Of a stretch of 64,000 nt of DNA, positions 1 to 64,000 are shown piece by piece. The position numbers and the translations under genes were made by a program. Within the stretch, counting starts at the first letter, position 1, and every line of letters starts with the position of its first letter. The stretch is from positions 124,001 through 188,000 of the forward strand of contig CAKZLE010000034.1 in the NCBI GenBank assembly GCA_937125225.1, given 5' to 3'. The notes under the pieces are model-generated. The model searched no databases and had not been told where the DNA came from. It saw only the letters and a program-made list of their open reading frames with translations. The DNA is from an uncultured Spirochaetia bacterium (GTDB lineage Bacteria > Spirochaetota > Spirochaetia > CAKZLE01).

Positions 1-1253
1 GAGAAGCTGCTATTTGTGCAGAAAAGGAAAAAAAGTATGGTATAGCAAGAAAATATTTCCTAATTGGGAGAGAATTTGTAGAGCTTTCTGCTAATCCTAG
101 TATTCTTCCACTACGAATTGGTTTTTTAGGTGATGCGGCTTTAGCTAGTTGGAAATTAGGTGATAAAAAAACAAGTCTAATGCAATTCTCTTCTGTTCTT
201 GAAGAACTTTCAAATCTAAATCCTAATGATTCATTACGTGCAGCACACATAAATGCCTTAAGTAGGCATGCCTTATTATGGATATATCAGGAAGCATCAG
301 GAAAAAAGATATTGATTGACAACCAATATGAAACTATAGCAGTTCCTGGCATGATCAGTAACCCAGAGCCTAATCCTGAAATAAAGAATAAACCTTTAGC
401 TTTACTTGAAATTTCATGGTATATGTTAGCGGCAGTTGAAAATTTTCTCTTAGTCGATGTTGGAATAAATAAGAACTTAACAAAATATTTATGCAACAAG
501 TCTTTTCTGGAAGGGCAATTTCTGTTGACCGAATCACAGGTTGTAAAAGCATTAAAAATAATCGATACTCAGTTATTTTTATTAGCTTTGAAAGATAGAA
601 TACATCAATTTGTTATTTTTTCATCTGGTAAAGAAAACAATTTCAACGTACAAAGCGGAACATTAGTAGGGAATCCAATACTACCTGATCATGAACTATC
701 CAAGTATTATGATTTATTTGAAAGCTTTATGCTCTTATACATTGCAATGAGTATTATTAATAATCGTACAATAAACATTAAGTCTTTTACAAATATGATA
801 ATAAATGACCAAAAGATATTTGTGCGAAATGAATTCATTAGTTGTCTAAAGCAAGAAGGAATAATCACTGATTACAATTTAAATATTGCAAAAGAATTCT
901 CTGTTATTTATTCAAAAATAGATAAAAATGAATGTTTTACCCCTAAAGAAGTCTTTATATTTGCTCTAAGAACCCTCCAATTAGCATCACAAACAAAAAT
1001 ACAAATATATTTTATTGAACCTATTTTTTCTTGGGTAAAACAAAAATGGGATAATATTTGGGAGAATCAACGTTTTCTATTACATAGCCCTACCGTATAT
1101 ATTACAGAAATAGAAATGAGTTATCAAAAACCTTTTAGTTTAGAAAGTCTAATTGACTTGTTAATTGCCATTCTTCCTACAATAGGATTAAGAAATGAAA
1201 ATGATATAAATATTATATTAAACAATATGAGAACCACAGGAAATAATACTTGA
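1..1253 (+). CDS. C-terminal part of a large unknown protein (partial at left edge)
   Basis: The reading frame is open from the first bases of the window (codons in phase with position 3) to a TGA at 1251-1253, so the gene begins outside the window. The first in-frame ATG (180) has no convincing ribosome binding site and is probably internal. The first ~150 visible residues look helical and repeat-like, with alanine- and leucine-rich stretches of the tetratricopeptide kind (e.g. GFLGDAALASWKLGD). The remainder is Asn/Ile-rich with no motif I recognise. Base composition is very AT-rich. Helical-repeat C-termini of this sort occur in large STAND-type or other signalling proteins, but that is only a guess. 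A terminator-like repeat follows at 1306. Confidence 0.6.
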   Translation, partial: EAAICAEKEKKYGIARKYFLIGREFVELSANPSILPLRIGFLGDAALASWKLGDKKTSLMQFSSVLEELSNLNPNDSLRAAHINALSRHALLWIYQEASGKKILIDNQYETIAVPGMISNPEPNPEIKNKPLALLEISWYMLAAVENFLLVDVGINKNLTKYLCNKSFLEGQFLLTESQVVKALKIIDTQLFLLALKDRIHQFVIFSSGKENNFNVQSGTLVGNPILPDHELSKYYDLFESFMLLYIAMSIINNRTINIKSFTNMIINDQKIFVRNEFISCLKQEGIITDYNLNIAKEFSVIYSKIDKNECFTPKEVFIFALRTLQLASQTKIQIYFIEPIFSWVKQKWDNIWENQRFLLHSPTVYITEIEMSYQKPFSLESLIDLLIAILPTIGLRNENDINIILNNMRTTGNNT

Positions 1254-1305
1254 ACGTCTTATGTCTCTAAAGACAGACTACCTCAAAGTCTACCCTAAGA
1301 AATAT

Positions 1306-1392
1306 AAAAACCGATCTCCCATTAGGAAAACCGGCTTCTCATTGTATCAATTACATCTACTAAATATTGTTTCATGGATGTTATTGATACAA
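1306..1392 (-). repeat. Dispersed terminator-bearing repeat, copy a
   Basis: Read on the minus strand this has two stem-loops. The first has 16-base arms TTGTATCAATAACATC and its near-perfect complement GATGTAATTGATACAA. The second pairs a CCGGTTTTCC arm with GGGAGATCGG and ends in a T run. The same arrangement recurs at 51006-51098 and, without the left arm, at 36121-36185. Here it lies between two convergent genes and probably terminates both. An 81-codon frame at 1261-1506 runs through it and is not considered a gene. Confidence 0.75.
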
Positions 1393-1502
1393 AACTCAGA
1401 TAAATATAAAAATCTAAGCAATGCAGATAATGATTATATTCACCTAGCTTTAGGTAACATAAAATATTCGTTATTTATCCTTATACCTAACGGACTGAGG
1501 AT

Positions 1503-1913
1503 TTAGCATAATTGTCTAAAACTATCCCATTCATTAATATCAACATCAGAGAATTCAACCAAACATATTACACAAAATGTTGATGCTATTATATCTTCTT
1601 TTAAATGACCATTATGTGATTTTTTATCATCTGTAAAGTGTATATGTGCTTGGGTTCTTCCATCAATAATCATTCCAGTTATCGAAACAATATCCTGGAG
1701 CAGATCACCATTTGGGGGGATTTCAGCAGGTGGTAAGGTTGTATCAGATACTACATGGTTGTGATAACTTGCAGAGGCTCCTAACCCATTCATAATGAAT
1801 GCATTCTTTATCTTTTTTTTCAAAACAGCAAGTTGAATGCTTTTTAGAATATCATTTCCAGGATTCACCCTTACGAGAAAGGTTCTCTGTATAGTAGCAG
1901 TTTCGACAATCAT
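1503..1913 (-). CDS. PPC/DUF296 (PCC) domain protein
   Basis: A 136-residue single-domain protein of the PPC/DUF296 fold, a small trimeric family of unsettled biochemical function. In plants the domain is fused to AT-hooks; in bacteria it is free-standing and often sits next to metabolic genes. Family features visible are the N-terminal RVNPGNDILKSIQ segment, the glycine turn in IMNGLGASASYHNH, and the AHIHF...GHL metal-site-like histidines near residues 89-103. It is transcribed in the same direction as the downstream-numbered sugar operon but separated from it by 271 bp in which I see no gene. A second PPC protein lies at 16774, inside another catabolic operon. No DNA-binding segment is present. 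Confidence 0.75.
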   Translation of the reverse strand: MIVETATIQRTFLVRVNPGNDILKSIQLAVLKKKIKNAFIMNGLGASASYHNHVVSDTTLPPAEIPPNGDLLQDIVSITGMIIDGRTQAHIHFTDDKKSHNGHLKEDIIASTFCVICLVEFSDVDINEWDSFRQLC

Positions 1914-2184
1914 CTTATCTCTCCATTCTCATTAACATTGACTCTTGATTCTTCTAACGCTCTTAAAAAGTTAGGCATAGGGTAGAAAAGCAATCACTAT
2001 TGAGGATAGGTACATTTTCTTGCTTGATATCAGTATGAGATAAGAAATACTTCCACATAAAGAAATACTAGCTTTCAGAATGATTTGTGGGTCACCCAAC
2101 ATAATCTTTCTTATTAAAGATCACAACATACTCGAAGGAGACTTTTCCTGATTATTATTGCTTACCTACTCCTCTTCATACTTT

Positions 2185-3459
2185 TTATAAAAAATCATCA
2201 ATACAAGTCACACAATTCTTGAGTCTTGCTTCTTCTGCTGCAAAGACAATTCTATGACTTGAACAGCCCTCTAGGGTTCTTTTGTTGAACTCACTATAGT
2301 CATTTCTCTGCCATGCCGTAATATAAGCTTCCATAAAACCAAAGTCCCCACCACCATGGCCATCAGCAGCAGTAACCCCTTCAGATACCACCGTGATTGT
2401 TTCCCAGTTATTGTTCAGGAATGAAAAAACCTTAACATCTATCCCATTGGTTTCAATCATCCCCTTTGTACAAAATATTCTTGTTTGACGAAAATCAACT
2501 TCCGAAAAAGCTGTAACGCTAAAACTTGCTGTTTTACAATTTTTAAACTGAATATTTACCACTTGATTATCTACAACTGAATTATCACAATTATAGACAC
2601 ACATACCATAGGGACCAAACCGTAATGCATAATCAAGAGCTTCTTCTGTGAATTCGCTAATGACTACGTCTAATGGCCAGTTAAAGTTTCCATTTTTCAG
2701 TTGATTTCTATAAAATCTATTCGCAGAATATGGACAAGTACCATCTAAGGAACAATCGATACATCGATCAGAAGAATTGTCTGGTTTTGACCTTTTATGA
2801 AAATAGTTCAGTGATCCAAATGAAGAGACATATTCAACATCTTCTTGCATTATATGCATGATCCAATCAATATCATGGCAAGACTTTGCCAATAAAAGCG
2901 GGCTACTCGTGTCTTCTCTTCGCCAATTACCTCTAACATAAGAATGCATATAATGCCAATAGCCAATCGGTTCAAGATGCTGAATGGATACTATCTCTCC
3001 GACTGACCCTGCTTTTAGGATTTCTTTGATTGTTCTCGTAAGAGGAGTATAGAGTAATACATGACAAATACCGAATAGTTGTTCCTCATGAGTGTTCACC
3101 ATGTTAGTTATAGTATTGACTTCTTTTAAGTCTATCCCAATAGGTTTTTCTAAAATGATATGATATCCAGCCTCTGAGAAAGCTGTTGCTAATTGCACAT
3201 GTGTTCTATCAGGAGTCGCGATCAGTATAGTATCAACTTCTGGATTTGCTTTAAGTAGTTCAACCCCTGAACTAAATTGTAACTCTTTGGAAATATTATA
3301 CATCTCACTAAATTTTTGCAGTTTTTCCCTATCGGGATCAGCTACTGACACAATCTCTAATCTACTATCAGGTATTTCTGAATATTTACTATAAGCCCGA
3401 CCCCGGCTACCTGCACCTATAACAGCCAATCTCATAGACCTAGTATCATTATTTTTCAT
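2185..3459 (-). CDS. Gfo/Idh/MocA family NAD(P)-dependent oxidoreductase
   Basis: A 424-residue dehydrogenase of the glucose-fructose oxidoreductase/inositol dehydrogenase family. The N-terminal Rossmann motif is VIGAGSRGRAYSKY, followed by SVADPDREKL and ATPDRTHVQLA. EKPIG carries the conserved family lysine, and the SCHDIDW motif is in the C-terminal substrate domain. A cysteine cluster (CIDCSLDGTCPYSANRFY, about residues 250-265) is present. The frame is open 39 codons further upstream, but that part overlaps the permease; the ATG at 3459 lies two bases past the permease stop behind AAAGGGGT, so it is chosen. Last gene of the sugar ABC operon; it probably oxidises the imported sugar or derivative, substrate unknown. 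Confidence 0.85.
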   Translation of the reverse strand: MKNNDTRSMRLAVIGAGSRGRAYSKYSEIPDSRLEIVSVADPDREKLQKFSEMYNISKELQFSSGVELLKANPEVDTILIATPDRTHVQLATAFSEAGYHIILEKPIGIDLKEVNTITNMVNTHEEQLFGICHVLLYTPLTRTIKEILKAGSVGEIVSIQHLEPIGYWHYMHSYVRGNWRREDTSSPLLLAKSCHDIDWIMHIMQEDVEYVSSFGSLNYFHKRSKPDNSSDRCIDCSLDGTCPYSANRFYRNQLKNGNFNWPLDVVISEFTEEALDYALRFGPYGMCVYNCDNSVVDNQVVNIQFKNCKTASFSVTAFSEVDFRQTRIFCTKGMIETNGIDVKVFSFLNNNWETITVVSEGVTAADGHGGGDFGFMEAYITAWQRNDYSEFNKRTLEGCSSHRIVFAAEEARLKNCVTCIDDFL

Positions 3460-3461
3460 AA

Positions 3462-4295
3462 TTACCCCTTTACAGATCCTGCACGGACACCTGAAATTAC
3501 GTATTTTTGCATGACTAGAAAGAATATGATTATAGGGAGCATTCCCAACACTAAGGTAGCTAATGCATAATCCCAACGATTTGTATACTGCCCAAAAAAA
3601 CTAAATACAGCTAATGGGATCGTATGTAAATCCTTTTTAGTTAAAATTAGTAATGGTAGAAGGAAGTCATTCCATATGAGCAATGCTTGTAATATCAGGA
3701 CCGTTGTAGTCATGGACTTTATCAAAGGAATAACAATATATGAAAAAATCTGAGGTATACTACAACCATCAATAATAGCCGCTTCTTCAAGCTGAATTGG
3801 AACTGATTTGATAAAACCATGGTAAAGGAAAACAGTAAAAGGGGTACTATAACCCATATAGACTATGATCAATCCTATACGAGTATTAATAAAATTGAGC
3901 TGGGTTATTACTCTAATAAGAGGAATCATGATTGCTTGAAAAGGTGTGATCATAGCAGCGATAAATGCAAAAAATAAAATTGTTGTGAACCTTGATTTAT
4001 ATCTCACAATCCACCATGCAGTCATAGATCCAATAATAACCAATAGTACCAATGTTATAGTGGTTATAAGCAATGAATTAAAAAAAACTTTGAGAAAATT
4101 GATTTTTTCAAAAGCATTAGAATAATTCCCCCATGTCAATGATTTTGGGAGTGAAGCTGCACTCTTTAGTATTTCACCAAATGGCTTTAAGGAATTTATT
4201 ATTACAAAGTAAAAGGGAGTCAAAAATAGCAATGCAAAGAAAATAACCACTATTTCAGCAATAGTAACCTTATATGTGCGTTTTTCCGCAATCAT
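3462..4295 (-). CDS. CUT1 carbohydrate ABC transporter permease (MalG/UgpE type)
   Basis: A 277-residue inner-membrane permease with about six hydrophobic segments and a C-terminal coupling motif EEAAIIDGCSIPQIFSYIVIPLI, the EAA loop that contacts the ATPase. N-terminal FALLFLTPFYFVIINSLKP and the C-terminal GMLPIIIFFLVMQKYVISGVRAGSVKG ending are typical of MalG-like subunits. Its ATG overlaps the end of the preceding permease by four bases (ATGA), so the two are translationally coupled. No ATP-binding subunit is encoded nearby, as is common where one shared MsmX/UgpC-type ATPase serves several importers. Confidence 0.9.
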   Translation of the reverse strand: MIAEKRTYKVTIAEIVVIFFALLFLTPFYFVIINSLKPFGEILKSAASLPKSLTWGNYSNAFEKINFLKVFFNSLLITTITLVLLVIIGSMTAWWIVRYKSRFTTILFFAFIAAMITPFQAIMIPLIRVITQLNFINTRIGLIIVYMGYSTPFTVFLYHGFIKSVPIQLEEAAIIDGCSIPQIFSYIVIPLIKSMTTTVLILQALLIWNDFLLPLLILTKKDLHTIPLAVFSFFGQYTNRWDYALATLVLGMLPIIIFFLVMQKYVISGVRAGSVKG

Positions 4296-5167
4296 GCTTC
4301 AATCTCCTTTCGTTTAGTAAGGAAAACCTGCAATATAGTTATACTGCCAACAAGGACAAAATAAACTAGAGATTTAGCAGAACCCATACCAAAATTACTA
4401 TAACTAAATGCCTCATAGTAGATATTAAGTGCAACTGTTTCAGTAGACCTAAAAGGGCCACCAGCTGTTAAAGATAATACGATATCAAAACTTTTAAAGG
4501 CCCAAGAAAGTACCAAAAAAAGACAAACAGTGATCGCTGACATTGAAAGAGGGAGAATCACTTTTGTAAATAAAATGTAATTTGGAGCACCATCAATCTG
4601 TGCGGCTTCAAGTAGGTGAGAGTCAATATTTAATAGATGGGCAATATAAATGATCATTAAATACCCAACAGAACGCCAAGTATATACAATGACAATACTC
4701 CAAAACCCTGTTGCTGGTGTACCTAGCCAAGGAAGAAGAAAAACACTAAATTGCGTGAGATCGCCCAGAGCACTAAATCCGTTTACAAAAATAAATCGCC
4801 AGATAAACCCTAACAACACACCACCAATAACATTTGGTAGAAAGAAGATGGTCCTTAGAGGCCCTCGGGATTTGATTGGTTGGATAAGGACTAGTGCAAA
4901 CACAAATGCTAATACATTTGTAAGTATGAGCGTAGTAAAAGTAAATCTTAGCGTAAACCAGAATGAAGCAAGAAATTGTGAATCATTTTTAAAGATTTCA
5001 ATGAAATTCCGGAGACCAACCCAAACGGGTTCTGCATTGACTCCATTCCATTCAGTAAAGCTATAAAATATTCCTGAAAAAAATGGATAGGCAATTATCA
5101 AAACAAAAAAGATTGTTGCAGGTCCCAAGAAGATTGTTGCTAAGATGGTCTTCTTTATGAGATTCAT
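4292..5167 (-). CDS. CUT1 carbohydrate ABC transporter permease (MalF/UgpA type)
   Basis: A 291-residue membrane permease with six predicted hydrophobic segments. Typical family pieces are the N-terminal LGPATIFFVLIIAYPFFSGI helix, the NDSQFLASFWFTLRFT segment before the second helix, and the EAAQIDGAPNYILFTKVILPL coupling loop. It pairs with the permease that follows it. It lies 54 bp after the binding-protein gene, and a 10-bp inverted repeat in that gap may let the binding protein be made in excess over the membrane subunits. The start ATG (5167) follows AGGAGG at a usual distance. Confidence 0.9.
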   Translation of the reverse strand: MNLIKKTILATIFLGPATIFFVLIIAYPFFSGIFYSFTEWNGVNAEPVWVGLRNFIEIFKNDSQFLASFWFTLRFTFTTLILTNVLAFVFALVLIQPIKSRGPLRTIFFLPNVIGGVLLGFIWRFIFVNGFSALGDLTQFSVFLLPWLGTPATGFWSIVIVYTWRSVGYLMIIYIAHLLNIDSHLLEAAQIDGAPNYILFTKVILPLSMSAITVCLFLVLSWAFKSFDIVLSLTAGGPFRSTETVALNIYYEAFSYSNFGMGSAKSLVYFVLVGSITILQVFLTKRKEIEA

Positions 5168-5184
5168 GTACCCCTCCTAAAACT

Positions 5185-5214
5185 AGGGCTTTCAAGCTTT
5201 TACCTGAAAGCCCT
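5185..5214 (-). terminator. Intercistronic hairpin between binding protein and permease genes
   Basis: A perfect 10-bp inverted repeat, AGGGCTTTCA and TGAAAGCCCT, with a 10-base loop. On the transcribed strand it is followed by only a short T-rich stretch, so it looks like a partial terminator or a 3' stabiliser for the binding-protein message rather than an absolute stop. Confidence 0.6.
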
Positions 5215-5221
5215 GTAGTAT

Positions 5222-6472
5222 CTATTTGGATAGTTTTACCCAAGAATCCTGCATATCCTGTAACATTACATCATAGGTAATCTCACCTGCTACATATTTC
5301 TGTGTATGTTCAGCAAATTCATTATACATTCCACCGTACCAAGTAGTAAAAGACCATGGGATTGTATCTCCCTTTCCTGCAAAGGCCAGTAAATCATTAC
5401 TTATTCCACCAAGCAAATTAGAATCTATATTATCAAATGCAGGAATATATCCAAACTCATCCGTCAAATAGGACTTTCCTTTTTCTGAAGAAACCATCCA
5501 GTTTAAGAAATCTTTAGCTTCTTCTTGTAAATCCGATTGATTATTAACAACCCAATAAAAAGGAACCCCAACAGGGACCTTATTAGAAACCTGTAGATCA
5601 TCATTTATAGGTATTGGTAGAATACCAATATCAGCATTGGGATTTGCTTCATATATTCCGACTTCTTTCCAGTTCCCCTGCTGAACCATAGCAACCTGTC
5701 CGGTGTTAAAAAGGGCCATTTGTGCATTATGATCTGTAGTTAATGAGTTTTTATTCCCATATTCTAGGGTTAAGTCAAATAGATCTTTAAAATCTGTAAA
5801 AAGCTGGTTATCCACAATTGAAGCTGTTCCATTATCAAGTGCCGCACTAAAAGCAGTAGGGTCTGGTTGAGCAGCAAAAGGAATATTCATTAAATGCATA
5901 CCAATCACCCACCATTCAGAGTACCCATTTCCAAAGGGAATAACTCCTATAGCCTGTATCTTTTGAGCGGCTTCACGCAGTTCACTAAGTGTTCTTGGAG
6001 CTGTTGTTATACCAGCTTTTCTGAATATCTCTTTATTATAGATAAACCCATATCCTTCAATATTAAAAGGCATTCCCATAAGTTTTTCATTAAAAATCAT
6101 AGGTCTTTTTGCCGATTCTAGTACATTATCGACCCAAGGTTCATCAGATAGGTCTGTCAAATACTCAGAGAAGGTCATTGCTAAAGCAGGACCATCAACT
6201 ACAAAAATATCTGGACCAGCACCTGCTGCAAATTTTGTTTTTAAAGTAGTACTCCAATCTGCTGCCCCACCTACTGTTTCAATAGTAAGATTCACCTTAG
6301 GATTCACAGCTTTATAATCTTTAGCTATCTGCTCCCATTGATCCACTTGACTAACTTTAAAGTGAAATAATTTCAGTTCTTTAACTTGTTCTTTTTCCTC
6401 TACCTGTCCATTGGCGAAGCACAGCATTGAAAATACCCCAATAAATAGTGCAATTAACAAAAACTTTTTCAT
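5222..6472 (-). CDS. Extracellular sugar-binding protein of ABC importer (family 1)
   Basis: A 416-residue substrate-binding protein. The N-terminal export signal MKKFLLIALFIGVFSMLCFANGQ resembles those of spirochaete binding proteins, where a degenerate lipobox or cleavage after FA is usual. The mature part begins with the acidic linker VEEKEQVKEL. Family 1 features include GGAADWSTTLKTKFAAGAGPDIFVVDG near residues 65-91, AMVQQGNWKEVGI and GVPFYWVVNNQS. First gene of the operon that continues with two permeases and a dehydrogenase. Expression is probably controlled by the divergent ROK regulator through the inverted repeat at 6506. The sugar cannot be named from sequence alone. Confidence 0.9.
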   Translation of the reverse strand: MKKFLLIALFIGVFSMLCFANGQVEEKEQVKELKLFHFKVSQVDQWEQIAKDYKAVNPKVNLTIETVGGAADWSTTLKTKFAAGAGPDIFVVDGPALAMTFSEYLTDLSDEPWVDNVLESAKRPMIFNEKLMGMPFNIEGYGFIYNKEIFRKAGITTAPRTLSELREAAQKIQAIGVIPFGNGYSEWWVIGMHLMNIPFAAQPDPTAFSAALDNGTASIVDNQLFTDFKDLFDLTLEYGNKNSLTTDHNAQMALFNTGQVAMVQQGNWKEVGIYEANPNADIGILPIPINDDLQVSNKVPVGVPFYWVVNNQSDLQEEAKDFLNWMVSSEKGKSYLTDEFGYIPAFDNIDSNLLGGISNDLLAFAGKGDTIPWSFTTWYGGMYNEFAEHTQKYVAGEITYDVMLQDMQDSWVKLSK

Positions 6473-6505
6473 AAATCCTCCTAAAGATTTCCAAACCTTT
6501 TATGT

Positions 6506-6520
6506 TTGTTGTGTCAACAA
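6506..6520. promoter_or_regulatory. Putative operator (TTGTTG-N3-CAACAA)
   Basis: The inverted repeat TTGTTGTGTCAACAA lies 34 bp upstream of the binding-protein start, in the 213-bp divergent interval shared with the ROK regulator. XylR-like ROK repressors are known to use TTTG...CAAA-type palindromes, so this is a reasonable operator for the regulator at 6686. The link is inference. The rest of the interval is AT-rich with several possible -10 boxes. Confidence 0.5.
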
Positions 6521-6685
6521 TCATTATTAGTTACAATTTACTATATGTCAAGTTATGATTAAAAAACTTTTAAATCCTATGTCAATCAAAAAAAATATTT
6601 TCTGATTAAATTGTTCTTATATAACCTTATGTTACCATACGAGGCCTCTCTTGACTAATATAGATTATTAATTTAGCATTGTTCA

Positions 6686-7888
6686 TTGAATAAACAATCA
6701 TATATTAGGGAGTCCATTACGAGTTATCAAAAAGAACAAAAAGAAAAAAATATACATCGAATTTTGGAAATAATTCATATTCACGGACAAATTAGTAGAA
6801 TAAATATTGCAAAAAAACTTCATATTGACCGATCAACAGTAACAAATATTGTCCCAGAGTTACTTAAATTTGGAATTATTCAAGAAGTAGAAGGTAAACC
6901 AACAGGAAAGGGGGGGCGCCCCCCCTCACCATTATCCATAAATCCAAGATTCGGTTATACTTTAGGAATTTCTATTCATTTAAAAGGGTTTCATGCTGCA
7001 ATATTGGATTTAGATGGTAACCTTATTGAAGATGTTGAAGGGAAGCTTCCCTATGAACCCTCTTTTTTTACCAAAAATTGCATTTCTATTCTTGATAACT
7101 TAGTTGAACGGTTGGTAAAGAACAAAGCACCAATTATTGGAGCTGTAATAGCAATATCAGGAATTATTAATCCTCAAAACAATGTTATTGATAAATCCTT
7201 TGTCTTCAGACTCATGGATTATGACTTCCAAAAAGAAATTTCTGATAAATTCCCCTTTTCAGTGTTAATTGAGAATGATGCTAATGCTTGCGCATGGGGA
7301 GAGCTGTTCCCGCATAGCCCATCTATGTGTACTTCATTTCTGTATTTATTAGCAAGTACGACTGATTATAATTTTGATGATAAATCTGATAATGGCATGG
7401 CTATAGGTATTGGTGTCGTTGCTGAAGGGAATATGATTTACGGTGCGCATAATTGTGCTGGTGAATTAAAGAGTGCTTTATGGGAAGATACTGATAGTGT
7501 AGAAAACCCAGTATCAATACCACCTACAAGACTTAGTGACATTCAAAAGGATTCATTAGTTTTTGAAGAGTATATAAATGAAATCTTTATATCTTTAGGA
7601 CCAGTAGTCTCTGTGCTTGATCCTGAAGCTATTATCATTGGAGGTGATCTTAAAGATAAATTATCAACTATACAAAAGCAACTTAGTTCTCCAAATTCAA
7701 AATACTACTTAGGAAGAGAGCAGTCAAAATATAAGATCTGTAGTCCTAGTAAAGGTGACAATGAAATATCTGCTGGTGCAGCTTGTATGTTTTTAATACG
7801 TCTATTTAAACAAGATTCTAAATATGCTCAAGTCAGATGTCCTACAAGATGGAAGAACATATTTGCAATCAAAAATCTTCTTTCATAA
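6686..7888 (+). CDS. ROK family transcriptional regulator (NagC/XylR type)
   Basis: A 400-residue sugar-responsive repressor. The N-terminal winged helix is visible at about residues 24-66 (HGQISRINIAKKLHIDRSTVTNIV), then the conserved GKGGRPPSPLSINP linker and a ROK sugar-binding domain with IENDANACAWGE and GAHNCAGELKSALW. The zinc-binding CxCGxxxC motif of ROK kinases is missing, as in many pure regulators. The frame begins with TTG at 6686; there is no ATG before the HTH. A GGGAG element sits inside the first codons, so the true start could be slightly later at a rare codon. It is divergent from the ABC operon it probably controls. Confidence 0.85.
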   Translation: MNKQSYIRESITSYQKEQKEKNIHRILEIIHIHGQISRINIAKKLHIDRSTVTNIVPELLKFGIIQEVEGKPTGKGGRPPSPLSINPRFGYTLGISIHLKGFHAAILDLDGNLIEDVEGKLPYEPSFFTKNCISILDNLVERLVKNKAPIIGAVIAISGIINPQNNVIDKSFVFRLMDYDFQKEISDKFPFSVLIENDANACAWGELFPHSPSMCTSFLYLLASTTDYNFDDKSDNGMAIGIGVVAEGNMIYGAHNCAGELKSALWEDTDSVENPVSIPPTRLSDIQKDSLVFEEYINEIFISLGPVVSVLDPEAIIIGGDLKDKLSTIQKQLSSPNSKYYLGREQSKYKICSPSKGDNEISAGAACMFLIRLFKQDSKYAQVRCPTRWKNIFAIKNLLS

Positions 7889-8210
7889 TAGCTAGTACCT
7901 TGAATTATTTTCTATTAATATATTAAGAAACTAGATATTAATCTGCTTAGTATAATAAAATGCCGATCTAAAAAAGAAAAAACCCACAGAACCGCCCACT
8001 TAGAGCTAAAGAAAACTAAAACCAGACTATTTCACTTGGTATTGTACTGGAGAAAGGTAATCTGTTTAATTCTTACTTTTTTCTAAAGTAACTTACCCTT
8101 TAAAATTAAAGCTCAAGGCAATAATAAATATATCTATTCCTCACAAAATATTACTAATTATATACTTTACAACGGGTTGTCGATGTACCGATTGCGTCTT
8201 TTCCGCCAGG

Positions 8211-8276
8211 ATACGTCTATAAATTAGAAAAGGATAAAATATCCTTGACGTATGATATATTACGGATATATAATCC
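8211..8276 (+). promoter_or_regulatory. Promoter with overlapping palindromic operator
   Basis: TTGACG (8245-8250) and TATAAT (8269-8274) are spaced by 18 bases, 66 bp before the binding-protein start at 8340. The -35 box overlaps AAGGATA-AAA-TATCCTT (8230-8246), and a wider pair ATACGTC (8211-8217)/GACGTAT (8247-8253) surrounds it; GGAT-N5-ATCC covers the -10. This layout suggests repression, perhaps by the RpiR protein at 13334 or the ROK regulator. In the rest of the 451-bp gap (7889-8210) I see no gene. Confidence 0.6.
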
Positions 8277-8339
8277 TTTTATAGATAAAAAATATTTTCT
8301 TATTCTATTTTATTACCATTACAAGGGGAAGAAATCCAA

Positions 8340-9608
8340 ATGAAAAAATTATGTCTCGTTTTTCTCTGTGTTCTATTGTCAACAAGTGTTATGTCGGTCT
8401 TTGCTGGAGGAGCAAACGAAAAACCCGATTCTAACGTAATTGAACTTCGTTTTCTTGCTATGGCTCAGGCAGCCTATTCTGAACAGAATGTTAATGATAT
8501 GACAGCCGATTTCATGAAAGCCAATCCAAACATAAAAATCTATACAGAATTTGTGCCTTATGAAGAACTTCGAAATAAAACATTATTGGCTTATGGTTCT
8601 AACAACCCATATGATGCAGTCTTGATAGATGATATTTGGTACGCTGAATATGTGGATAACAATATGCTCATTGATATAACAGAAGATATACCAAAAAGTT
8701 ATAAAAATGGGGTTCTAGCCGGTGGATGGAATTTCACTACCAAGAATGATAAGATCGTTGGTCTCCCATGGTTCCTTGATACCATGTACCTCTTCTTCAA
8801 TGAAGACATGCTAAAAAAAGCAGGGTATGATCACCAGCCTACATCGCTTGAAGAGATGGTTGAGATGGGTAGAACTATCAAAACAAAAGGTATCGTTGAA
8901 TACCCGTTTGTGTTCAGCCTCGCTCAGGCTGAAGCATTAATCTGTGTTTATTCCAACTTCCTAGAAGCATTTAACGGTTCCTTTCAGGATGATGAAGGTA
9001 ACTATATTATCGATACTTCCGGATTAGAAGCATTAAATTTTCTCCTTGCAATCAAAGATGAAGGTTTGTTAAATCCTAATTCCGCCGAATACCTTGAAGA
9101 GGATGTTAGACGTGTCTTCTCTAGTGGAGATGCTGCATTTACCATGAACTGGGCATATATGTATGCACTAGCAGTTGACCCAGCCGAAAGCTCTCTCACA
9201 AAGAATTCAGTAGGTATTATGGTTCTTCCAGGTGCAAAGGGGATAAAGGCCTCTGCGGCTATGAGTGGATCAATGGGACTTTCAGTCCTTAACAAAACAG
9301 AGCATCCTGCAGAAGCACTAGCCTATATTAAATATCTATCGAGCAAAGAAGTTCAGGATACCTATTCTAATCTACAACTCCCAGTCTGGGAAGCATCATA
9401 TGATGATCCAGCAATTGCTGCTGGTCGAGAGATGCTCGTGGGTGCAGCTAAGAAAGCTTTCTCCATAATGAATGTACGCCCAAGTGATCCTAATTATCAG
9501 GAAGCAAGTGCTATCTTCCAACAATATATCCAGCTGGCACTGTTTGGAGACCTATCACCAGAAGAAGCTCTCTCTATGGCGGTAAATAAGGTCAGGGAGA
9601 TACAATAA
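8340..9608 (+). CDS. Extracellular sugar-binding protein of ABC importer (family 1)
   Basis: A 422-residue substrate-binding protein with signal MKKLCLVFLCVLLSTSVMSVFA followed by GGANEKPDSN, the same style of export signal as the other binding proteins here. Recognisable family segments are MTADFMKANPNIKIYTEFVPYEEL, PYDAVLIDDIWYAEYVDN, GLPWFLDTMYLFFNEDML and AFTMNWAYMYALA. The start ATG is preceded by AAGGGGAAGAAATCCAA. It heads a six-gene operon whose genes are close or overlapping. With the SIS-domain and ROK-kinase genes downstream, an amino sugar or its derivative is a likely ligand, by inference only. Confidence 0.88.
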   Translation: MKKLCLVFLCVLLSTSVMSVFAGGANEKPDSNVIELRFLAMAQAAYSEQNVNDMTADFMKANPNIKIYTEFVPYEELRNKTLLAYGSNNPYDAVLIDDIWYAEYVDNNMLIDITEDIPKSYKNGVLAGGWNFTTKNDKIVGLPWFLDTMYLFFNEDMLKKAGYDHQPTSLEEMVEMGRTIKTKGIVEYPFVFSLAQAEALICVYSNFLEAFNGSFQDDEGNYIIDTSGLEALNFLLAIKDEGLLNPNSAEYLEEDVRRVFSSGDAAFTMNWAYMYALAVDPAESSLTKNSVGIMVLPGAKGIKASAAMSGSMGLSVLNKTEHPAEALAYIKYLSSKEVQDTYSNLQLPVWEASYDDPAIAAGREMLVGAAKKAFSIMNVRPSDPNYQEASAIFQQYIQLALFGDLSPEEALSMAVNKVREIQ

Positions 9609-9609
9609 C

Positions 9610-10482
9610 GTGACTAACCCCCCAGTAAGGCACTACAGCCTACTGATCGCTCCCATGGTTATTATCATGGGGGCGGTAATAGGCTGGCCTCTAATCAGGA
9701 CTCTCATGCTCTCTTTCACTGATGCTACAATGATGGGACTTAATCCCATCTCTTTTGTCGGTCTTTCCAATTTCCAGAAGGCTTTTTCAGATTCAGGGTT
9801 CATTTCAGCTCTAAAGATCTCTCTAATCTTCGCCGTTTCGGTTGTTACCATAGAAATGATGCTTGGCACCACTGTTGCACTCTTAGTCAATGAACCTTTC
9901 AAGGGGCGTAATATTCTGAGAGCATTATTAATTCTCCCATGGGCAATTCCCACCGTAGTAAATGCAATCATGTGGCGTCTAATCTATAACCCAGAGTATG
10001 GAGCCTTGAACTCACTATTAACCCAGATGGGATTGATTGATTCATATATCAGTTGGTTGGGTAATCCAGATAAGGCCCTAGTTGCCATCATCTTTGCGGA
10101 TGTGTGGAAGAATTTTTCTTTGGTAGCACTAATCGCCCTAGCCTCCCTACAGTCATTATCTTCCGCTCAGATGGAAGCTGCAAAAATTGATGGGGCAAAT
10201 GCTATACAACGATTTGGGTACATCACATTACCCCATATTATTCCTTCACTACAAGTTGCCCTTGTTCTCCGTATCATTGAAGCGGTGAAAGTGTTCGATA
10301 TTATCTATATCATGACCAAGGGTGGACCGGCGAACAAAACCAGAAGTGGGAGTATCTTTGTGTATCAGGAAGCATTCACCAATTCCAGGATGGGATCTGG
10401 AGCAGCATTTGCTGTTATCATGGTCTCCCTCATAGTAATACTCATCTTATTTTATATGCGTATTCTGATGAAGAAAAAGTAG
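9610..10482 (+). CDS. CUT1 carbohydrate ABC transporter permease (MalF/UgpA type)
   Basis: A 290-residue permease starting at GTG (9610), one base after the TAA of the binding-protein gene. Hydrophobic segments include SLLIAPMVIIMGAVIGWPLI and ALLILPWAIPTVVNAIMW. The ATPase-coupling loop is EAAKIDGANAIQRFGYITLPHI, and IMTKGGPANKTRSGSIFVYQEAF is the conserved region before the last helix. It works with the permease at 10496 to carry sugar across the inner membrane. No dedicated ATPase gene is present. Confidence 0.9.
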   Translation: MTNPPVRHYSLLIAPMVIIMGAVIGWPLIRTLMLSFTDATMMGLNPISFVGLSNFQKAFSDSGFISALKISLIFAVSVVTIEMMLGTTVALLVNEPFKGRNILRALLILPWAIPTVVNAIMWRLIYNPEYGALNSLLTQMGLIDSYISWLGNPDKALVAIIFADVWKNFSLVALIALASLQSLSSAQMEAAKIDGANAIQRFGYITLPHIIPSLQVALVLRIIEAVKVFDIIYIMTKGGPANKTRSGSIFVYQEAFTNSRMGSGAAFAVIMVSLIVILILFYMRILMKKK

Positions 10483-10495
10483 AGGAGGTAAAAAA

Positions 10496-11341
10496 ATGCG
10501 AACATTCAGGTTTTCACGTTTCCTAATCTATTCTGCGGCATGCACCCTTTTGATCTATATTCTCGCACCTTTTATATGGTTGGTGATTATGTCGATCAGT
10601 TCTTCAGCAGATCTCACAACCAAACCACTACAATGGATCCCTTCAGCTCTGGATATCTCAGCATATCGAGAATTGCTCACGATGGGGATCAATAGCAGAG
10701 GAGAGCTGTTTCTCAATGGCCTTCGAAACAGTCTCAAGACAGCTTTAATGGCAGTCACAATCTCTATGCTGGTAACCATCCCTGCAGCATGGGTTTTTTC
10801 ACGATTCAAAGGAAAGAAGAACATTATCTTGTCCTTAGCAATATTCACCTTTATGCTACCTCCTGTTGCCTATGCATTACCGTTGTATAGGATGCTTGCT
10901 AAGATTGGATGGCTCGATAAATCATATGCGGTAGCACTGGTTTACTGTACAATTATTCTTCCATTCTGTGTGTGGTTAATCAAAGAAAATATCGACAATA
11001 TCCCATATGAGTTAGAAGAAGCTGCGTTTATAGATGGAGCTGGTATCTTTAAGAGAATCACGATGGTGGTACTTCCTCTTTTACTACCTGCTCTTGGAAC
11101 GGTTGCATTACTAGCTACGATTATGGCATGGGATGAGTACTTCTATGCAATGCTCTACACCAACAGCAAGCAGGCGATAACCCTTCCGGTAGTCATTGCT
11201 AATCTAGCTTCTGGTCGACAATCAAATTATAGCCTTATTGCAGCTGGTGGGGTACTCGCTAGTACGCCCCCTGTCATAATCGGTCTATTATTTCAGAGAT
11301 CATTAGTAAAGGGGATGGTCATGGGAGGAGTCAAAGAATGA
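10496..11341 (+). CDS. CUT1 carbohydrate ABC transporter permease (MalG type)
   Basis: A 281-residue partner permease, preceded by AGAGGAGG. About six hydrophobic segments; the coupling loop is EEAAFIDGAGIFKRITMVVLPLL. FMLPPVAYALPLYRM and IMAWDEYFYAMLYTN are typical of MalG-like proteins, and it ends with GLLFQRSLVKGMVMGGVKE. Its stop overlaps the start of the ROK kinase gene by four bases (ATGA), indicating coupled translation. Confidence 0.9.
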   Translation: MRTFRFSRFLIYSAACTLLIYILAPFIWLVIMSISSSADLTTKPLQWIPSALDISAYRELLTMGINSRGELFLNGLRNSLKTALMAVTISMLVTIPAAWVFSRFKGKKNIILSLAIFTFMLPPVAYALPLYRMLAKIGWLDKSYAVALVYCTIILPFCVWLIKENIDNIPYELEEAAFIDGAGIFKRITMVVLPLLLPALGTVALLATIMAWDEYFYAMLYTNSKQAITLPVVIANLASGRQSNYSLIAAGGVLASTPPVIIGLLFQRSLVKGMVMGGVKE

Positions 11342-12228
11342 GTTTTTTTGTAGGATTTGACATGGGAGGCACATCAATCAAGCATGTATTGATTGATTCG
11401 CAATATACCATAGTTGATAAAGGTAGTTTTAAGACACTAAATACAAAAGGTGCTTCAGGAGCGATTGAAGAAATATTACACGTAGTAGATTCATATGCTT
11501 CCCATGTAAATCAAGAGATAAAAAGCGTGGGGATTGGGTGTACTGGTCCTATCGATACCAGCTCTGGGATAATATATAATCCATACACACTACCGGGATT
11601 TGAAGGACATAGTCTTCGCGAAAGTATTGAAAAACCTCTTGGGATACCTGTATTTATTGATAATGATTCAAATACAGCTCATTACGGAGAATTAGTTCAT
11701 TGCAAATTAACTACTCCTAACAGTTTGATGATCACATTTGGAACGGGTATTGGAGTATCAGCTCGGTTGGATGGGAGCCTATATAGAACCCCAGGTAACA
11801 TACACCCTGAGATTGGTCATATGACAGTAAGTATCTCATCACCGGGCACCTGCTATTGTGGTCGGACTCATTGCTTTGAGCACATTATGTCAGGAACAGC
11901 AATCAATACATATGCTAGAAACATCTACGGGAAAAGACCAGAAGAAGTCCTTGAAGGTTGTAACAAAACTTCAGCTGAGGAATTTTTAAACAGGATGGTA
12001 GTTGCTACTACGGATGCTATATCAACATTGGCAATGATCTTCTCTTCTGAAACGGTCTTTATCGGTGGAGGACTACACGCGTTCATTGGAAAGTATGTTC
12101 TACCACCTGTACAGGAAAAGTTGACTGAGATACTTCCAGTATATGGGAAAACGACATTAGTCGAAGCACGTATGGGTCCTTTCGCAGGTAGCTATGGAGC
12201 CGCTATCCTTGCAGCTGAAGAGATATGA
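11338..12228 (+). CDS. ROK family sugar kinase
   Basis: A 296-residue sugar kinase of the ROK family. The N-terminal phosphate-binding motif is GFDMGGTSIKHV. IDNDSNTAHYGE carries the catalytic aspartate region and TFGTGIGVSARLDG follows it. The family zinc site is intact (TCYCGRTHCFEH), unlike the ROK regulator at 6686. ETVFIGGGLHAF near the C-terminus is the adenosine-contact region. It probably phosphorylates the sugar imported by the preceding transporter. Glucose, N-acetylglucosamine and N-acetylmannosamine kinases all belong here, and the specificity cannot be told from motifs. Confidence 0.85.
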   Translation: MSFFVGFDMGGTSIKHVLIDSQYTIVDKGSFKTLNTKGASGAIEEILHVVDSYASHVNQEIKSVGIGCTGPIDTSSGIIYNPYTLPGFEGHSLRESIEKPLGIPVFIDNDSNTAHYGELVHCKLTTPNSLMITFGTGIGVSARLDGSLYRTPGNIHPEIGHMTVSISSPGTCYCGRTHCFEHIMSGTAINTYARNIYGKRPEEVLEGCNKTSAEEFLNRMVVATTDAISTLAMIFSSETVFIGGGLHAFIGKYVLPPVQEKLTEILPVYGKTTLVEARMGPFAGSYGAAILAAEEI

Positions 12229-12277
12229 TTCTCAATTGATATATAATTTTAATCTAACAAAATAATAGGAAACAAAC

Positions 12278-13324
12278 ATGGAACTATTTATTAACAAGTA
12301 CTCTTCATTACTTAATGACAAAACTGGAATCAAATCAATCCTATTCGAAATGGGCACTCAAATGAACGATGCTAAAGAAACCTATCAGCAGGAAGAATCT
12401 GTAATCACTGAATTTGCCTATTCAATTAAAAAAACCGGGCGAATCATCTTATTAGGGATGGGAGCTTCGCATTTCGCAAATAAGATTTTCTCATTTCAAC
12501 TAAGAAAGATGGGATTCTTTGCATTAGCCCTAACAGCCTCTGAATTCCTCTATGACCCAATACCTCTCACTGACGAGATAGTATTACTGACAAGTCAGTC
12601 AGGAGAATCTATAGAAACTATAAAATGCTTAAAATATTTAGACAAGATGAATGTTTATGGGATAACACTGAGCAGAGAAAGTATAATTGGCAAGAAAACC
12701 CGATCGATCATTGCCTCAGGAGGTATGGAAAAAGCTTATGCAGGAACACGAAGTGTTACTCTTACATTGGCAATCATGGCTTATGTAAGTGCAAAATTGG
12801 GAGCTTTCCCTATTGAGAGGATTACTGAAGCCATGGATTTTGTCCAGCAAAAACTTCCCGAGATGGAAAAAGCTGTAAAAATATTACATGCAAAACAGAG
12901 CTTAGTGGTCACAGGAAGAAGTCTTTTCAGTGGATTAAGCCATCTCTTTGCACTTGGTTGTCAAGAGCTTAGTGGCAAAGCAAATCTCTGTAACGAGACC
13001 GGCCAATTACGACACGGCCCACTTGAAGTCTTATCTTCAGAATCAGCACTAGTCGTCTTCAGACAGAGCGGAGAACTTGGTACCCTAGCTGAGAGTTTTG
13101 TAGCTGTAAAGAAAAAAACAGGGTGTGCACTCATAGTGATAGATTCATCAGAATCTACACCTCTTGAGGGTGCAGTTACGATTAAATGCCCAATCGGGAA
13201 TGATATTGCAGCAACTTTGGCTGTCATGGATACGTTCCAAAGCTTGATGATTTCATACGCTTGTGGTAAAAATGATTATACAGGAATACCTAAATACAGT
13301 AGTAAGATCACCAAAAAGGAATAA
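12278..13324 (+). CDS. SIS-domain sugar-phosphate isomerase/deaminase-like protein
   Basis: A 348-residue protein with two SIS (sugar isomerase) domains, like the isomerase half of GlmS and the FrlB/AgaS group, with no glutaminase domain. First domain: ILLGMGASHFANKI and the phosphate-binding LTSQSGESIETIKCLK. Second domain: LVVTGRSLFSGLSHLFALGCQELSG, then ETGQLRHGPLEVL, which matches the E...HGP catalytic region of the family. Next to a ROK kinase and an RpiR regulator it most likely deaminates or isomerises a phosphorylated amino sugar. It could also be a deglycase of the FrlB type. Confidence 0.8.
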   Translation: MELFINKYSSLLNDKTGIKSILFEMGTQMNDAKETYQQEESVITEFAYSIKKTGRIILLGMGASHFANKIFSFQLRKMGFFALALTASEFLYDPIPLTDEIVLLTSQSGESIETIKCLKYLDKMNVYGITLSRESIIGKKTRSIIASGGMEKAYAGTRSVTLTLAIMAYVSAKLGAFPIERITEAMDFVQQKLPEMEKAVKILHAKQSLVVTGRSLFSGLSHLFALGCQELSGKANLCNETGQLRHGPLEVLSSESALVVFRQSGELGTLAESFVAVKKKTGCALIVIDSSESTPLEGAVTIKCPIGNDIAATLAVMDTFQSLMISYACGKNDYTGIPKYSSKITKKE

Positions 13325-13333
13325 GGATAATGT

Positions 13334-14155
13334 ATGTTGTTATGGGATACTATAGAGACACAAAATAATTTATTCAGTGCTACAGACAAAAGGTTTATTG
13401 CCTACATAAGAAGCAATCCCAATATCATATACATGTCTATAACAGAAGTTATCGAAGAAAGCGGTATAAGTTATGGTTCTATTATTCGTTTCACAAAGAA
13501 AGTTGGCTGTTCCGGTTTTCAGGATTTTAAGATCCGCCTAGCCGGAGAGAACAGCCAACTGGAAACCAATGACAAAAAGAGTGATGAAGAGATCTCCTTT
13601 GTAGATAATTTCCATCAAACTACTGAAAAACAGCTGACGATAACATCAAGGAATATAGATGAGAACATATTAATTGATATCACAAAGCGGTTCATCAATG
13701 CTCGACAGATCATGGTAATCGGAGCTGGAGGCTCCCACCCCATGGTTGAAGAACTTGTTTATCGTTTAGTTCGGTTAGGATTCAACAATGTAAGTCATGA
13801 GCAAGATGAACATTATCAAGCATATAGAGTAAGCATGCTCGAACCATCAGATCTTCTTATTGTCTTTTCATTTTCGGGTTCTACAAAGAGTATCCTTGAA
13901 ATAGTTAAGTTGGCGAAAGAATCTGAAGTCCAGGTGGTTGCATTTACGAATCATCTAAAATCACCACTAAGTGACCTTGTAGATATATCTCTTATAGCTG
14001 CAAGCCACGTTCCTGCCCTGAAAGCTGAATTGGGTACTAAAATACCTTTTTATTATCTTATTGAATTATTAAGTCAATATATCTATAAAGAAAGCGAATA
14101 TGCAAAAAAAGCACTGCATCGTACTTATGAAGTTGTAGCAGATAAGCAAATCTGA
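13334..14155 (+). CDS. RpiR family transcriptional regulator (HTH plus SIS)
   Basis: A 273-residue regulator. The N-terminal HTH_6 domain spans about residues 1-75 (YMSITEVIEESGISYGSIIRFTKKVGCSGFQDFKIRLA). A SIS domain follows at about residues 120-250 with VIGAGGSHPMVEEL and VFSFSGSTKSILEIVKLA, the sugar-phosphate-binding part. Nine bases separate it from the SIS enzyme gene. RpiR proteins respond to phosphosugars and usually control their own catabolic operon, so this is the likely regulator of 8340-14155. An alternative ATG four bases earlier is out of frame. Confidence 0.85.
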   Translation: MLLWDTIETQNNLFSATDKRFIAYIRSNPNIIYMSITEVIEESGISYGSIIRFTKKVGCSGFQDFKIRLAGENSQLETNDKKSDEEISFVDNFHQTTEKQLTITSRNIDENILIDITKRFINARQIMVIGAGGSHPMVEELVYRLVRLGFNNVSHEQDEHYQAYRVSMLEPSDLLIVFSFSGSTKSILEIVKLAKESEVQVVAFTNHLKSPLSDLVDISLIAASHVPALKAELGTKIPFYYLIELLSQYIYKESEYAKKALHRTYEVVADKQI

Positions 14156-14248
14156 TCTCGGGGGTATTAGTATTTGATCACGTAAGTCAAGATGCAAATC
14201 GGTTCAACCTATTGGGTGAAGCGGGGCTCTTTACCATCTAATAATCCT

Positions 14249-15538
14249 TCAAGAGTGGCTATTTAGCATAATAGAAAGTATAGTTTTATCTGTTCCTTCC
14301 ATACCTTCAATACATATTTTTTTAAGGTTCTGTAGTGTAGTGGAGACATTACCACTTATTATGCCTATCCCTTCTTCTATGGAGTTTCCATTAAGTGCTA
14401 ACTTTGCACTCAATGAAGCAGCATTAACACAAGAGTAAATCTTTAAGGCACAAGTCTTTTTTGCACCGTCACAAATCATACCACTAAGATTTGCTATCAT
14501 AAGATTAATTACACTTTCTATTTGATCTACGTTACCCCCTGAGAGGTAGACATATGCACAAGAAGCCCCAATAGCAGCCGTAAATGCTCCACACAATGCC
14601 GATAGCCTTCCTTTGAAGTGGGCAAGATAAATAGCTACTAAATTACTTAAAGCAAGAGCTCTCATAAGAGATTCATCACTCACTTGAAGGAACTCTCCCA
14701 ATATAAGAGGTGGAAGAAAGGCTGTGATTCCTTGATTTCCACTTCCAGAATTTATCACAACTGGATGGATAGACCCCGACATCCTAGCATCGCTTGCTGC
14801 AGCAGAAAGAGCAGCAGCATATTGATATACATCCTCAATATTCTTGATCTCTTTCTGTGACCCGTTTTGTGCTATAAGACCAACATGTAAACCATAAGGT
14901 TTTTCTAATCCTGCTAACCCTATAGTTTTATTGTATGCAGCCATATCCATTAAATAACCACAATCATCAAAAGAAAAACTTTGTACTGCATCATAGATGC
15001 TTTTCAGACTCCATTGATTCATATTATATGGATCAATATGAGAGAGATCATTACTCATACCCTCTTTAACCAAAACCCTTCCATCTTTTACTTTCTCTAC
15101 AACCATATCATGTTCATTAGCTATTGTAACTGAAGCTGACATATTCTCAAGTTCACAAAGAACTTTAACATAGATAGAGGGTACTTCAGGAGCAAGTACC
15201 ACCTGAATATTATTATTTTCTATATAGGATATAATTTCTTGATGAGATCCATCCGAAATCTGTGAGAGAATATTTAAACCTTGAGAGGTGGCTCCATACA
15301 ATACGCCCAAAAGTACGGCAGAGGCGAGACCGGTATATGAACTATGAGGAATTCCCACTCCCATAACATTTTTTATCATGTCACGACTAGCATATACCAT
15401 AACCTTTTCAGGTTTACCCCCCAACAACTCTCTCGATAAGGCGCCAGTTAAGGCTGCCGATGCAGGTTCAGTACATCCCATTACAGGTTTTAACTCTCTT
15501 TTCAATGCTAGAAGATAAATTTCGTTTATATTATTCAT
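14249..15538 (-). CDS. L-cysteine desulfidase / UPF0597 (CdsB/YhaM/CyuA-like) family
   Basis: A 429-residue cytoplasmic enzyme of the serine-dehydratase-alpha-like family. In characterised members an oxygen-labile [4Fe-4S] cluster supports breakdown of L-cysteine to pyruvate, ammonia and sulfide. Visible family marks are VMGCTEPASAAL with the first cluster cysteine at residue 22, GSGNQGITAFLPPLI and CDGAKKTCALKIYSC with the later cysteines. Length is normal for the family. It is divergent from the TAXI-transporter operon, and the two share an AT-rich regulatory interval. Serine or another beta-substituted amino acid is possible as substrate. Confidence 0.85.
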   Translation of the reverse strand: MNNINEIYLLALKRELKPVMGCTEPASAALTGALSRELLGGKPEKVMVYASRDMIKNVMGVGIPHSSYTGLASAVLLGVLYGATSQGLNILSQISDGSHQEIISYIENNNIQVVLAPEVPSIYVKVLCELENMSASVTIANEHDMVVEKVKDGRVLVKEGMSNDLSHIDPYNMNQWSLKSIYDAVQSFSFDDCGYLMDMAAYNKTIGLAGLEKPYGLHVGLIAQNGSQKEIKNIEDVYQYAAALSAAASDARMSGSIHPVVINSGSGNQGITAFLPPLILGEFLQVSDESLMRALALSNLVAIYLAHFKGRLSALCGAFTAAIGASCAYVYLSGGNVDQIESVINLMIANLSGMICDGAKKTCALKIYSCVNAASLSAKLALNGNSIEEGIGIISGNVSTTLQNLKKICIEGMEGTDKTILSIMLNSHS

Positions 15539-15644
15539 AAAAAAACAATAACATGGATTGTGATATTTTTCTAGATAAAATTTCTTATTGTTTATTTTAT
15601 ATTTATATATACTTAATTCTATATTTTTTCATATTGTATTTATC

Positions 15645-15668
15645 ATAAATAATGGTATTATTATTTAT
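15645..15668. promoter_or_regulatory. AT-rich palindrome in divergent interval
   Basis: ATAAATAAT and ATTATTTAT form a 9-bp inverted repeat separated by six bases, about 107 bp upstream of the desulfidase start. A smaller palindrome ATAATATTAT lies at 15714. The whole interval 15539-15851 is extremely AT-rich, so chance matches are likely and the site is only a candidate regulator target. Confidence 0.3.
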
Positions 15669-15722
15669 TTAATTATATAGAATTATAATATTTCTACTAC
15701 AAATTATACAATGATAATATTA

Positions 15723-15781
15723 TTAACACAAAACATTTTCTTTACAATACAGTAAACCTGTACTAAAATAATTTGTGTTAA
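15723..15781 (+). promoter_or_regulatory. Promoter bracketed by 10-bp inverted repeat
   Basis: TTTACA (15741-15746) and TAAAAT (15764-15769) are 17 bases apart. The promoter is framed exactly by TTAACACAAA (15723-15732) and its perfect complement TTTGTGTTAA (15772-15781), and contains TACAG-N5-CTGTA between the boxes. Two operator half-sites surrounding a promoter fit control by the XRE-cupin regulator encoded in this operon (20066). The operon start codon at 15852 follows GAAGGAG. Confidence 0.55.
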
Positions 15782-15851
15782 GTATTAATAAATTATTTTT
15801 AACCATTAAATACTTATCCAATAATATATATAAACTTACGAAGGAGTAATT

Positions 15852-16766
15852 ATGATTAAACCACAAGGGTCTTGGGTTGCAATCCCCACACCTTTTAATA
15901 AAGATGGATCAATAGATTTTGGAGGATTTAATACATTAATAGATTTTCATGCAAAAAACAGGACTTCAATGCTACTTGTAATGGGATCAGCTGGAGAAGT
16001 TTCTCTATTATCTTTGGAAGAAAGAAAAAAGATTATTACAAAAGTTTCAACTTATGCAAAAGGTAGGATACCTGTATTTTTTGGATCTTCTCTAGCAACA
16101 ACAGAACAGACTATTGCTTTTGCTCAATATGCAGAGAAAGAGGGCGCTGATGGGCTGGTCTTTACTGCTCCACCTTACCTACTTTTAACACAAACAGCCC
16201 TTTACCAATTCTTGAGAGCGGCAATGGGTGCAGTTACCATACCTGTTGGAATCTATAATAATCCGACAAGAGTCGTCACTAATATCAACCCAGAAACTAT
16301 AGAGAAACTATCTCTAGAATTTCCTCATTTTGTAGCAGATAAAGAAGCCGTACCCAATGTTCAACAACTTGCAGAGGTAAAAAGACGTTGTGGGGATAGA
16401 CTTAGCATACTATGCTGTGACTTTCCTAAATATTCAATAATTCTACCAACTCTTGCTCTTGGAGGCGATGGATCTGCGAATATCGGAGGAAATATCATCC
16501 CTAGAGAAATGGCTCAAATGTGTAAACCATGGGATACAATCGAACAGGTAAATCTTTCTAAAGAACTTTACTTCACCTATTATCCTTTAACAAGCATGCT
16601 ATATGCATTTAGTAATCCTATCATGATCAAACCTGCACTAGATTATATGGGCCTTCCAGGAGGGGCTTTACGAAGTCCTAACCCTAACCTCGAAGGAGCA
16701 AAATTACAAGAATTAAAAGATACACTTGATATGTTTGAAATTCGAGAAAAATATGGAGTGAAGTAG
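15852..16766 (+). CDS. Dihydrodipicolinate synthase/N-acetylneuraminate lyase family aldolase
   Basis: A 304-residue class I aldolase of the DapA/NanA superfamily. The Schiff-base lysine is K164 in FVADKEAV, the catalytic tyrosine Y135 in VGIYNNPTRVV, and the carboxylate-binding GSAGE (46-50) replaces the usual GTTGE. Length is normal. The context (TRAP importer, desulfidase, flavoprotein) speaks against lysine biosynthesis; it is more likely a catabolic lyase splitting a 2-oxo acid, or making one from pyruvate and an aldehyde. First gene of the operon 15852-21965. The substrate is unknown. Confidence 0.8.
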   Translation: MIKPQGSWVAIPTPFNKDGSIDFGGFNTLIDFHAKNRTSMLLVMGSAGEVSLLSLEERKKIITKVSTYAKGRIPVFFGSSLATTEQTIAFAQYAEKEGADGLVFTAPPYLLLTQTALYQFLRAAMGAVTIPVGIYNNPTRVVTNINPETIEKLSLEFPHFVADKEAVPNVQQLAEVKRRCGDRLSILCCDFPKYSIILPTLALGGDGSANIGGNIIPREMAQMCKPWDTIEQVNLSKELYFTYYPLTSMLYAFSNPIMIKPALDYMGLPGGALRSPNPNLEGAKLQELKDTLDMFEIREKYGVK

Positions 16767-16773
16767 GTATAAC

Positions 16774-17136
16774 ATGGAAAAAGTTTTACACGCAATAGTT
16801 TTGAGCAAAGGGGATTCTGTTAAAGAAAAAATCGAGGCTTTTGTTACCGATAAAGGGTGGCAAAAAGCTATAGTCACAGGAGCACTGGGAAGTGTTGTAA
16901 ATGTAACAGTTGGGAATGCTATGACACAGACTATCCCACCTGAAGTTAACTACACTCACATAGAAGGACCTTTTGAAATTTTAAGTTTTTGTGGAGAAGT
17001 AGTAAAAAAGGATGTTGGATCTTGGTTTACCCATATTCATATGGCGGGCTCTAAGGCAGATGCAACAGTATTCGGAGGTGGTATGCAAAAAGCCACAGTC
17101 TTTTTGGGATTACAAGTATTTCTCGCACAAGCGTGA
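16774..17136 (+). CDS. PPC/DUF296 (PCC) domain protein
   Basis: A 120-residue single-domain PPC/DUF296 protein, second one in the window. Family features are VTGALGSVVNVTVGNA, IEGPFEILSFCGEV and the C-terminal TH-IHMAGSKADATVFGGG histidine region (about residues 85-101). It sits seven bases after the aldolase gene and before the TAXI transporter, so it belongs to the same transcript. Its role in such catabolic operons is not established; a small-molecule-binding or assisting enzymatic role is plausible. It is shorter than, and clearly diverged from, the copy at 1503. Confidence 0.75.
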   Translation: MEKVLHAIVLSKGDSVKEKIEAFVTDKGWQKAIVTGALGSVVNVTVGNAMTQTIPPEVNYTHIEGPFEILSFCGEVVKKDVGSWFTHIHMAGSKADATVFGGGMQKATVFLGLQVFLAQA

Positions 17137-17169
17137 AATATATTTTAAAAAATAAAAGGAAGGATTATT

Positions 17170-18183
17170 ATGAGAAAATCGAAGAAAGCTTTTGTTGTAG
17201 TGTTACTCGTTTCATTACTCTTATCAATGAGTAATGTATACGCTCAAGGAGAAAAAGAGTCTTCTACAGATGCCGTACAAGACCCACAGTTTATTTCTTT
17301 AGCAGGTGGTTCTGTTGGTGGAGGATGGTATGTTCTTTGTGGGGTCATTGCTGAAATGCTAACACCAACCTTTCCCAATACCAACATCAAGGTAGTGACA
17401 GGGGGTAGTGTTTCAAACCCATTAAATGTTTCAGCAGGAAAAGTAGAAATTGCAACGACTCAAGACAATGTATACGCTGATGCAATTGCCGGTGTTGGAC
17501 CTTATACAAGTGAGGGAGTTGTTTCTGATATCACAGGTCTATTAAGACTTGGAGACATCTATATGTCAGTTTTCCTTGTTGAAGAGAATTCAAAATTTGA
17601 ATCAATCTCACAAATCATTGAAAATAAACTTCCTGTTAGAATCGTAACTGCAGTACAAGGTGCATCTCCTGCTTTAGCAACCGATCGTGTATTGAAAACA
17701 TATGGGATCTCTGCTGAAACAATAAAGGAATGGGGAGGAAGTGTTTCTTATGTCTCCTATTCAGAAGCTACTGCTTTGATGAAAGATGGTCATGCTGATG
17801 TCTATTGTGGTCCTATCATGCCAGCAACACTTGAATTAGCCGTATCTAAAAAATTAAGACCTCTTCCAATAGATTCTCAAATAATTGATAACTTACATGA
17901 AACATACAAGTATGGTGTAAGTACGATTCCTGCTGGTTCATATGAATTCATTAAGAATGACCTTAAAGTTATTACAGAAAATCCTATCCTAGTTATATCC
18001 TCAAAACTTTCTGATGATATCGTTTATAGAATCACAAAGACTATTTGTGAAAACCCTACGAAAATCCAAAGTGCAAGTAAAACATATAGTAAATGGCAAC
18101 CAGAGCTTGCACCACAAGTAGTCGGTGGTCCTATTCACCCAGGAGCAATAAAATACTATAAAGAAATGGGATGGATCAAATAA
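17170..18183 (+). CDS. TAXI-family TRAP transporter solute-binding receptor
   Basis: A 337-residue periplasmic receptor with export signal MRKSKKAFVVVLLVSLLLSMSNVYA then QGEKESS. The TAXI family signature region is SLAGGSVGGGWYVLCGVIAEML, followed by TGGSVSNPLNVSAGKVEIATTQDNV, where the first ligand contacts lie. TAXI receptors bind amino-acid-like or dicarboxylate substrates such as glutamate. The ATG is preceded by AAGGAAGG. The fused permease follows after six bases. Confidence 0.88.
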   Translation: MRKSKKAFVVVLLVSLLLSMSNVYAQGEKESSTDAVQDPQFISLAGGSVGGGWYVLCGVIAEMLTPTFPNTNIKVVTGGSVSNPLNVSAGKVEIATTQDNVYADAIAGVGPYTSEGVVSDITGLLRLGDIYMSVFLVEENSKFESISQIIENKLPVRIVTAVQGASPALATDRVLKTYGISAETIKEWGGSVSYVSYSEATALMKDGHADVYCGPIMPATLELAVSKKLRPLPIDSQIIDNLHETYKYGVSTIPAGSYEFIKNDLKVITENPILVISSKLSDDIVYRITKTICENPTKIQSASKTYSKWQPELAPQVVGGPIHPGAIKYYKEMGWIK

Positions 18184-18189
18184 TAAACC

Positions 18190-20061
18190 ATGATTAAAAA
18201 GACAAGACTTATATCAACAGTAACTATGTTAGTATTTGCCCTCTCACTTGTGCTCATTGTATTTCATCTATATACAGCAGCATTTGGGAGCGTTGTGACA
18301 CAGTTGCAACGTAGTTTCCACCTTTTGCTTACCGGAGCTATTGGTTTTCTTCTATATCCATTAGCTGGCAAAAAAAAGAATGTAACTTGGGTAGACTTCC
18401 TCTTTTTTAGCGTTGCTCTTGTAGCTTTTAGCTATATTGCAATTAATTATCAGGAAATTGCATTAAGAAAATCAATGGTCTCCCCCTTATCTACACTTGA
18501 TTACATCGTGGGAGCTATTGTTATTCTTCTATTATTAGAAATTTCTCGAAGAGCTGTTGGTATAGTCATGTCTTTAATAGCTACAGTTGGCCTATTATAT
18601 GCCCTTTTAGGTCCCTACATGCCAGGTGTCCTTGCACACAGAGGTGTCTCAATAAGAGATTTGATTGACTATCAAGTATGGGGTCTAGATGGGGTCTATT
18701 CAATGCCTCTGAGCATTTCTGCTACTTATATTATCCTCTTTGTCATTCTCGGTACTGTTTTAGAATTTGTTAAAAGTGGTGATACTATCATGGACTTAGG
18801 TAAAATAGCTGCTGGCAAGTATCGAGGAGGACCAGCAAAAGTGGCTTGTCTTACCTCTGCTCTATTTGGTTCAATTTCTGGGAGTGCTGCGGCAAATGTC
18901 TATGCAACTGGAAGTTTTACTATCCCGATGATGAAAAGAATTGGGTACAAAGGAGAAACAGCAGGAGCAATTGAAGCTGTAGCATCAACTGGGGGGCAAA
19001 TTATGCCTCCTGTGATGGGAGCCGCTGCATTTCTGATGGCTGAGCTTATTGGGATTCCCTATATTGAAGTATGTAAAGCAGCCCTTATGCCTGCAATACT
19101 TTTTTATATTGGCCTTATCGTTGTACTAGACTTTGAAGCTGCGAGACTTGGTCTTTCTGGTCTAATGGCTAATGAAATCCCAAAGTTCAGAGATATTGTT
19201 GGTAAGCTTTATCTTCTATCTCCTATCGTTTCTCTTGTCATATTCCTATTAATTGGATTCTCTCCATATAAAGCTTCATTTTATTCAATATTAGTAGGAA
19301 TGGTTCTCGCGATTATCAACAGTGATGTAAAACTCAACAAAAAGACACTCTTTGCTATTATTAGTACAAGTGGGAAAAGAGCCTCAATGATCGCTATAGC
19401 CTGTGCAACTGCAGGTATCATAATTGGAGTCATCACTCTCACAGGGCTAGGGCTCTCATTGTCATCACTCATTTTCTCATTATCCGGAGGACATCTAGTA
19501 CCAGCTCTTCTTTTAATGATGATTACTTGTATCATTATGGGAACGGGGACACCCACTACGGTAGCTTATATCCTTGTAGCAACTCTCGGAGTTCCTGTTA
19601 TGCAAGATCTGGGACTTCCTCTTATTGCTTCTCATTTGTTTGTCTTCTATTTTGCAGTAATCAGTATGATTACCCCCCCGGTAGCAATAGCTGCATTTGC
19701 CGCTGCTGAAATAGCTGATGAGGATCCTATAAAAGTTGGTTTCACTTCAATGAAGATTGCAGCAATTCTCTATGTAATACCATTTATCTTTCTATTTGAC
19801 CCAACCATGTTATTAATGGGGAGTTTTGGGCAAATCTTATTTAGATTTTTGGCAATCCTTTCAGGCATTGTGTTCATTTCAGGTGGATTGACTCGATGGT
19901 TTATACGAAAACTCAAACGATATGAAAGTATCATAATGGTAGCCATTGGTACCCTTGGGTTAATCCCACTTACTATGATCAATGCATTTACTATTGCTCT
20001 TTTATTCGGTACATTAATTATCATTCGTATCAGGAAAAAGCGTATTAATGTAGGAGTTTGA
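18190..20061 (+). CDS. TRAP transporter fused 4TM/12TM permease (TAXI type)
   Basis: A 623-residue membrane protein joining the small DctQ-like part and the large DctM-like part, the standard layout of TAXI TRAP transporters. Four N-terminal hydrophobic segments cover about residues 10-115; the DctM-like part starts near residue 125. Conserved pieces are LTSALFGSISGSAAANVYATGSFTIP, EAVASTGGQIMPPVMGAAAFLMAE and MGTGTPTTVAYILVATLGVP. It drives ion-coupled uptake of the solute bound by the receptor at 17170. The stop is followed five bases later by the regulator start. Confidence 0.9.
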   Translation: MIKKTRLISTVTMLVFALSLVLIVFHLYTAAFGSVVTQLQRSFHLLLTGAIGFLLYPLAGKKKNVTWVDFLFFSVALVAFSYIAINYQEIALRKSMVSPLSTLDYIVGAIVILLLLEISRRAVGIVMSLIATVGLLYALLGPYMPGVLAHRGVSIRDLIDYQVWGLDGVYSMPLSISATYIILFVILGTVLEFVKSGDTIMDLGKIAAGKYRGGPAKVACLTSALFGSISGSAAANVYATGSFTIPMMKRIGYKGETAGAIEAVASTGGQIMPPVMGAAAFLMAELIGIPYIEVCKAALMPAILFYIGLIVVLDFEAARLGLSGLMANEIPKFRDIVGKLYLLSPIVSLVIFLLIGFSPYKASFYSILVGMVLAIINSDVKLNKKTLFAIISTSGKRASMIAIACATAGIIIGVITLTGLGLSLSSLIFSLSGGHLVPALLLMMITCIIMGTGTPTTVAYILVATLGVPVMQDLGLPLIASHLFVFYFAVISMITPPVAIAAFAAAEIADEDPIKVGFTSMKIAAILYVIPFIFLFDPTMLLMGSFGQILFRFLAILSGIVFISGGLTRWFIRKLKRYESIIMVAIGTLGLIPLTMINAFTIALLFGTLIIIRIRKKRINVGV

Positions 20062-20065
20062 AGAG

Positions 20066-20623
20066 ATGAAAGAGATCATTGGTAATGTAATAAAACACAA
20101 CAGAGAAATATGCGGATTAACCCTCAAAGCTCTTGCTGAACGGACAGAACTATCTGCTAGCTATATCTCCCAAGTTGAACATGGAAAAGTCTCGCCTTCA
20201 CTTTCTTCTCTTGTGAAAATTGCTAGTGTCCTTGGAACGACAATTCAAGGCCTATTTGAAGAGATTGCTCTCCAAAACGAGACTCCTGTCATTAGAAAAG
20301 ATGATAGGAGATTAGCCTCATCACTCAATGAAGGCATTTCAATCTCTTTTGCAACAAATAGTATACTTTCAAAAATAATGGAGGTAGCTGTCATTACATT
20401 AGATTTGGGTGCACAAACGGGGGATAATGCATCTTCATATAAACGTTTTGGTAGTCAAGTTATGTATGTTACTCGAGGAAAAGTAGAGGCACGGCTAAAA
20501 GACTCTACATATATTTTGCATAAAGGCGATTCCCTCAACCTTAACTCAGATGATCCTCATTCCGTAAAAAATATCCATACAAATACATCTGAAGTTATAT
20601 TTTTTGTAGTTCCACATCACTAA
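20066..20623 (+). CDS. XRE-family regulator with C-terminal cupin
   Basis: A 185-residue regulator. The N-terminal HTH covers residues 6-62 (LKALAERTELSASYISQVEHGKVSPSLSSLVKIASVLG), and a cupin beta-barrel follows at about residues 105-180 (YVTRGKVEARLKDSTYILHKGDSLNLNSDDPHSVKN). Such proteins commonly bind the substrate of the linked pathway in the cupin pocket and control uptake and catabolic genes. The inverted-repeat-framed promoter at 15723 is a natural target, by inference. Its start follows TTTGAAGAG just after the permease stop. Confidence 0.85.
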   Translation: MKEIIGNVIKHNREICGLTLKALAERTELSASYISQVEHGKVSPSLSSLVKIASVLGTTIQGLFEEIALQNETPVIRKDDRRLASSLNEGISISFATNSILSKIMEVAVITLDLGAQTGDNASSYKRFGSQVMYVTRGKVEARLKDSTYILHKGDSLNLNSDDPHSVKNIHTNTSEVIFFVVPHH

Positions 20624-20639
20624 TAGGCGGTAATCATAT

Positions 20640-21965
20640 ATGCATACAATAGTAATTGGAGCAAATGCAGCAGGCTTGAGTGCCGCTGCAAAAATAATAA
20701 GAGCTAAGAATAATCATTCCGTTACCGTTTATGAAAAAGATGAGATCATCTCATTTGGTTCCTGTGGGCTCCCCTACTATATAGGAGAATTCTTTTCAGA
20801 CCACACAAGAATGTTCTCTCGATCGAAAGAAGAATTTGCTGCATCTGGTATACATATCAAAATGCACCACACTGTGACAAAAGTTGATGTAGTAAAGAAA
20901 GAGCTTACTATTATAGATTCGGAAAATGGTATCCTACATGATCAGTATGATAACCTCATTATAGCTACTGGTGCATATCCAATTGTTCCTCCCTTAAATG
21001 GAATTAAGAAAAAGAACATCTTTACCCTGAGAACTCTTGGTGATGGAAATGCTATTAAAGAGGCCCTCAACAACAGTAGAGAACATGCTGTAGTTGTTGG
21101 AGCAGGTTTTATTGGGTTAGAACTAGTTGAGGCACTAAAAAGAGCGGGAAAAAATGTGACACTCATTGAATTAGAGGAAAGAGCTCTAAAAGCTGCGGTA
21201 AGTGAGGATATATCTCATCTTATTCATAAAGAACTTAAGGATAATGGAGTATCAATTGCTTTTAATGAGCGGGTAACCGCCTTTGAGGGGAAACAAGTAG
21301 TTGAAAAAGTGATAACTGACAAGGGGGAATACCCTGCTGATATAGTTATCCTTTCTATCGGTGTGAGACCAAATACATCATTCTTACAAGACAGTGGTAT
21401 TAAGATGCTACCAAACGGTGCTATTGTTGTAGACACATTTGGTAGAAGCTCATTACCCAATATTTATGCGGGAGGAGATTGTGCTTCTGTACAAGATATG
21501 GTGACTAAGCAACCTATCTATTCCCCGCTTGCAACCACAGCGAATAAGCTTGGAAGAATAATTGGAGAACACATTGTGGGAAGAAAAAGGGACTACCCTG
21601 GCTCTCTCACATCCGCCTGTGTAAAAGTGTTTGACTTAGAAGTAGGTAGAACTGGAGCTAAGGATACAGTAATTGGAACAGCATCAGCAGTAGTAAAAGA
21701 TAAAAACCAAACAAATTACTACCCAGGTCAAGAAGATATCCTATTAAAAATCATATATGAAACATTAACTCATAAAATAGTGGGAGCCGAAATTGCAGGG
21801 AAAAATGGAGCAGTATTACGATTAAATACCCTTGCTATGGCTATACAACTTAATGGAACCATTGAAGATCTCTCTTTAGGTGACTTTTGCTATGCCCCAC
21901 CTTTTGGACGAACATGGGATGTGTTAAATATAGTAGGCAATGTTGCTATGAGTAAAAGCAAATAG
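20640..21965 (+). CDS. FAD-dependent pyridine nucleotide-disulfide oxidoreductase (CoA-disulfide reductase/NADH oxidase family)
   Basis: A 441-residue flavoprotein. It begins with the FAD dinucleotide motif VIGANAAGLSAAAKI, the NAD(P) motif is VVGAGFIGLELVEAL (about residues 156-170), and the second FAD contact is NIYAGGDCASVQ. The single redox cysteine typical of CoA-disulfide reductases and NADH oxidases is C42 in SFGSCGLPYYIG. The C-terminal dimerisation domain (from about residue 330) contains the usual GAEIAGKNGAVLRLNTLAMAI stretch. Last gene of the operon. With the neighbouring desulfidase it may handle a thiol, disulfide or polysulfide by-product, or oxidise NADH. Confidence 0.82.
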   Translation: MHTIVIGANAAGLSAAAKIIRAKNNHSVTVYEKDEIISFGSCGLPYYIGEFFSDHTRMFSRSKEEFAASGIHIKMHHTVTKVDVVKKELTIIDSENGILHDQYDNLIIATGAYPIVPPLNGIKKKNIFTLRTLGDGNAIKEALNNSREHAVVVGAGFIGLELVEALKRAGKNVTLIELEERALKAAVSEDISHLIHKELKDNGVSIAFNERVTAFEGKQVVEKVITDKGEYPADIVILSIGVRPNTSFLQDSGIKMLPNGAIVVDTFGRSSLPNIYAGGDCASVQDMVTKQPIYSPLATTANKLGRIIGEHIVGRKRDYPGSLTSACVKVFDLEVGRTGAKDTVIGTASAVVKDKNQTNYYPGQEDILLKIIYETLTHKIVGAEIAGKNGAVLRLNTLAMAIQLNGTIEDLSLGDFCYAPPFGRTWDVLNIVGNVAMSKSK

Positions 21966-22124
21966 TATTGGCTTATCCCGTGCTGTTACATAATTCATCT
22001 GGGTTCTTTTAAGTCTCCTAGTTTTGCAACAATATACCTCTATGTACAACTTTATGGTTAATGTATTACAAGCTTCTCAATTCTCTTCACAAAAAGGAAA
22101 GGCCTGTTAATTTTTATTGCAGAT

Positions 22125-22800
22125 TCATAGCACCGTTCCATCCCTGAACATCACTTGGATATCCACCTTCCCATACACCGTGATGTGATCAACCAATATC
22201 AGGAACTGATCAATATCAAACTCTGTGATCATAATTTCCGTCTCTTTCATCAACCTGCAGAATCGCTTAATGACCATACCCTGTTGTTTCTTATGTTCTA
22301 CCCGTGATGATATCTCCTGAAGCTTCTGCTGGATCTCCTGATACCTACTAGCAAGCTCATCATACTCATTTACACCTGCCCCGCCAGATGAGAACACCTG
22401 AGCACTCAGGCTCTTCTGCATCATCTCAGATAGCACTACCATTTCACGCTCAGGGGGTCGCTGCTATTTCTCTATTCCAAAGGTATCACTTCCCCTCAAG
22501 AGCATCTTTCCCATACGATCTATCACTGCATCCTTGTTTTCAAAGAGCTTATTCACCGCTTTCAGGTAGATTGCTTTCAACTCCTCTTCCCTCAAGTGCG
22601 GGGTACTGCATTTCTCCTCTCCCCCAAACTTCTGATTGCACTGCCAGATGGTAGTCCGGTACTTATCATTCGAATACCAGACCTTCGTTCCATAGAAGGA
22701 GCCACACTTCACCTTCCCCGAGAATATCCCTGTACTATAATGACGGGTCTTCTTATCAGAAGGCTGCTTTAGTTTCTGCTGCACCAATGAAACTACTGAT
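22125..22800 (-). pseudogene. Broken large serine recombinase (C-terminal half only)
   Basis: On the minus strand this is collinear with the C-terminal part of the recombinase at 34909-36087, from LVQQKLKQPSDKKTRHYSTGIFSG to FRDGT. It is dead for three visible reasons: the catalytic domain and most of the recombinase domain are missing, and homology stops abruptly near 22800; three residues containing a zinc-ribbon cysteine pair are deleted (KVKCGSFYG against MVKCGDCGSFYG); and an in-frame TAG at about 22464 splits the coiled-coil region. With the other copy, in opposite orientation, it brackets the island 22.8-34.9 kb. Confidence 0.85.
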
Positions 22801-22909
22801 TGACATGTATAAAACACCAAAATATTCAGACCCACAAAATTACAGAAAGATTCCTTTGGGAAAAGGTGATTCGAAACCTGAATAATTAGGTATGTGCTTG
22901 TAGGGATAC

Positions 22910-22933
22910 AGTCGTCAACATTAAAAGACGACT
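22910..22933. repeat. Small inverted repeat
   Basis: AGTCGTC and GACGACT separated by ten bases form a short hairpin in the gap between the recombinase remnant and the small gene at 23109. No T-run follows. In the rest of 22801-23108 I see no gene I can support. Confidence 0.35.
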
Positions 22934-23108
22934 AGACAGGTACAGAAAATTTGAGAAAAACACCTTCATCCCCGAAACCACTATCTCTTTTCTTCACTAG
23001 ATCAATTAAAAAATCTAGCATAGTCTTTCCATGATCTACCGATATCCAACTTGCTATTAGTCCCCACATGAGCGTACATACACATACCAAAATCAAGGAG
23101 ATTATTGT

Positions 23109-23270
23109 ATGAGTAAGGATTGGACGAAAGAGGAGCTGGATCAGGTCAGTAAGGCCATGATCAAAAATGGCCATATGGGATATGAGGAATTATGTGAGTT
23201 GCTCGGGAACGGGGTATTAGCGGTCGAGAGCTCGGAGCTGGAAAATGATAGTAAGGAGGAACAAGCATGA
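23109..23270 (+). CDS. Small conserved protein (53 aa) of mobile elements
   Basis: ATG at 23109, preceded by AAGGAG at a good distance, encodes 53 residues beginning MSKDWTKEELDQVSKAMIKN with GHMGYEELCELLGN following. Small acidic proteins with a WT-EEL...GHM-YEE pattern occur in mobile islands of clostridia and related bacteria, from memory, with unknown function. Its stop overlaps the ATG of the next gene (ATGA), which strongly supports translation of both. Confidence 0.65.
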   Translation: MSKDWTKEELDQVSKAMIKNGHMGYEELCELLGNGVLAVESSELENDSKEEQA

Positions 23271-23917
23271 AGATGATCATCCCGTACAACGTCACCGGTA
23301 AAAAACGAAAGAAGCTCGCTGATGATATCTCAGAAGCACTACACACCTTACCGAAGTATATGATGTACCCCACCTGCAACTACGAGATCGGAGACTGTAT
23401 CCTAGACAGGAACGGGAAACTCACCATTCCAGAAAATCTGGAGGATACCACCGTGAAAGCTCTACTCGAGCATCTGAAGGATCGTGGCTACCAGAGTACT
23501 GGAGTTGAGGATATTGACAAGTTTACTATCAGCCTACCGAGGAAAAATTTCACTGAAAGACAGCTAGAGATGCTGGTGCAGATGGTCAGGGCAAAGGAAG
23601 GTTTGTTCAAACGTACCTTCCTCACAGATTCAGTTGATGTAATGACCACAGCCGACTGTGTATGCTTCCCCTGGTTCACCCTTACCGATGATCCTACTGA
23701 GGCGGAAGCCTATACCTCCTTCATCTCCAAACTCTCAGAGATGGCTTGCCGGCAAAAGCGCGTACTATCAACTCCCTCTGATGGTGATAATGATAAGTAT
23801 GCTATGCGGTGCTACCTGCTCAGGCTGGGGTTCATCGGAGAGCAGTATAAAAGATCGAGGGCTATACTACTTAAAAACCTGAGTGGGAACTCTGCATTTA
23901 GGTTCTCTAAGTCCTAG
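23267..23917 (+). CDS. Conserved protein of the 'virulence-related protein' family
   Basis: A 216-residue cytoplasmic protein. The C-terminal part (KYAMRCYLLRLGFIGEQYK, then ILLKNLSGNSAFRF) and the middle PWF-containing segment (CVCFPWFTLTDDPTEAEAYTSFISKLSEMA) match a family annotated 'virulence-related protein' in clostridial mobile elements. The name has no known biochemical basis. Two similar halves may exist: the N-terminal NYEIGDCILDRNGKL part and a second LPRKNFTERQLEMLVQMV part. Translationally coupled to the 53-residue protein. It lies inside the mobile island, so it was probably acquired horizontally. Confidence 0.7.
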   Translation: MKMIIPYNVTGKKRKKLADDISEALHTLPKYMMYPTCNYEIGDCILDRNGKLTIPENLEDTTVKALLEHLKDRGYQSTGVEDIDKFTISLPRKNFTERQLEMLVQMVRAKEGLFKRTFLTDSVDVMTTADCVCFPWFTLTDDPTEAEAYTSFISKLSEMACRQKRVLSTPSDGDNDKYAMRCYLLRLGFIGEQYKRSRAILLKNLSGNSAFRFSKS

Positions 23918-24043
23918 ACCAGAAGGTATATCAGTATTTTTCGATTTGTGAAGAAAATTGAAAAGAATATTTGTAATACATTAACCAAAAAGTTGAACAT
24001 AGATTTATCTTACTGCAATACTCTGAGGCTTGAAAGAACCGGG

Positions 24044-24065
24044 GTGAATTATGCCACACCACGGG
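24044..24065 (+). repeat. Short dispersed motif (GAATTATGCMACACCACGGG), copy 1
   Basis: A 22-base element also present with few changes at 49695-49719 and 51177-51200. A shorter relative in reverse orientation lies at 63121-63138, just beyond the transposase gene at the right edge. It is therefore probably the terminal part of an IS481-like element left behind without its transposase. Confidence 0.5.
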
Positions 24066-24083
24066 TATCAAGAATGGTTAGGG

Positions 24084-24188
24084 CTAACCATCTCTCACTT
24101 TTAATACTATATGGATCTCCCCATGTATCATTAGTTTTAACTCACGAAACATCCTGTATAGGATCTCTTTTCCTTTCTCTATGGTCAT
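24084..24188 (-). CDS. Possible 34-residue ORF coupled to the excisionase-like gene
   Basis: ATG at 24188 overlaps the stop of the HTH gene (ATGA) and gives MTIEKGKEILYRMFRELKLM and 14 more residues before TAG at 24084. The overlap suggests translation, but the product is short and unlike anything I know, and the frame ends inside a small palindrome (TGGTTAGGGCTAACCA, 24075-24090). It could equally be the beginning of a longer gene that has been cut. Confidence 0.3.
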   Translation of the reverse strand: MTIEKGKEILYRMFRELKLMIHGEIHIVLKVRDG

Positions 24189-24415
24189 CTTCGAGCCTTC
24201 TGTGTTGATTTCTCAATAAATGCATCGATATGCTCTTGTTTAAACCTTACAGCGCTTGCAATCTTAATGTAGCTAATCTTCCCATAACAAACCCATTGTC
24301 GAAGAGTTTGTGCTTTTACCCCCAATATCTCTGCTGCCTCCTTATAGGTCATTAGATAGATAGTGGTATTCAATTCCTTAATAATTTCTCTGAGTTCCTG
24401 TAATTGTTCATTCAT
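24185..24415 (-). CDS. Excisionase-like HTH (helix-turn-helix 17) DNA-binding protein
   Basis: A 76-residue protein with a MerR-like winged helix of the Xis/HTH_17 class: MTYKEAAEILGVKAQTLRQWVCYGKISYIKIASAVRFKQEHIDAFIE. The frame is open upstream, but the ATG at 24415 stands behind a perfect AAGGAGG and is chosen. Small proteins of this type direct excision by integrases or regulate element genes. It is divergent from a second gene of the same type at 24645. Confidence 0.75.
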   Translation of the reverse strand: MNEQLQELREIIKELNTTIYLMTYKEAAEILGVKAQTLRQWVCYGKISYIKIASAVRFKQEHIDAFIEKSTQKARR

Positions 24416-24644
24416 TGATGAACCTCCTTGTAATTTAGTGTTCTTAACAGAACATTTTAACAAAGATTTTATGTGAGAAAAGGAATTATCAACAACTCTC
24501 ATCTGCTAAATAAATGGGGTTCTCATACAATAAGTTTTAGAAGTAGAAAAGAAAGACTCTAAATTTATGAATTAATACCTAGTCTCCTCTGATTCTATAT
24601 GACAGGGGGAACTGAAATGGTTAGATTTGATACAGGAGATTCTT

Positions 24645-24851
24645 ATGTTAAATGATATAAAGCCTTTATTAACAGTAAAAGAAGTAGCAGTAATATTGAA
24701 TATTGCTGAAAAGACAGTACGAAAGTATGTATGGGAGAAGACTATTCCCTATTCGAAAATTAATGGGCATATCCGTTTTGAACAAGAAAGATTAGCCGCA
24801 TGGATAAAAGAACGGCAAATCCCAACAATCCAGGAAATACTTGGTAGATAG
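24645..24851 (+). CDS. Excisionase-like HTH DNA-binding protein
   Basis: A 68-residue protein with the same fold as the divergent neighbour: LLTVKEVAVILNIAEKTVRKYVWEKTIPYSKINGHIRFEQERLAAWI. The ATG at 24645 is six bases after CAGGAG; an in-frame TTG at 24627 overlaps that ribosome binding site and is rejected. The two genes are clearly diverged in sequence, so they are not a recent duplication. Probably an element-encoded directionality factor or regulator. Confidence 0.7.
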   Translation: MLNDIKPLLTVKEVAVILNIAEKTVRKYVWEKTIPYSKINGHIRFEQERLAAWIKERQIPTIQEILGR

Positions 24852-24976
24852 ATACTATTGGATGAATTATTAGATTGAGTTAATCACTAATCATCTATTT
24901 ATTACCATATTTATAAGGTTATATCTGTATAATTACTCAGATATAGATTGTATTATTTTATATATATGATAAGATA

Positions 24977-25420
24977 ATGAATATGAAACTACAAGCAATA
25001 TTAAAAGCATTTTTCCCAGACCAACAAAGTAATAATAGGGATCACAGTACTGGTTCAAACGCTACCGAACCAATTGCAAAAGAATATGTTACTGATAAAT
25101 GTATTCTTATAAGAATAAACCAAACTTATTCATCTAATATGACAGAAGACCAAATATATGAAGTTACGAGAAAATCATGGGTTTTAGATCCCTACAGAGC
25201 TAATGATGCTCACTATGTTATGGCAATAAATCATGGAATCTGTGTTGGAGTATATTTAATTTTTGAATGGAAATTTACTAAAGAAATGAACAACCGAAGG
25301 CGGTATGAGTTTATTGGAGAACCAGCTGAGCCAGCAATAATGGATAAGTACTATAGCCAGAACTTTGAAAGTTTCTGGAGTCGCGGTGCTGCTAATCCTA
25401 TAACTTATGTTAATTGTTAA
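24977..25420 (+). CDS. Conserved hypothetical protein, possible PUA/EVE-like nucleic-acid-binding fold
   Basis: A 147-residue protein with no signal or membrane segment. The C-terminal two thirds run KCILIRINQTYSSNMTEDQIYEVTRKSW, INHGICVGVYLIFEW, RRRYEFIGEPAEP and SRGAANPITYVN. This order resembles a domain I recall in bacterial accessory proteins that ends in an 'NPI-YVN' motif and looks like a PUA/ASCH-type barrel; the assignment is tentative. The first ~35 residues are a polar linker. The gene is very AT-rich, like its two neighbours, and lies in the mobile island. There is no strong ribosome binding site, and the ATG at 24983 is an alternative start. Confidence 0.45.
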   Translation: MNMKLQAILKAFFPDQQSNNRDHSTGSNATEPIAKEYVTDKCILIRINQTYSSNMTEDQIYEVTRKSWVLDPYRANDAHYVMAINHGICVGVYLIFEWKFTKEMNNRRRYEFIGEPAEPAIMDKYYSQNFESFWSRGAANPITYVNC

Positions 25421-25499
25421 CGATAAAACACATATATAAATATATGCCTATTAATGATAAGGTATTTACCTTTGATGCTATAGAAAATAAGGAATATCA

Positions 25500-26348
25500 A
25501 TGAAACAGATAGATACTTTTTTTCCTGAAGAATTTTCAAGGGTCAGCCTTAATAATAATTATATTACTCCTACAAATCCTCAAAACTATATCTACCATTA
25601 TACCAATATTAGTTGCATTCTTAGTATTCTCAGGAATCGTGAAATTTGGTTAATGGACCAATCAACACTAAATGATTCTGCAGAAGGGACATTGTTATCC
25701 AACAAAGTTATAGAAATGTTTGCTACCAAAAAAGATAAAAATATACTTTCCCAAATGTTCGATATAATTAAGACAAATACTTTTGTTTCATCGTTTTCAA
25801 CTTTTGGGAATTTACTTAGCCAATGGCGCTGTTATGGAGATATTTCTATAGGATTTCAATTCCACGAGATGAAATATAATTCCCATATGATTGAAGATTC
25901 AAAGCAAACAAATCATTTAACTTCTGGATTTCAATTCTCTCCTTGCCAATATGCTACAACTAGAATTATTGAGGAAGAAGCTATAGCTTTGAAAAAGTAT
26001 TTTAAGCAGTATTTACGAACATTTAAAAATGAGGACAATAGAGGACAACAACATGCACTTTTAACAATAGGACAATGGTTATTTACAACAAAGCATGCTG
26101 GATTTTTTGAAGAAAGTGAAATTAGAGGATTGTATTATTTGTATCAATGCAGTCCTTTTACATCGCCAACAGGTAAAAATTATCTTAAGTATAAGATAGC
26201 ACCTGAAATGGTAAAACGGATTACAGTAGGCCCCAGTACTAATCATTCTGATAATGCCCAACAAATAACAGATTATATTTCAGATAATCCTGAATACAAT
26301 CATTTAGAAATATATGAAAGCACTATTCCATATATAGATAAGGTTTAA
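25500..26348 (+). CDS. DUF2971 family protein
   Basis: A 282-residue cytoplasmic protein of the DUF2971 family. The diagnostic opening is YIYHYTNISCILSILRNREIWLMDQSTLND followed by a glutamate (AEGT). The middle TFVSSFSTFGNLLSQWRCYGDISIGFQF matches the 'FS---d-L-QWr-Yg---G--i-F' core. An aromatic-rich stretch near YKIAPEMVKRITVGPS follows. DUF2971 proteins have no established activity; their distribution in islands has led to suggestions of a toxin-like or defence role. The ATG follows AAGGA. Two bases separate it from the DUF6338 gene, so the two are probably cotranscribed. Confidence 0.75.
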   Translation: MKQIDTFFPEEFSRVSLNNNYITPTNPQNYIYHYTNISCILSILRNREIWLMDQSTLNDSAEGTLLSNKVIEMFATKKDKNILSQMFDIIKTNTFVSSFSTFGNLLSQWRCYGDISIGFQFHEMKYNSHMIEDSKQTNHLTSGFQFSPCQYATTRIIEEEAIALKKYFKQYLRTFKNEDNRGQQHALLTIGQWLFTTKHAGFFEESEIRGLYYLYQCSPFTSPTGKNYLKYKIAPEMVKRITVGPSTNHSDNAQQITDYISDNPEYNHLEIYESTIPYIDKV

Positions 26349-26350
26349 AG

Positions 26351-27001
26351 ATGGATATAAATGAGTTTATTTTTCAAATTATAATTTTACTTACACCGGG
26401 TTCTCTTTCTCTATTTATAATAAAACGATTCACTACACATAGAAGGGAATCAAAAGTAATTTCAAGTTTCAATGACCTACTAGCAATCATTATCTTAACT
26501 TTCATTAGTTGTATAGTGCTAGATATAATCATGTTTGAGTTTCTACCTGCCTATTACATTTCTTCAACTAAAAAAATGCTAACGAACTCTACATACTCTT
26601 ATATTGAATTTACATATCTATTATGTATTAGTTCAATTATGGGGATAATATCTTCTATATATATCGAAAAAAAATTAGATTTTAAACTTTTAAAATGGCT
26701 TCATATATCAAACCATTTTGGAGAAGATGATGTTTGGCTACACTTTAATCAAATATCAAAAGGGAATTGGGTCAATATACGAGACCATAAACTGGATTTA
26801 ATCTACTGTGGGTATATAGAACAATACTCTGACCCAGGAGAAATTAGAGAGTTATTAATCAGCGACGTTACTGTTTATTCAAATATAAAAAATAGTGATT
26901 TTAAATCATATTGTATCCCAAAACTTTATCTATCAAGAAATTTTGATGATTTTACAATAGAATTTATTAAAATGGAGAAAACAGATGTCAAAAAGGAATA
27001 G
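26351..27001 (+). CDS. DUF6338-like membrane protein
   Basis: A 216-residue protein with two to three hydrophobic segments in the first half: FIFQIIILLTPGSLSLFII with the PG typical of the family at the first segment, a second around LLAIIILTFISCIVLDIIM, and a third around YLLCISSIMGIISSIYI. The cytoplasmic C-terminal half contains DVWLHFNQISKGNWVNIRDH and a beta-rich domain ending near SRNFDDFTIEFIKM. This resembles DUF6338 proteins, whose function is unknown and which are frequent in accessory regions. Its stop codon overlaps a small downstream frame. Confidence 0.6.
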   Translation: MDINEFIFQIIILLTPGSLSLFIIKRFTTHRRESKVISSFNDLLAIIILTFISCIVLDIIMFEFLPAYYISSTKKMLTNSTYSYIEFTYLLCISSIMGIISSIYIEKKLDFKLLKWLHISNHFGEDDVWLHFNQISKGNWVNIRDHKLDLIYCGYIEQYSDPGEIRELLISDVTVYSNIKNSDFKSYCIPKLYLSRNFDDFTIEFIKMEKTDVKKE

Positions 27002-27098
27002 CCAAGGACAAAACGAAGAACAAGTTAGATCAGGAAATAATGGCGGATCAAGACCTTCTACAACAAAACCGACACAACCTCCCCCTACCCAGAAATAG
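26985..27098 (+). CDS. Small proline-tailed protein (37 aa) downstream of DUF6338 gene
   Basis: ATG at 26985 lies within the end of the DUF6338 gene, eight bases after GGAG, and encodes 37 residues beginning MSKRNSQGQNEEQVRSGNNG and ending TTKPTQPPPTQK. The Gly/Ser/Thr-rich, proline-tailed composition and the coupled position resemble small partners I recall behind DUF6338 genes. Function is unknown. It is too short to be certain, but overlap, ribosome binding site and composition all agree. Confidence 0.5.
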   Translation: MSKRNSQGQNEEQVRSGNNGGSRPSTTKPTQPPPTQK

Positions 27099-27130
27099 AA
27101 CAATTTTAAGTTATAAATAATAATTAATCA

Positions 27131-27655
27131 TTATTTTATATAGTTATAAACAGTCATCCTAGATACCCCGAGCTTATTAGCAATCCAAGTCTTAAACTTA
27201 CCGATAGCTATATACCCCTCTAACTCACCTTTATACGTATCAAGCTTCTTAATTACTACCTGACCTTTCTAACGACCGAGCTTCACACCTTGACGCTTTC
27301 GCTCAGCAAGAGCTTCCTTGTTTCTCATCTGGATATTAGATACTTCCCTCTCACATAATGCTGATAACACAGAAATAAACATCTTTGTAGCTGGAGTCAT
27401 ATCAGAATTGATTACTAATCCTTCTTTTACTAAATGCAAGGTTGTATCTGAACTCTGAATGATTTCAATAATTTCATTAGTTGCTTTGTAGATCTACTCA
27501 ATCTTGAAAGCTCAGGAACGATTATATCAGTGACTTCACTATCCATTATAACTGAATAGATAGCTCATTGCTTCCAATCGATTTTACGACCTGAAATATT
27601 TTCTTCGATGTGGCCTACATTACCTAACTGTTTATATGAAGCATATGACTCTATA
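27131..27655 (-). pseudogene. Decayed small serine recombinase (resolvase/invertase)
   Basis: Minus-strand translation in two frames gives IVPELSRLSRST, then after a shift TNEIIEIIQSSDTTLHLV, FISVLSALCEREVSNIQMRN and KEALAERKRQGVKLGR, a TAG where resolvases have the GRKKG hinge, and a C-terminal HTH (WIANKLGVSRMTVYNYIK). Traces of the N-terminus (YASYKQLGN, SGRKIDW) run up to the IS3-family element at 27659, which probably removed the start. At least one frameshift and two stops make it inactive. Confidence 0.75.
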
Positions 27656-27711
27656 TAATGGACCTATAAATGAAGACAGAATTTTGAAAAAAATAAGCTA
27701 TACTAAAGAGT

Positions 27712-28005
27712 ATGGAGAAACGAAATAAGTATTCAGCAGAATTCAAGACCAAAGTAGTGTTAGAGGTACTTCGGGAAGAAGAAACCGTCAATCAACTTGC
27801 AGCACGATATGAACTGAGTCCTCAGTTAGTTGGGCATTGGAAACGAGAGTTTATAGAACATGCCTCCGAGGTGTTCACCAGGAAGCAAAGTGCTGAGCGA
27901 AAATTGAAGAAAGAGCTTGAAGAGAAAGAAGAGAACTACCAGAAGATCGTTGGCCAATTAACCTATGAGATTGATTGGTTGAAAAAAAAATCTGGCCTCA
28001 AATAA
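27712..28005 (+). CDS. IS3-family transposase OrfA
   Basis: A 97-residue DNA-binding protein. The HTH is in YSAEFKTKVVLEVLREEETVNQLAARYELSPQLVGHWKREF; a leucine-zipper-like coiled coil follows (about residues 55-92). The end of the gene carries nine consecutive adenines (27982-27990) in the lysine codons of DWLKKK, a slippery run where OrfA and OrfB can be joined. Confidence 0.85.
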   Translation: MEKRNKYSAEFKTKVVLEVLREEETVNQLAARYELSPQLVGHWKREFIEHASEVFTRKQSAERKLKKELEEKEENYQKIVGQLTYEIDWLKKKSGLK

Positions 28006-28027
28006 CACGTATATAGAACGAATAGCG

Positions 28028-28861
28028 ATGTATGAATCAGGCAATCTGACGCTTTCAGTAACGCGTCAGACAGAGCTGCTGACTATTCAACGAACCAGCG
28101 TGTATCGGAAGCCAAAAGAACTCTCTCAGAGAGATTTAGAGAATATTCAGATCATGCATAGAATCGATGAGATTTATACGGCTCATCCATTCTATGGATA
28201 TCGAAGAATTCACGTGATATTGAGTAGCGAGTGTGAGATAGGAAAGAACAAAGTATTGTCTCTGATGCAGAAAATGGGCATTTATGCGATATACCCTAAG
28301 AGGAACTTGAGTAAGCTGTATCAGAAACAATTTATCCACCCATACCTGTTGAGGAACCTGAAGTTCAGTCATGTGAATCAAGTTTGGGCTATAGATATCA
28401 GCTATATTCGTATGGGTGTAGGGTTCATGTACCTGTTTGCGATCATTGATATCTACAGCAGATATCTTGTGGCCTTTGAGCTTTCTAGTACGCTTGAGAA
28501 AGAGTTTGTGATGAGATGCTTGAAGCGAGCTTATCTGCATGCAAAACCAGAGATTCAGAATTCTGATCAGGGTGGACATTTTACCAATGAGACTTATGTT
28601 CAGCTAGTGAAATCAACCGGTATTCGAATCTCTATGGATAGTAAAGGGAGAGCGTTAGACAACATCTATATCGAACGATTCTTTCGTAGTTTGAAGTATG
28701 AAGAGGTTTATTTGAATGAGTATGATTCACCGAGATCTTTGAGAAGATCTCTTGCTGAATATATTGATTTCTATAACTATGAGCGGCCTCATCAATCATT
28801 AGGATATCGTACTCCTGGAGAGGTATATCACCAGGATGATCTATATACAAAACAGGCATAA
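28028..28861 (+). CDS. IS3-family transposase OrfB (DDE integrase core)
   Basis: A 277-residue catalytic part. HTH_21 is in the first third (YGYRRIHVILSSECEIGKNKVLSLMQKMGI). The DDE triad is visible as AIDISYIRMG, QNSDQGGHFTNE and DNIYIERFFRSLKYEEVY. The frame stays open upstream of the ATG to the A9 run, reading KKNLASNNTYIERIAMYESG, so the natural product is probably an OrfAB fusion made by slippage. The relation of the two frames is +1 (or -2), not the classical -1. Confidence 0.85.
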   Translation: MYESGNLTLSVTRQTELLTIQRTSVYRKPKELSQRDLENIQIMHRIDEIYTAHPFYGYRRIHVILSSECEIGKNKVLSLMQKMGIYAIYPKRNLSKLYQKQFIHPYLLRNLKFSHVNQVWAIDISYIRMGVGFMYLFAIIDIYSRYLVAFELSSTLEKEFVMRCLKRAYLHAKPEIQNSDQGGHFTNETYVQLVKSTGIRISMDSKGRALDNIYIERFFRSLKYEEVYLNEYDSPRSLRRSLAEYIDFYNYERPHQSLGYRTPGEVYHQDDLYTKQA

Positions 28862-29128
28862 ATAGTAGGAGGAAGAGTCTTAGCTTTTCTGATTTTCTGT
28901 CTTGACAACTAGGTCCACCTTACTACCTCATACTTAAATTTGTTAGATTTAAGGAATTGATTCCATGGTACTTTGGTAGAATTATGGGAAGGGGGGTCTT
29001 AATCTCTAGAAGATCTTTACTTACAACGTGCAGGGGCCATCACGCAGAAAAATGCCTATTCAAAGGGGGGATTGACCCCTCATTTAATGGGTGTTAGTGA
29101 GTGATTCGATAGGTTTGAATTCTGAACT

Positions 29129-29470
29129 TTAATCAAAGAAATCAATGGCTTTCGGCATGGTATCAGTTTCAATAGCAGGCATAAAATCGCTGTACAGTAC
29201 AGGTTTTCCAAAGCTTGAGTCATCTTTTAATGTGCTCAAGAAAAGGGTTGTCTTGTCGTTCATGAACCACACATCGTTCACCCGGTATTCTCCCTTCAGT
29301 GAGAGATAGCGGTTAGTGACATTGGCATAGGTTGGAGAAGATCCTGTGAGAGCCTCCTGTGCCCCTGCTGAGGCATGCAATAGGCCTGTGGGCATCATAA
29401 CCGCCTGTTCTTGTAATAAACGCGCTGTCCTTGGACTTTGCAAAGAGCCGGTAGCCAGTACCCATAGCAT
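29129..29470 (-). pseudogene. Remnant of an HK97-fold phage major capsid protein
   Basis: The 113-residue minus-strand frame reads PTGLLHASAGAQE, then NRYLSLKGEYRVNDVWFMND, LFLSTLKDDSS, GKPVLYSDFMPAIE and TMPKAIDFFD. This order (P-GLL, then W-MN, then L-DSS, G-PV, MP-I--D) is the C-terminal signature of HK97-type major capsid proteins. It lacks the N-terminal delta domain and E-loop, and residues between DSS and GKP appear deleted. The flanking frame at 29313-29504 suggests an additional frameshift. It lies beyond the candidate origin of the primase-containing island. In 28918-29128 I see no gene. Confidence 0.6.
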
Positions 29471-29522
29471 TGAGGCTCCTCGATTGATTCATAGATTTTT
29501 GCATGTCCTAGAAGGTGAGCAG

Positions 29523-29826
29523 TTAGTGACTCTAGTGAATGTTAGGTGAATGTTCTTTCTCCAACTATCACTAGAATTATATATTATCCTGAAAGGAGTT
29601 AAGTCCATTTAGTGACAGTAGTGATAGTTGAAACCAACTCCATACATCATCTTTTCTATCCTTGTACCCGCTGTACAGTAAGTACAAACATAGTTTTTTT
29701 TATCCTCTGAGTTGAAAGTACTGTCACTACTATCACTAAATGATGATAATTACTTGTGTGGGCAAGAATAATTCTAGTGATAGTACTCATGAGTACTTTC
29801 ACTACACATTCACTACTATCACTAAG
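29523..29826. repeat. Iteron-like repeat cluster (TAGTGAYAGT), candidate replication origin
   Basis: The motif TAGTGA(T/C)AGT or its complement occurs repeatedly: ACTATCACTA at 29564, two tandem copies in TTTAGTGACAGTAGTGATAG (from 29608), TACTGTCACTACTATCACTA (from 29719), TAGTGATAGT (29775) and a final copy at 29813-29823. The cluster follows the stop of the primase-helicase gene. In phage satellites the origin recognised by the Rep protein lies just downstream of rep as iterons, so this is a good origin candidate. A perfect palindrome lies inside it. Confidence 0.55.
29775..29804. repeat. 30-bp palindrome inside the iteron cluster
   Basis: The core AGTACTCATGAGTACT (29782-29797) is a perfect 16-bp palindrome. 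Outside it TAGTGA and TCACTA pair as well, with one mismatched base pair between, giving near-perfect symmetry over 30 bp. It is not GC-rich and has no T-run, so a protein-binding or origin-melting role is more likely than termination. Confidence 0.6.
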
Positions 29827-32149
29827 TAAGGAATTCTGAGTCATCATAACCATACTCCACTGCATACTCGCTCTTTGCAATATCACTGAGGGTGAAGTCT
29901 TTATAGAAGTTACCGCCCTTCCCATATCTGACAGTCATCTCCTGAAAGGTGGAGCCAAGGTGGGATGCTAGATTCTCACGAAATTCTCGTGCTGTCTTTG
30001 CAAACCCGTTGTTGTTATCCTTGCACCATGCCTTGTAGACCTTATAGACCTTACCCGTAGTGCACATGTCCTTGATCTTCCCCTCTGGCCTTTTGATTAT
30101 GCATTCTTCGTAAAATGCGATGGCTGTATTGTTGGTATGTCGATATACACGTCTAGCTTCAATCACTTCATCAGGTTCGGTGAAACGATATCCGTTATCT
30201 ATCACACCTTTGAAGGCGCTCACCGCCTGGAAGATGATCCCCTCACGCTCTGCATAGAGCTTGTCTAAAAGTTGCTTGTCCTGTTGTGCTAGGGGTATGA
30301 CATTATCACAGGGAATACAAATGATACGATCGTATACCCATGTGCCATCATCACCTCCAAACTTTGGCAGGCGGTTCATGCAGAACCACAGCAGTCCGTT
30401 ATACACAAACTCAAATCCATTCATGCCCTTAAACTCAGCGAACAGACTGTCTCCCCCTGTGCATTTCTTGAAGGTTTTCAATTCACTGACAGTTACATAG
30501 CTCATGTCAGAGCTTCCTGCTAAACGTCTTCCGTAGAGGGTGCTCGTACCAAAGCGGGCTTCAATCTCAGCTAGATCGATACCGATGAAGTTCCCTCTAC
30601 CTACAATACGCTCAGCAAGGCTTTTGAGTACTGACTTTCCGGTGTTACCATCACCATGGAGAAATAGTGCCTTCTTCATCCTCCATCCCTTGATATTGGA
30701 AATAACTGCACCGAGGAATTCAAGCAGAAGTCTTTTTCGCCCCTCATCTCCGCTTGTGAGCGTATCAAGGTATCGGTCGAACTCTGGTGTCGGGGTGGGG
30801 TTGGCATTCCATTTACAGGGGATTTGTATCGTTGATCGGTAGTCAGTAGCGTGTGGATATAAGGGCTCATCCAGTTCCTCTTCGAGGTTCAGCATCCCAT
30901 TGGTGAAATTAATCAGGTGCTCATGATAGTTCAAGTCACTGATAGTGAGGGTGCTTAGATCGGTGATGAGGTGTTGCAGGGCATCATTCACTTGCCCCAG
31001 TTTAACCAGTTCCTCATCGTATGCTGCAATGAATCCTTTTATGATTCCTTTGCACATGTCATCTGAGAACAATTGGTAGCAACCATCTTGATATATATAC
31101 TTAAGCGTACCACCGGTCGCGCTGTCACGAACGATCAAATATTCAAGATTCTCTCTGCAGTAGCGAGCCAATAACGGTACCGAGACATGGGGTATTCCCT
31201 CTGGGGTGAACTTAATGAAAACAGGAGCTGGCATAACTGAGCGATGGAATACACCATTACAAGCCTCAATGGCTGCGGTGATCGTAAGCTCTCGATAATC
31301 CTCACGTTCCCATTTCTCTCGCATCAGAGCACCCTGTCGGAAGATCTCATCAATTAACTGCGGGTCATTCCCAGTCTTGAAAGCGATAAGTGCACAGAGA
31401 GCACAGTCTGCAGCAGAGTCATCGTCACTATAAAAGCTAATATCCCCCTGATCAAAAAGGGTGGTAAACTTGTCACCGTTCTTCTGCTTGCGAAGTGACT
31501 GGATGATCTGGTCAGCCTTTATATTCCCATCTCGTTTGGTGCTATACTTCTTTTTGGCCTTTCGACGCATATCCTTGTCCAAGGTGGTGAGGATGGCCTG
31601 AGTACAATCCCGAAGTGGTTTATCCTCAATATGGTTCTCGGTAAATACAGCAAATCGGTTAGTCAGATCTCCCATATACAGCTCTAGATTGTTGTGGGGA
31701 TTCTTCATGTAGAACTGACGGTCGAGTTTCATGCTTCCCTTCTCATTCCTTTGAGTTGGGATCTGGGAAAGATCATAGGTACCGTAGATGTGGATACCCT
31801 CAGTACTGACTGAATACTCCACGTAGGAGTCAAAGCGTCTCAGGAGAGTTTGCACAAATGGATCGTCAATATTCTTATGATCAACATCAAGAAAGAACAT
31901 GCCATCAGGTATCCTAAACCCAAGGCCACTGAAGCTCTTATCCTCAACTGCTGCCTTTGCATCATCATAGGTCACCCAAGAGCCTGAGAACTTGTTATCA
32001 GTACCGCAGGAAGATCCTGTGATCGTACAGGGAACTTTAGTGGTATTACCGCCTCTTTTCACATAATTCCAGCAGAACCAGATACGTTGTGATTTCAGCT
32101 CCTGCATCGTGATTTCTCGTGTTGACGTCTTCGCAAGAGCTTTTACCAT
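29822..32149 (-). CDS. Phage/satellite primase-helicase (D5/P4 type)
   Basis: A 775-residue replication protein. The N-terminal part (residues ~15-190) is a primase-polymerase-like domain with RIWFCWNYVKRGGNTTKVP, SWVTYDDAKAA and GLGFRIPDGMFFLDVDH, whose DVDH acidic motif is the probable metal site. The C-terminal half is a D5-type superfamily 3 helicase, with Walker A in FLHGDGNTGKSVLKSL and a sensor-like LLWFCMNRLPKFGGDDGTW. A D5 C-terminal winged helix follows. The ATG overlaps the end of the preceding small gene. Such proteins initiate replication of phages, satellites and plasmids. No inactivating change is seen. Confidence 0.85.
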   Translation of the reverse strand: MVKALAKTSTREITMQELKSQRIWFCWNYVKRGGNTTKVPCTITGSSCGTDNKFSGSWVTYDDAKAAVEDKSFSGLGFRIPDGMFFLDVDHKNIDDPFVQTLLRRFDSYVEYSVSTEGIHIYGTYDLSQIPTQRNEKGSMKLDRQFYMKNPHNNLELYMGDLTNRFAVFTENHIEDKPLRDCTQAILTTLDKDMRRKAKKKYSTKRDGNIKADQIIQSLRKQKNGDKFTTLFDQGDISFYSDDDSAADCALCALIAFKTGNDPQLIDEIFRQGALMREKWEREDYRELTITAAIEACNGVFHRSVMPAPVFIKFTPEGIPHVSVPLLARYCRENLEYLIVRDSATGGTLKYIYQDGCYQLFSDDMCKGIIKGFIAAYDEELVKLGQVNDALQHLITDLSTLTISDLNYHEHLINFTNGMLNLEEELDEPLYPHATDYRSTIQIPCKWNANPTPTPEFDRYLDTLTSGDEGRKRLLLEFLGAVISNIKGWRMKKALFLHGDGNTGKSVLKSLAERIVGRGNFIGIDLAEIEARFGTSTLYGRRLAGSSDMSYVTVSELKTFKKCTGGDSLFAEFKGMNGFEFVYNGLLWFCMNRLPKFGGDDGTWVYDRIICIPCDNVIPLAQQDKQLLDKLYAEREGIIFQAVSAFKGVIDNGYRFTEPDEVIEARRVYRHTNNTAIAFYEECIIKRPEGKIKDMCTTGKVYKVYKAWCKDNNNGFAKTAREFRENLASHLGSTFQEMTVRYGKGGNFYKDFTLSDIAKSEYAVEYGYDDSEFLT

Positions 32150-32364
32150 ATGGGATCATCCTTAGTTGTTACATCGACTGATAGACCATCTAGGGCCATG
32201 CACAGCTTGTCATAGTTGATCAGTGCTTTTTTACCTATATAGATTGCCGGCAACTTGCCTGCCTTGAGTAATAACCGTAATGCATGCTCGGGTAACAACC
32301 CTGTTGCGGCTACTTCACGGATGCTCATCATCTTAGGTGGTGGGTTCTTTCTATTCATATCCAA
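32143..32364 (-). CDS. Small helix-turn-helix (excisionase/AlpA-like) protein
   Basis: A 73-residue DNA-binding protein: MMSIREVAATGLLPEHALRLLLKAGKLPAIYIGKKALINYDKL is an HTH_17-like winged helix as in excisionases. It overlaps the primase start by seven bases and follows the 53-residue gene by nine. In a satellite-type layout this position is taken by the excisionase. Confidence 0.65.
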   Translation of the reverse strand: MDMNRKNPPPKMMSIREVAATGLLPEHALRLLLKAGKLPAIYIGKKALINYDKLCMALDGLSVDVTTKDDPIW

Positions 32365-32373
32365 TCTGACCTC

Positions 32374-32535
32374 CTATTGCTGATCCTGATTGTTTGCCTC
32401 AGCGTTCTGGAGGACTTTTTTACGCCAGTAATTCTCATTGTGGCGTTTGACTTTGTCTGGATTATTCTTACGCCAATTCCGATAATAGGTGCGACGTTCA
32501 CTTGCTATCGCATCCTTGATTTCTTTTTCTGTCAT
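32374..32535 (-). CDS. Small basic phage-type protein (53 aa)
   Basis: The ATG at 32535 stands behind CAAGGAG; a longer open frame upstream runs through the promoter region and is rejected. The 53 residues (MTEKEIKDAIASERRTYYRN then WRKNNPDKVKRHNENYWRKK and a polar tail) show the 'Y---WR--NPEKVK---E-YW-KK' pattern of small phage and island proteins of unknown function. It is the first gene of the leftward transcript. Confidence 0.6.
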   Translation of the reverse strand: MTEKEIKDAIASERRTYYRNWRKNNPDKVKRHNENYWRKKVLQNAEANNQDQQ

Positions 32536-32580
32536 GCTGCAACTCCTTGGGAAAGTTTCTATTTCGCTTAATTTTCTCTT

Positions 32581-32597
32581 GTAAAACTTCGTTTTAC
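32581..32597. promoter_or_regulatory. Putative repressor operator in divergent interval
   Basis: GTAAAAC-TTC-GTTTTAC is a perfect 7-bp-arm inverted repeat located between the divergent leftward genes (start 32535) and the repressor gene (start 32696). A symmetrical site at this position is what a Cro/CI- or Stl-like repressor would use. The assignment to the XRE protein at 32696 is inference. Confidence 0.5.
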
Positions 32598-32695
32598 TTG
32601 ATAGTATAAATCTAGCACAAGAGATAAGAAACATCAATAAAAACGAAATAGTAAATATAGAGTACAAGTAATTCGTAAATCAAGGATGTAAGAAC

Positions 32696-33250
32696 ATGAC
32701 AATACAAGAAGGAACACTAGCCTGGGAATTTCCTACAATTCTGCGGGAACTGCTAGAGAAGCACCCTAAGACGGGGAATAGAACAACGTTGAAAGAACTG
32801 GGCGAGGCTGTGGGTACTAGACAGCAAAGCATCAGTTTGTACAGGAATGGGGACACTCAACCATCTCCTGATATCCTTATTAAGATTGCTGCATTCTTCG
32901 GGGTATCAGTGGATTATCTGCTCACCGGTATCAGTAGTGAGAATAGAGCGGTTCATGAGCAATTAGGGCTTTCTGAGCAATCAATCGACCTGCTAAAAGT
33001 AGCTAAGAATTATCCTGACACGCTGGGTGTTATTGATGAACTACTTTCCGATGGGGAATTCTATACGTTCATACAGGACATCGGTGATAAAGCGAGAACT
33101 CTTAAATCCATGATGCAGGGTGATACTCCAAAAGTATCAGACGGTCTCAACAGATTGGGATATTTCCGATGGGATCTGCACACATATATCCAGGACTTCA
33201 TACAGCGGGAATTGGACAAGAGAGACTTAGGTATTGAGTCTAATTGCTAG
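32696..33250 (+). CDS. XRE-family (Cro/CI-type) repressor
   Basis: A 184-residue protein with an N-terminal HTH (TTLKELGEAVGTRQQSISLYRNGDTQPSPDILIKIAAFFGVSVDYLLTG, about residues 28-77) and a C-terminal part rich in charged helices without a LexA-type Ser-Lys protease motif. It therefore does not look self-cleaving, and if it is a lysogeny-type repressor it would need another release signal, such as a helper protein as in Stl-type repressors. Divergent from the replication genes and followed by the integrase on the same strand. Confidence 0.8.
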   Translation: MTIQEGTLAWEFPTILRELLEKHPKTGNRTTLKELGEAVGTRQQSISLYRNGDTQPSPDILIKIAAFFGVSVDYLLTGISSENRAVHEQLGLSEQSIDLLKVAKNYPDTLGVIDELLSDGEFYTFIQDIGDKARTLKSMMQGDTPKVSDGLNRLGYFRWDLHTYIQDFIQRELDKRDLGIESNC

Positions 33251-33336
33251 ATCCTGCTGGATTGGGTTGACTCCAGGGCACTTTGAAGGGATGTATGGTA
33301 CATAAGAACAGTTTACTTATAAGGGGATAAAACAGC

Positions 33337-34701
33337 ATGCCAAGCATCAACAAACGAGGGAACACCTATAGGATTATGGTTTCTCTAGGGTATGATCTAA
33401 ATGGGCGGCAAATCCGCAAGACCACAACCTTTACACCTCCAAAGGAGGTGACTGAAGGAAAGGGTGCAAAACTCGCAAAGGCCTATGCCTATGAATTTGA
33501 AAAACACTGTCAGGGTATGACAAACCTTAATGAGAACCTACGATTCTCAGAACTTCAGAAGTGGTATTATGAGCAGATTGCCATTCATAAACTCAAGCCT
33601 CCTACTTATGCAAATAACCGGTATATGATCAATATGTATGTGATGCCATATATTGGACATCTGAAGCTCAAAGATATCAACACGGCTAAGATTGATAAGC
33701 TTTTCAATGAGTTGTTTCAAAACGGCCGGAAGATGGAGAAATTCTGGCTCAAGGATAATGAGACACTGGGTTATGGAACTCACCGATCTGTTTCGCGCAG
33801 GACGGGGATATGCATGAACACGCTTCAGCGTCTAACCGCTGGGGAATCTATTACCAGACGTACAGCCCAGAAGATTGCAGATGCCCTGGGGAAGAATTTA
33901 CACGAGTTATTTAAACCACAACAAATTGATAAGGGACTTGATGTTGGTACTGTCAAAAGAATCCGAACAGCGCTTTCCCCTATTTTTTCTACTGCTGTCA
34001 AAAAAGAGCTTCTGGCAAAGAATCCAGTAACCAACGCTACCACACCATCTCATGGTTCTGAAAAACAGAAAGAGTTCCTTGATGCTGAGCAATGCAGAGA
34101 GTTGTTAGGTTTTATCAATGAGCTGAATAATCCTCAGCTGAGCCGATTGATAAAGATGCTACTATTTACGGGGATGCGTGTGAATGAGCTTACGGCTCTT
34201 CACTGGGAAGATGTCGACTTAGATAAAGCTGCCATTTCTGTCAAGCGCAATTTGTATTATCTGGATGGAGAATATCACATCACTACACCCAAGACCAAAA
34301 GTAGTGTGCGGTGGATCACTCTACCACCTCAGGTGGTCCAGCTTCTCAAGGAGCAAAAGGAGTGGCAGTTAAAAAGAAAGATAGATGTTGGTGACAAATG
34401 GATAGATCGAGGAACAGTGTTCACTGGCATGTTTGGCCAGTTCATGAACAGCCACTACATCAATCTGCAGTTCAAGCGTCTGCTTGACAAGCATAATTTC
34501 CCTGATGTCCATATTCACGATTTACGCCATGCCAATGCTTCACTACTGATTAACATGGGTGTACCTGTGAAGGTGATATCGGAACATCTGGGGCACAAGG
34601 ACACAAGAGTTACAGAGAATATATATGCTCATATCTTCAATGCAACCATGTCGCAAGCCTCTGATGCCATCAGCAAAGCTCTTAGCGATGTGGGTATCTG
34701 A
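33337..34701 (+). CDS. Tyrosine-type phage integrase with an inserted XRE-like HTH
   Basis: A 454-residue integrase. An N-terminal AP2-like arm-binding domain (MPSINKRGNTYRIMVSLGYD) is followed by a SAM-like core-binding domain (FSELQKWYYEQIAIHKLKPPTYANN). Within it, at residues ~145-200, an XRE-like HTH is inserted (SRRTGICMNTLQRLTAGESITRRTAQKIADALGKNLHELF). The catalytic domain shows TGMRVNELTALHWED, HDLRHANASLLINMG, HLGHKDTRVTENIYAH, thus the R...H-x-x-R...H...Y set. Preceded by TAAGGGGAT. The 3' end lies at one presumed end of the island. Confidence 0.88.
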   Translation: MPSINKRGNTYRIMVSLGYDLNGRQIRKTTTFTPPKEVTEGKGAKLAKAYAYEFEKHCQGMTNLNENLRFSELQKWYYEQIAIHKLKPPTYANNRYMINMYVMPYIGHLKLKDINTAKIDKLFNELFQNGRKMEKFWLKDNETLGYGTHRSVSRRTGICMNTLQRLTAGESITRRTAQKIADALGKNLHELFKPQQIDKGLDVGTVKRIRTALSPIFSTAVKKELLAKNPVTNATTPSHGSEKQKEFLDAEQCRELLGFINELNNPQLSRLIKMLLFTGMRVNELTALHWEDVDLDKAAISVKRNLYYLDGEYHITTPKTKSSVRWITLPPQVVQLLKEQKEWQLKRKIDVGDKWIDRGTVFTGMFGQFMNSHYINLQFKRLLDKHNFPDVHIHDLRHANASLLINMGVPVKVISEHLGHKDTRVTENIYAHIFNATMSQASDAISKALSDVGI

Positions 34702-34769
34702 TACTCACCCAGAAACCCATCCTGCACACTTTTGGCTAGAACTGTATAACATACACACTTTGGCCGATT

Positions 34770-34791
34770 ATCTGGTGTTTATCTGGTGTTT
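34770..34791 (+). repeat. Tandem 11-bp repeat beyond the integrase gene
   Basis: ATCTGGTGTTT is present twice in direct tandem about 70 bp after the integrase stop. Short direct repeats beside an integrase gene are typical arm-type binding sites next to an attachment site. The attachment core itself could not be identified because no second copy was recognised at the other end. Confidence 0.4.
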
Positions 34792-34908
34792 TAATCCCCA
34801 AAACGCTACACAACGAAACACGACGATGTACAGCTTGACCTCCCCCAATACGCCATTCTACGCCCTTATTTCAACAATATTAAACATTACCATGGTAAGG
34901 AATCCACG

Positions 34909-36087
34909 TTTGAGAAAGAAAATATTTACACTTTTGATAGTAAGGGAGAAATGTTATTAACCATTATGAGTTCTCTTGCTCAGGAAGAGTCACGCTCGAT
35001 ATCAGAGAATGTTACCTGGGGCGTGAGGAAACGATTCTCAGATGGAAAGGTATCGGTCCCCTACAGATCCTTCCTAGGTTATGAGAAAGGTCCTGATGGG
35101 AATCTGGCAGTGAATGAAGAAGAGGCAAAGATCATACGGTTCATCTATGGAGCAAGCCTTATGGGGAAGTCTCCATTCACCATTGCAAAAGAGTTGACCC
35201 GTAAAGGGATCCCGACTCCCAGAGGGAAGAGAGAGTGGGGACAGACTACGATCATCAGTATCCTCTCCAATGAGAAGTATACGGGGAATGCGATCCTGCA
35301 GAAGACCTATACTCCTGACTTCCTCACGAAGAAGCGAAAGGTCAATCATGGGGAGATTCCCAAGTATTATGTGGAGCATAGTCATGAGGGGATAATCTCT
35401 CAGGAACAGTTCGATCTGGTACAGCAGAGACTGAAGCAGCCCTCTGGTAAGAAGACCCGTCATTACAGTACCGGGATCTTCTCCGGTATGGTGAAGTGTG
35501 GAGACTGTGGATCCTTCTATGGATCGAAGGTCTGGCACTCGAATGATAAGTACCGGACTACCATCTGGCAGTGCAACCAGAAGTTCAGGGCAGAGAAGAA
35601 ATGCCGTACCCCGCACCTGAGAGAAGAGGAGTTGATCCAGGTCTATCTGAAAGCGGTCAACAAGCTTTTTGAGAACAGGGATGCAGTGATCAGCCGGTTG
35701 GAGAAGATGCTCCTGAAGAATAGTGATACCTCTGAAGTTGAGAAAGAGCAGCGATCCCTTGAACGTGAGCTGGTAGTGTTATCAGAGATGATGCAGAAGA
35801 GCCTGAGTGCTCCGATATTCTCAGCTGGTGGGAATGATGCTAATGATTATGATGAGCTTGCAGATCGGTATCAGGAGATCGGGCAGAGATTACAGGAGAT
35901 ATCACTGGCGGTAGAACGGAAGAAACAGCAGACAACAGCCATCAAGCGATTCTGTAAGTTTATGAAAGAGACTGGTGAGGTGATCACAGAGTTCGATATT
36001 GAGCAGTTCTTCATCCTCGTTGATCATATGACGGTGTATGGGAAGGGGGATGTGAGATTGACGTTCAGGGATGGGGCGGAACTATAG
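34909..36087 (+). pseudogene. Large serine recombinase lacking its catalytic domain
   Basis: Homology starts abruptly at FEKENIYTFDSKGE, which in intact proteins lies just past the catalytic domain, so the active-site serine region is gone. From there the gene is intact: the linker LLTIMSSLAQEESRSISENV, the Recombinase domain (LGYEKGPDGNLAVNEEEAKIIRFIYGASLMG, then ILSNEKYTGNAIL), the zinc ribbon (VKCGDCGSFYG...WQCNQKF...C), a coiled coil and the C-terminal FDIEQFFILVDHMTVYGKG. An ATG at 34951 could give 378 residues of DNA-binding protein. Truncation at the integrase-side junction suggests the satellite-like island entered or deleted this gene. Homologous to 22125-22800. Confidence 0.8.
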
Positions 36088-36120
36088 GTAGAATAAAGAT
36101 TATGGACTTGTTTGACCTCA

Positions 36121-36185
36121 TATTTAGTAGATGAAATTGATACAATATGAGAAAACCGGTTTTCCTTTGTGGGAGATCGGTTTTT
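36121..36185 (+). repeat. Dispersed terminator-bearing repeat, copy b
   Basis: Matches copies at 1306 and 51006 from TATTTAGTAGATG through ATTGATACAATATGAG, then the CCGGTTTTCC...GGGAGATCGG stem ending in five Ts. The left stem arm seen in the other copies is absent. It lies 34 bp after the recombinase remnant and probably terminates its transcript. Confidence 0.75.
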
Positions 36186-36247
36186 GTCCTTCTGTTAAGA
36201 GTATGATTCTGTTGATTTAGATATTTGTTGGGATCAAAGCATCATGA

Positions 36248-36478
36248 ACAACTCTACTTAATGGGCCACTCAGGTATGGTTTTCGAATTTTTAAACTTCA
36301 CTGGATCATTGATCCACGGGGAAGAAAAGAAAAACAAAGAGTACGCTATATCATTTATTGCAGTGCATTGGTAGGTCTAATGAGTTTCTGGGTTGAACAG
36401 AAATGCAAGATATCAAAAGAAGAATTATCCGACCTGGTAAATGACATTCTAGTTGGCCAGTTTTTTCGTATGAGCTAA
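36248..36478 (+). pseudogene. Remnant of a TetR-family regulator (C-terminal domain)
   Basis: The frame ending at TAA 36476-36478 reads IDPRGRKEKQRVRYIIYC, SALVGLMSFWVEQKCKISKE and ELSDLVNDILVGQFFRMS. This matches the last helices of TetR-family ligand domains (G-----W-------s-eel----). There is no N-terminal HTH, and a stop codon lies at 36245. In 36479-36943 I see no gene, only the hairpin at 36758 and the upstream region of the sensor kinase. Confidence 0.6.
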
Positions 36479-36757
36479 ATCTAGGGTTTCATAGAGCTCA
36501 AGTCTTGAGGATCACTCAGATGTCAAACACCTCAGGACGATTGGCTTTATTCAAGATCGATGATTGTGATCTCACAGAAGTACCGTATCAGTATTGTGAT
36601 AAGGCAACTGAGAAGTCAGTCGGCAGCTCCACTACGAAACGATATGATGAGTGGACGGAGTGTAGGGGAAAGAGAACATCATTGGTTCTCCATGGTATTT
36701 GTCAGCAGAGGAGGGGGGCTGATGAGACCTCACGTAGCTATATGTAGTATCATGGAA

Positions 36758-36788
36758 GGCAGGATTCAGAGTAATTCAGAATCCTGCC
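36758..36788 (+). terminator. Perfect 10-bp hairpin
   Basis: GGCAGGATTC and GAATCCTGCC with an 11-base loop. There is no T-run after it (GTAGTAACG), so it may be a rho-independent terminator that has lost its tail, or a regulatory structure about 155 bp before the kinase gene. Confidence 0.45.
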
Positions 36789-36943
36789 GTAGTAACGTAA
36801 TTATAGTACCGTGAGTGAATCGAGGACGGTGAAGTTGCACGTGGGAACCTATATAGATCTTGTCTTGTGAGTTTGTGTGTACTATGAATCTGAGAATTAT
36901 AGTATTGATGTTTAACATTATTATGTTACAATCTTGAGCAAAC

Positions 36944-39900
36944 ATGGGTAAAATACTGAATAAACATATACGATTCATATGCATCTCATTAAGCATTCTG
37001 CTTATTCTATCCCGTGCTGTGCTTTTCTGCTCCGATTTCAGTTTCAGTTCATTGAATATGTCCAATGGGCTCTCAAATAACTCTGTATTCAGCTTCGAAC
37101 AGGATTCGCTTGGATATATGTGGATTGGTACGTTCGGAGGCTTGAATAGATATGACGGAACTGAATTCATCACGTACAAACCGGACCCTGCAGATAAGAA
37201 CTCCATTACCAGTTCCATTATTTTCGATATCTGTGAGGATTCTCAAAATCGTGTATGGATTGGTACTGATGGTGGAGGGTTGAACCTGTATGATAGAGTG
37301 AAGAACTCGTTCTCCTCATACAGATTCGATCCAATGACTCCTAGTACATTGAGTTCCGACCAGGTGTTTACCATCTTTGAAGATTCTTCACAGACCCTAT
37401 GGATTGGGACAGGTGGTGGTGGATTGAATCGGATGAACAGTGATGGGACATTTTTTCAGTATGTAGTTGATCCTGAGGACCGTTTTTCGATTCAGAGTAA
37501 TATCATCAGAAAGATCATTCAGGATTCTCGGGGTGTTCTTTGGATTGCCACCGATGGTGGTGGCCTTGCCAGATACCTGCCAGACAGGGACGTTTTCTCA
37601 TCATACTATTATCAGGAGGAAAGAGTCTCTGAAGAAAAATGGTATTCTTCAGTTAAAGCCCTCTTTGAAGACAGTCAAGGAAGACTTTGGGTCGGGTTCG
37701 AGGATGGTGGGTTGACTGTTTTTGATGATTTTTTAAAGAAATTCATTCCTGTTCATCTTAATGATAATGGAGATCCCATAAGCGTACGTGCAATTACAGA
37801 AGATGAATCGGGATTGATCTGGGTTGGGAGTGATGGTCAGGGAATCTTTATCATTCAGGATCCTTTGCAGGATGATATGCAGATAACAGAAGTGAATGTA
37901 TCTCAGGGGGAACTCAGTAGTGATCGTATAAGAGATATCTACATTGATATGACCGGACTCCTTTGGATAGGTATGAGAGATGGTGGAATAAAGCAGTTCA
38001 ATCCCTTGTCAAAAGCTGTCAAGAGGGTCTTGACTGATCACCAAATCAAGGAGATTGTCGAGACTTATGATCATGCTATCTGGGCTGCCTCTGATGGTGG
38101 GGATCTGATGAGGATCGATCCTGATACTGAGGAGATCACCTATCCGATCAAGCTGAATGCGGAGGTCCAGCGTCTGTCGTATTCATTGATGACTGAAGGA
38201 CAGTACCTCTGGATAGGCACAGATGGGGCAGGATTGTTCAAATATCATCTCTCGTCTGGAATAGTTGAAGAGCATTTCACGACAGACGGAGAGAGTAATC
38301 TGCAAAGTGATGTTATCTGGGATATTTTCAGGGATTCAAGGGGAATTTTATGGGTCGGGACTGAGAACGGAGGGCTTCATGCGTATGATGATTCAACAGG
38401 GTTGTTTTCTTTTTATCAGTTTGAGACCTCGGATAGTTCCAGTATCATAGGTAATTCGGTACGGGAGATATTTGAAGATTCGCTTCAGGACCTCTGGGTA
38501 GGGACCTGGGATGGGGGACTTAATAGGTTCATATCAGAAGAGGAAGGGTTTGAGCGATTCACACTCATTCCTGGTGATCTCAATTCTTTGAGTGATAATA
38601 GTGTGAACTCGATCTATGAAGACAGTGCTGGTCGCCTTTGGATTGGAACAACAGGGGGGGGGCTTAATCTGTTCAACCGTGAAACACGTACGTTCACCTC
38701 TTTTAGCATCGCAGAGGGGATGTGTTCTGATAATGTATTCGGGATTCTTGAAGATGGAGATCATAAGCTCTGGCTGCCAACTGATAATGGTCTTGCTCAT
38801 TTCAATCCTTATGATCATTCTATCATCAATTATTGGAAAGAGGATGGTCTGATAGGGAATGAGTTCTCCCATAAAGCGTTTCTCCAGGATCAATCTGGAA
38901 CATTCTATCTTGGTGGCAGGAATGGGTTGTCTTCCTTCAATCCTGAAGATGTCGTTCCAAGAACTGTGGATTCCTCATTTCTGATCACTGGTCTGAAATT
39001 GCAGAATAAGGATATCACTGTAGGACCATTGGTACTTGAAGACTCAACAGAGCTAAGGTCTCTACTGGACAAACCGCTTTACGATAATCCTGTATTATCT
39101 CTTACACCAAACGATCATTTCATAACTTTCACGTTTTCTCTCTTTGATTTTGTTAATTCATCAAAACATCAGTATGCTGTTAAACTGGACGGCCTAGATA
39201 CCCGGTGGACTGACCTGGAGCATAAGAATAGTATCACATTCGCAACTATCCCCCCAGGTTCCTACACATTGCGAGTCAGGGCAAAGCATTACAATGGGTT
39301 AGAGCACCCACAGGAACTGTCCATGGCTATCAATGTAGAGAAGTTTTTTTATCAGCAGTGGTATTTCATCCTTGGGGTCTTTCTCTTGTTTACTGCGGTT
39401 ACGTTCCTGATTTTCAAACTGCGGGTTAGAGCTTTATATAGAAAGAATGAAATGCTAAGACAATATTCGATATATATTCAGGAAGCTCGTGAGAAAAAGG
39501 GAAAAGCCATAGCACGGGAGATTCATGATCAGCTTGGGCAGGTCCTGACATTGTTGAAATTTGATCTATTTCGATTGAAAAAGCAGTTGGCTGAACCTGC
39601 GATTCCAAAACAAGCCATGATAGAGACCTCAGAATCCGCTATCAGGACTGTGGATGATGCCATCGAGTCTGTTAGGACGATCTCAACCAGACTCCGGCCG
39701 AGTGCCCTTGATTCTATGAGCTTCGCAGAGGCTCTGCAGTGGCAGATGAATGAATTCAGTAATAGAACAGGACTAAAGCTTTCGTTGGATATCGCGAATG
39801 AGGATCATGAGATACCTGAAGAACTTTCTATTATGATCTATCGGATCATTCAGGAGATCCTGACGAATATCATCCGACATGCAAAAGCCTCTGAAGTGAC

Positions 39901-40147
39901 GTGTATCTTCCATGAGAATGATACGAACTACTATCTACAGATTGCTGATGACGGAGTCGGCTGTACCCAAAAGCAGATCAAGTCCAAACGCGCATTCGGC
40001 ATGATCAGTATCCACGAACGCTGTGAGGCTTTTGGAGGAACGGTCCGTATCAGTTCAGACGCTATGAAAGGGGCTCCACTCGGTGGAAGAAAGAGACATA
40101 AGGGTACAAGGGTTGAGTTGCTCTTCCCGGTGATAGGAGAAGTATAG
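36944..40147 (+). CDS. Beta-propeller (Reg_prop/Y_Y_Y) membrane sensor histidine kinase
   Basis: A 1067-residue one-membrane-span sensor. After a signal anchor (residues ~8-28) there are about 14 Reg_prop blades with the LWIGT-GGGLN-- pattern (for example RVWIGTDGGGLNLYDR, TLWIGTGGGGLNRMN, DLWVGTWDGGLNRF), enough for two seven-bladed propellers. A Y_Y_Y domain follows (YAVKLDGLDTRWTDLEHKNS...TLRVRAKHYNGL), then one transmembrane helix (WYFILGVFLLFTAVTFLIF) and a HisKA_3 kinase of the NarX type (AIAREIHDQLGQVLTLLKFD). The HATPase domain has ILTNIIRHAKASEV and ADDGVGC. It has no receiver domain. The response regulator gene abuts it. With the citrate operon downstream, citrate or a related external acid is a plausible signal. 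Confidence 0.88.
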   Translation: MGKILNKHIRFICISLSILLILSRAVLFCSDFSFSSLNMSNGLSNNSVFSFEQDSLGYMWIGTFGGLNRYDGTEFITYKPDPADKNSITSSIIFDICEDSQNRVWIGTDGGGLNLYDRVKNSFSSYRFDPMTPSTLSSDQVFTIFEDSSQTLWIGTGGGGLNRMNSDGTFFQYVVDPEDRFSIQSNIIRKIIQDSRGVLWIATDGGGLARYLPDRDVFSSYYYQEERVSEEKWYSSVKALFEDSQGRLWVGFEDGGLTVFDDFLKKFIPVHLNDNGDPISVRAITEDESGLIWVGSDGQGIFIIQDPLQDDMQITEVNVSQGELSSDRIRDIYIDMTGLLWIGMRDGGIKQFNPLSKAVKRVLTDHQIKEIVETYDHAIWAASDGGDLMRIDPDTEEITYPIKLNAEVQRLSYSLMTEGQYLWIGTDGAGLFKYHLSSGIVEEHFTTDGESNLQSDVIWDIFRDSRGILWVGTENGGLHAYDDSTGLFSFYQFETSDSSSIIGNSVREIFEDSLQDLWVGTWDGGLNRFISEEEGFERFTLIPGDLNSLSDNSVNSIYEDSAGRLWIGTTGGGLNLFNRETRTFTSFSIAEGMCSDNVFGILEDGDHKLWLPTDNGLAHFNPYDHSIINYWKEDGLIGNEFSHKAFLQDQSGTFYLGGRNGLSSFNPEDVVPRTVDSSFLITGLKLQNKDITVGPLVLEDSTELRSLLDKPLYDNPVLSLTPNDHFITFTFSLFDFVNSSKHQYAVKLDGLDTRWTDLEHKNSITFATIPPGSYTLRVRAKHYNGLEHPQELSMAINVEKFFYQQWYFILGVFLLFTAVTFLIFKLRVRALYRKNEMLRQYSIYIQEAREKKGKAIAREIHDQLGQVLTLLKFDLFRLKKQLAEPAIPKQAMIETSESAIRTVDDAIESVRTISTRLRPSALDSMSFAEALQWQMNEFSNRTGLKLSLDIANEDHEIPEELSIMIYRIIQEILTNIIRHAKASEVTCIFHENDTNYYLQIADDGVGCTQKQIKSKRAFGMISIHERCEAFGGTVRISSDAMKGAPLGGRKRHKGTRVELLFPVIGEV

Positions 40148-40774
40148 ATGAACATTCTGATAGCCGATGATCACCCTCTCATCCGTAAAGGGCTGAGCCA
40201 GATTATCTCTGGTAGTATCTTGATCAAGCATGTTTTTGAGGCAAGTAATGGTAACGAAGCCATGGATATGTTGCGGACAGAGCAAATTGATGTCTTGATC
40301 CTTGATATCTCCATGCCGGATAAGGATGGGATCGAAGTTCTTAAAGATGTGAAGACCATATATCCCCACCTACCGGTTCTCATGCTCAGTATCCAGCCTG
40401 AAACACAGTATGCGTTAAGAGCCCTTAAATTCGGTGCATCAGGTTGCCTGAATAAAGCTTCTGCCCCTGAGGAATTGTTGGATGCTATCATACAGGTCTA
40501 TAGAGGTAGTCGCTACATCAATGAGGAAGTAAGTGCGCTGCTCTTACAGAATCTTCAGCAGAAGCAGGTGGATCTTCCTCATCAGAAACTTTCCGAACGT
40601 GAGTTTCAAGTCTTCATCTTCCTTGCTTCAGGGAATAACCTCTCGGAAATCTCGAATAAACTTTTTTTAAGTGTTAAGACCATCAGTACATACCGTGCAA
40701 GGCTTTTGGCTAAGATGAATATGAAGAATAATGCTCAACTCACTTATTACGCGATCCAACACCATTTGATATGA
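40148..40774 (+). CDS. NarL/FixJ-type response regulator
   Basis: A 208-residue DNA-binding response regulator. The receiver domain has ADDHPLIRKG with the acidic pair, the phosphorylated aspartate D53 in LILDISMPDKDG, MLSIQ and the conserved lysine in GCLNKASAPEEL. The C-terminal LuxR HTH is LSEREFQVFIFLASGNNLSEISNKLFLSVKTISTYRARLLAKM. The ATG immediately follows the kinase stop codon. The likely partner of that kinase; it probably binds the symmetrical site at 40780 between itself and citC. Confidence 0.9.
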   Translation: MNILIADDHPLIRKGLSQIISGSILIKHVFEASNGNEAMDMLRTEQIDVLILDISMPDKDGIEVLKDVKTIYPHLPVLMLSIQPETQYALRALKFGASGCLNKASAPEELLDAIIQVYRGSRYINEEVSALLLQNLQQKQVDLPHQKLSEREFQVFIFLASGNNLSEISNKLFLSVKTISTYRARLLAKMNMKNNAQLTYYAIQHHLI

Positions 40775-40779
40775 TCTGA

Positions 40780-40828
40780 TTATTGCATGTAGGAAATATC
40801 CTACATGCAATAATATAGGCTTCCTACA
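40780..40828. promoter_or_regulatory. Perfect 15-bp inverted repeat with an extra half-site upstream of citC
   Basis: TTATTGCATGTAGGA and TCCTACATGCAATAA are exact complements separated by AATA (40780-40813). A third half-site, TTCCTACATA, follows at 40820. There is no T-run, so a binding site for the adjacent NarL-type regulator is at least as likely as a terminator for the two-component genes. citC starts at 40863. Confidence 0.6.
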
Positions 40829-40862
40829 TACAGCACAATATCCATGTCTCATACTATTAAAC

Positions 40863-41912
40863 ATGATTGATCGCATGGTGTACAAACATACAGAACAGAC
40901 AAGAAAGGACTGTATCGAAGTCCTGAAGACCCAAGGAATCTGGTGGGAATCAGATATCACGTATTCAGTTATTATCTATAACAGTTTTGATGAATCTTAC
41001 ACCCGACCTATTGCTACCGGGTCGTTTAGCGGTAATGTCATCAAGTGTGTTGCCGTCACACCGCTCTTTGAAGGTTCCGGCCTTGCTCAAAGAATCATCA
41101 ATTACCTACTGGAAGAACTCTATGATTGTGGTTTTGACAACATCTTTTTGTTCACGAAGCCAAAAAAGACCAGATTCTTCACAGAGCTCGGATTTCATCA
41201 GATAGCTCAGGGGGGGGATGCTGTAGCCTTGTTGGAGCAGAATCCCAAAGGGCTCGAACAATTTTGTAAGAACCTGAAACAATATGCAAAAATTCCTGTA
41301 AACGACCTTCCCGTCTCGACTATCATTATGAATTGCAACCCCTTCACGAGAGGACATAGGTATATCATCGAACAGGCATCACAATCAAGCAGTATGCTCT
41401 ATGTGTTCATTGTCTCAGAAGATGCATCAGCTTTTTCTACTGGGGCTCGAATTGAACTGGTGAGACAAGGGACCTCAGATCTGGAAAACGTAGTGATCAT
41501 TGAAGGCGGTGATTATGTCATCTCCAAGAATACGTTCCCCTCATACTTTCTAAAATCGGAAAAGATCGTGAATCGATCCTACGCACAACTTGATGCGACT
41601 ATCTTTGCAGAACATATTGCACCTGCTCTGAATATTACCAGAAGGTTCGTAGGAGAAGAACCTTTTTGTCCAGTTACAGCAGACTATAACAACCAGCTAC
41701 AGGAGATTCTTCCCAGATATGGTATCGAACTCACGATAATTGAGCGTCTTGCTTATGAGATGAGGGCAATCAGTGCATCTGAAGTTCGAAGATTATTTGC
41801 TGTTGGTAACTTTGATGAGCTGACACAGTTAGTGCCGGAAACAACTATGGAATATTTAAAGAGTGAAGATGCAGTATCAGTCAGAAAAGCTCTGAAGAAG
41901 AGCCTTAAATAA
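40863..41912 (+). CDS. citC: [Citrate (pro-3S)-lyase] ligase
   Basis: A 349-residue enzyme that acetylates the thiol of the citrate lyase acyl-carrier subunit using ATP and acetate, switching the lyase on. An N-terminal GNAT-like domain (SGNVIKCVAVTPLFEGSGLAQRIINYL) precedes a nucleotidyltransferase domain with IIMNCNPFTRGHRYIIEQA, the HxGH-type nucleotide-binding motif. SASEVRRLFAVGNFDEL near the C-terminus is family-typical. Length is normal. ATG 40863 is taken, though 40875 is another in-frame ATG and neither has a strong ribosome binding site. First gene of the citrate operon. Confidence 0.92.
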   Translation: MIDRMVYKHTEQTRKDCIEVLKTQGIWWESDITYSVIIYNSFDESYTRPIATGSFSGNVIKCVAVTPLFEGSGLAQRIINYLLEELYDCGFDNIFLFTKPKKTRFFTELGFHQIAQGGDAVALLEQNPKGLEQFCKNLKQYAKIPVNDLPVSTIIMNCNPFTRGHRYIIEQASQSSSMLYVFIVSEDASAFSTGARIELVRQGTSDLENVVIIEGGDYVISKNTFPSYFLKSEKIVNRSYAQLDATIFAEHIAPALNITRRFVGEEPFCPVTADYNNQLQEILPRYGIELTIIERLAYEMRAISASEVRRLFAVGNFDELTQLVPETTMEYLKSEDAVSVRKALKKSLK

Positions 41913-41935
41913 AGGAACATCGGGAGAAAAGAGAG

Positions 41936-42232
41936 ATGAAGATTGTGAAAACAGGGGCTGCGGGGACTCTGGAATCCAGTGATGTCATGATTACAGTGAG
42001 ATCGAATGGATCGAATGGGATCGAGATAGATCTGAACAGTATCGTGGAGAAGCAGTTTGGGAAACAGATTCATGCCGTGGTCAAGAAGACTCTAGCTGAT
42101 TTGCAGGTAGAGGATGCACTGATTGGTGTCCAGGACAAGGGGGCTCTCGACTGTGCGATTGAGGCAAGGCTGATCACAGCGGTCTATCGTGCTGCAGGAA
42201 TCGAACAGGTCAACTGGGAGGCTCTCTCATGA
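41936..42232 (+). CDS. citD: Citrate lyase gamma subunit (acyl carrier protein)
   Basis: A 98-residue acyl-carrier subunit. The attachment serine for the phosphoribosyl-dephospho-CoA prosthetic group is in the conserved N-terminal GAAGTLESSDVMITV (Ser14 by comparison with known CitD). LIGVQDKGALDCAIEARLITAV is the usual C-terminal part. It starts 23 bases after citC and overlaps citE by four bases. Confidence 0.92.
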   Translation: MKIVKTGAAGTLESSDVMITVRSNGSNGIEIDLNSIVEKQFGKQIHAVVKKTLADLQVEDALIGVQDKGALDCAIEARLITAVYRAAGIEQVNWEALS

Positions 42233-43137
42233 GTGAACGATTGAGAAGAACGATGTTATATGTTCCTGGTAATAATGCAGGTATGATCAGAGATGCTGCG
42301 ATCTATCATTCAGATTCCATTATGTTCGATCTTGAGGATTCAGTGGCATATCGACAGAAAGACGCTGCCAGGATGTTGGTGTATAAGAATTTAAAGACTC
42401 TGGATTTTGAAGGGATAGAGACAGTTGTCAGGATCAATGGTCTTGATACCCCTTATGGAAAAGACGACATAAAGGCCATGGTTAAGGCTCATCCCGACAT
42501 AATCCGACTTCCAAAGACTGAGACTGCTCAGGATATCATGGATGTGGAAGAATTGATCGCACAGGAAGAAGAAAAACAGCATCTACCTCTCGGTACGATC
42601 AAGATGATGGCAGCAATAGAATCTCCTTTAGGGATCATTAATGCTTATAGCATAGCTACTGCTTCGGACAGATTGATTGGTATCGCGATTGGAGCTGAGG
42701 ATTATGTTACTGCAATGAAGACTAAAAGAAGTCCTGGTGGTGTTGAAATACTCTATGCACGGAGTGCAGTTGTCACTGCTGCGCGGGCAGCAGGAATAGG
42801 AGCTTTTGACACAGTCTATTCAGACCTGAACAATGAGGAAGGATTTGCAGAAGAAGTACGATTGATAAAACAGCTTGGATTTGATGGTAAATCAGTTATC
42901 AGCCCAAGGCAGATCGGACCAGTACATGAGATTTTTGCTCCCACTGATAAAGAGCTTTCATTTGCTCAAAAAGTTATCGAGGCGATAGATGAGGCAAAAA
43001 GCAAAGGTTCTGGAGTCATTGCTGTGAATGGGAAGATGATTGATAAACCGATAGTCGAACGTGCTGAACGCATTCTTGAACTTGCCGAAGCATCAGGGAT
43101 CATCATTCCTTCCGAGGGGGAGAATTATGCCGAATAA
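42229..43137 (+). CDS. citE: Citrate lyase beta subunit (citryl-ACP lyase)
   Basis: A 302-residue TIM-barrel lyase cleaving citryl-ACP into oxaloacetate and acetyl-ACP. Typical segments are RRTMLYVPGNNAGMI, SIMFDLEDSVAYRQKDAAR, VRINGLDTPYG, MAAIESPLGIINAY and GIAIGAEDYVTAM. The glutamate and aspartate in IES and FDLEDS belong to the Mg-binding region. It overlaps citD at the start (ATGA) and citF at the end. Confidence 0.93.
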   Translation: MSERLRRTMLYVPGNNAGMIRDAAIYHSDSIMFDLEDSVAYRQKDAARMLVYKNLKTLDFEGIETVVRINGLDTPYGKDDIKAMVKAHPDIIRLPKTETAQDIMDVEELIAQEEEKQHLPLGTIKMMAAIESPLGIINAYSIATASDRLIGIAIGAEDYVTAMKTKRSPGGVEILYARSAVVTAARAAGIGAFDTVYSDLNNEEGFAEEVRLIKQLGFDGKSVISPRQIGPVHEIFAPTDKELSFAQKVIEAIDEAKSKGSGVIAVNGKMIDKPIVERAERILELAEASGIIIPSEGENYAE

Positions 43138-44665
43138 TATTATTAATCATGAGATTCCAGATGTGATCCTCAAGCAATATGGGAGAGATCATTTTAGTGG
43201 GGCCTATACGAATACTCCGCATGTCCGTGTCGATAAAGGGAACAGGTCCCTGCCAAGACTCAGCAAGATTATTGATACTCTTGAACAGGTAATCCTGAAA
43301 AGTGGATTGAAAGACGGCATGACAATCTCTTTCCATCACCATTTTCGTGGGGGGGATAAAGTCGTGAATATGGTGATGGAAGTGATCTCGCATATGGGCA
43401 TCAGGAATCTGACGGTTGCTGCAAGTTCGCTGACAACCGTCCATGCTCCTATGATCAAACATATCAAGGATGGTACGGTCTCCCAGATATATACATCTGG
43501 GATCAGAGGTGAATTAGCAGAAGCTATTTCAAATGGTCTGATGGATAACCCCATCATCATCCACTCACATGGGGGGCGTGCAAGAGCAATCGAAACTGGT
43601 CAGATCAAGATCGATGTCGCTTTCATGGGGGTTCCATCCTGTGATGTCTATGGGAATGCCAATGGTTATACCGGTACATCTGCCTGTGGGTCTCTAGGTT
43701 ATGCGAAAGTCGATGCTCTCTATGCAAAGAAAGTTGTACTCATCACAGATTTTATTACTGAATACCCGAACACCCCTTTCAGTATTCATCAGGATCAGGT
43801 CGATTATATCGTCCAGGTAGATCAGGTCGGAGACCCCGCCAAGATCAGTACCGGGGCAACCAGATATACGACGAATCCCAGAGATATATTGATAGGATCT
43901 CTGGCTGCTCAGGTGATCGCCTGCTCAGGTTATTTTGAAGATGGGTTCAGTCTGCAGACTGGTTCTGGTGGGGCATCTCTCATCACAACAAAGTTCCTGA
44001 GGGAGTATATGGAAAAGCAGAATGTTCATGCCAGTTGGGCTCTTGGAGGGATTAATGCACAGTTGGTCAAGATGCATGAGGATGGATTGATCAAACGACT
44101 GCTGGATGTTCAGAGTTTCGATAGTGAAGCAATCAGATCAATCGGTGCAAATAGGTATCATTCTGAGATAGATGCTTCCTACTATGCCAATCCGCTTAAT
44201 AAGGGATGTGCTGTCAATAAGTTAAATGTGGTAGTACTCAGTGCTCTTGAGATTGACACGAATTTTAATGTTAATGTCCTTACCGGTTCTGATGGAATCC
44301 TGCGAGGGGCTTCAGGAGGCCATTCCGATACTGCTATAGGTTCAGGGCTGTCAATCGTTGTCGCACCATTGATCAGGGGAAGGTCCGCTTCAGTAGTGAA
44401 TGATATCCAGACGATTATTACTCCCGGGTCTACGGTCGATGTACTTGTCACAGATCGCGGGATAGCAGTCAATCCCAGAAGGAAAGACATAGCAGAGGAC
44501 CTGAGTAGATATAAGCTTCCAATTGTACCAATACAGGTATTGAAAGAGAAGGCTCAGAAGATCGCCGGTATACCTGAACCGATCAATTTTGAGAAGAAGG
44601 TCGTAGCTGTTGTTGAGTATCGTGATGGGACAGTCCTGGATGTAGTTCGACAGGTTAAAGCTTGA
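43127..44665 (+). CDS. citF: Citrate lyase alpha subunit (citrate:acetyl-ACP transferase)
   Basis: A 512-residue CoA-transferase-like subunit that exchanges acetyl for citryl on CitD. Visible parts are TISFHHHFRGGDKVVNMVM, IIIHSHGGRARAIETG, AFMGVPSCDVYGNANGYTG and GASGGHSDTAIGSGLSIV. The frame is open 22 codons further upstream, but the ATG at 43127 lies behind GAGGGGGAG and overlaps the citE stop, the usual arrangement. The three lyase subunits together form the cytoplasmic citrate lyase complex. Confidence 0.93.
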   Translation: MPNNIINHEIPDVILKQYGRDHFSGAYTNTPHVRVDKGNRSLPRLSKIIDTLEQVILKSGLKDGMTISFHHHFRGGDKVVNMVMEVISHMGIRNLTVAASSLTTVHAPMIKHIKDGTVSQIYTSGIRGELAEAISNGLMDNPIIIHSHGGRARAIETGQIKIDVAFMGVPSCDVYGNANGYTGTSACGSLGYAKVDALYAKKVVLITDFITEYPNTPFSIHQDQVDYIVQVDQVGDPAKISTGATRYTTNPRDILIGSLAAQVIACSGYFEDGFSLQTGSGGASLITTKFLREYMEKQNVHASWALGGINAQLVKMHEDGLIKRLLDVQSFDSEAIRSIGANRYHSEIDASYYANPLNKGCAVNKLNVVVLSALEIDTNFNVNVLTGSDGILRGASGGHSDTAIGSGLSIVVAPLIRGRSASVVNDIQTIITPGSTVDVLVTDRGIAVNPRRKDIAEDLSRYKLPIVPIQVLKEKAQKIAGIPEPINFEKKVVAVVEYRDGTVLDVVRQVKA

Positions 44666-44685
44666 TATATAACACCTGATACCCA

Positions 44686-44714
44686 CTGGTGAATATATAA
44701 CTTGATATCACCAG
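44686..44714 (+). terminator. Weak hairpin between citF and the transporter genes
   Basis: CTGGTGA and TCACCAG with a 15-base loop in the 98-bp gap. It is followed by an AT-rich stretch rather than a T-run, so it is more likely an mRNA-processing or stability element than a full stop. Confidence 0.4.
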
Positions 44715-44763
44715 CAAACCCACGGGTGAGTATATATATAACCAAATAAAGGAGAAAAGAAGA

Positions 44764-45783
44764 ATGAGAAGAATGAGAAGAATGTCAAGGATCATGATGA
44801 TCATCGCTGCTGCTGCAATTATGCTGACAGCATCAACTGCTGTATTCGCAAATGGACAGGGAGAGGCATCAGCTGAAAACTATCCTAGCGGGAATCTTGA
44901 TTTTGTTGCACCGGGTGGTGCAGGAGGAGGTTGGGACCTGACGATCAGAACGACTGCGAAAGCCTTGAAAGACACGAAGCTTGTCAATGTTCCGATGCCA
45001 GTCCGAAACAATCCGGGAGCAGGTGGATCAGTACACCTTGCAAGTCTTCAGGAGATGAAAGGTGAGGATAGGACTATCACAGTATACTCATCACCTCTTC
45101 TGCTTACCAAACTCAATGGTACGACTGATCTCGGTCATAATGATGTAACCCCACTGGCTTGTCTGATTGCTGACTATGCGAGTTTTGTAGTTGCTGCAAA
45201 TTCTCCATATAACTCAATGGCTGATATCATGAATGCTCTGAAAAATGATATCAAGAGTGTGAAAATCGGTGGGAACTCATCGGCAGGTTCGATGGACCAT
45301 TTGCAGTTCCTGTTAATGGCTAAAGCTGCTGGAGTACAGAACTTGAACCAGATAGATTATGTCAGTTTTGATGACTCTGCTGTAGCTCAAGTCCTTGGCG
45401 GGCATATTGACCTGTTCTCAACAGGACTCTCAGAAATCGCATCTCTGGTAGAATCTGGAGATCTCAAGGCTCTTGGGCAAACAGCCGGCCACAGAGTAGG
45501 AACAGGAGTTATCGCAGAGATACAAACCTGTAAGGAACAGGGGATCGATGCGACATTCATTAACTGGAGAGGTATCTTCGGACCTCCTGAGATGCCGGAG
45601 TATGCAGTTACCTATTGGAGAAACACTCTGAAGGAACTTGTACAGACTGATGAATGGGCGCAGGCAAAGACTACTAATGGTTGGGATGATGCTTATATGG
45701 ACGCTCCTGAATTTGCTGAGTTCCTGGATCAGGCAAATGCGGATTATGAGAGTATCCTCAAAGAGATCGGTATGATCAAATAA
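44764..45783 (+). CDS. tctC: Tripartite tricarboxylate transporter substrate-binding protein
   Basis: A 339-residue periplasmic receptor of the TctC/Bug family. An export signal of about 33 residues ends VFANGQGEA. The signature of the pocket is FVAPGGAGGGWDLTIRTTAKAL, then VRNNPGAGGSVHLASLQ; KIGGNSSAGSMDHLQFLLM is the second pocket loop. The ATG at 44764 follows AAGGAG. It binds a tricarboxylate, here most likely citrate given the surrounding lyase genes, and delivers it to TctAB. Confidence 0.9.
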   Translation: MRRMRRMSRIMMIIAAAAIMLTASTAVFANGQGEASAENYPSGNLDFVAPGGAGGGWDLTIRTTAKALKDTKLVNVPMPVRNNPGAGGSVHLASLQEMKGEDRTITVYSSPLLLTKLNGTTDLGHNDVTPLACLIADYASFVVAANSPYNSMADIMNALKNDIKSVKIGGNSSAGSMDHLQFLLMAKAAGVQNLNQIDYVSFDDSAVAQVLGGHIDLFSTGLSEIASLVESGDLKALGQTAGHRVGTGVIAEIQTCKEQGIDATFINWRGIFGPPEMPEYAVTYWRNTLKELVQTDEWAQAKTTNGWDDAYMDAPEFAEFLDQANADYESILKEIGMIK

Positions 45784-45809
45784 GATGTGAGCCCCGACTC
45801 ACTTATCCT

Positions 45810-45839
45810 GGGGACAGGTCCGATAATTTTCCTGTCCCC
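45810..45839 (+). terminator. Hairpin with short T-run between tctC and tctB
   Basis: GGGGACAGG and CCTGTCCCC, a perfect 9-bp GC-rich stem with a 12-base loop, followed by TTTTCTTAATT. It probably reduces read-through so that the receptor is made in excess over the membrane components. Confidence 0.7.
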
Positions 45840-45861
45840 TTTCTTAATTAGGAGATTTATC

Positions 45862-46380
45862 ATGAAACAACCGTCATTACAGATGACAGATGCACAAAGG
45901 TCTTCAACTATTGCTGCAGTTTTCTGCATTACTCTGGGTGTCATCTACTGCATCATGACCTCTCTGCTACCGCAGGCTGCTGTAGGTATGCCTAATGCAC
46001 CGAAAGTGTTTCCCTACGCTTTAGGATTTTCACTAACAGGACTTGGAATAGGGTTGCTTATTCAGCAAATTCTATCAATCAGACAGAACAGTCCAAAAAC
46101 AGAAGTAAAAGAGAAATCTGAGACAGTCACAGTTGATTATCATACAAAACAGATTCTGCTAACGGTAGCAAATGGAGTTCTATATGCCCTGTTGTTCAAG
46201 AAGCTTGGATATGTTCTTTCGACGACTCTTTTTTTGGGACTAGAACTCTTCCTGTTCAACGGCAAAGGGAAATGGAAGGTTGTCCTGGCTGTATCTGTGA
46301 TATTCAGCCTGTTTATCTATATTCTATTTAATAAACTACTTGGGGTCTATCTGCCAATGATGCCCGTCGTAGGGTTCTAG
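45862..46380 (+). CDS. tctB: Tripartite tricarboxylate transporter small membrane subunit
   Basis: A 172-residue protein with four hydrophobic segments typical of TctB, such as IAAVFCITLGVIYCIMTSLL, YALGFSLTGLGIGLLIQQI, and LSTTLFLGLELFLFNGKGKWK. The ATG at 45862 stands behind TTAGGAG; the open frame further upstream passes through the hairpin and is rejected. Conserved PKVFPYALG before the second helix matches the family's 'fP-----'. Confidence 0.85.
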   Translation: MKQPSLQMTDAQRSSTIAAVFCITLGVIYCIMTSLLPQAAVGMPNAPKVFPYALGFSLTGLGIGLLIQQILSIRQNSPKTEVKEKSETVTVDYHTKQILLTVANGVLYALLFKKLGYVLSTTLFLGLELFLFNGKGKWKVVLAVSVIFSLFIYILFNKLLGVYLPMMPVVGF

Positions 46381-46388
46381 GAGGAATC

Positions 46389-47885
46389 ATGGACAGCATT
46401 TTACAATTGATGCATGGGTTCACTGTAGCCCTGCAACCAATGAATATCATGTGGGTCACCATTGGTGGTGTCCTAGGTACTATAATCGGTATGCTTCCTG
46501 GTTTAGGCCCGGCTACCGGAGTCGCTGTATTATTACCGTTGACTTTCAGTATGGGGCCTGTAGCAGCTTTGATCACTATGGGTGGTGTCTATTATGGAGC
46601 TATGTATGGAGGCTCTCGAGCTTCTATACTTCTGAACACCCCTGGCGATGGTGCCGCAGTAGCAGCAACGTTCGACGGATATCCCATGACGAAACAAGGG
46701 AGGGCTGAAGCAGCTCTTGCCATCAGTGCTATCGCATCGTTTATCGGTGGTGTCATTGCGACTGTTTTTATGGTTCTTGTATCAGTGCCGGTAGCACGAT
46801 TTGCTATCAAGTTCGGTGCTGCAGAGTATTTCCAGCTGTATGTCTTTGCTTTAGCAGCTACAGCATCGATGAACAAGGGGAATAGAGTCAAAGGATTCAT
46901 TGCCATGATCATCGGTCTCATGATTGCAACCATCGGTATTGATGCACAATCCGGGGTCAAGCGTTTTACCTTCGGAATACTGGAACTACAGTCTGGTATC
47001 GATTTTCTTATTGTGATCATTGCGATTTTTGCATTGGGAGAGGTGTTCAAGAGCTTTAAGAATATTCGTGAAGGGAAGGCTAATATTCAGAAGGATTTCG
47101 GTAAAATCTGGATATCCAGAAAAGAGTGGAAACGTTCAGTGCTCCCGATATTACGAAGTGCTCCACTAGGATTTTTTATAGGAGCTCTTCCCGGGGCTGG
47201 AGGGACCATGGCTTCTCTCATGTCCTATAACAACGAACGTCAGCTCTCAAAGCATCCTGAAGAGTTCGGAGAGGGCGCTATTGAAGGCCTAGCAGCACCT
47301 GAATCTGCGAACAACGCGGCTTCTGTAGGTGCTATGATACCGATGCTCACATTGGGAATTCCTGGATCAGGAACTACCGCTGTAATGATGGGAGCTCTTA
47401 TGATTTTGGGACTCAAACCTGGTCCTCTGCTGTTCCAGCAGCAGCCCACTATCATCTGGGGATTGATTGCCAGTATGTTCCTAGGGAATATTATCTTGGC
47501 AATCGTGAATATCCCTCTTGCCGGTGGATTGGTAAGAGTGTTGTCAGTACCTCCTAAGATCCTATACCCGATCGTTCTCGGCCTCTCTTTTGTCGGGGCC
47601 TATGCGATTAGCTATAGTGTGATGGATTTCTATATCCTTCTGATCTTTGGTGTTTTAGGATATCTGATGGGGAAAGCGAAGATACCGACTTCCCCGCTTA
47701 TACTGGCCGTAATTGTCGGTAATAATATGGAGCAATCCTTTAGGCGTGCATTCACGATCTCTGATGGGACTCTTGGGATTTTCTTCTCATCTCCGATCTG
47801 TATTGTGTTGTTTGCTTTAACGATTATTTCTGTTGGTTATCCATTAGTTAAATCTGCGATACTTGCAGCCAAGAACCAATCCTAG
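46389..47885 (+). CDS. tctA: Tripartite tricarboxylate transporter large permease
   Basis: A 498-residue membrane protein with about 11-12 helices. Family motifs are GTIIGMLPGLGPATGVAVLLP near the N-terminus, YGAMYGGSRASILLNTPGDGAAV, ALPGAGGTMASLMSYNNE and MLTLGIPGSGTTAVMMGALM. It is preceded by AGGAGGAATC and lies eight bases after tctB. With TctB it forms the ion-coupled citrate channel. Confidence 0.93.
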   Translation: MDSILQLMHGFTVALQPMNIMWVTIGGVLGTIIGMLPGLGPATGVAVLLPLTFSMGPVAALITMGGVYYGAMYGGSRASILLNTPGDGAAVAATFDGYPMTKQGRAEAALAISAIASFIGGVIATVFMVLVSVPVARFAIKFGAAEYFQLYVFALAATASMNKGNRVKGFIAMIIGLMIATIGIDAQSGVKRFTFGILELQSGIDFLIVIIAIFALGEVFKSFKNIREGKANIQKDFGKIWISRKEWKRSVLPILRSAPLGFFIGALPGAGGTMASLMSYNNERQLSKHPEEFGEGAIEGLAAPESANNAASVGAMIPMLTLGIPGSGTTAVMMGALMILGLKPGPLLFQQQPTIIWGLIASMFLGNIILAIVNIPLAGGLVRVLSVPPKILYPIVLGLSFVGAYAISYSVMDFYILLIFGVLGYLMGKAKIPTSPLILAVIVGNNMEQSFRRAFTISDGTLGIFFSSPICIVLFALTIISVGYPLVKSAILAAKNQS

Positions 47886-47899
47886 TACGTAGATTAAGT

Positions 47900-47921
47900 T
47901 ACCGGGACGGGGGTCCCGGTA
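47900..47921 (+). terminator. GC-rich hairpin between tctA and citXG
   Basis: TACCGGGAC and GTCCCGGTA with a four-G loop form a perfect 9-bp stem in the 55-bp gap. The following sequence (GCTTGTTAG) is not a clear T-run, so it may attenuate rather than stop transcription into citXG. Confidence 0.55.
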
Positions 47922-47940
47922 GCTTGTTAGAAGTAAAAAG

Positions 47941-49434
47941 ATGAAAGATCTTAATCAGTATCAGAGAATTCTTGATGATAGGACAAAAAGAGCGGAATTG
48001 ATTCAGCGATATGCGAAGGAATTCCTTTTTTCAGTTATCGAGGTTTCGCTCAATATCCCCGGAATAAAGAAGGATACTCTCCGATTCCGGGCAGTTCATC
48101 TCCATTTGCTATCAAAGGTCTTGAATACCATGGATGCTCGACTAGTCTATTTGGAATTCCAGGCGGCAGGTCCCTTCGCATTACTCCTATCAGATACTGC
48201 ACCAGAGAAACTGAAATCCCTGAGTATAGACTTGGAAACAGAAACTCCTCTGGGTAGGCTGTATGATATTGATATCTTTTCAACTTCTGGAGTGAAGATT
48301 TCAAGAGATAATGGCTTGAGACGTTGCATTATGTGTGATGAAGCAGCTTTCATCTGTGCAAGAAGAAGAAGCCATAGTCTTTCGGAGATTTCTTCGGCTA
48401 TCGAAGAACTCATTGTACATAATGTATCTTTCCAGAATATATCACTGTGTGAGTCTTTCCTCGAGATCCATCAAAGAGAACATCCATCATCCACTGTCTG
48501 TTGTATCCCAACGTTCAGGAGAGGGTTAGCAGGTGTCATCGGTAGGTATGCCCAGCTTGCACTGCTATCAGAAGTGATGGTTACCCCCAAACCGGGATTA
48601 GTTGATAGGGAAGGGAGTGGTGCGCATAGCGATATGGATCTTCATTCCTTTATTGCTTCTGCATCAGTTCTTGGTGATGTCTTTGCAGAGATGGTCCAGA
48701 TTGGTATGGATCATGAAGCAGATTCTGTTGCACAGGATATGCTACCTGCACTTCGACAGGTTGGAATATCTGGCGAAGAAAGAATGATGAGAGCAACAGC
48801 CCAAGTGAATACCCATAAAGGCAGTATCTTCTCTTTAGGACTCATGTGCGGTGCTGTAGGATACTCTTTGATGCATACTTGTTCAGATAGTCTTACGACA
48901 ATCATCAGCAAGATATGTGAGGGTCTGGTTAAGCATGATATGAGTATGATGGATCGTTCGACCTATGGCAAACGTCTCTATCTCGACCATGGGATCTCGG
49001 GTGCTCGAGGTGAGGCAGAACAAGGTTTTCCTGCAGTGATCAGGACTCGTGATAGGATCAAGCTTCTGTATGAGCTTGAAGGCTCTGTCTTCTATCATAA
49101 TCTCAACAGTGCATCCCTTCAGGCTCTTGTTGAGAATATTGCATCTTTTGATGATACGAATATTGCAGGAAGGGGCGGTATGCATATGCTGGGAAATGCA
49201 AAGAAGATGGCTCAAACCTATTTAGATAATGGAGGGGTTGCATCTGATAAGGACCTAACATCATTGAGGGGAATCGGTAATCAATTCAAAAGCTGGAATA
49301 TCAGTCCTGGTGGAAGTGCTGATACGCTTGCTGGATCGTTATTCTTATTAGGGATATCAACTCTATTGGAGAGTTCTAATCGAAATGTTTTCCTACCTTT
49401 TGGGGTCAGCTCAGACACCCGATCATTTTCATGA
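47941..49434 (+). CDS. citXG: CitX-CitG fusion: citrate lyase prosthetic group synthesis and transfer
   Basis: A 497-residue fusion. The N-terminal ~175 residues are CitX, which transfers the phosphoribosyl-dephospho-CoA group to CitD: GRLYDIDIFSTSGVKISRD, then RRCIMCDEAAFICARRRSHS with the conserved cysteines. The C-terminal ~300 residues are CitG, which makes the precursor from dephospho-CoA and ATP: LALLSEVMVTPKPGLVDREGSGAHSDMDLHSFIAS, GISGEERMMRATAQVNTHKG, GARGEAEQGFP and SPGGSADTLAGSLFL. Fusions of this kind occur in several bacteria. Last gene of the citrate operon. Confidence 0.92.
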   Translation: MKDLNQYQRILDDRTKRAELIQRYAKEFLFSVIEVSLNIPGIKKDTLRFRAVHLHLLSKVLNTMDARLVYLEFQAAGPFALLLSDTAPEKLKSLSIDLETETPLGRLYDIDIFSTSGVKISRDNGLRRCIMCDEAAFICARRRSHSLSEISSAIEELIVHNVSFQNISLCESFLEIHQREHPSSTVCCIPTFRRGLAGVIGRYAQLALLSEVMVTPKPGLVDREGSGAHSDMDLHSFIASASVLGDVFAEMVQIGMDHEADSVAQDMLPALRQVGISGEERMMRATAQVNTHKGSIFSLGLMCGAVGYSLMHTCSDSLTTIISKICEGLVKHDMSMMDRSTYGKRLYLDHGISGARGEAEQGFPAVIRTRDRIKLLYELEGSVFYHNLNSASLQALVENIASFDDTNIAGRGGMHMLGNAKKMAQTYLDNGGVASDKDLTSLRGIGNQFKSWNISPGGSADTLAGSLFLLGISTLLESSNRNVFLPFGVSSDTRSFS

Positions 49435-49502
49435 TGAGGATTTTACCTATTGAATGAGCTGGTTTCTATTCTCTGTCAAGAACAGTATAAGATCTCTGAC
49501 TA

Positions 49503-49691
49503 TCCCGTGGGTTAGTTTATTACATCTTCAAGCGCTTGAGCGGTAATAATGATGGTGGAGACCTGATAATATCTTCAATTTTTTTATAGGACCTAAACTT
49601 TCATGAATCTTATTAATCCCTTGATGCATTCTCTGAGTATTGTAATATTCAATAGCGTGTTTCTACAAATCAGAAAAAGTAACCCACGGGA
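49503..49691. mobile_element. 189-bp decayed IS481-like element bounded by 12-bp inverted repeats
   Basis: TCCCGTGGGTTA (49503-49514) and its exact complement TAACCCACGGGA (49680-49691) bracket a minus-strand fragment of a transposase C-terminus (49528-49662). The fragment reads AIEYYNTQRMHQGINKIHES and ends LHHHYYRSSA, the same last ten residues as the transposase at 63148. Most of the gene has been lost internally while both ends remain. No target duplication is obvious. Confidence 0.6.
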
Positions 49692-49694
49692 TTC

Positions 49695-49719
49695 GGATGA
49701 AATTAGGCAACACCACGGG
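49695..49719 (+). repeat. Short dispersed motif, copy 2
   Basis: GGATGAAATTAGGCAACACC followed by ACGGG; related to 24044-24065 and 51177-51200. With the copy at 51177 it flanks the ATPase gene in the same orientation, and a decayed version (GAATAGGCAACACTATGG) follows the ATPase stop near 50953. Confidence 0.5.
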
Positions 49720-49734
49720 AGAAGCTTATATTGC

Positions 49735-49777
49735 AAATTGTAAATACGATTTACAATTTACAAAAAAGTAGTATAAT
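49735..49777 (+). promoter_or_regulatory. Palindromic promoter giving a possibly leaderless mRNA
   Basis: AAATTGTAAAT-ACG-ATTTACAATTT (49735-49759) is a perfect 11-bp-arm palindrome. Its right arm contains the -35-like TTTACA (49750-49755), with TATAAT 16 bases later (49772-49777). The ATG of the ATPase gene is at 49784, the expected transcription start itself, and there is no Shine-Dalgarno sequence. This suggests leaderless translation and operator control at the palindrome, perhaps autoregulation. Confidence 0.55.
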
Positions 49778-49783
49778 TAGGTT

Positions 49784-50950
49784 ATGATTATAAATCGAAA
49801 ACTTAGTGCTATATTGTTGAAAAGAAGTAAACAATATCCTGTTATTGCAATAGTCGGTCCAAGGCAATCTGGCAAAACAACACTTGCTAAAACTATTTAT
49901 CCACAAAAAAAGTATATTTCTCTGGAAGATTATGATAATAGAGAATTCGCAATTGATGATCCTCGAGGTTTTCTTGCCGGGATTAGGGAAGGGGCTATTT
50001 TAGATGAAATACAACGGGTACCTCAATTGCTTTCCTATTTACAAACTGAAGTTGATGATAACCCTGAACCTGGCAGATTTATCCTTACAGGGTCCAATCA
50101 GTTTTTATTGATGAAGGGAATCTCTCAATCCTTGGCAGGGCGAATCTCAATAAATAGATTGCTGCCATTTTCTCTGGAGGAGTTAAAGACAAGTAGATAC
50201 AAACCGGAATCTCTCGATCATCTGCTTTATACAGGAGGATATCCTCGCATATATGATCAGAATCTCGATAGTCAAGATTGGCATTCGAATTATCTGGAAA
50301 CGTATGTTGAAAAAGATCTAAAGGATTTTATACAGGTATCTGATTTGCATGCTTTTCGCAAATTTCTCATATTACTGGCATCTTCCTGTGGACAACTGAT
50401 TAATCTCTCCTCAATTGGTAATAGTATAGGGGTAAGCCATAATACAGTAAAAGCATGGCTTTCTGTTTTAGAAGCAAGTTATCTGATTTATCTTCTGCAG
50501 CCATATCATAATAATTACAAAAAGAGAGTGGTTAAGAGTCCAAAAGTCTATTTTTATGATACAGGGTTAGTTTCCACACTGCTTAAGCTCAAAGAATTCG
50601 GCCAACTTTCAAATCATTATATCAGGGGTGCTTTATTTGAAAACTGGGTAGTTATAGAATATGTTAAAAGTCAGTTGAACCGAGGCCTGACTGCTGATTG
50701 TTATTTTTGGAGAGACCATACGGGAAATGAAATTGATTTGCTCATTGATACTGTGGATAAACCATTTCCTATAGAGATTAAATCCGGTAAAACAATAAAG
50801 CGTGAATTCTTCAAAGGCATAGAGAACTTTACCAAAGTAGCAGGGGTTACTCATTCTGGATTGGTTTATGGTGGAGACCAAAATCAGGTACGAAATAATA
50901 CTTCAATAATTACTTGGGCTCACTGGCCGGATGAGATTGACAGGATCTAA
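49784..50950 (+). CDS. AAA ATPase with DUF4143 domain
   Basis: A 388-residue protein. The N-terminal AAA_14-type ATPase has Walker A VGPRQSGKTTLAK (residues ~25-37), Walker B GAILDEIQRVP, and FILTGSNQFLLMKGISQSLAGR as sensor region. The C-terminal DUF4143 domain contains FRKFLILLASSCGQLINLSSIG, VSHNTVKAWLSVLEASYLIYLLQP, KVYFYDTGL and a nuclease-like end NEIDLLIDTVDKPFPIEIKSGK, which resembles the D...E-x-K pattern of PD-(D/E)XK folds. The function of this large family is not established. The gene sits alone among IS remnants, so transfer is likely. Confidence 0.85.
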   Translation: MIINRKLSAILLKRSKQYPVIAIVGPRQSGKTTLAKTIYPQKKYISLEDYDNREFAIDDPRGFLAGIREGAILDEIQRVPQLLSYLQTEVDDNPEPGRFILTGSNQFLLMKGISQSLAGRISINRLLPFSLEELKTSRYKPESLDHLLYTGGYPRIYDQNLDSQDWHSNYLETYVEKDLKDFIQVSDLHAFRKFLILLASSCGQLINLSSIGNSIGVSHNTVKAWLSVLEASYLIYLLQPYHNNYKKRVVKSPKVYFYDTGLVSTLLKLKEFGQLSNHYIRGALFENWVVIEYVKSQLNRGLTADCYFWRDHTGNEIDLLIDTVDKPFPIEIKSGKTIKREFFKGIENFTKVAGVTHSGLVYGGDQNQVRNNTSIITWAHWPDEIDRI

Positions 50951-51005
50951 TTGAATAGGCAACACTATGGAACTGCCTTAGATAACTACAAGATATATAG
51001 TTACT

Positions 51006-51098
51006 TTGTATCAATAACATCCATGAAACACATCTTTAGTAGATGTAATTGATACAATATGAAACCGGTTTTCCTAATCTAGGGAGATCGGTTTTTTT
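51006..51098 (+). repeat. Dispersed terminator-bearing repeat, copy c
   Basis: The fullest copy: arms TTGTATCAATAACATC (51006-51021) and GATGTAATTGATACAA (51042-51057), then CCGGTTTTCC...GGGAGATCGG and seven Ts. It ends the ATPase transcript. The remainder of 50951-51319 holds the decayed motif near 50953 and the short motif at 51177; I see no gene in it. Confidence 0.78.
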
Positions 51099-51176
51099 GG
51101 TTCAAGACTCATTAGAAAACATATTCAGCTCTAGAAATGGCTAATATTTAGTATGGTTTTATCATAAATGTAACTC

Positions 51177-51200
51177 GGATGAATTATGCAACACCACGGG
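51177..51200 (+). repeat. Short dispersed motif, copy 3
   Basis: GGATGAATTATGCAACACCA followed by CGGG, nearly the same as 24044-24065 and in the same orientation as 49695-49719. Probably an orphan IS end. Confidence 0.5.
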
Positions 51201-51319
51201 TAACTTGTGAATAAATTAGATGGAAATATCACTATTAGATATGTCATAATTATCTTGACTACGATATATCCACGGAAATCAAAGAGAGTATCTTGTCGAT
51301 GAGTTTATATCTATACATC

Positions 51320-53770
51320 TTAAGAAAGACTACTATGATTATTCAGCAGATGTCTAATGGTATAGGAAAATTCTTCAATCAAAACAGGTTTCGTCAACAC
51401 AGAGTCAATATTATAAGTGTCCCTATTCTCCTCAGTAAGACTTTCACTATATCCGGTACATATGATTACTGGTAAATCAGGTTTGATTTCTCGCAGTCGC
51501 TTCACCAGTTGAAGACCAGACATTTTTGGCATCGTCATATCTGTTATCAACAGATCATAATCGTTTGATGCTTCAGAAAATCTTATGATCGCATACTCAA
51601 TATCACTGGTAGCAACAACCTTGTAGCCTAGCATTTCCAAGACCTTCTTCCCCAATGTAACAATTTGTTCTTCATCATCTACAAGGAGTATAGTCTCATT
51701 CCCTCTGAGAATCTCTTTTTCTTGATTATCTTCGAGGGGAATCTCATGTGAAATCAATGGAAAGGATATAGCGAACTCAGTACCAACACCCTGTTCACTC
51801 GTGACAGAAATACTACCTCCATGGTTCTTAACGATTCCCTGAACTATCGCTAACCCCAGACCAGTCCCTTTCCCCCGCTCTTTTGTGGTGAAATACGGGT
51901 CGAATATCTTATTAATCTCATCAGAGGGAATCCCTATACCATTATCTCTGATTCTCAGGACGATTTTCTGTGCGGGGCTGTTAGCCTCCTGAACACTTCT
52001 TGATGCTTTAGTAGCATCTTCAAGTGACACCACAATTTTTCCTCCGACCATATCCACCGCATGGTAAGCATTAGTGATAAGGTTTACAAGAATCTGCGTT
52101 AACTGAGTAGAGTTCCCCATCACACGAGAGTTCATACTAGTTATGGATACTGTCATTTCAACAGTTTTGGGGATTGTTGCATCAAGGAGTCTCATTGTTT
52201 CGTTTATTATGTCCTGTAACAGTAAGGGCTTCAACTTATCCTCTGCATGCTTACGACTAAATGACAGTATCTGATACACAATATCTTTAGATCTTTCCGC
52301 TGAAATTAGAATAGGATCTATTAAATCCAATAGCTCTGAATTATTGCTGCACTTCATCTTAAGAAGTTCTGCATTTCCCATGATCGGTGATAGGAGATTA
52401 TTAAAATCGTGAGCAATTCCTCCTGCAAGAGTACCAATTGCTTCAATTTTCTGTGACTGCTGAAGACGAGTTTCAAGTTTTATCCGTTCATCTATATTCC
52501 TTATGAGATATACCCAGCCAGTCAGCTTATCTTCTTCATTCTTCATCTCCACGATCACATGTTCAGTAGGAATGCTGGTCCCATTTTTATGCCTCAATGA
52601 AAAACGAACATCTTTAACAAAACCATGATCAGCCATCTCGGAATCAATAATACCTTTGAACTCCTGTGCATAGGTGCTATTGATATGTAGCATATCTATT
52701 GAGAAGCCCTCTAACTCTTCTAAACTATATCCAAAAATTTCCTGGGTTGCATTATTGCATTCTATGATAACAGGAGGCTTCTGGTCATCGAGTATCAGAA
52801 TCGCATCTAGTTGACTGTTGAATACCTTTTGAAACCGTAACTTATTCTCCAAAAGGGCTTTTTGAGCTCGTTTTTGTTCAGAGATATCAGAAATACTTGT
52901 TATGAGATAGAGATTTAAATTTTCCTCATCTTTAACTAGAGCGGTACTCTCATCAACCCAAATCTCTGTGCCATTCTTATGGATATATCGTAGTTCGATT
53001 CGATAGGTCATCTGGTCTTCTTCCATCAGACAGCGAAGATTCTCTTTTCTCATAACAATATCATCGTGATGGATAATATCGGTAAAATGACTCTTTTGAA
53101 TATCACTGAATGAGTATCCCAGTAGATCACAAAAGGCCTTATTGACCTTAAGGAACGCTCCATTGATCAAGGTCAAAGCAGTAGCAACTGTTGCCCTTTC
53201 AAACATGATACGAAATCGTTCTTCGCTTTCATTCAATTCATTTGTTCGCTCTTTTATTGCCTTATCCTGATTTTTATAAAGAAGAGAATTCCGTAGAACC
53301 AATGCCAGCACTTTGGATAATGTTTTCATGAGCTTAATCACAGTATCGATATGCTGTTCATCAGGCAACCCCAGCAGGAGTATCGCACCAACATGTTTTT
53401 GATCCAGATGCAATGGGATTGATAGTGAGAGGGAAAATGGGCTTGTTAGTAAAAATGAAGGCACCCCGTCAGGTTTTTTCAGATCCCATAATTCGATGTC
53501 ATGCAATTCATGGGTGCGATAATACATCTCATGAGCTTCTTGTGTTTCAACCCAATGACGTTCACGCTTAGGGTTGATTTCTATGACCCTGTGAGAGGTT
53601 CCCATGCATTGGATCACAAAAACACAACGAGCACCTGTCAATTCTCTCATCTCATCAGCCAGATATTTTGCCAGCTGACCGGGATCGCCAGAATTGGCCA
53701 TTATATTTTTCAATATATCAAGGGTCATCAAAGGGAATGCTGGATCTACATACAATCTATCTCTATTCAT
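51320..53770 (-). CDS. Hybrid sensor histidine kinase (GAF-PAS-PAS-HisKA-HATPase-REC)
   Basis: An 816-residue cytoplasmic hybrid kinase with no membrane segment. Order: GAF-like domain (about residues 20-170), two PAS domains (RFRIMFERATVATALTLING and RFQKVFNSQLDAILILDDQ), HisKA with IEAIGTLAGGIAHDFNNLLSP, HATPase with LITNAYHAVDM, RDNGIGIP and GKGTGLGLAIVQGI, and a C-terminal receiver domain with the phosphorylated aspartate in LLITDMTMPKMSG. Its ATG overlaps the end of the DUF1638 gene by eight bases, so it is translated with a corrinoid methyltransferase set. No separate regulator or output gene lies next to it. Confidence 0.9.
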   Translation of the reverse strand: MNRDRLYVDPAFPLMTLDILKNIMANSGDPGQLAKYLADEMRELTGARCVFVIQCMGTSHRVIEINPKRERHWVETQEAHEMYYRTHELHDIELWDLKKPDGVPSFLLTSPFSLSLSIPLHLDQKHVGAILLLGLPDEQHIDTVIKLMKTLSKVLALVLRNSLLYKNQDKAIKERTNELNESEERFRIMFERATVATALTLINGAFLKVNKAFCDLLGYSFSDIQKSHFTDIIHHDDIVMRKENLRCLMEEDQMTYRIELRYIHKNGTEIWVDESTALVKDEENLNLYLITSISDISEQKRAQKALLENKLRFQKVFNSQLDAILILDDQKPPVIIECNNATQEIFGYSLEELEGFSIDMLHINSTYAQEFKGIIDSEMADHGFVKDVRFSLRHKNGTSIPTEHVIVEMKNEEDKLTGWVYLIRNIDERIKLETRLQQSQKIEAIGTLAGGIAHDFNNLLSPIMGNAELLKMKCSNNSELLDLIDPILISAERSKDIVYQILSFSRKHAEDKLKPLLLQDIINETMRLLDATIPKTVEMTVSITSMNSRVMGNSTQLTQILVNLITNAYHAVDMVGGKIVVSLEDATKASRSVQEANSPAQKIVLRIRDNGIGIPSDEINKIFDPYFTTKERGKGTGLGLAIVQGIVKNHGGSISVTSEQGVGTEFAISFPLISHEIPLEDNQEKEILRGNETILLVDDEEQIVTLGKKVLEMLGYKVVATSDIEYAIIRFSEASNDYDLLITDMTMPKMSGLQLVKRLREIKPDLPVIICTGYSESLTEENRDTYNIDSVLTKPVLIEEFSYTIRHLLNNHSSLS

Positions 53771-54377
53771 CTATCACCTCAGCTGTAGTCAATTCATTCA
53801 AAGCAAATTGTATTTCGTTTCGCAACAAATCAAGTGAGACCGGTAGTGATTCCCAGGGAAGTCCACAATACTTTGCACACGCATCCATTTTTTGTGATGG
53901 AACAGGGGCTAGTCCTGTATCGAGTAATACAAGCTTAGTATGAAGATCCCCCATCATGCTTTTCGCGTTGGTTTCATCTAGTCCAAGTTCACTCCTAAAA
54001 ATAGATTCCCATCGATACATCCATTCAGGTAGGAGGAAGAATGCACCCTCATGAGAAAGCCGTCGATATTGTTCTCTCCCCAATAAGAGATCAATACAAT
54101 TATTACACCTGGTACGTACCACTTCTGTTCTCTGAGAAAGATTTGATATGCTTGAGCAGCAATCACCATATATTAGCAGATATTTATGAGTCTTCAGGAA
54201 ATCATCTGATAGCTGCGATTCAAGACTTGCTGCAAGTTTCTCAGGTTTCATATGAAGCATTGAACTTAAGAAGTTCACTTCAAGGTTTGGCCAGTATTGT
54301 TCTCTCAAAGTCTGTATCTCAGCTTTGAGAACACCACAGCTTACCATCGTTATTTTTTTATCGTCTTCATAGGTCAT
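53763..54377 (-). CDS. DUF1638 domain protein
   Basis: A 204-residue cysteine-containing protein of the DUF1638 family, found beside corrinoid proteins and methyltransferases in anaerobes. Visible features are VSCGVLKAEIQTLREQYWP, HKYLLIYGDCCSSISNL, TRCNNCIDLLLGREQYRRLSHEGAFFLLPEW and VLLDTGLAPVP. The cysteine sites (GDCC and RCNNC) could bind a metal or cobamide-related ligand; function is unproven. The ATG at 54377 overlaps the stop of the methyltransferase gene (ATGA) and is preferred to the codons four and more residues earlier. Confidence 0.8.
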   Translation of the reverse strand: MTYEDDKKITMVSCGVLKAEIQTLREQYWPNLEVNFLSSMLHMKPEKLAASLESQLSDDFLKTHKYLLIYGDCCSSISNLSQRTEVVRTRCNNCIDLLLGREQYRRLSHEGAFFLLPEWMYRWESIFRSELGLDETNAKSMMGDLHTKLVLLDTGLAPVPSQKMDACAKYCGLPWESLPVSLDLLRNEIQFALNELTTAEVIDE

Positions 54378-55405
54378 GAAGCATTCCACCCTACGTCAGC
54401 CAGAGCTTTTCTCATAGCGTGTAGGTTTTCAGGTGGAGTATGGTACAGGACATCTGCCCCCAGTGTTACCAGGATGAAATGTCTATCCTTCTCTCTGTCA
54501 CGGTCTTCAAGAATAGATCGGGATATCTGTTCTATCTGGGAGGATTCCAACTGATCCAGGCTGGGGCCGTGAGGCCCACTGAGCAGGATGGGGTCAGGGC
54601 CCAATATTTGTCGAGCCTTGGAGAGCCCTTCCGTATGCAAAAGAGCATAACCAATTGCTGAAGGGAGTCCTGTGAGGATGTCTAAATGATCAAGCATGAT
54701 AGTCCCTGCATGGTGTAATATCGAGGGGCCCTTTAGTTGGCCCAAAGCCTGCCTCAGCTTGGGACGTAACAGAGATTCCACTAGATTTCGTGGGAGTATT
54801 GCTGGAGAAGCATAACCGCAGGGGAGAAAAGTGACCATAGCTCCTTCATCGAAAAGACAATTTGCTAACTGAACAAAAAAGCGGTTCACCTTATCTAATA
54901 CCAGTTCTGCTTGTTCTGACTCGAATAGTACTAGCTCTAGCCATCTATCCATACCGAATACCAGTGCAGGTATATCAATGGGTGCAGGTAAACAGGCCGC
55001 AATCTGAACTTTTCCTTCACATGCGATTGAGATGAGTCTGATTGATTCTCTGAAATAGAGCAGATAAGGATTGGTATCGATATCCGGTAACGCCATCTTT
55101 TCCCATTGTGCGAAAGATAATACCCCTGGCCTCTTGATGTTAGGGGCTTCGAATTCAGAGAATTTCAACTCACTGCCGAAGGCAGCCCCGATCAAGGCAA
55201 AGGCAAAGGGACCAAACAACATGTCCGGTTTAAATTCATCATAAACAGCCATCTGCCCGGCAGTATACGCTTCAGGGTCCGAGTAGAATTTTTTAATAGA
55301 ACAGCTTGTCATCCGAGCACCATATAGGCTCAATATGGGAATGAATGCCCGTCGATCAAGAGGATCGCCTTTTATAGTTGACTCGATTCTTTCAAAACTA
55401 TTCAT
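54374..55405 (-). CDS. Uroporphyrinogen-decarboxylase-type corrinoid methyltransferase (MtaA/CmuA-like)
   Basis: A 343-residue TIM-barrel protein of the URO-D superfamily, in which MtaA/MtbA-type members move methyl groups between corrinoid proteins and thiols or other acceptors. Features are RRAFIPILSLYGARM, a DMLFGPFAF substrate loop, SILHHAGTIMLDHLDIL with the HxxG-like motif and GYALLHTEGLSKAR. The classical HXCX(n)C zinc set of MtaA is not obvious. The frame extends 19 codons upstream, but the ATG at 55405 follows CAGGAG and overlaps the corrinoid gene by eight bases, so it is chosen. Confidence 0.75.
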   Translation of the reverse strand: MNSFERIESTIKGDPLDRRAFIPILSLYGARMTSCSIKKFYSDPEAYTAGQMAVYDEFKPDMLFGPFAFALIGAAFGSELKFSEFEAPNIKRPGVLSFAQWEKMALPDIDTNPYLLYFRESIRLISIACEGKVQIAACLPAPIDIPALVFGMDRWLELVLFESEQAELVLDKVNRFFVQLANCLFDEGAMVTFLPCGYASPAILPRNLVESLLRPKLRQALGQLKGPSILHHAGTIMLDHLDILTGLPSAIGYALLHTEGLSKARQILGPDPILLSGPHGPSLDQLESSQIEQISRSILEDRDREKDRHFILVTLGADVLYHTPPENLHAMRKALADVGWNAS

Positions 55406-56075
55406 GAACAGTCTCCTGCTGGAGGGAAGCTTCCCAAAGTTCATCGAAAAGTTCTGGGGCATCTATGGCCGTGGATGAGGAACCATCAGATCCGATTTCT
55501 TTCTCAAGGTTAGGACTCACCATAAAGACAGCTCCTCCTACTGCTAACTGGATATGACCGGACAGGTTCCTTCTGTCTAGCTCCTTGCGCAATTTCTTGA
55601 TATTGTACGCAGTTGTCTTCATCATTGCCGATGCGCCAATGACTCTTGCTCCAATCTCAACAGCTGTATCCACAAACTCTTCAGCTGTGACATCATTACC
55701 AAGATCATAAACAATCCATCCATCTGCTTCAAGAAACGTTTTAACCATACGCCTTCCAAGAGAGTGAAAGTCATCTTCAATATTTCCTATAACAACTGGC
55801 CCCTTTTCAGATACAGTGTTCACATTATCTTTTTTGTTTTTGAGTGTCATGAATAATGCATCTTCAACGATCTTGGCTGCTACATATGATTGAGCTATTG
55901 AGAAATTCTCAGAGGTTCGCCACTCTTCGCCAATATGCTGCAGGGTGGGTATCAGAATTTGTTTCAAAAGTTTCTCGTAACCGTGTTCTTCTGACCACGC
56001 AGCAAGTAGGTTATTTGCTCCTTGTCGATCAGCTTTTTGAATCATTTCAAGCAACCGACTCTGAATATTTTCCAA
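55398..56075 (-). CDS. Cobalamin-binding (corrinoid) methyltransferase protein
   Basis: A 225-residue corrinoid protein of the MtaC/MtbC/MttC type. The N-terminal helical cap (about residues 1-85) includes ILIPTLQHIGEEWRTSENFSIAQSYVAAK. The B12-binding Rossmann domain starts at about residue 95 with GNIEDDFHSLGRRMV, containing the lower-ligand motif D-x-H-x-x-G, and continues with GWIVYDLGNDVTAEEFV and LAVGGAVF. The start codon is TTG at 56075 behind AGGGGGTAGGA. First gene of the four-gene operon. I looked for a cobalamin riboswitch upstream and saw none. Confidence 0.88.
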   Translation of the reverse strand: MENIQSRLLEMIQKADRQGANNLLAAWSEEHGYEKLLKQILIPTLQHIGEEWRTSENFSIAQSYVAAKIVEDALFMTLKNKKDNVNTVSEKGPVVIGNIEDDFHSLGRRMVKTFLEADGWIVYDLGNDVTAEEFVDTAVEIGARVIGASAMMKTTAYNIKKLRKELDRRNLSGHIQLAVGGAVFMVSPNLEKEIGSDGSSSTAIDAPELFDELWEASLQQETVHE

Positions 56076-56252
56076 ATCCTACCCCCTGAAAAAAGTATTT
56101 TAAAATTCTTCTCATTAAAACTATACAGCATAAGATTTCAAATAGCAATTTTTATGATTATATGATGAGTATGATGAGCCCATTAATCAAAACCAAATCT
56201 CAACAAATTTAAGGTGGACTTACGCCGCAACGAATGAATCCTTCTGTTTTAT

Positions 56253-56429
56253 CTATGATGATCCTAACTCCACAATCAACGAGCTAATAACCGGTTGGTA
56301 CTCACCTATAAGGTCCTCCTGTATTTTTCCGAATTCCTCATCATCTATGATTCCCTGTTTGTTTAGTGTCTTCATCATGTAGATAGCCAGGTGGTAATGC
56401 TTCTCTGCAGTAAACTGTTCTTCAGTCAT
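56253..56429 (-). CDS. Small SHOCT-like protein (58 aa) of recombinase cassettes
   Basis: ATG 56429 behind AAAGGAG encodes 58 residues: MTEEQFTAEKHYHLAIYMMK, TLNKQGIIDDEEFGKIQEDL, IGEYQPVISS and a short tail. The 'L---G-I--eEf-ki---L---Y-P-i' pattern is that of short SHOCT-like proteins found between serine recombinase genes in clostridial-type mobile elements. It begins three bases after the stop of the zinc-finger gene. No recombinase follows, so the cassette is incomplete. Confidence 0.65.
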   Translation of the reverse strand: MTEEQFTAEKHYHLAIYMMKTLNKQGIIDDEEFGKIQEDLIGEYQPVISSLIVELGSS

Positions 56430-56432
56430 CTT

Positions 56433-56846
56433 TTATTCTCCTTTGGAGTACCGATCATAGATGTAACATTCATGACAGCAGTATTTACGATTCCTGTTTC
56501 CATATGAGGTAAACTCATCTCCACAGAAGGCACAGGTGAATGTGTAGTAGGCTTTTCTCTGTACCTGATCAGGATGTGCATTCCACCAGTCCATACGGCA
56601 TCGATCTGAGCAAAATAGCCTTTTCTTATTACCGGTGGTATTCTTGAGTTTCTTTCCGCAATTCTTGCAACAGCCGGGGACGGTTTTAGGCACCTCGGCC
56701 CTTCGTTGTACTCTGTCCATCAGTCCATAAGATTTACAGAATGCTCGTATCTCTATCTTGGTGAGATCTAGCCTGTTAGCAATCGCGGTATATCCCATTC
56801 CTGCATTTCTCAGATCAGTGATCTGCCTTTCTTGTTCTTCTGTCAT
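56433..56846 (-). CDS. HTH plus zinc-finger protein of recombinase cassettes
   Basis: A 137-residue protein: an N-terminal sigma-like HTH (EERQITDLRNAGMGYTAIANRLDLTKIEIRAFCKSYGL in outline, residues ~4-42), then a zinc ribbon CCKNCGKKLKN...LFCSDRCRMDWWNAHP and a second cysteine set CAFCGDEFTSYGNRNRKYCCHEC. Proteins with this layout usually precede two or three large serine recombinase genes in mobile elements. The ATG follows AGGAGG within CTTATGACAG. Confidence 0.7.
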   Translation of the reverse strand: MTEEQERQITDLRNAGMGYTAIANRLDLTKIEIRAFCKSYGLMDRVQRRAEVPKTVPGCCKNCGKKLKNTTGNKKRLFCSDRCRMDWWNAHPDQVQRKAYYTFTCAFCGDEFTSYGNRNRKYCCHECYIYDRYSKGE

Positions 56847-57294
56847 AAGGTCCTCCTATGGTATACCGGAAAACCGTACCCCTTGGAGGATCCTGGGATG
56901 AAGGGAGAAGGAGAGAAGAGGATTGACGAAGTGTACTGTGTTGACGATAGGAACACATCAAGGAAAAACTCTTGTACCTGAGATCCTAGGAATGATTTCA
57001 GGAACATATCTAGGCACATGCCATATATTACTGAAATATAAGCACTTACGGAGTAATAGTTCTTATGTTCTTACAAAATACTATAGAGATAAATATATAT
57101 AAATATAGCAATAGCGGGCGCGTAGCAGGAGCGTATACGTATATACACGCGTATAGGGTTTTTAGGGTTCATAGGAACACCTGTGAGAAAAGTCTCCGGA
57201 TCTGCTCTTGGGGAGATCTCATTTGGTAGTCTTTACTGAGCTGCATGGTAATGAGCAGCTCGGGGTAGGTGCTGCGATGAGATCACACTAGAAC

Positions 57295-57383
57295 CTGAGC
57301 ATCACGAGATCTGCTCCTGAGATGTAATCATCAATCATATCAATGATGCCCTGAAGCGTGATCTCATGAGCCGTTAAATGGTG
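57295..57383 (+). repeat. ~100-bp intergenic repeat, copy A
   Basis: Begins CTGAGCATCACGAGA, continues with CAATGATGCCCTGAAG, and ends GCCGTTAAATGGTG. It aligns with copies B, C and D with many substitutions and small gaps, all in the same orientation. The conserved end is CCGTTAAATGGTG at 57371. Confidence 0.65.
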
Positions 57384-57603
57384 AAATCAATGCTAAGAAG
57401 TGACTATCTGGTTATGAGAGAGTCCTCCATGATGCAAAAAGATGGACAATTGGGAAACATCATACCGGACTACACTCTCAATCTATGGACGACAACGATG
57501 CTACAGAAGAGTAAAAGTGGATAATGGACAACCCATTTCATGATAGTCCACTCTTTAGTCCGATGAGTAAATCTCATTTCACTAACAAATAACAGGAGGG
57601 GCA

Positions 57604-57640
57604 GGACAATTGGACAATATTTTCTTTCTATAGAGCTTAT
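57604..57640 (+). repeat. GGACAATTGGACAA block, copy 1
   Basis: GGACAATTGGACAATATTTT followed by CTTTCTATAGAGCTTAT, closely matched at 59965-60001. Together with repeat copies A and C, which lie ~170-220 bp before the two blocks, this indicates an old duplication of a longer spacer. Confidence 0.55.
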
Positions 57641-57919
57641 AACTTATATATAAAGGGACCTTGGGTATGTATAACCATATATCCGCACGTATAGGGAAAA
57701 TTGATCCAAATCGTCCATTTGTCCGGGAGTGGCGATTATAGGGAAAGAACTGATCAGATCAGAGACTGTTCATTGAAAATCCTGCTACTGGGTAGGGATG
57801 CTTTTGGGTGATGATTACTGAGGTTGGTGGTGAAGGTTTTCTTGGTAGGGGAAGAATAGCAGACTCTTGGTGCTCCATTAGATCAGGGCATATAGGAAAG
57901 TTCAATATATCATGAGTAC

Positions 57920-58010
57920 GTTGAGGATCATTAATACGGCATAATCACAATAAAATGATATATAGTCTTGTTAAATAGTGGAGCTGCCCATCAGGACCCG
58001 TTAAATGGTG
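57920..58010 (+). repeat. ~100-bp intergenic repeat, copy B
   Basis: Shares AATAAAATGAT and TATAG with copy D and ends ATCAGGACCCGTTAAATGGT, G; the conserved CCGTTAAATGGTG is at 57998. It ends 17 bases before the stop codon of the minus-strand DUF4256 gene. Confidence 0.6.
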
Positions 58011-58026
58011 CTATAGGGAAACCTCA

Positions 58027-58575
58027 TCATATCCTGAGCATACCTCTGAACCCACGAGATGAATAGTAAGAATCTGCACCATTATGATACACAAATACAT
58101 GGTCATAGCGCCTGTCACAGAAGAGTGCTCCCCCCAACTTACGAATATTGGATGGGGTCTTGATCCAACTTGATGATTTCAGATCAAACTCACCCAATTC
58201 CTGCAGATCTCGATACTGAGTCTCTGTGAGGAGCTCAATGCCGGTGGATGAAGCTAAATCAATAACACTACCACGAGGTTTGTTCTTTTTTCTTGAATCA
58301 AGCGCCCTCTGATCATAGCAGAGACTTCTTCGCCCCTTAGGACTTTCAGGAGCACAATCACAGTACATATACTCATGGGTGAGATCATCATATCCTATGA
58401 TATCGGGTTCTCCTCCTGAAGCTTCCATTGCTGATAGGATGATGAGCTTATCTGGTTTAGCTTCTAGTACTCGCCTGACAGAGTTCCATTCGATACCCAT
58501 ATGACGATTCATATGCTTCACAAATCGATCTTTTAAGGTTTCAATTATATGCTCAATTAGTGGTGATTCCATCAC
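58027..58575 (-). CDS. DUF4256 family protein
   Basis: A 182-residue cytoplasmic protein of DUF4256. Diagnostic stretches are EASGGEPDIIGYDDLTHEYMYCDCAPESPKGRRSLCYDQ, RKKNKPRGSVIDLASSTGIELLTETQYRDLQELGEFD (partly shown as spaced here: RKKNKPRGSVIDLASS, GIELLTETQYRDLQ), SSWIKTPSNIRKLGGALFCD and RYDHVFVYHNGADSYYSSRG. The family is widespread and its function unknown; length and motifs are complete. The start ATG has an alternative one codon later. It is flanked by repeat copy B at its 3' side. Confidence 0.85.
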   Translation of the reverse strand: MMESPLIEHIIETLKDRFVKHMNRHMGIEWNSVRRVLEAKPDKLIILSAMEASGGEPDIIGYDDLTHEYMYCDCAPESPKGRRSLCYDQRALDSRKKNKPRGSVIDLASSTGIELLTETQYRDLQELGEFDLKSSSWIKTPSNIRKLGGALFCDRRYDHVFVYHNGADSYYSSRGFRGMLRI

Positions 58576-58624
58576 TCCTCCTGAGTCCTGTGGTTGTCGT
58601 GGCCCATAGCATAAGTGTTAGGTT

Positions 58625-59419
58625 TCAGGACCCTTTATGATGAGCAGCTTTTAAAATATTTTCTGCATATTCAGGATATAATTCTTGTACACAATCAGGG
58701 CAAAGGCTATGAGTAACTTTAGTATCAGTATGTATTAAAAGATATTCTTCAATTGGATAATATTTTCCATTCTCATCTCTAATCTTTTTGCAGTGACTAC
58801 AGACCGGTAAAGTTTCTTTCAGGGTTTTAATTTCATCCATTGCGTGTTGTATCACAGTTTGTTTTACTTCAAGTTCTTTACGATAGGCTTTTTCTTTTTC
58901 AAAACTCGTGATCAGGATCTCTTCGATCATGTATGCAAAATACGAGATTGCAAAATATATGGAGATGATTGAGAGGTAGAGTATTAGTGTCTCTAATGAA
59001 AGGACTTCATGAGAAGCTGGCAAATGAATAAAAATATAAATCAGGGATAGTGGTATGGAAAATGCTATGCACCAGATTTTCCCTTCTAATCTTCCCAGAA
59101 ACAGAAAGAAAATCAGGGGAAGGATGAGAAAGAACACATAGTAGATATGAACTTCAGGAAATGTGCATACCAGTAATAACAGCATGATGGAAATGAGACT
59201 TGATGATAGGCGATACATTCGGAATTGGTTTTGTTCATTGAATACTCGAATCATTACAATGTTTACAATGAAAAAGAGTACTAGAGAACTAAAAAATAGA
59301 TAATTCCCTGCAAACAAATGCCAGAGGCTAAACAGAGGAATACAGAGGGCTTGAATCTTCAGAAAATTCGTAAAGAAGGTGCGTATACTGTCTTGGAAAA
59401 GCAAATCACTTTTATTCAT
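58625..59419 (-). CDS. Membrane protein with C-terminal 'CxxCKKIR' zinc-binding domain
   Basis: A 264-residue protein. Six or so hydrophobic segments fill residues ~15-165. A coiled-coil stretch follows (FEKEKAYRKELEVKQTVIQHAMDEIKTLKETL), then the domain LPVCSHCKKIRDENGKYYPI and EEYLLIHTDTKVTHSLCPDC with two CxxC pairs. This C-terminal domain usually ends histidine kinases, diguanylate cyclases and response regulators, so the protein looks like a sensor input module that lacks a catalytic output. A fragment of a close paralogue is at 62776. Confidence 0.75.
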   Translation of the reverse strand: MNKSDLLFQDSIRTFFTNFLKIQALCIPLFSLWHLFAGNYLFFSSLVLFFIVNIVMIRVFNEQNQFRMYRLSSSLISIMLLLLVCTFPEVHIYYVFFLILPLIFFLFLGRLEGKIWCIAFSIPLSLIYIFIHLPASHEVLSLETLILYLSIISIYFAISYFAYMIEEILITSFEKEKAYRKELEVKQTVIQHAMDEIKTLKETLPVCSHCKKIRDENGKYYPIEEYLLIHTDTKVTHSLCPDCVQELYPEYAENILKAAHHKGS

Positions 59420-59526
59420 GGGATAGCCCCTTGATGCTTGGAATTTTTGGGCTCTCGTAGAAAAACAATTCTGATGACTGATGTTATCTCATATTGATAG
59501 AGAGATAATTTGATAAGAGTGTTTTG

Positions 59527-59590
59527 ACAAGCTATCACTATGCAGAGAAAAAGTTAATAGTAGCTATGACAGTTTTTTGTGATAGCTTGT
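59527..59590. repeat. 12-bp inverted repeat with 40-base spacer
   Basis: ACAAGCTATCAC (59527-59538) and GTGATAGCTTGT (59579-59590) are exact complements; a TTGACA overlaps the left arm and a T-run follows the right arm. A smaller pair TTATCTC/GAGATAA lies at 59484-59508. Located upstream of the minus-strand membrane protein gene, so a regulatory site or IS trace is possible. Confidence 0.45.
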
Positions 59591-59699
59591 ATTTTTACTT
59601 GCCGAGGTTTAACTACTAAACAATCAGGAACTGTTGGTTAGATTTGGATCATAGGAATACGAGATTGCCTTTGAGGTCTGAGTAGTCCTCTAAACCTCT

Positions 59700-59799
59700 G
59701 TGAGCATCACGAGAACTGACGCTAGGTCATGATCCCAGCAAACTATAGCAACTTATCAATGGTACCTTGAAGGGTTCTCACATAAGCCGTTAAATTGTG
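59700..59799 (+). repeat. ~100-bp intergenic repeat, copy C
   Basis: TGAGCATCACGAGA, ATGATCCCA, TTATCAATGGTACCTTGAAG and GCCGTTAAATTGTG in order, matching copy A at both ends and copy D in the middle. The remainder of 59420-60108 holds no gene I can support. Confidence 0.65.
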
Positions 59800-59964
59800 C
59801 GATTTGAGATTTAGGGTGGTTATCTGGACCAGATATCAGACCAAGATCTTGTCTTTTGAAGGCTCTTCTGCATAAGAGGTCCTATATGGCTTCCCATAAC
59901 AAATATAGTTCGAAAGGTGGTCAATGACTAATTCTACCATCTATAATCATTAATATTGGGATTC

Positions 59965-60001
59965 GGACAATTGGACAAGAGTTTCTTACTATTGAGCTTA
60001 T
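59965..60001 (+). repeat. GGACAATTGGACAA block, copy 2
   Basis: GGACAATTGGACAAGAGTTT followed by CTTACTATTGAGCTTAT, the counterpart of 57604-57640. Confidence 0.55.
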
Positions 60002-60019
60002 TGCTGTTCCTCTTGAAAA

Positions 60020-60073
60020 GGTATTGTTTTCCCTGAACGTTTTCACGGTATTGTAATCCCTGAACAATAACAC
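60020..60073 (+). repeat. Tandem 27-bp direct repeat
   Basis: Two adjacent 27-base units, GGTATTG-TTTT-CCCTGAAC-GTTTT-CAC and GGTATTG-TAAT-CCCTGAAC-AATAA-CAC, end 35 bp before the sensor kinase start. They may be regulator sites for that gene. Multiple short direct repeats of this sort also occur at the ends of some insertion sequences. Confidence 0.5.
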
Positions 60074-60108
60074 AGTTTTAAACATCTAAATTACAAAAAT
60101 GAATAATC

Positions 60109-62412
60109 ATGGTAGTATTGAGTATGGATATATCAAAATTACGATTTAGGTTCTTTCGTTCTGAAGAACTTGTAACATCGGAAAATCCTCTTTATTGGAG
60201 ACAATATGTCTTCAGTATATTTATTACTATTTTCATAGCTAGTGGACTCTATCTCTCAATCGATGGCGCTATTCAGTTCTATCATGAAGATAATGTACTC
60301 ATGGCTCTTTTTGATATCTTCATATATTTAACTATGGTTGTAGTTTGTACGAATAAAAGAATTCCATATTCCATTCGGGAGAGTGTGGTGATATATATTC
60401 TGCTTATAACCGGTATCGTTCTGTTGATTACCACAGGTCCCTATGGGGCTAGTACAACATTTATATTCACATCATTTGTCTCCTCAGGTCTTTTTCATAC
60501 TAAACGTAAACTGATAGTGCATTCTATTATCTCAATTCTAAGCTACTTGGTACTTAGTGCTTTAATGATGAAAGGGGCTTTTGTTGGGCTGCCAATTATG
60601 ATTCTTAAAGATACCTGGTTGGTGGTTGTCTCAAATAATCTAGTGATTGGTATAGCGTTATCTCTGCTTGTATACATTGTTACTCAAGGTCTTGCAAAAC
60701 AGACTGTGAGAACTCAAGAAAAACAAGAGTATTTGAAAAAGGTCTTTTCATCCGTTCAAGATGGTCTTATTACCATTAATCAGCAGGGGAAAGTCCTATT
60801 ATTTAATCAGTATGCTCTAGAGCTATTTCCCAAGGACGAACTTGCTATTGGTAAAGAACTGCAAACTATTTTCAAATTTCCAAATAATTTACAAACTGAA
60901 GAATTTTTGAACCACCTAGAATTCACTATGAATACTGAAGCAGCAGTACTTTCAATGTTTTCGGCACCAATAGAATTATCCGATGGATTATATCATCCAG
61001 TGTCTTTTACCCTATCAACTATTCAGTCAAAAACTGCACATACAAAGTCTGAAGCTAATTCAGGACTGCTCATTGCTATTCATGATCTTACAGAAAAACA
61101 ACAACATGAAGAAGATTTGGAACGATTTGCTTGGATTATTGATCAAGATAGTGGAGAGTTGCTGGATGATAAGGAGCTGTATATACAAACTTTTGATCAA
61201 GAAATGTTACAGGGACCTAATCATGTTATAGCTTCTTATATTCGTACCAAAATGATGAAAGCACTTAGTATGGAAATAGCGTTACTGCTTGATGGATCAG
61301 TTGCTGTTTATGAACAAAGTGGAGAAATGAGCTTCTTTCTAACTTCCTCTTCATGGGAGAAGGCTCTTTTCACAAGTGATATTTCAGATAGACTTATACT
61401 AAACCGTTGGGAAAATGCTGGCAGAATTGCTTTAGAGCAAAATAAGGTATATGAAACCGTTTGTATGTCTGGTTTACATCTCTATGCAGTACCCGTAGAA
61501 GTTTATGGACAAGCTGTTGGTACTGTTGTGTTAGCTTATGGACCTCCTCCAGAATCAAAGGATCGTATAGAGCAAATCAGTGATGATTTGGCTATTGATT
61601 TTAAAGTACTTTCTTTAGCTTCTTTGGCTCATAAACTAAGACCTCCTTTTATCATTAATACTGAAAGATCTCGATTTAGAAATATAGCTGAGTATTTTGG
61701 CGAAATTATTGAGAGAGCTTTTGCAGAACAAAATCTTGCGCATACAGAGAACATAAAACGAATTGGTGCTCTTACTGGGGGTATTGCGCATGATTTTAAC
61801 AATATCCTCACTGGTTTATATGGATATATATCTCTTGCTCAATCGTTAGATTCGGTGGAAGAAATTCAACAGTATCTAATTGAAGCCGAGAATTCATTAG
61901 ATAGAGCTAAGGCATTGACTCAAAGACTTCTCTCTTTTTCAAAAGGTGAGAATCCCCTATTTGACCAGTTTGATGTTGTCAGCAGTATTCAGGAGATTCT
62001 TAACTTTGAAATGAGTGGTTCTGCAATTAAGCAGGAATTAATTCATGATAAGGAGTTGTATACCCTACGTGCTGATAAAACACAATTTGAACAGGTGATT
62101 TCCAATGTAGTACATAACGGTATGCAAGCTATGCCTGATAAAGGAAAACTATCAGTTGAGTTACAGAATATAGTTGAAGCTAGCATCCCCTATGTGAAGA
62201 TTAGTATCACAGATACTGGTATTGGTATTACTGAAGAAGCCTTATCACATATTTTTGATCTTTATTACACAAGCAAAGATGATGGAAACGGATTGGGACT
62301 TGCGACAGTGAAAGCAATTATTAACAGGCATGGTGGGCGAATTGAAGTACATTCTCAGGTAGGAGTTGGGACATGTTTTACGATCTGGTTCTTAACTGAT
62401 CCAGAAAGATAA
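60109..62412 (+). CDS. Membrane sensor histidine kinase (PAS, HisKA, HATPase)
   Basis: A 767-residue kinase. Six hydrophobic segments occupy about residues 28-195 as an unassigned membrane sensor region. A PAS domain follows (FSSVQDGLITINQQGKVLLFNQYALELFP), then a GAF-like region (about 340-540; LDGSVAVYEQSGEMSFFL, VYGQAVGTVVLAYGPP). HisKA has IGALTGGIAHDFNNILTGLY with the phosphorylated histidine, and HATPase has VVHNGMQAMPDKG, ITDTGIGI and GNGLGLATVKAI. It has no receiver domain. The frame starts at ATG 60109; ATG 60124 (MDISKL) is an alternative and neither has a clear Shine-Dalgarno. No partner regulator lies beside it. Confidence 0.85.
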   Translation: MVVLSMDISKLRFRFFRSEELVTSENPLYWRQYVFSIFITIFIASGLYLSIDGAIQFYHEDNVLMALFDIFIYLTMVVVCTNKRIPYSIRESVVIYILLITGIVLLITTGPYGASTTFIFTSFVSSGLFHTKRKLIVHSIISILSYLVLSALMMKGAFVGLPIMILKDTWLVVVSNNLVIGIALSLLVYIVTQGLAKQTVRTQEKQEYLKKVFSSVQDGLITINQQGKVLLFNQYALELFPKDELAIGKELQTIFKFPNNLQTEEFLNHLEFTMNTEAAVLSMFSAPIELSDGLYHPVSFTLSTIQSKTAHTKSEANSGLLIAIHDLTEKQQHEEDLERFAWIIDQDSGELLDDKELYIQTFDQEMLQGPNHVIASYIRTKMMKALSMEIALLLDGSVAVYEQSGEMSFFLTSSSWEKALFTSDISDRLILNRWENAGRIALEQNKVYETVCMSGLHLYAVPVEVYGQAVGTVVLAYGPPPESKDRIEQISDDLAIDFKVLSLASLAHKLRPPFIINTERSRFRNIAEYFGEIIERAFAEQNLAHTENIKRIGALTGGIAHDFNNILTGLYGYISLAQSLDSVEEIQQYLIEAENSLDRAKALTQRLLSFSKGENPLFDQFDVVSSIQEILNFEMSGSAIKQELIHDKELYTLRADKTQFEQVISNVVHNGMQAMPDKGKLSVELQNIVEASIPYVKISITDTGIGITEEALSHIFDLYYTSKDDGNGLGLATVKAIINRHGGRIEVHSQVGVGTCFTIWFLTDPER

Positions 62413-62631
62413 GATATTTGGGGGACCGTATAAAAAGAGTAAATTTTAGATAGTTGGAACTTGTGATTAAGCAGATTCATAAATAGGATGGAGATAGCAT
62501 TCCATCGGCCCTGATCATAAGCGATGAGACATGGGGTATGATGATTTTTAGGATTGCAATAACGCCTTCGCATCATGTTTAAGTTGATCCACGATACCCT
62601 TTGAGTAGAGCGATCAGACCTCTCTGTAGCC

Positions 62632-62732
62632 CCTGAGCATCATGAGAGCATATCATGCTGCATGATCCCAATAAAATGATAGTTCTTATCAATGGCACCT
62701 TAGATCAGACTGTCAGGACCCGTTAAATGGTG
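62632..62732 (+). repeat. ~100-bp intergenic repeat, copy D
   Basis: CTGAGCATCATGAGA, ATGATCCCAATAAAATGAT, TTATCAATGGCACCTT and GTCAGGACCCGTTAAATGGT, G in order. It ends 43 bases before the stop of the minus-strand gene fragment at 62776. In the rest of 62413-62775 I see no gene. Confidence 0.65.
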
Positions 62733-62775
62733 CAATCAGAAGAAATGTGATCTGTAAATACAAAGCCGTGTATAG

Positions 62776-62958
62776 CTATTCAGCACTCACCCTGTTAGTA
62801 GATAGCAGAATCTCTTCTGCATGTTCAAGATATAACTCTCTGACACAATCAGGGCAAAAACTATAAGTGACTTTCGTATCAGTATGCATAAGCAGATATT
62901 CTCCAATCGGATAGTGCTCTCCATTCTCTTCTCTTATCTTTATACCAGGATCTTTCAA
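62776..62958 (-). pseudogene. Fragment of a 'CxxCKKIR'-domain protein
   Basis: The frame reads IREENGEHYPIGEYLLMHTD then TKVTYSFCPDCVRELYLEHA, very close to the C-terminus of the protein at 58625. The first CxxC pair and everything before it are gone, and the apparent start has no ribosome binding site. It is a truncated paralogue, with repeat copy D beyond its 3' end. Confidence 0.7.
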
Positions 62959-63042
62959 TCTAGTGGTTTAGGGGATTTGAAATACTCCTATTGCGTATTC
63001 GTATAGAGATAAGCAAGCAATGAAATCCTCATAAATTATACT

Positions 63043-63083
63043 CTTCACAACCAAAAAGTTTCTCTATCTTTTTGGTTGTGAAG
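63043..63083. terminator. Perfect 16-bp hairpin, likely bidirectional terminator
   Basis: CTTCACAACCAAAAAG and CTTTTTGGTTGTGAAG are exact complements with a nine-base loop. The stem has A5/T5 runs but no long external T-run. It lies about 65 bp beyond the transposase stop and could terminate the leftward transcript, or be part of the IS end. Confidence 0.6.
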
Positions 63084-63120
63084 GCTGTATTGAGTTGAAA
63101 TGACTCAATTCAAACTCGTC

Positions 63121-63138
63121 CTGTTGCATAATACATCC
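63121..63138 (-). repeat. Short motif related to the dispersed IS end
   Basis: On the minus strand GGATGTATTATGCAACAG, matching the start of the motif at 51177 and 24044. It lies ten bases beyond the transposase stop, which supports the idea that the motif is an IS end. Confidence 0.4.
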
Positions 63139-63147
63139 AGCACCAAA

Positions 63148-64000
63148 TTAAGCTGAACTTCTATAATAATGGTGATGTAAACTCCAAAGAATTGACTTCT
63201 TTTTTAATCTACCGACTACAGGAATACTTCCCCCTTCTGGAATGTGTTTAACTCCTTGATGAGGACGAAGTGTATTATAGTAATTCACATATTCTGAAAT
63301 AATTCTTGTCACTTGTTTCTCTGAGAATAGTAAAAAGTGATCCAGGGCTTCTCTTCTCACTGAACCTATCAATCTTTCAACATACACATTCATATTTGGT
63401 GCTGCTACAGATGTATTGACCGCCTTTATGTTATATTGAGTAAAATCAATTGAAGTGAACTGTGAACCATTATCATGAATCAATGTAACAGTCTCAGGTA
63501 AATCGTAGGTAAAATCAATAATTTGCTGTCGAACGAATTCTCTGGTTGGATATTCTGTTAAACGCCATCTGACTATTTTTCTTGTTCTCAGCTGTATGAT
63601 TAAAAGCAAATAGAGTCTTTTCCCGAATAATGTATCAATCGTCATGAAATCAGTAGCGTATAAAGACTGCCAATGAGCTTTTAAGAACTTCTGCCATGTT
63701 CCGCTTGGCTGTAACTTGCCTTTTTTTCTATATGTCTGAAGTATTCTATTTACGGTGCTGTAATGAACAGAGATATGCAATTTTTGCAATTCATCAGCTA
63801 TTCTCCTGCATCCCCAAAGAACATTATCCTGTTTCATTTCAAGAATGAGTTCCTTTATTGAGTTCTTTATATATGGTCTACCTCTTTTGTAGTTTTTATA
63901 CGTCCAGAGATTCTTGATGAATTGTTTCTGCCACCTTAAGAGAGTATCTGGTTTAATTACGGTTAGATGCTTCGTCGCCCGGTCAGACAAGGATCTGATA
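63148..64000 (-). CDS. IS481-like transposase (DDE integrase core), partial at right edge
   Basis: At least 283 residues; the frame stays open to the window edge (IRSLSDRATKHLTV), and the first possible in-window start, TTG 63990, is probably internal. An HTH part (LKPDTLLRWQKQFIKNLW in outline, GCRRIADELQKLHISVHYSTVNRIL) is followed by the integrase core with DDE residues in ATDFMTIDTLFG, VTLIHDNGSQFTS and NMNVYVERLIGSVRREALDHF. YYNTLRPHQGV and the LHHHYYRSSA tail follow. The same tail is found in the fragment at 49528, so this element has been active in the genome. Confidence 0.8.
   Translation of the reverse strand, partial: IRSLSDRATKHLTVIKPDTLLRWQKQFIKNLWTYKNYKRGRPYIKNSIKELILEMKQDNVLWGCRRIADELQKLHISVHYSTVNRILQTYRKKGKLQPSGTWQKFLKAHWQSLYATDFMTIDTLFGKRLYLLLIIQLRTRKIVRWRLTEYPTREFVRQQIIDFTYDLPETVTLIHDNGSQFTSIDFTQYNIKAVNTSVAAPNMNVYVERLIGSVRREALDHFLLFSEKQVTRIISEYVNYYNTLRPHQGVKHIPEGGSIPVVGRLKKKSILWSLHHHYYRSSA

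Follow-up and report, generated by a model that had tools for sequence, protein, structure and literature searches.

A probable decayed copy of a cos-type, capsid-bearing phage satellite in an uncultured Spirochaetia bacterium

The window, that is, the whole stretch of 64,000 nucleotides analysed here, comes from an uncultured Spirochaetia bacterium. A first-pass annotation had described, at 29129-34701, a cluster with the gene order of a phage-inducible chromosomal island (PICI) and had taken it for a degraded or minimal satellite. Each of the features listed there is present where it had been placed, and the features of the locus are given below. L013 denotes the related locus of Sphaerochaeta sp. 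S2, L006, L035 and L160 are other related loci, and prophage A is a complete prophage on contig C3 of the window's own genome.

22125-22835, minus strand: large serine recombinase, C-terminal remnant on the left flank (recombinase zinc-ribbon domain, 8e-7)
23109-23270, plus strand: short ORF, homolog of the start of the DUF7698 protein of L013 (blastn and alignments)
23267-23917, plus strand: conserved satellite ORF of 216 aa, unassigned product (71% DNA identity to L013; dN/dS 0.08)
23918-28984, unstranded: later insert of about 5 kb that splits the satellite between the capsid end and the distal ORFs (missing from L013 and L035)
24185-24502, minus strand: HTH gene like that of prophage A, within the insert
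24977-25420, plus strand: PD-T4-3-like fragment, within the insert
25500-26348, plus strand: weak match to the defence candidate PDC-S31, within the insert
27269-27439, minus strand: resolvase fragment, within the insert
27712-28861, plus strand: IS3-type element, within the insert
28992-29075, plus strand: putative cos (packaging) site, common to the window and the resident prophage (nhmmer with a phage-only model, E = 5e-9)
29129-29504, minus strand: HK97-type major capsid protein pseudogene (PF05065, 5e-7; phrog_10, 3e-8)
29523-29832, unstranded: iteron array TCACTA/TAGTGA, presumed replication origin, directly 3' of the primase gene
29822-32149, minus strand: P4/D5-type primase-helicase, 775 aa, intact (phrog_1829, 4e-113; TIGR01613 P4-type primase, 4.5e-44)
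32143-32364, minus strand: small HTH protein of 73 aa, excisionase/AlpA-like (TIGR01764, E = 0.007, weak; 73% identity in L013)
32374-32667, minus strand: basic protein of 97 aa, kept in the tyrosine-integrase type (identity 54% in L013, 51% in L160)
32696-33250, plus strand: Cro/CI-type repressor, Stl-like by position (HTH_3, 9e-12; 73-74% identity to L013)
33337-34701, plus strand: tyrosine integrase (PF00589 Phage_integrase, 1e-25; identity 78% to L013 and 66% to L006)
34773-34791, plus strand: doubled integrase arm-type repeat TGGTGTTTATCTGGTGTTT (sole match in the window, 0.08 expected)
34909-34916, plus strand: attachment core TTTGAGAA at the integrase end, in the FEK codons of the target gene (junction alignment)
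34951-36087, plus strand: interrupted large serine recombinase (the target), C-terminal part (PF07508, 9e-24; phrog_95 integrase from profile position 206)

The repressor and the integrase lie on one strand and the basic protein, the small HTH protein and the primase diverge from them; the open reading frames and domain matches bear out this arrangement, and the integrase and repressor genes are likewise divergent from the xis-like and primase genes in L013, L006 and L160. All three of integrase, repressor and primase are intact, and their identity to the counterparts in Sphaerochaeta sp. S2 is 73-78%, with pN of 0.14-0.16 and pS of about 0.8 (primase: 73% identity, pN 0.16, pS 0.81). Since pN is far below pS between the window and L013, these three genes were under purifying selection. 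The small HTH gene reported as excisionase-like is present and conserved in L013, but its likeness to an excisionase is weak. The motif TCACTA/TAGTGA occurs in 11 copies in 29501-29835 and at most twice in other 335-bp stretches of the window (sampled in 25-bp steps), in agreement with the iteron-like repeats noted directly after the primase. Candidate origin-type repeats stand directly 3' of the replication gene in the relatives as well, where arrays occupy the equivalent position with drifting motifs.

The capsid piece at 29129-29470 (minus strand) is, as had been proposed, of the HK97 type. It is a frameshifted pseudogene that corresponds to residues 71-86 and 147-254 of a 312-aa homolog, intact in L013, and its C-terminus is gone. 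The satellite capsids are 32-44% identical to that of prophage A over residues ~90-399; their ORFs begin about 15 aa ahead of the stretch that pairs with residue ~90 of the latter, and the match to TIGR01554 (385 positions) sets in only at position 85. From the late starts and this match it follows that the satellite capsid family is without the delta (scaffold) domain, which is required for self-assembly in HK97. An AlphaFold model of a satellite capsid (pLDDT 84) has a predicted fold like those of the RcGTA, cf-PICI EcCI2 and HK97 capsids; RcGTA is the best fold match, and the Foldseek E value against the EcCI2 capsid (PDB 9gyi) is 6e-16.

A conserved zinc-ribbon protein of about 100 aa, compared between loci by eye, is encoded directly before the capsid gene, sometimes in two copies (L013:8795-9175, L022:12686-12997 and other loci). 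Loci without this gene have another small ORF just before the capsid gene (L160:12508-12828, L007:13475-14077), which could encode a scaffold or size factor.

A primase scan of 84,980 species genomes gave 42 loci; with viral contigs added, the satellite-like set came to 69 loci, some of which overlap on one contig. The gene order that had been suggested as a search target in related genomes was found with an intact capsid gene in L013, L006, L007 and L160. L013 has the order of the window followed by iterons, a zinc-ribbon ORF and the capsid gene; L006 and L007 have int, repressor, xis, pri, a P27-type TerS and the capsid gene; L160 has the same gene order. Many Clostridia and one Selenomonas carry pri, zinc ribbon and capsid, followed by a serine recombinase. 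The order pri–(zinc ribbon or TerS)–capsid among the 69 satellite-like loci extends over Clostridia, Negativicutes and Spirochaetes; the zinc-ribbon gene is present in 38 of the 69, TerS in eight (L006, L007 and L014 among them), and both together in none. The TerS of L006 is 58% identical to that of prophage A. High-identity relatives of the integrase were confined, among 247 spirochaete genomes, to the window's own. The family is widespread and apparently undescribed. In the open-access papers searched, phage satellites of spirochaetes were not found.

Matches to TerL, portal, protease, tail-tube or tape-measure genes were found by tblastn in 0/69 satellite-like loci, with proteins of prophage A, prophage B and phage L021 as queries, which more divergent genes may escape. 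The screen itself works, since full phages (L021 and others) were detected in the same searches. The earlier remark that no terminase or packaging gene is visible stands for genes; it does not for the packaging site, as a putative cos is present.

This site was named from its conservation and its position beside TerS. Window positions 29003-29084 are 81% identical over 83 bp to the DNA directly upstream of the TerS gene of prophage A, where the putative cos of that prophage lies. The cos profile was built from full phages only, namely prophage A, the prophage that harbours L160, and five TerS-bearing phage contigs. It also matches L013 (5e-10), L035, L160 and most of the satellites, and gives no match at E < 10 on reversed sequences. 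The threshold of E < 0.05 is missed by 20 of the 69 loci, mostly fragments or TerS-carrying types; the matches in L006 and L007 are weak (E 0.04-0.08). In the five phage contigs (L152, L153, L155, L156 and L157) cos lies just before TerS and the primase is 55-56% identical to that of the satellite; an A-type TerL is seen in four of them within the contig piece examined, and the fifth is cut short.

The window's own genome has two complete HK97-type siphoprophages, of which prophage A is one, and three copies of cos: in the window, at the TerS of prophage A, and in another pri–serine-recombinase element. The latter, a remnant of satellite or phage type (G000 contig C34:107000-114000; L052:7070-14105), lies 41 kb upstream of the window element. 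It has a 786-aa D5-type primase, two serine recombinases and no capsid gene, stands beside type I restriction-modification genes, and its cos copy is 86% identical to that of the window.

The second satellite-bearing spirochaete (G225) also has an A-type prophage with cos at TerS. The two prophages are 69-85% identical across TerS, TerL, portal and capsid (TerL 82%, capsid 80%). An A-type TerL is present in five of 393 spirochaete genomes, in four at >=82% identity, and both sampled satellite carriers are among them; by a hand calculation the chance of this coincidence is about 8e-5. In the further satellite genomes, A-type TerL occurs at >=72% identity in four of nine. Syntrophomonas wolfei and Clostridium sp. 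C105KSO13 are cultured examples in which an intact relative and a prophage of the A type are found together. The genome of L013 has no A-type TerL, only a broken match of 32%. On these co-occurrences and the common cos, siphophages like prophage A are likely helpers of the window satellite.

Members with a tyrosine integrase lie within a large serine recombinase gene, and the integrase-end junctions of the window, L006, L007, L013, L082, L148 and L160 all fall at its FEK codons. The DNA homology of the window to SR2, a serine recombinase gene of prophage A, begins at the core (34909), and the recombinase in the window lacks its catalytic N-terminus. The truncated gene was considered as a gene of the satellite and dropped: L006 and L007 agree at about 93% as far as the core and diverge beyond it, so the recombinase is a target and not a passenger.

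The complete case is L160, in which 14,315 bp stand between 8-bp cores (TTCGAGAA), with the N-terminal and C-terminal parts of the recombinase on opposite sides; when the flanks are joined, a recombinase of 556 aa results, which aligns nearly end to end with SR2 of prophage A. The element sits inside SR2, the integrase gene of a complete prophage in G358 (67-kb contig), where SR2 follows SR1 and an amidase gene. This prophage is related to prophage A (identity of TerL 73%, portal 64%, protease 56%, capsid 67%), in which SR2 is intact and has the same core, TTTGAGAA, as the window copy. The first-pass annotation had named the finding of the cluster as part of a full-length prophage in relatives as evidence against a satellite. 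The five genes were not found as a unit of a prophage's own genome, and the case of L160 in G358 is an insertion with a duplicated core. As read from these junctions, the family uses integration genes of other mobile elements as insertion sites, in the one complete case that of a virus of the helper kind.

In the L160 element the doubled arm repeat is found close to each end, and the window retains the integrase-end copy only. For the window copy the attachment site at the far end is not recognisable, the arm-repeat pattern being at the integrase end alone. An 8-mer TTTGAGAA near 22950 is not claimed as this site, as neither a recombinase N-terminus nor arm repeats flank it. The far flank of L013 shows no recombinase N-terminus on its contig and no long match among 148 genomes of the same class.

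The genes noted earlier at 29129-34701 are there, but the element is longer. It takes in the putative cos and, beyond the insert of about 5 kb, a distal part at 23109-23917; its right end is at about 34909, within the truncated serine recombinase gene. The conserved part ends at about 23109, since the homology that links the window with L013 and L035 breaks off just ahead of this position. A distant homolog of the 216-aa ORF sits between cos and TerS of the prophage that harbours L160. The left-flank recombinase remnant is 80% identical in DNA over 669 bp to 34951-36087 (protein 74%, one stop), inverted relative to that copy, and begins further downstream than the core. The window element is flanked by two C-terminal serine recombinase remnants in inverted orientation, each bordering host genes.

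The window very probably holds a cos-type phage satellite in decayed form, which has kept its own integration and replication genes, and the earlier reading of a satellite that is degraded and has the gene order of a PICI is supported: the order recurs with an intact capsid gene and without other detected morphogenesis genes, and the window has the cos of a resident prophage. Readable from the sequences themselves are the gene order, the lack of other detected morphogenesis genes, the common putative cos and the delta-less capsid of the relatives, together with the insertion in a serine recombinase gene, the 8-bp core and the reading frame that can be restored (L160). From these we infer induction by a helper, packaging, and a role of the capsid protein.

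Most of the PICI features that can be read from sequence (PMC6092414) are present. The PICI size of about 15 kb agrees with the 14,315 bp of L160, the window copy being rearranged. A helper-type packaging signal or terS is represented by the cos of the window and the TerS of L006, L007 and L014, and the confinement of structural genes to capsid morphogenesis and terS agrees with the structural-gene screen. A reading that is compatible with a decayed satellite and goes further would place the element within the Gram-positive PICI family itself, as a SaPI homolog in a new host. Gene order, origin position, the options of TerS or capsid, the cos strategy, the size of L160 and the co-residence with a helper prophage all match published PICI features (PMC6092414, PMC8569155); however, the attachment site is found in genes of mobile elements, and many relatives have a serine recombinase in place of Int. 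Such membership is conceivable but on the doubtful side.

Among cos-type SaPIs with a capsid homolog, SaPIbov5 is alike in its helper-type cos and an HK97-family homolog of the helper's capsid, Ccm, a protein of 355 aa with the delta domain at residues 1-87 (PMC8569155). In contrast, the capsids here are of about 311 aa and lack this domain, and the hosts are Clostridia, Negativicutes and spirochaetes. The helper-embedded HE-PICIs of Enterobacterales sit in late genes, at 14 sites (PMC10111431). L160 resembles them in its place in a gene of a helper-type prophage, its tyrosine integrase and its own capsid gene; its target, however, is the large serine integrase gene and not a late gene, and an insertion there would keep the helper from excising before the satellite has gone. 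The embedded position is seen for L160 in G358 and is not demonstrable for the window copy. Gram-negative PICIs (EcCICFT073, PmCI172), of whose reference elements 21/29 have a major capsid gene (PMC6092414, PMC10111431), have in common with the present family int, a regulator, a primase, an origin after the primase and, in many members, the capsid gene. They differ in that here a CI/Cro-type repressor diverges from xis, as in Gram-positive PICIs, a zinc-ribbon protein stands beside the capsid, and the helpers are others. The cf-PICI EcCI2 is alike in its satellite-encoded HK97-fold capsid, while the satellites here encode a capsid, and sometimes TerS, only. The cf-PICIs have a complete module for head formation and packaging.

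The primase family bears on whether the window could instead hold the remnant of an ordinary temperate phage that has lost most of its structural genes. It had been proposed beforehand that a primase belonging only to ordinary phages would speak against a satellite; the family is in fact common to satellites and full phages, with 55-56% identity on the A-type-TerL contigs L152, L153, L156 and L157 and 44% in L021, and the primase alone is therefore no satellite marker. The capsid, TerS and cos families are common to phages too. Such a remnant is nevertheless improbable: the minimal order, with a capsid and only a zinc ribbon or TerS, recurs in dozens of loci from three phyla or classes, L160 forms a whole of 14.3 kb whose two ends are both established, and the delta domain is missing across the satellite capsids. 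A self-packaging or gene-transfer-agent-like element, with the capsid alone for a host function and the primase for plasmid-like replication, is hardly credible, for although RcGTA provides the best fold match and single-capsid elements resemble encapsulin-like recruitment, the phage cos is conserved in most members and TerS in some, neither a portal nor a terminase ATPase is found, and the delta domain that HK97 needs for self-assembly is missing.

If the element is a cos-type satellite, a helper phage would relieve the repressor (32696), and the integrase with the xis-like factor would excise the element from its place in the large serine recombinase gene. The primase would then start replication at the iterons, and the helper terminase would recognise the satellite copy of the helper cos and package the satellite DNA into helper-built particles. 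The delta-less HK97-type capsid protein may join or poison the assembly of the helper capsid, as does Ccm of SaPIbov5. Because its capsid gene and distal end are lost, the window copy could probably at best be mobilised if the capsid function were provided in trans.

The position in the integrase gene of a helper suggests that helper excision may have to wait for the exit of the satellite. A more general proposal may be made, to which we give somewhat less than even weight: cos-type satellites across Bacillota and Spirochaetota would use the helper's large serine integrase gene as the attachment site, satellite excision would gate helper induction as an active-lysogeny lock, and the delta-less capsid would then commandeer head assembly. 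No account of a satellite in a prophage serine integrase gene was found in the open-access papers searched.

The family extends capsid-bearing phage satellites to Clostridia, Negativicutes and spirochaetes. It offers a test of how a capsid protein without a scaffold domain redirects helper heads, and of what a satellite gains from a position within the integrase gene of its helper. The cos model, together with the pri–zinc-ribbon–capsid signature, provides a means of listing such satellites in gut and sediment genomes.

Defence-like genes, including restriction-modification genes, lie near several of the satellites (L148:12497-17868, L035:13710-18168, L015:5834-8230 and window 24977-26348), a trait that is frequent in known satellites.
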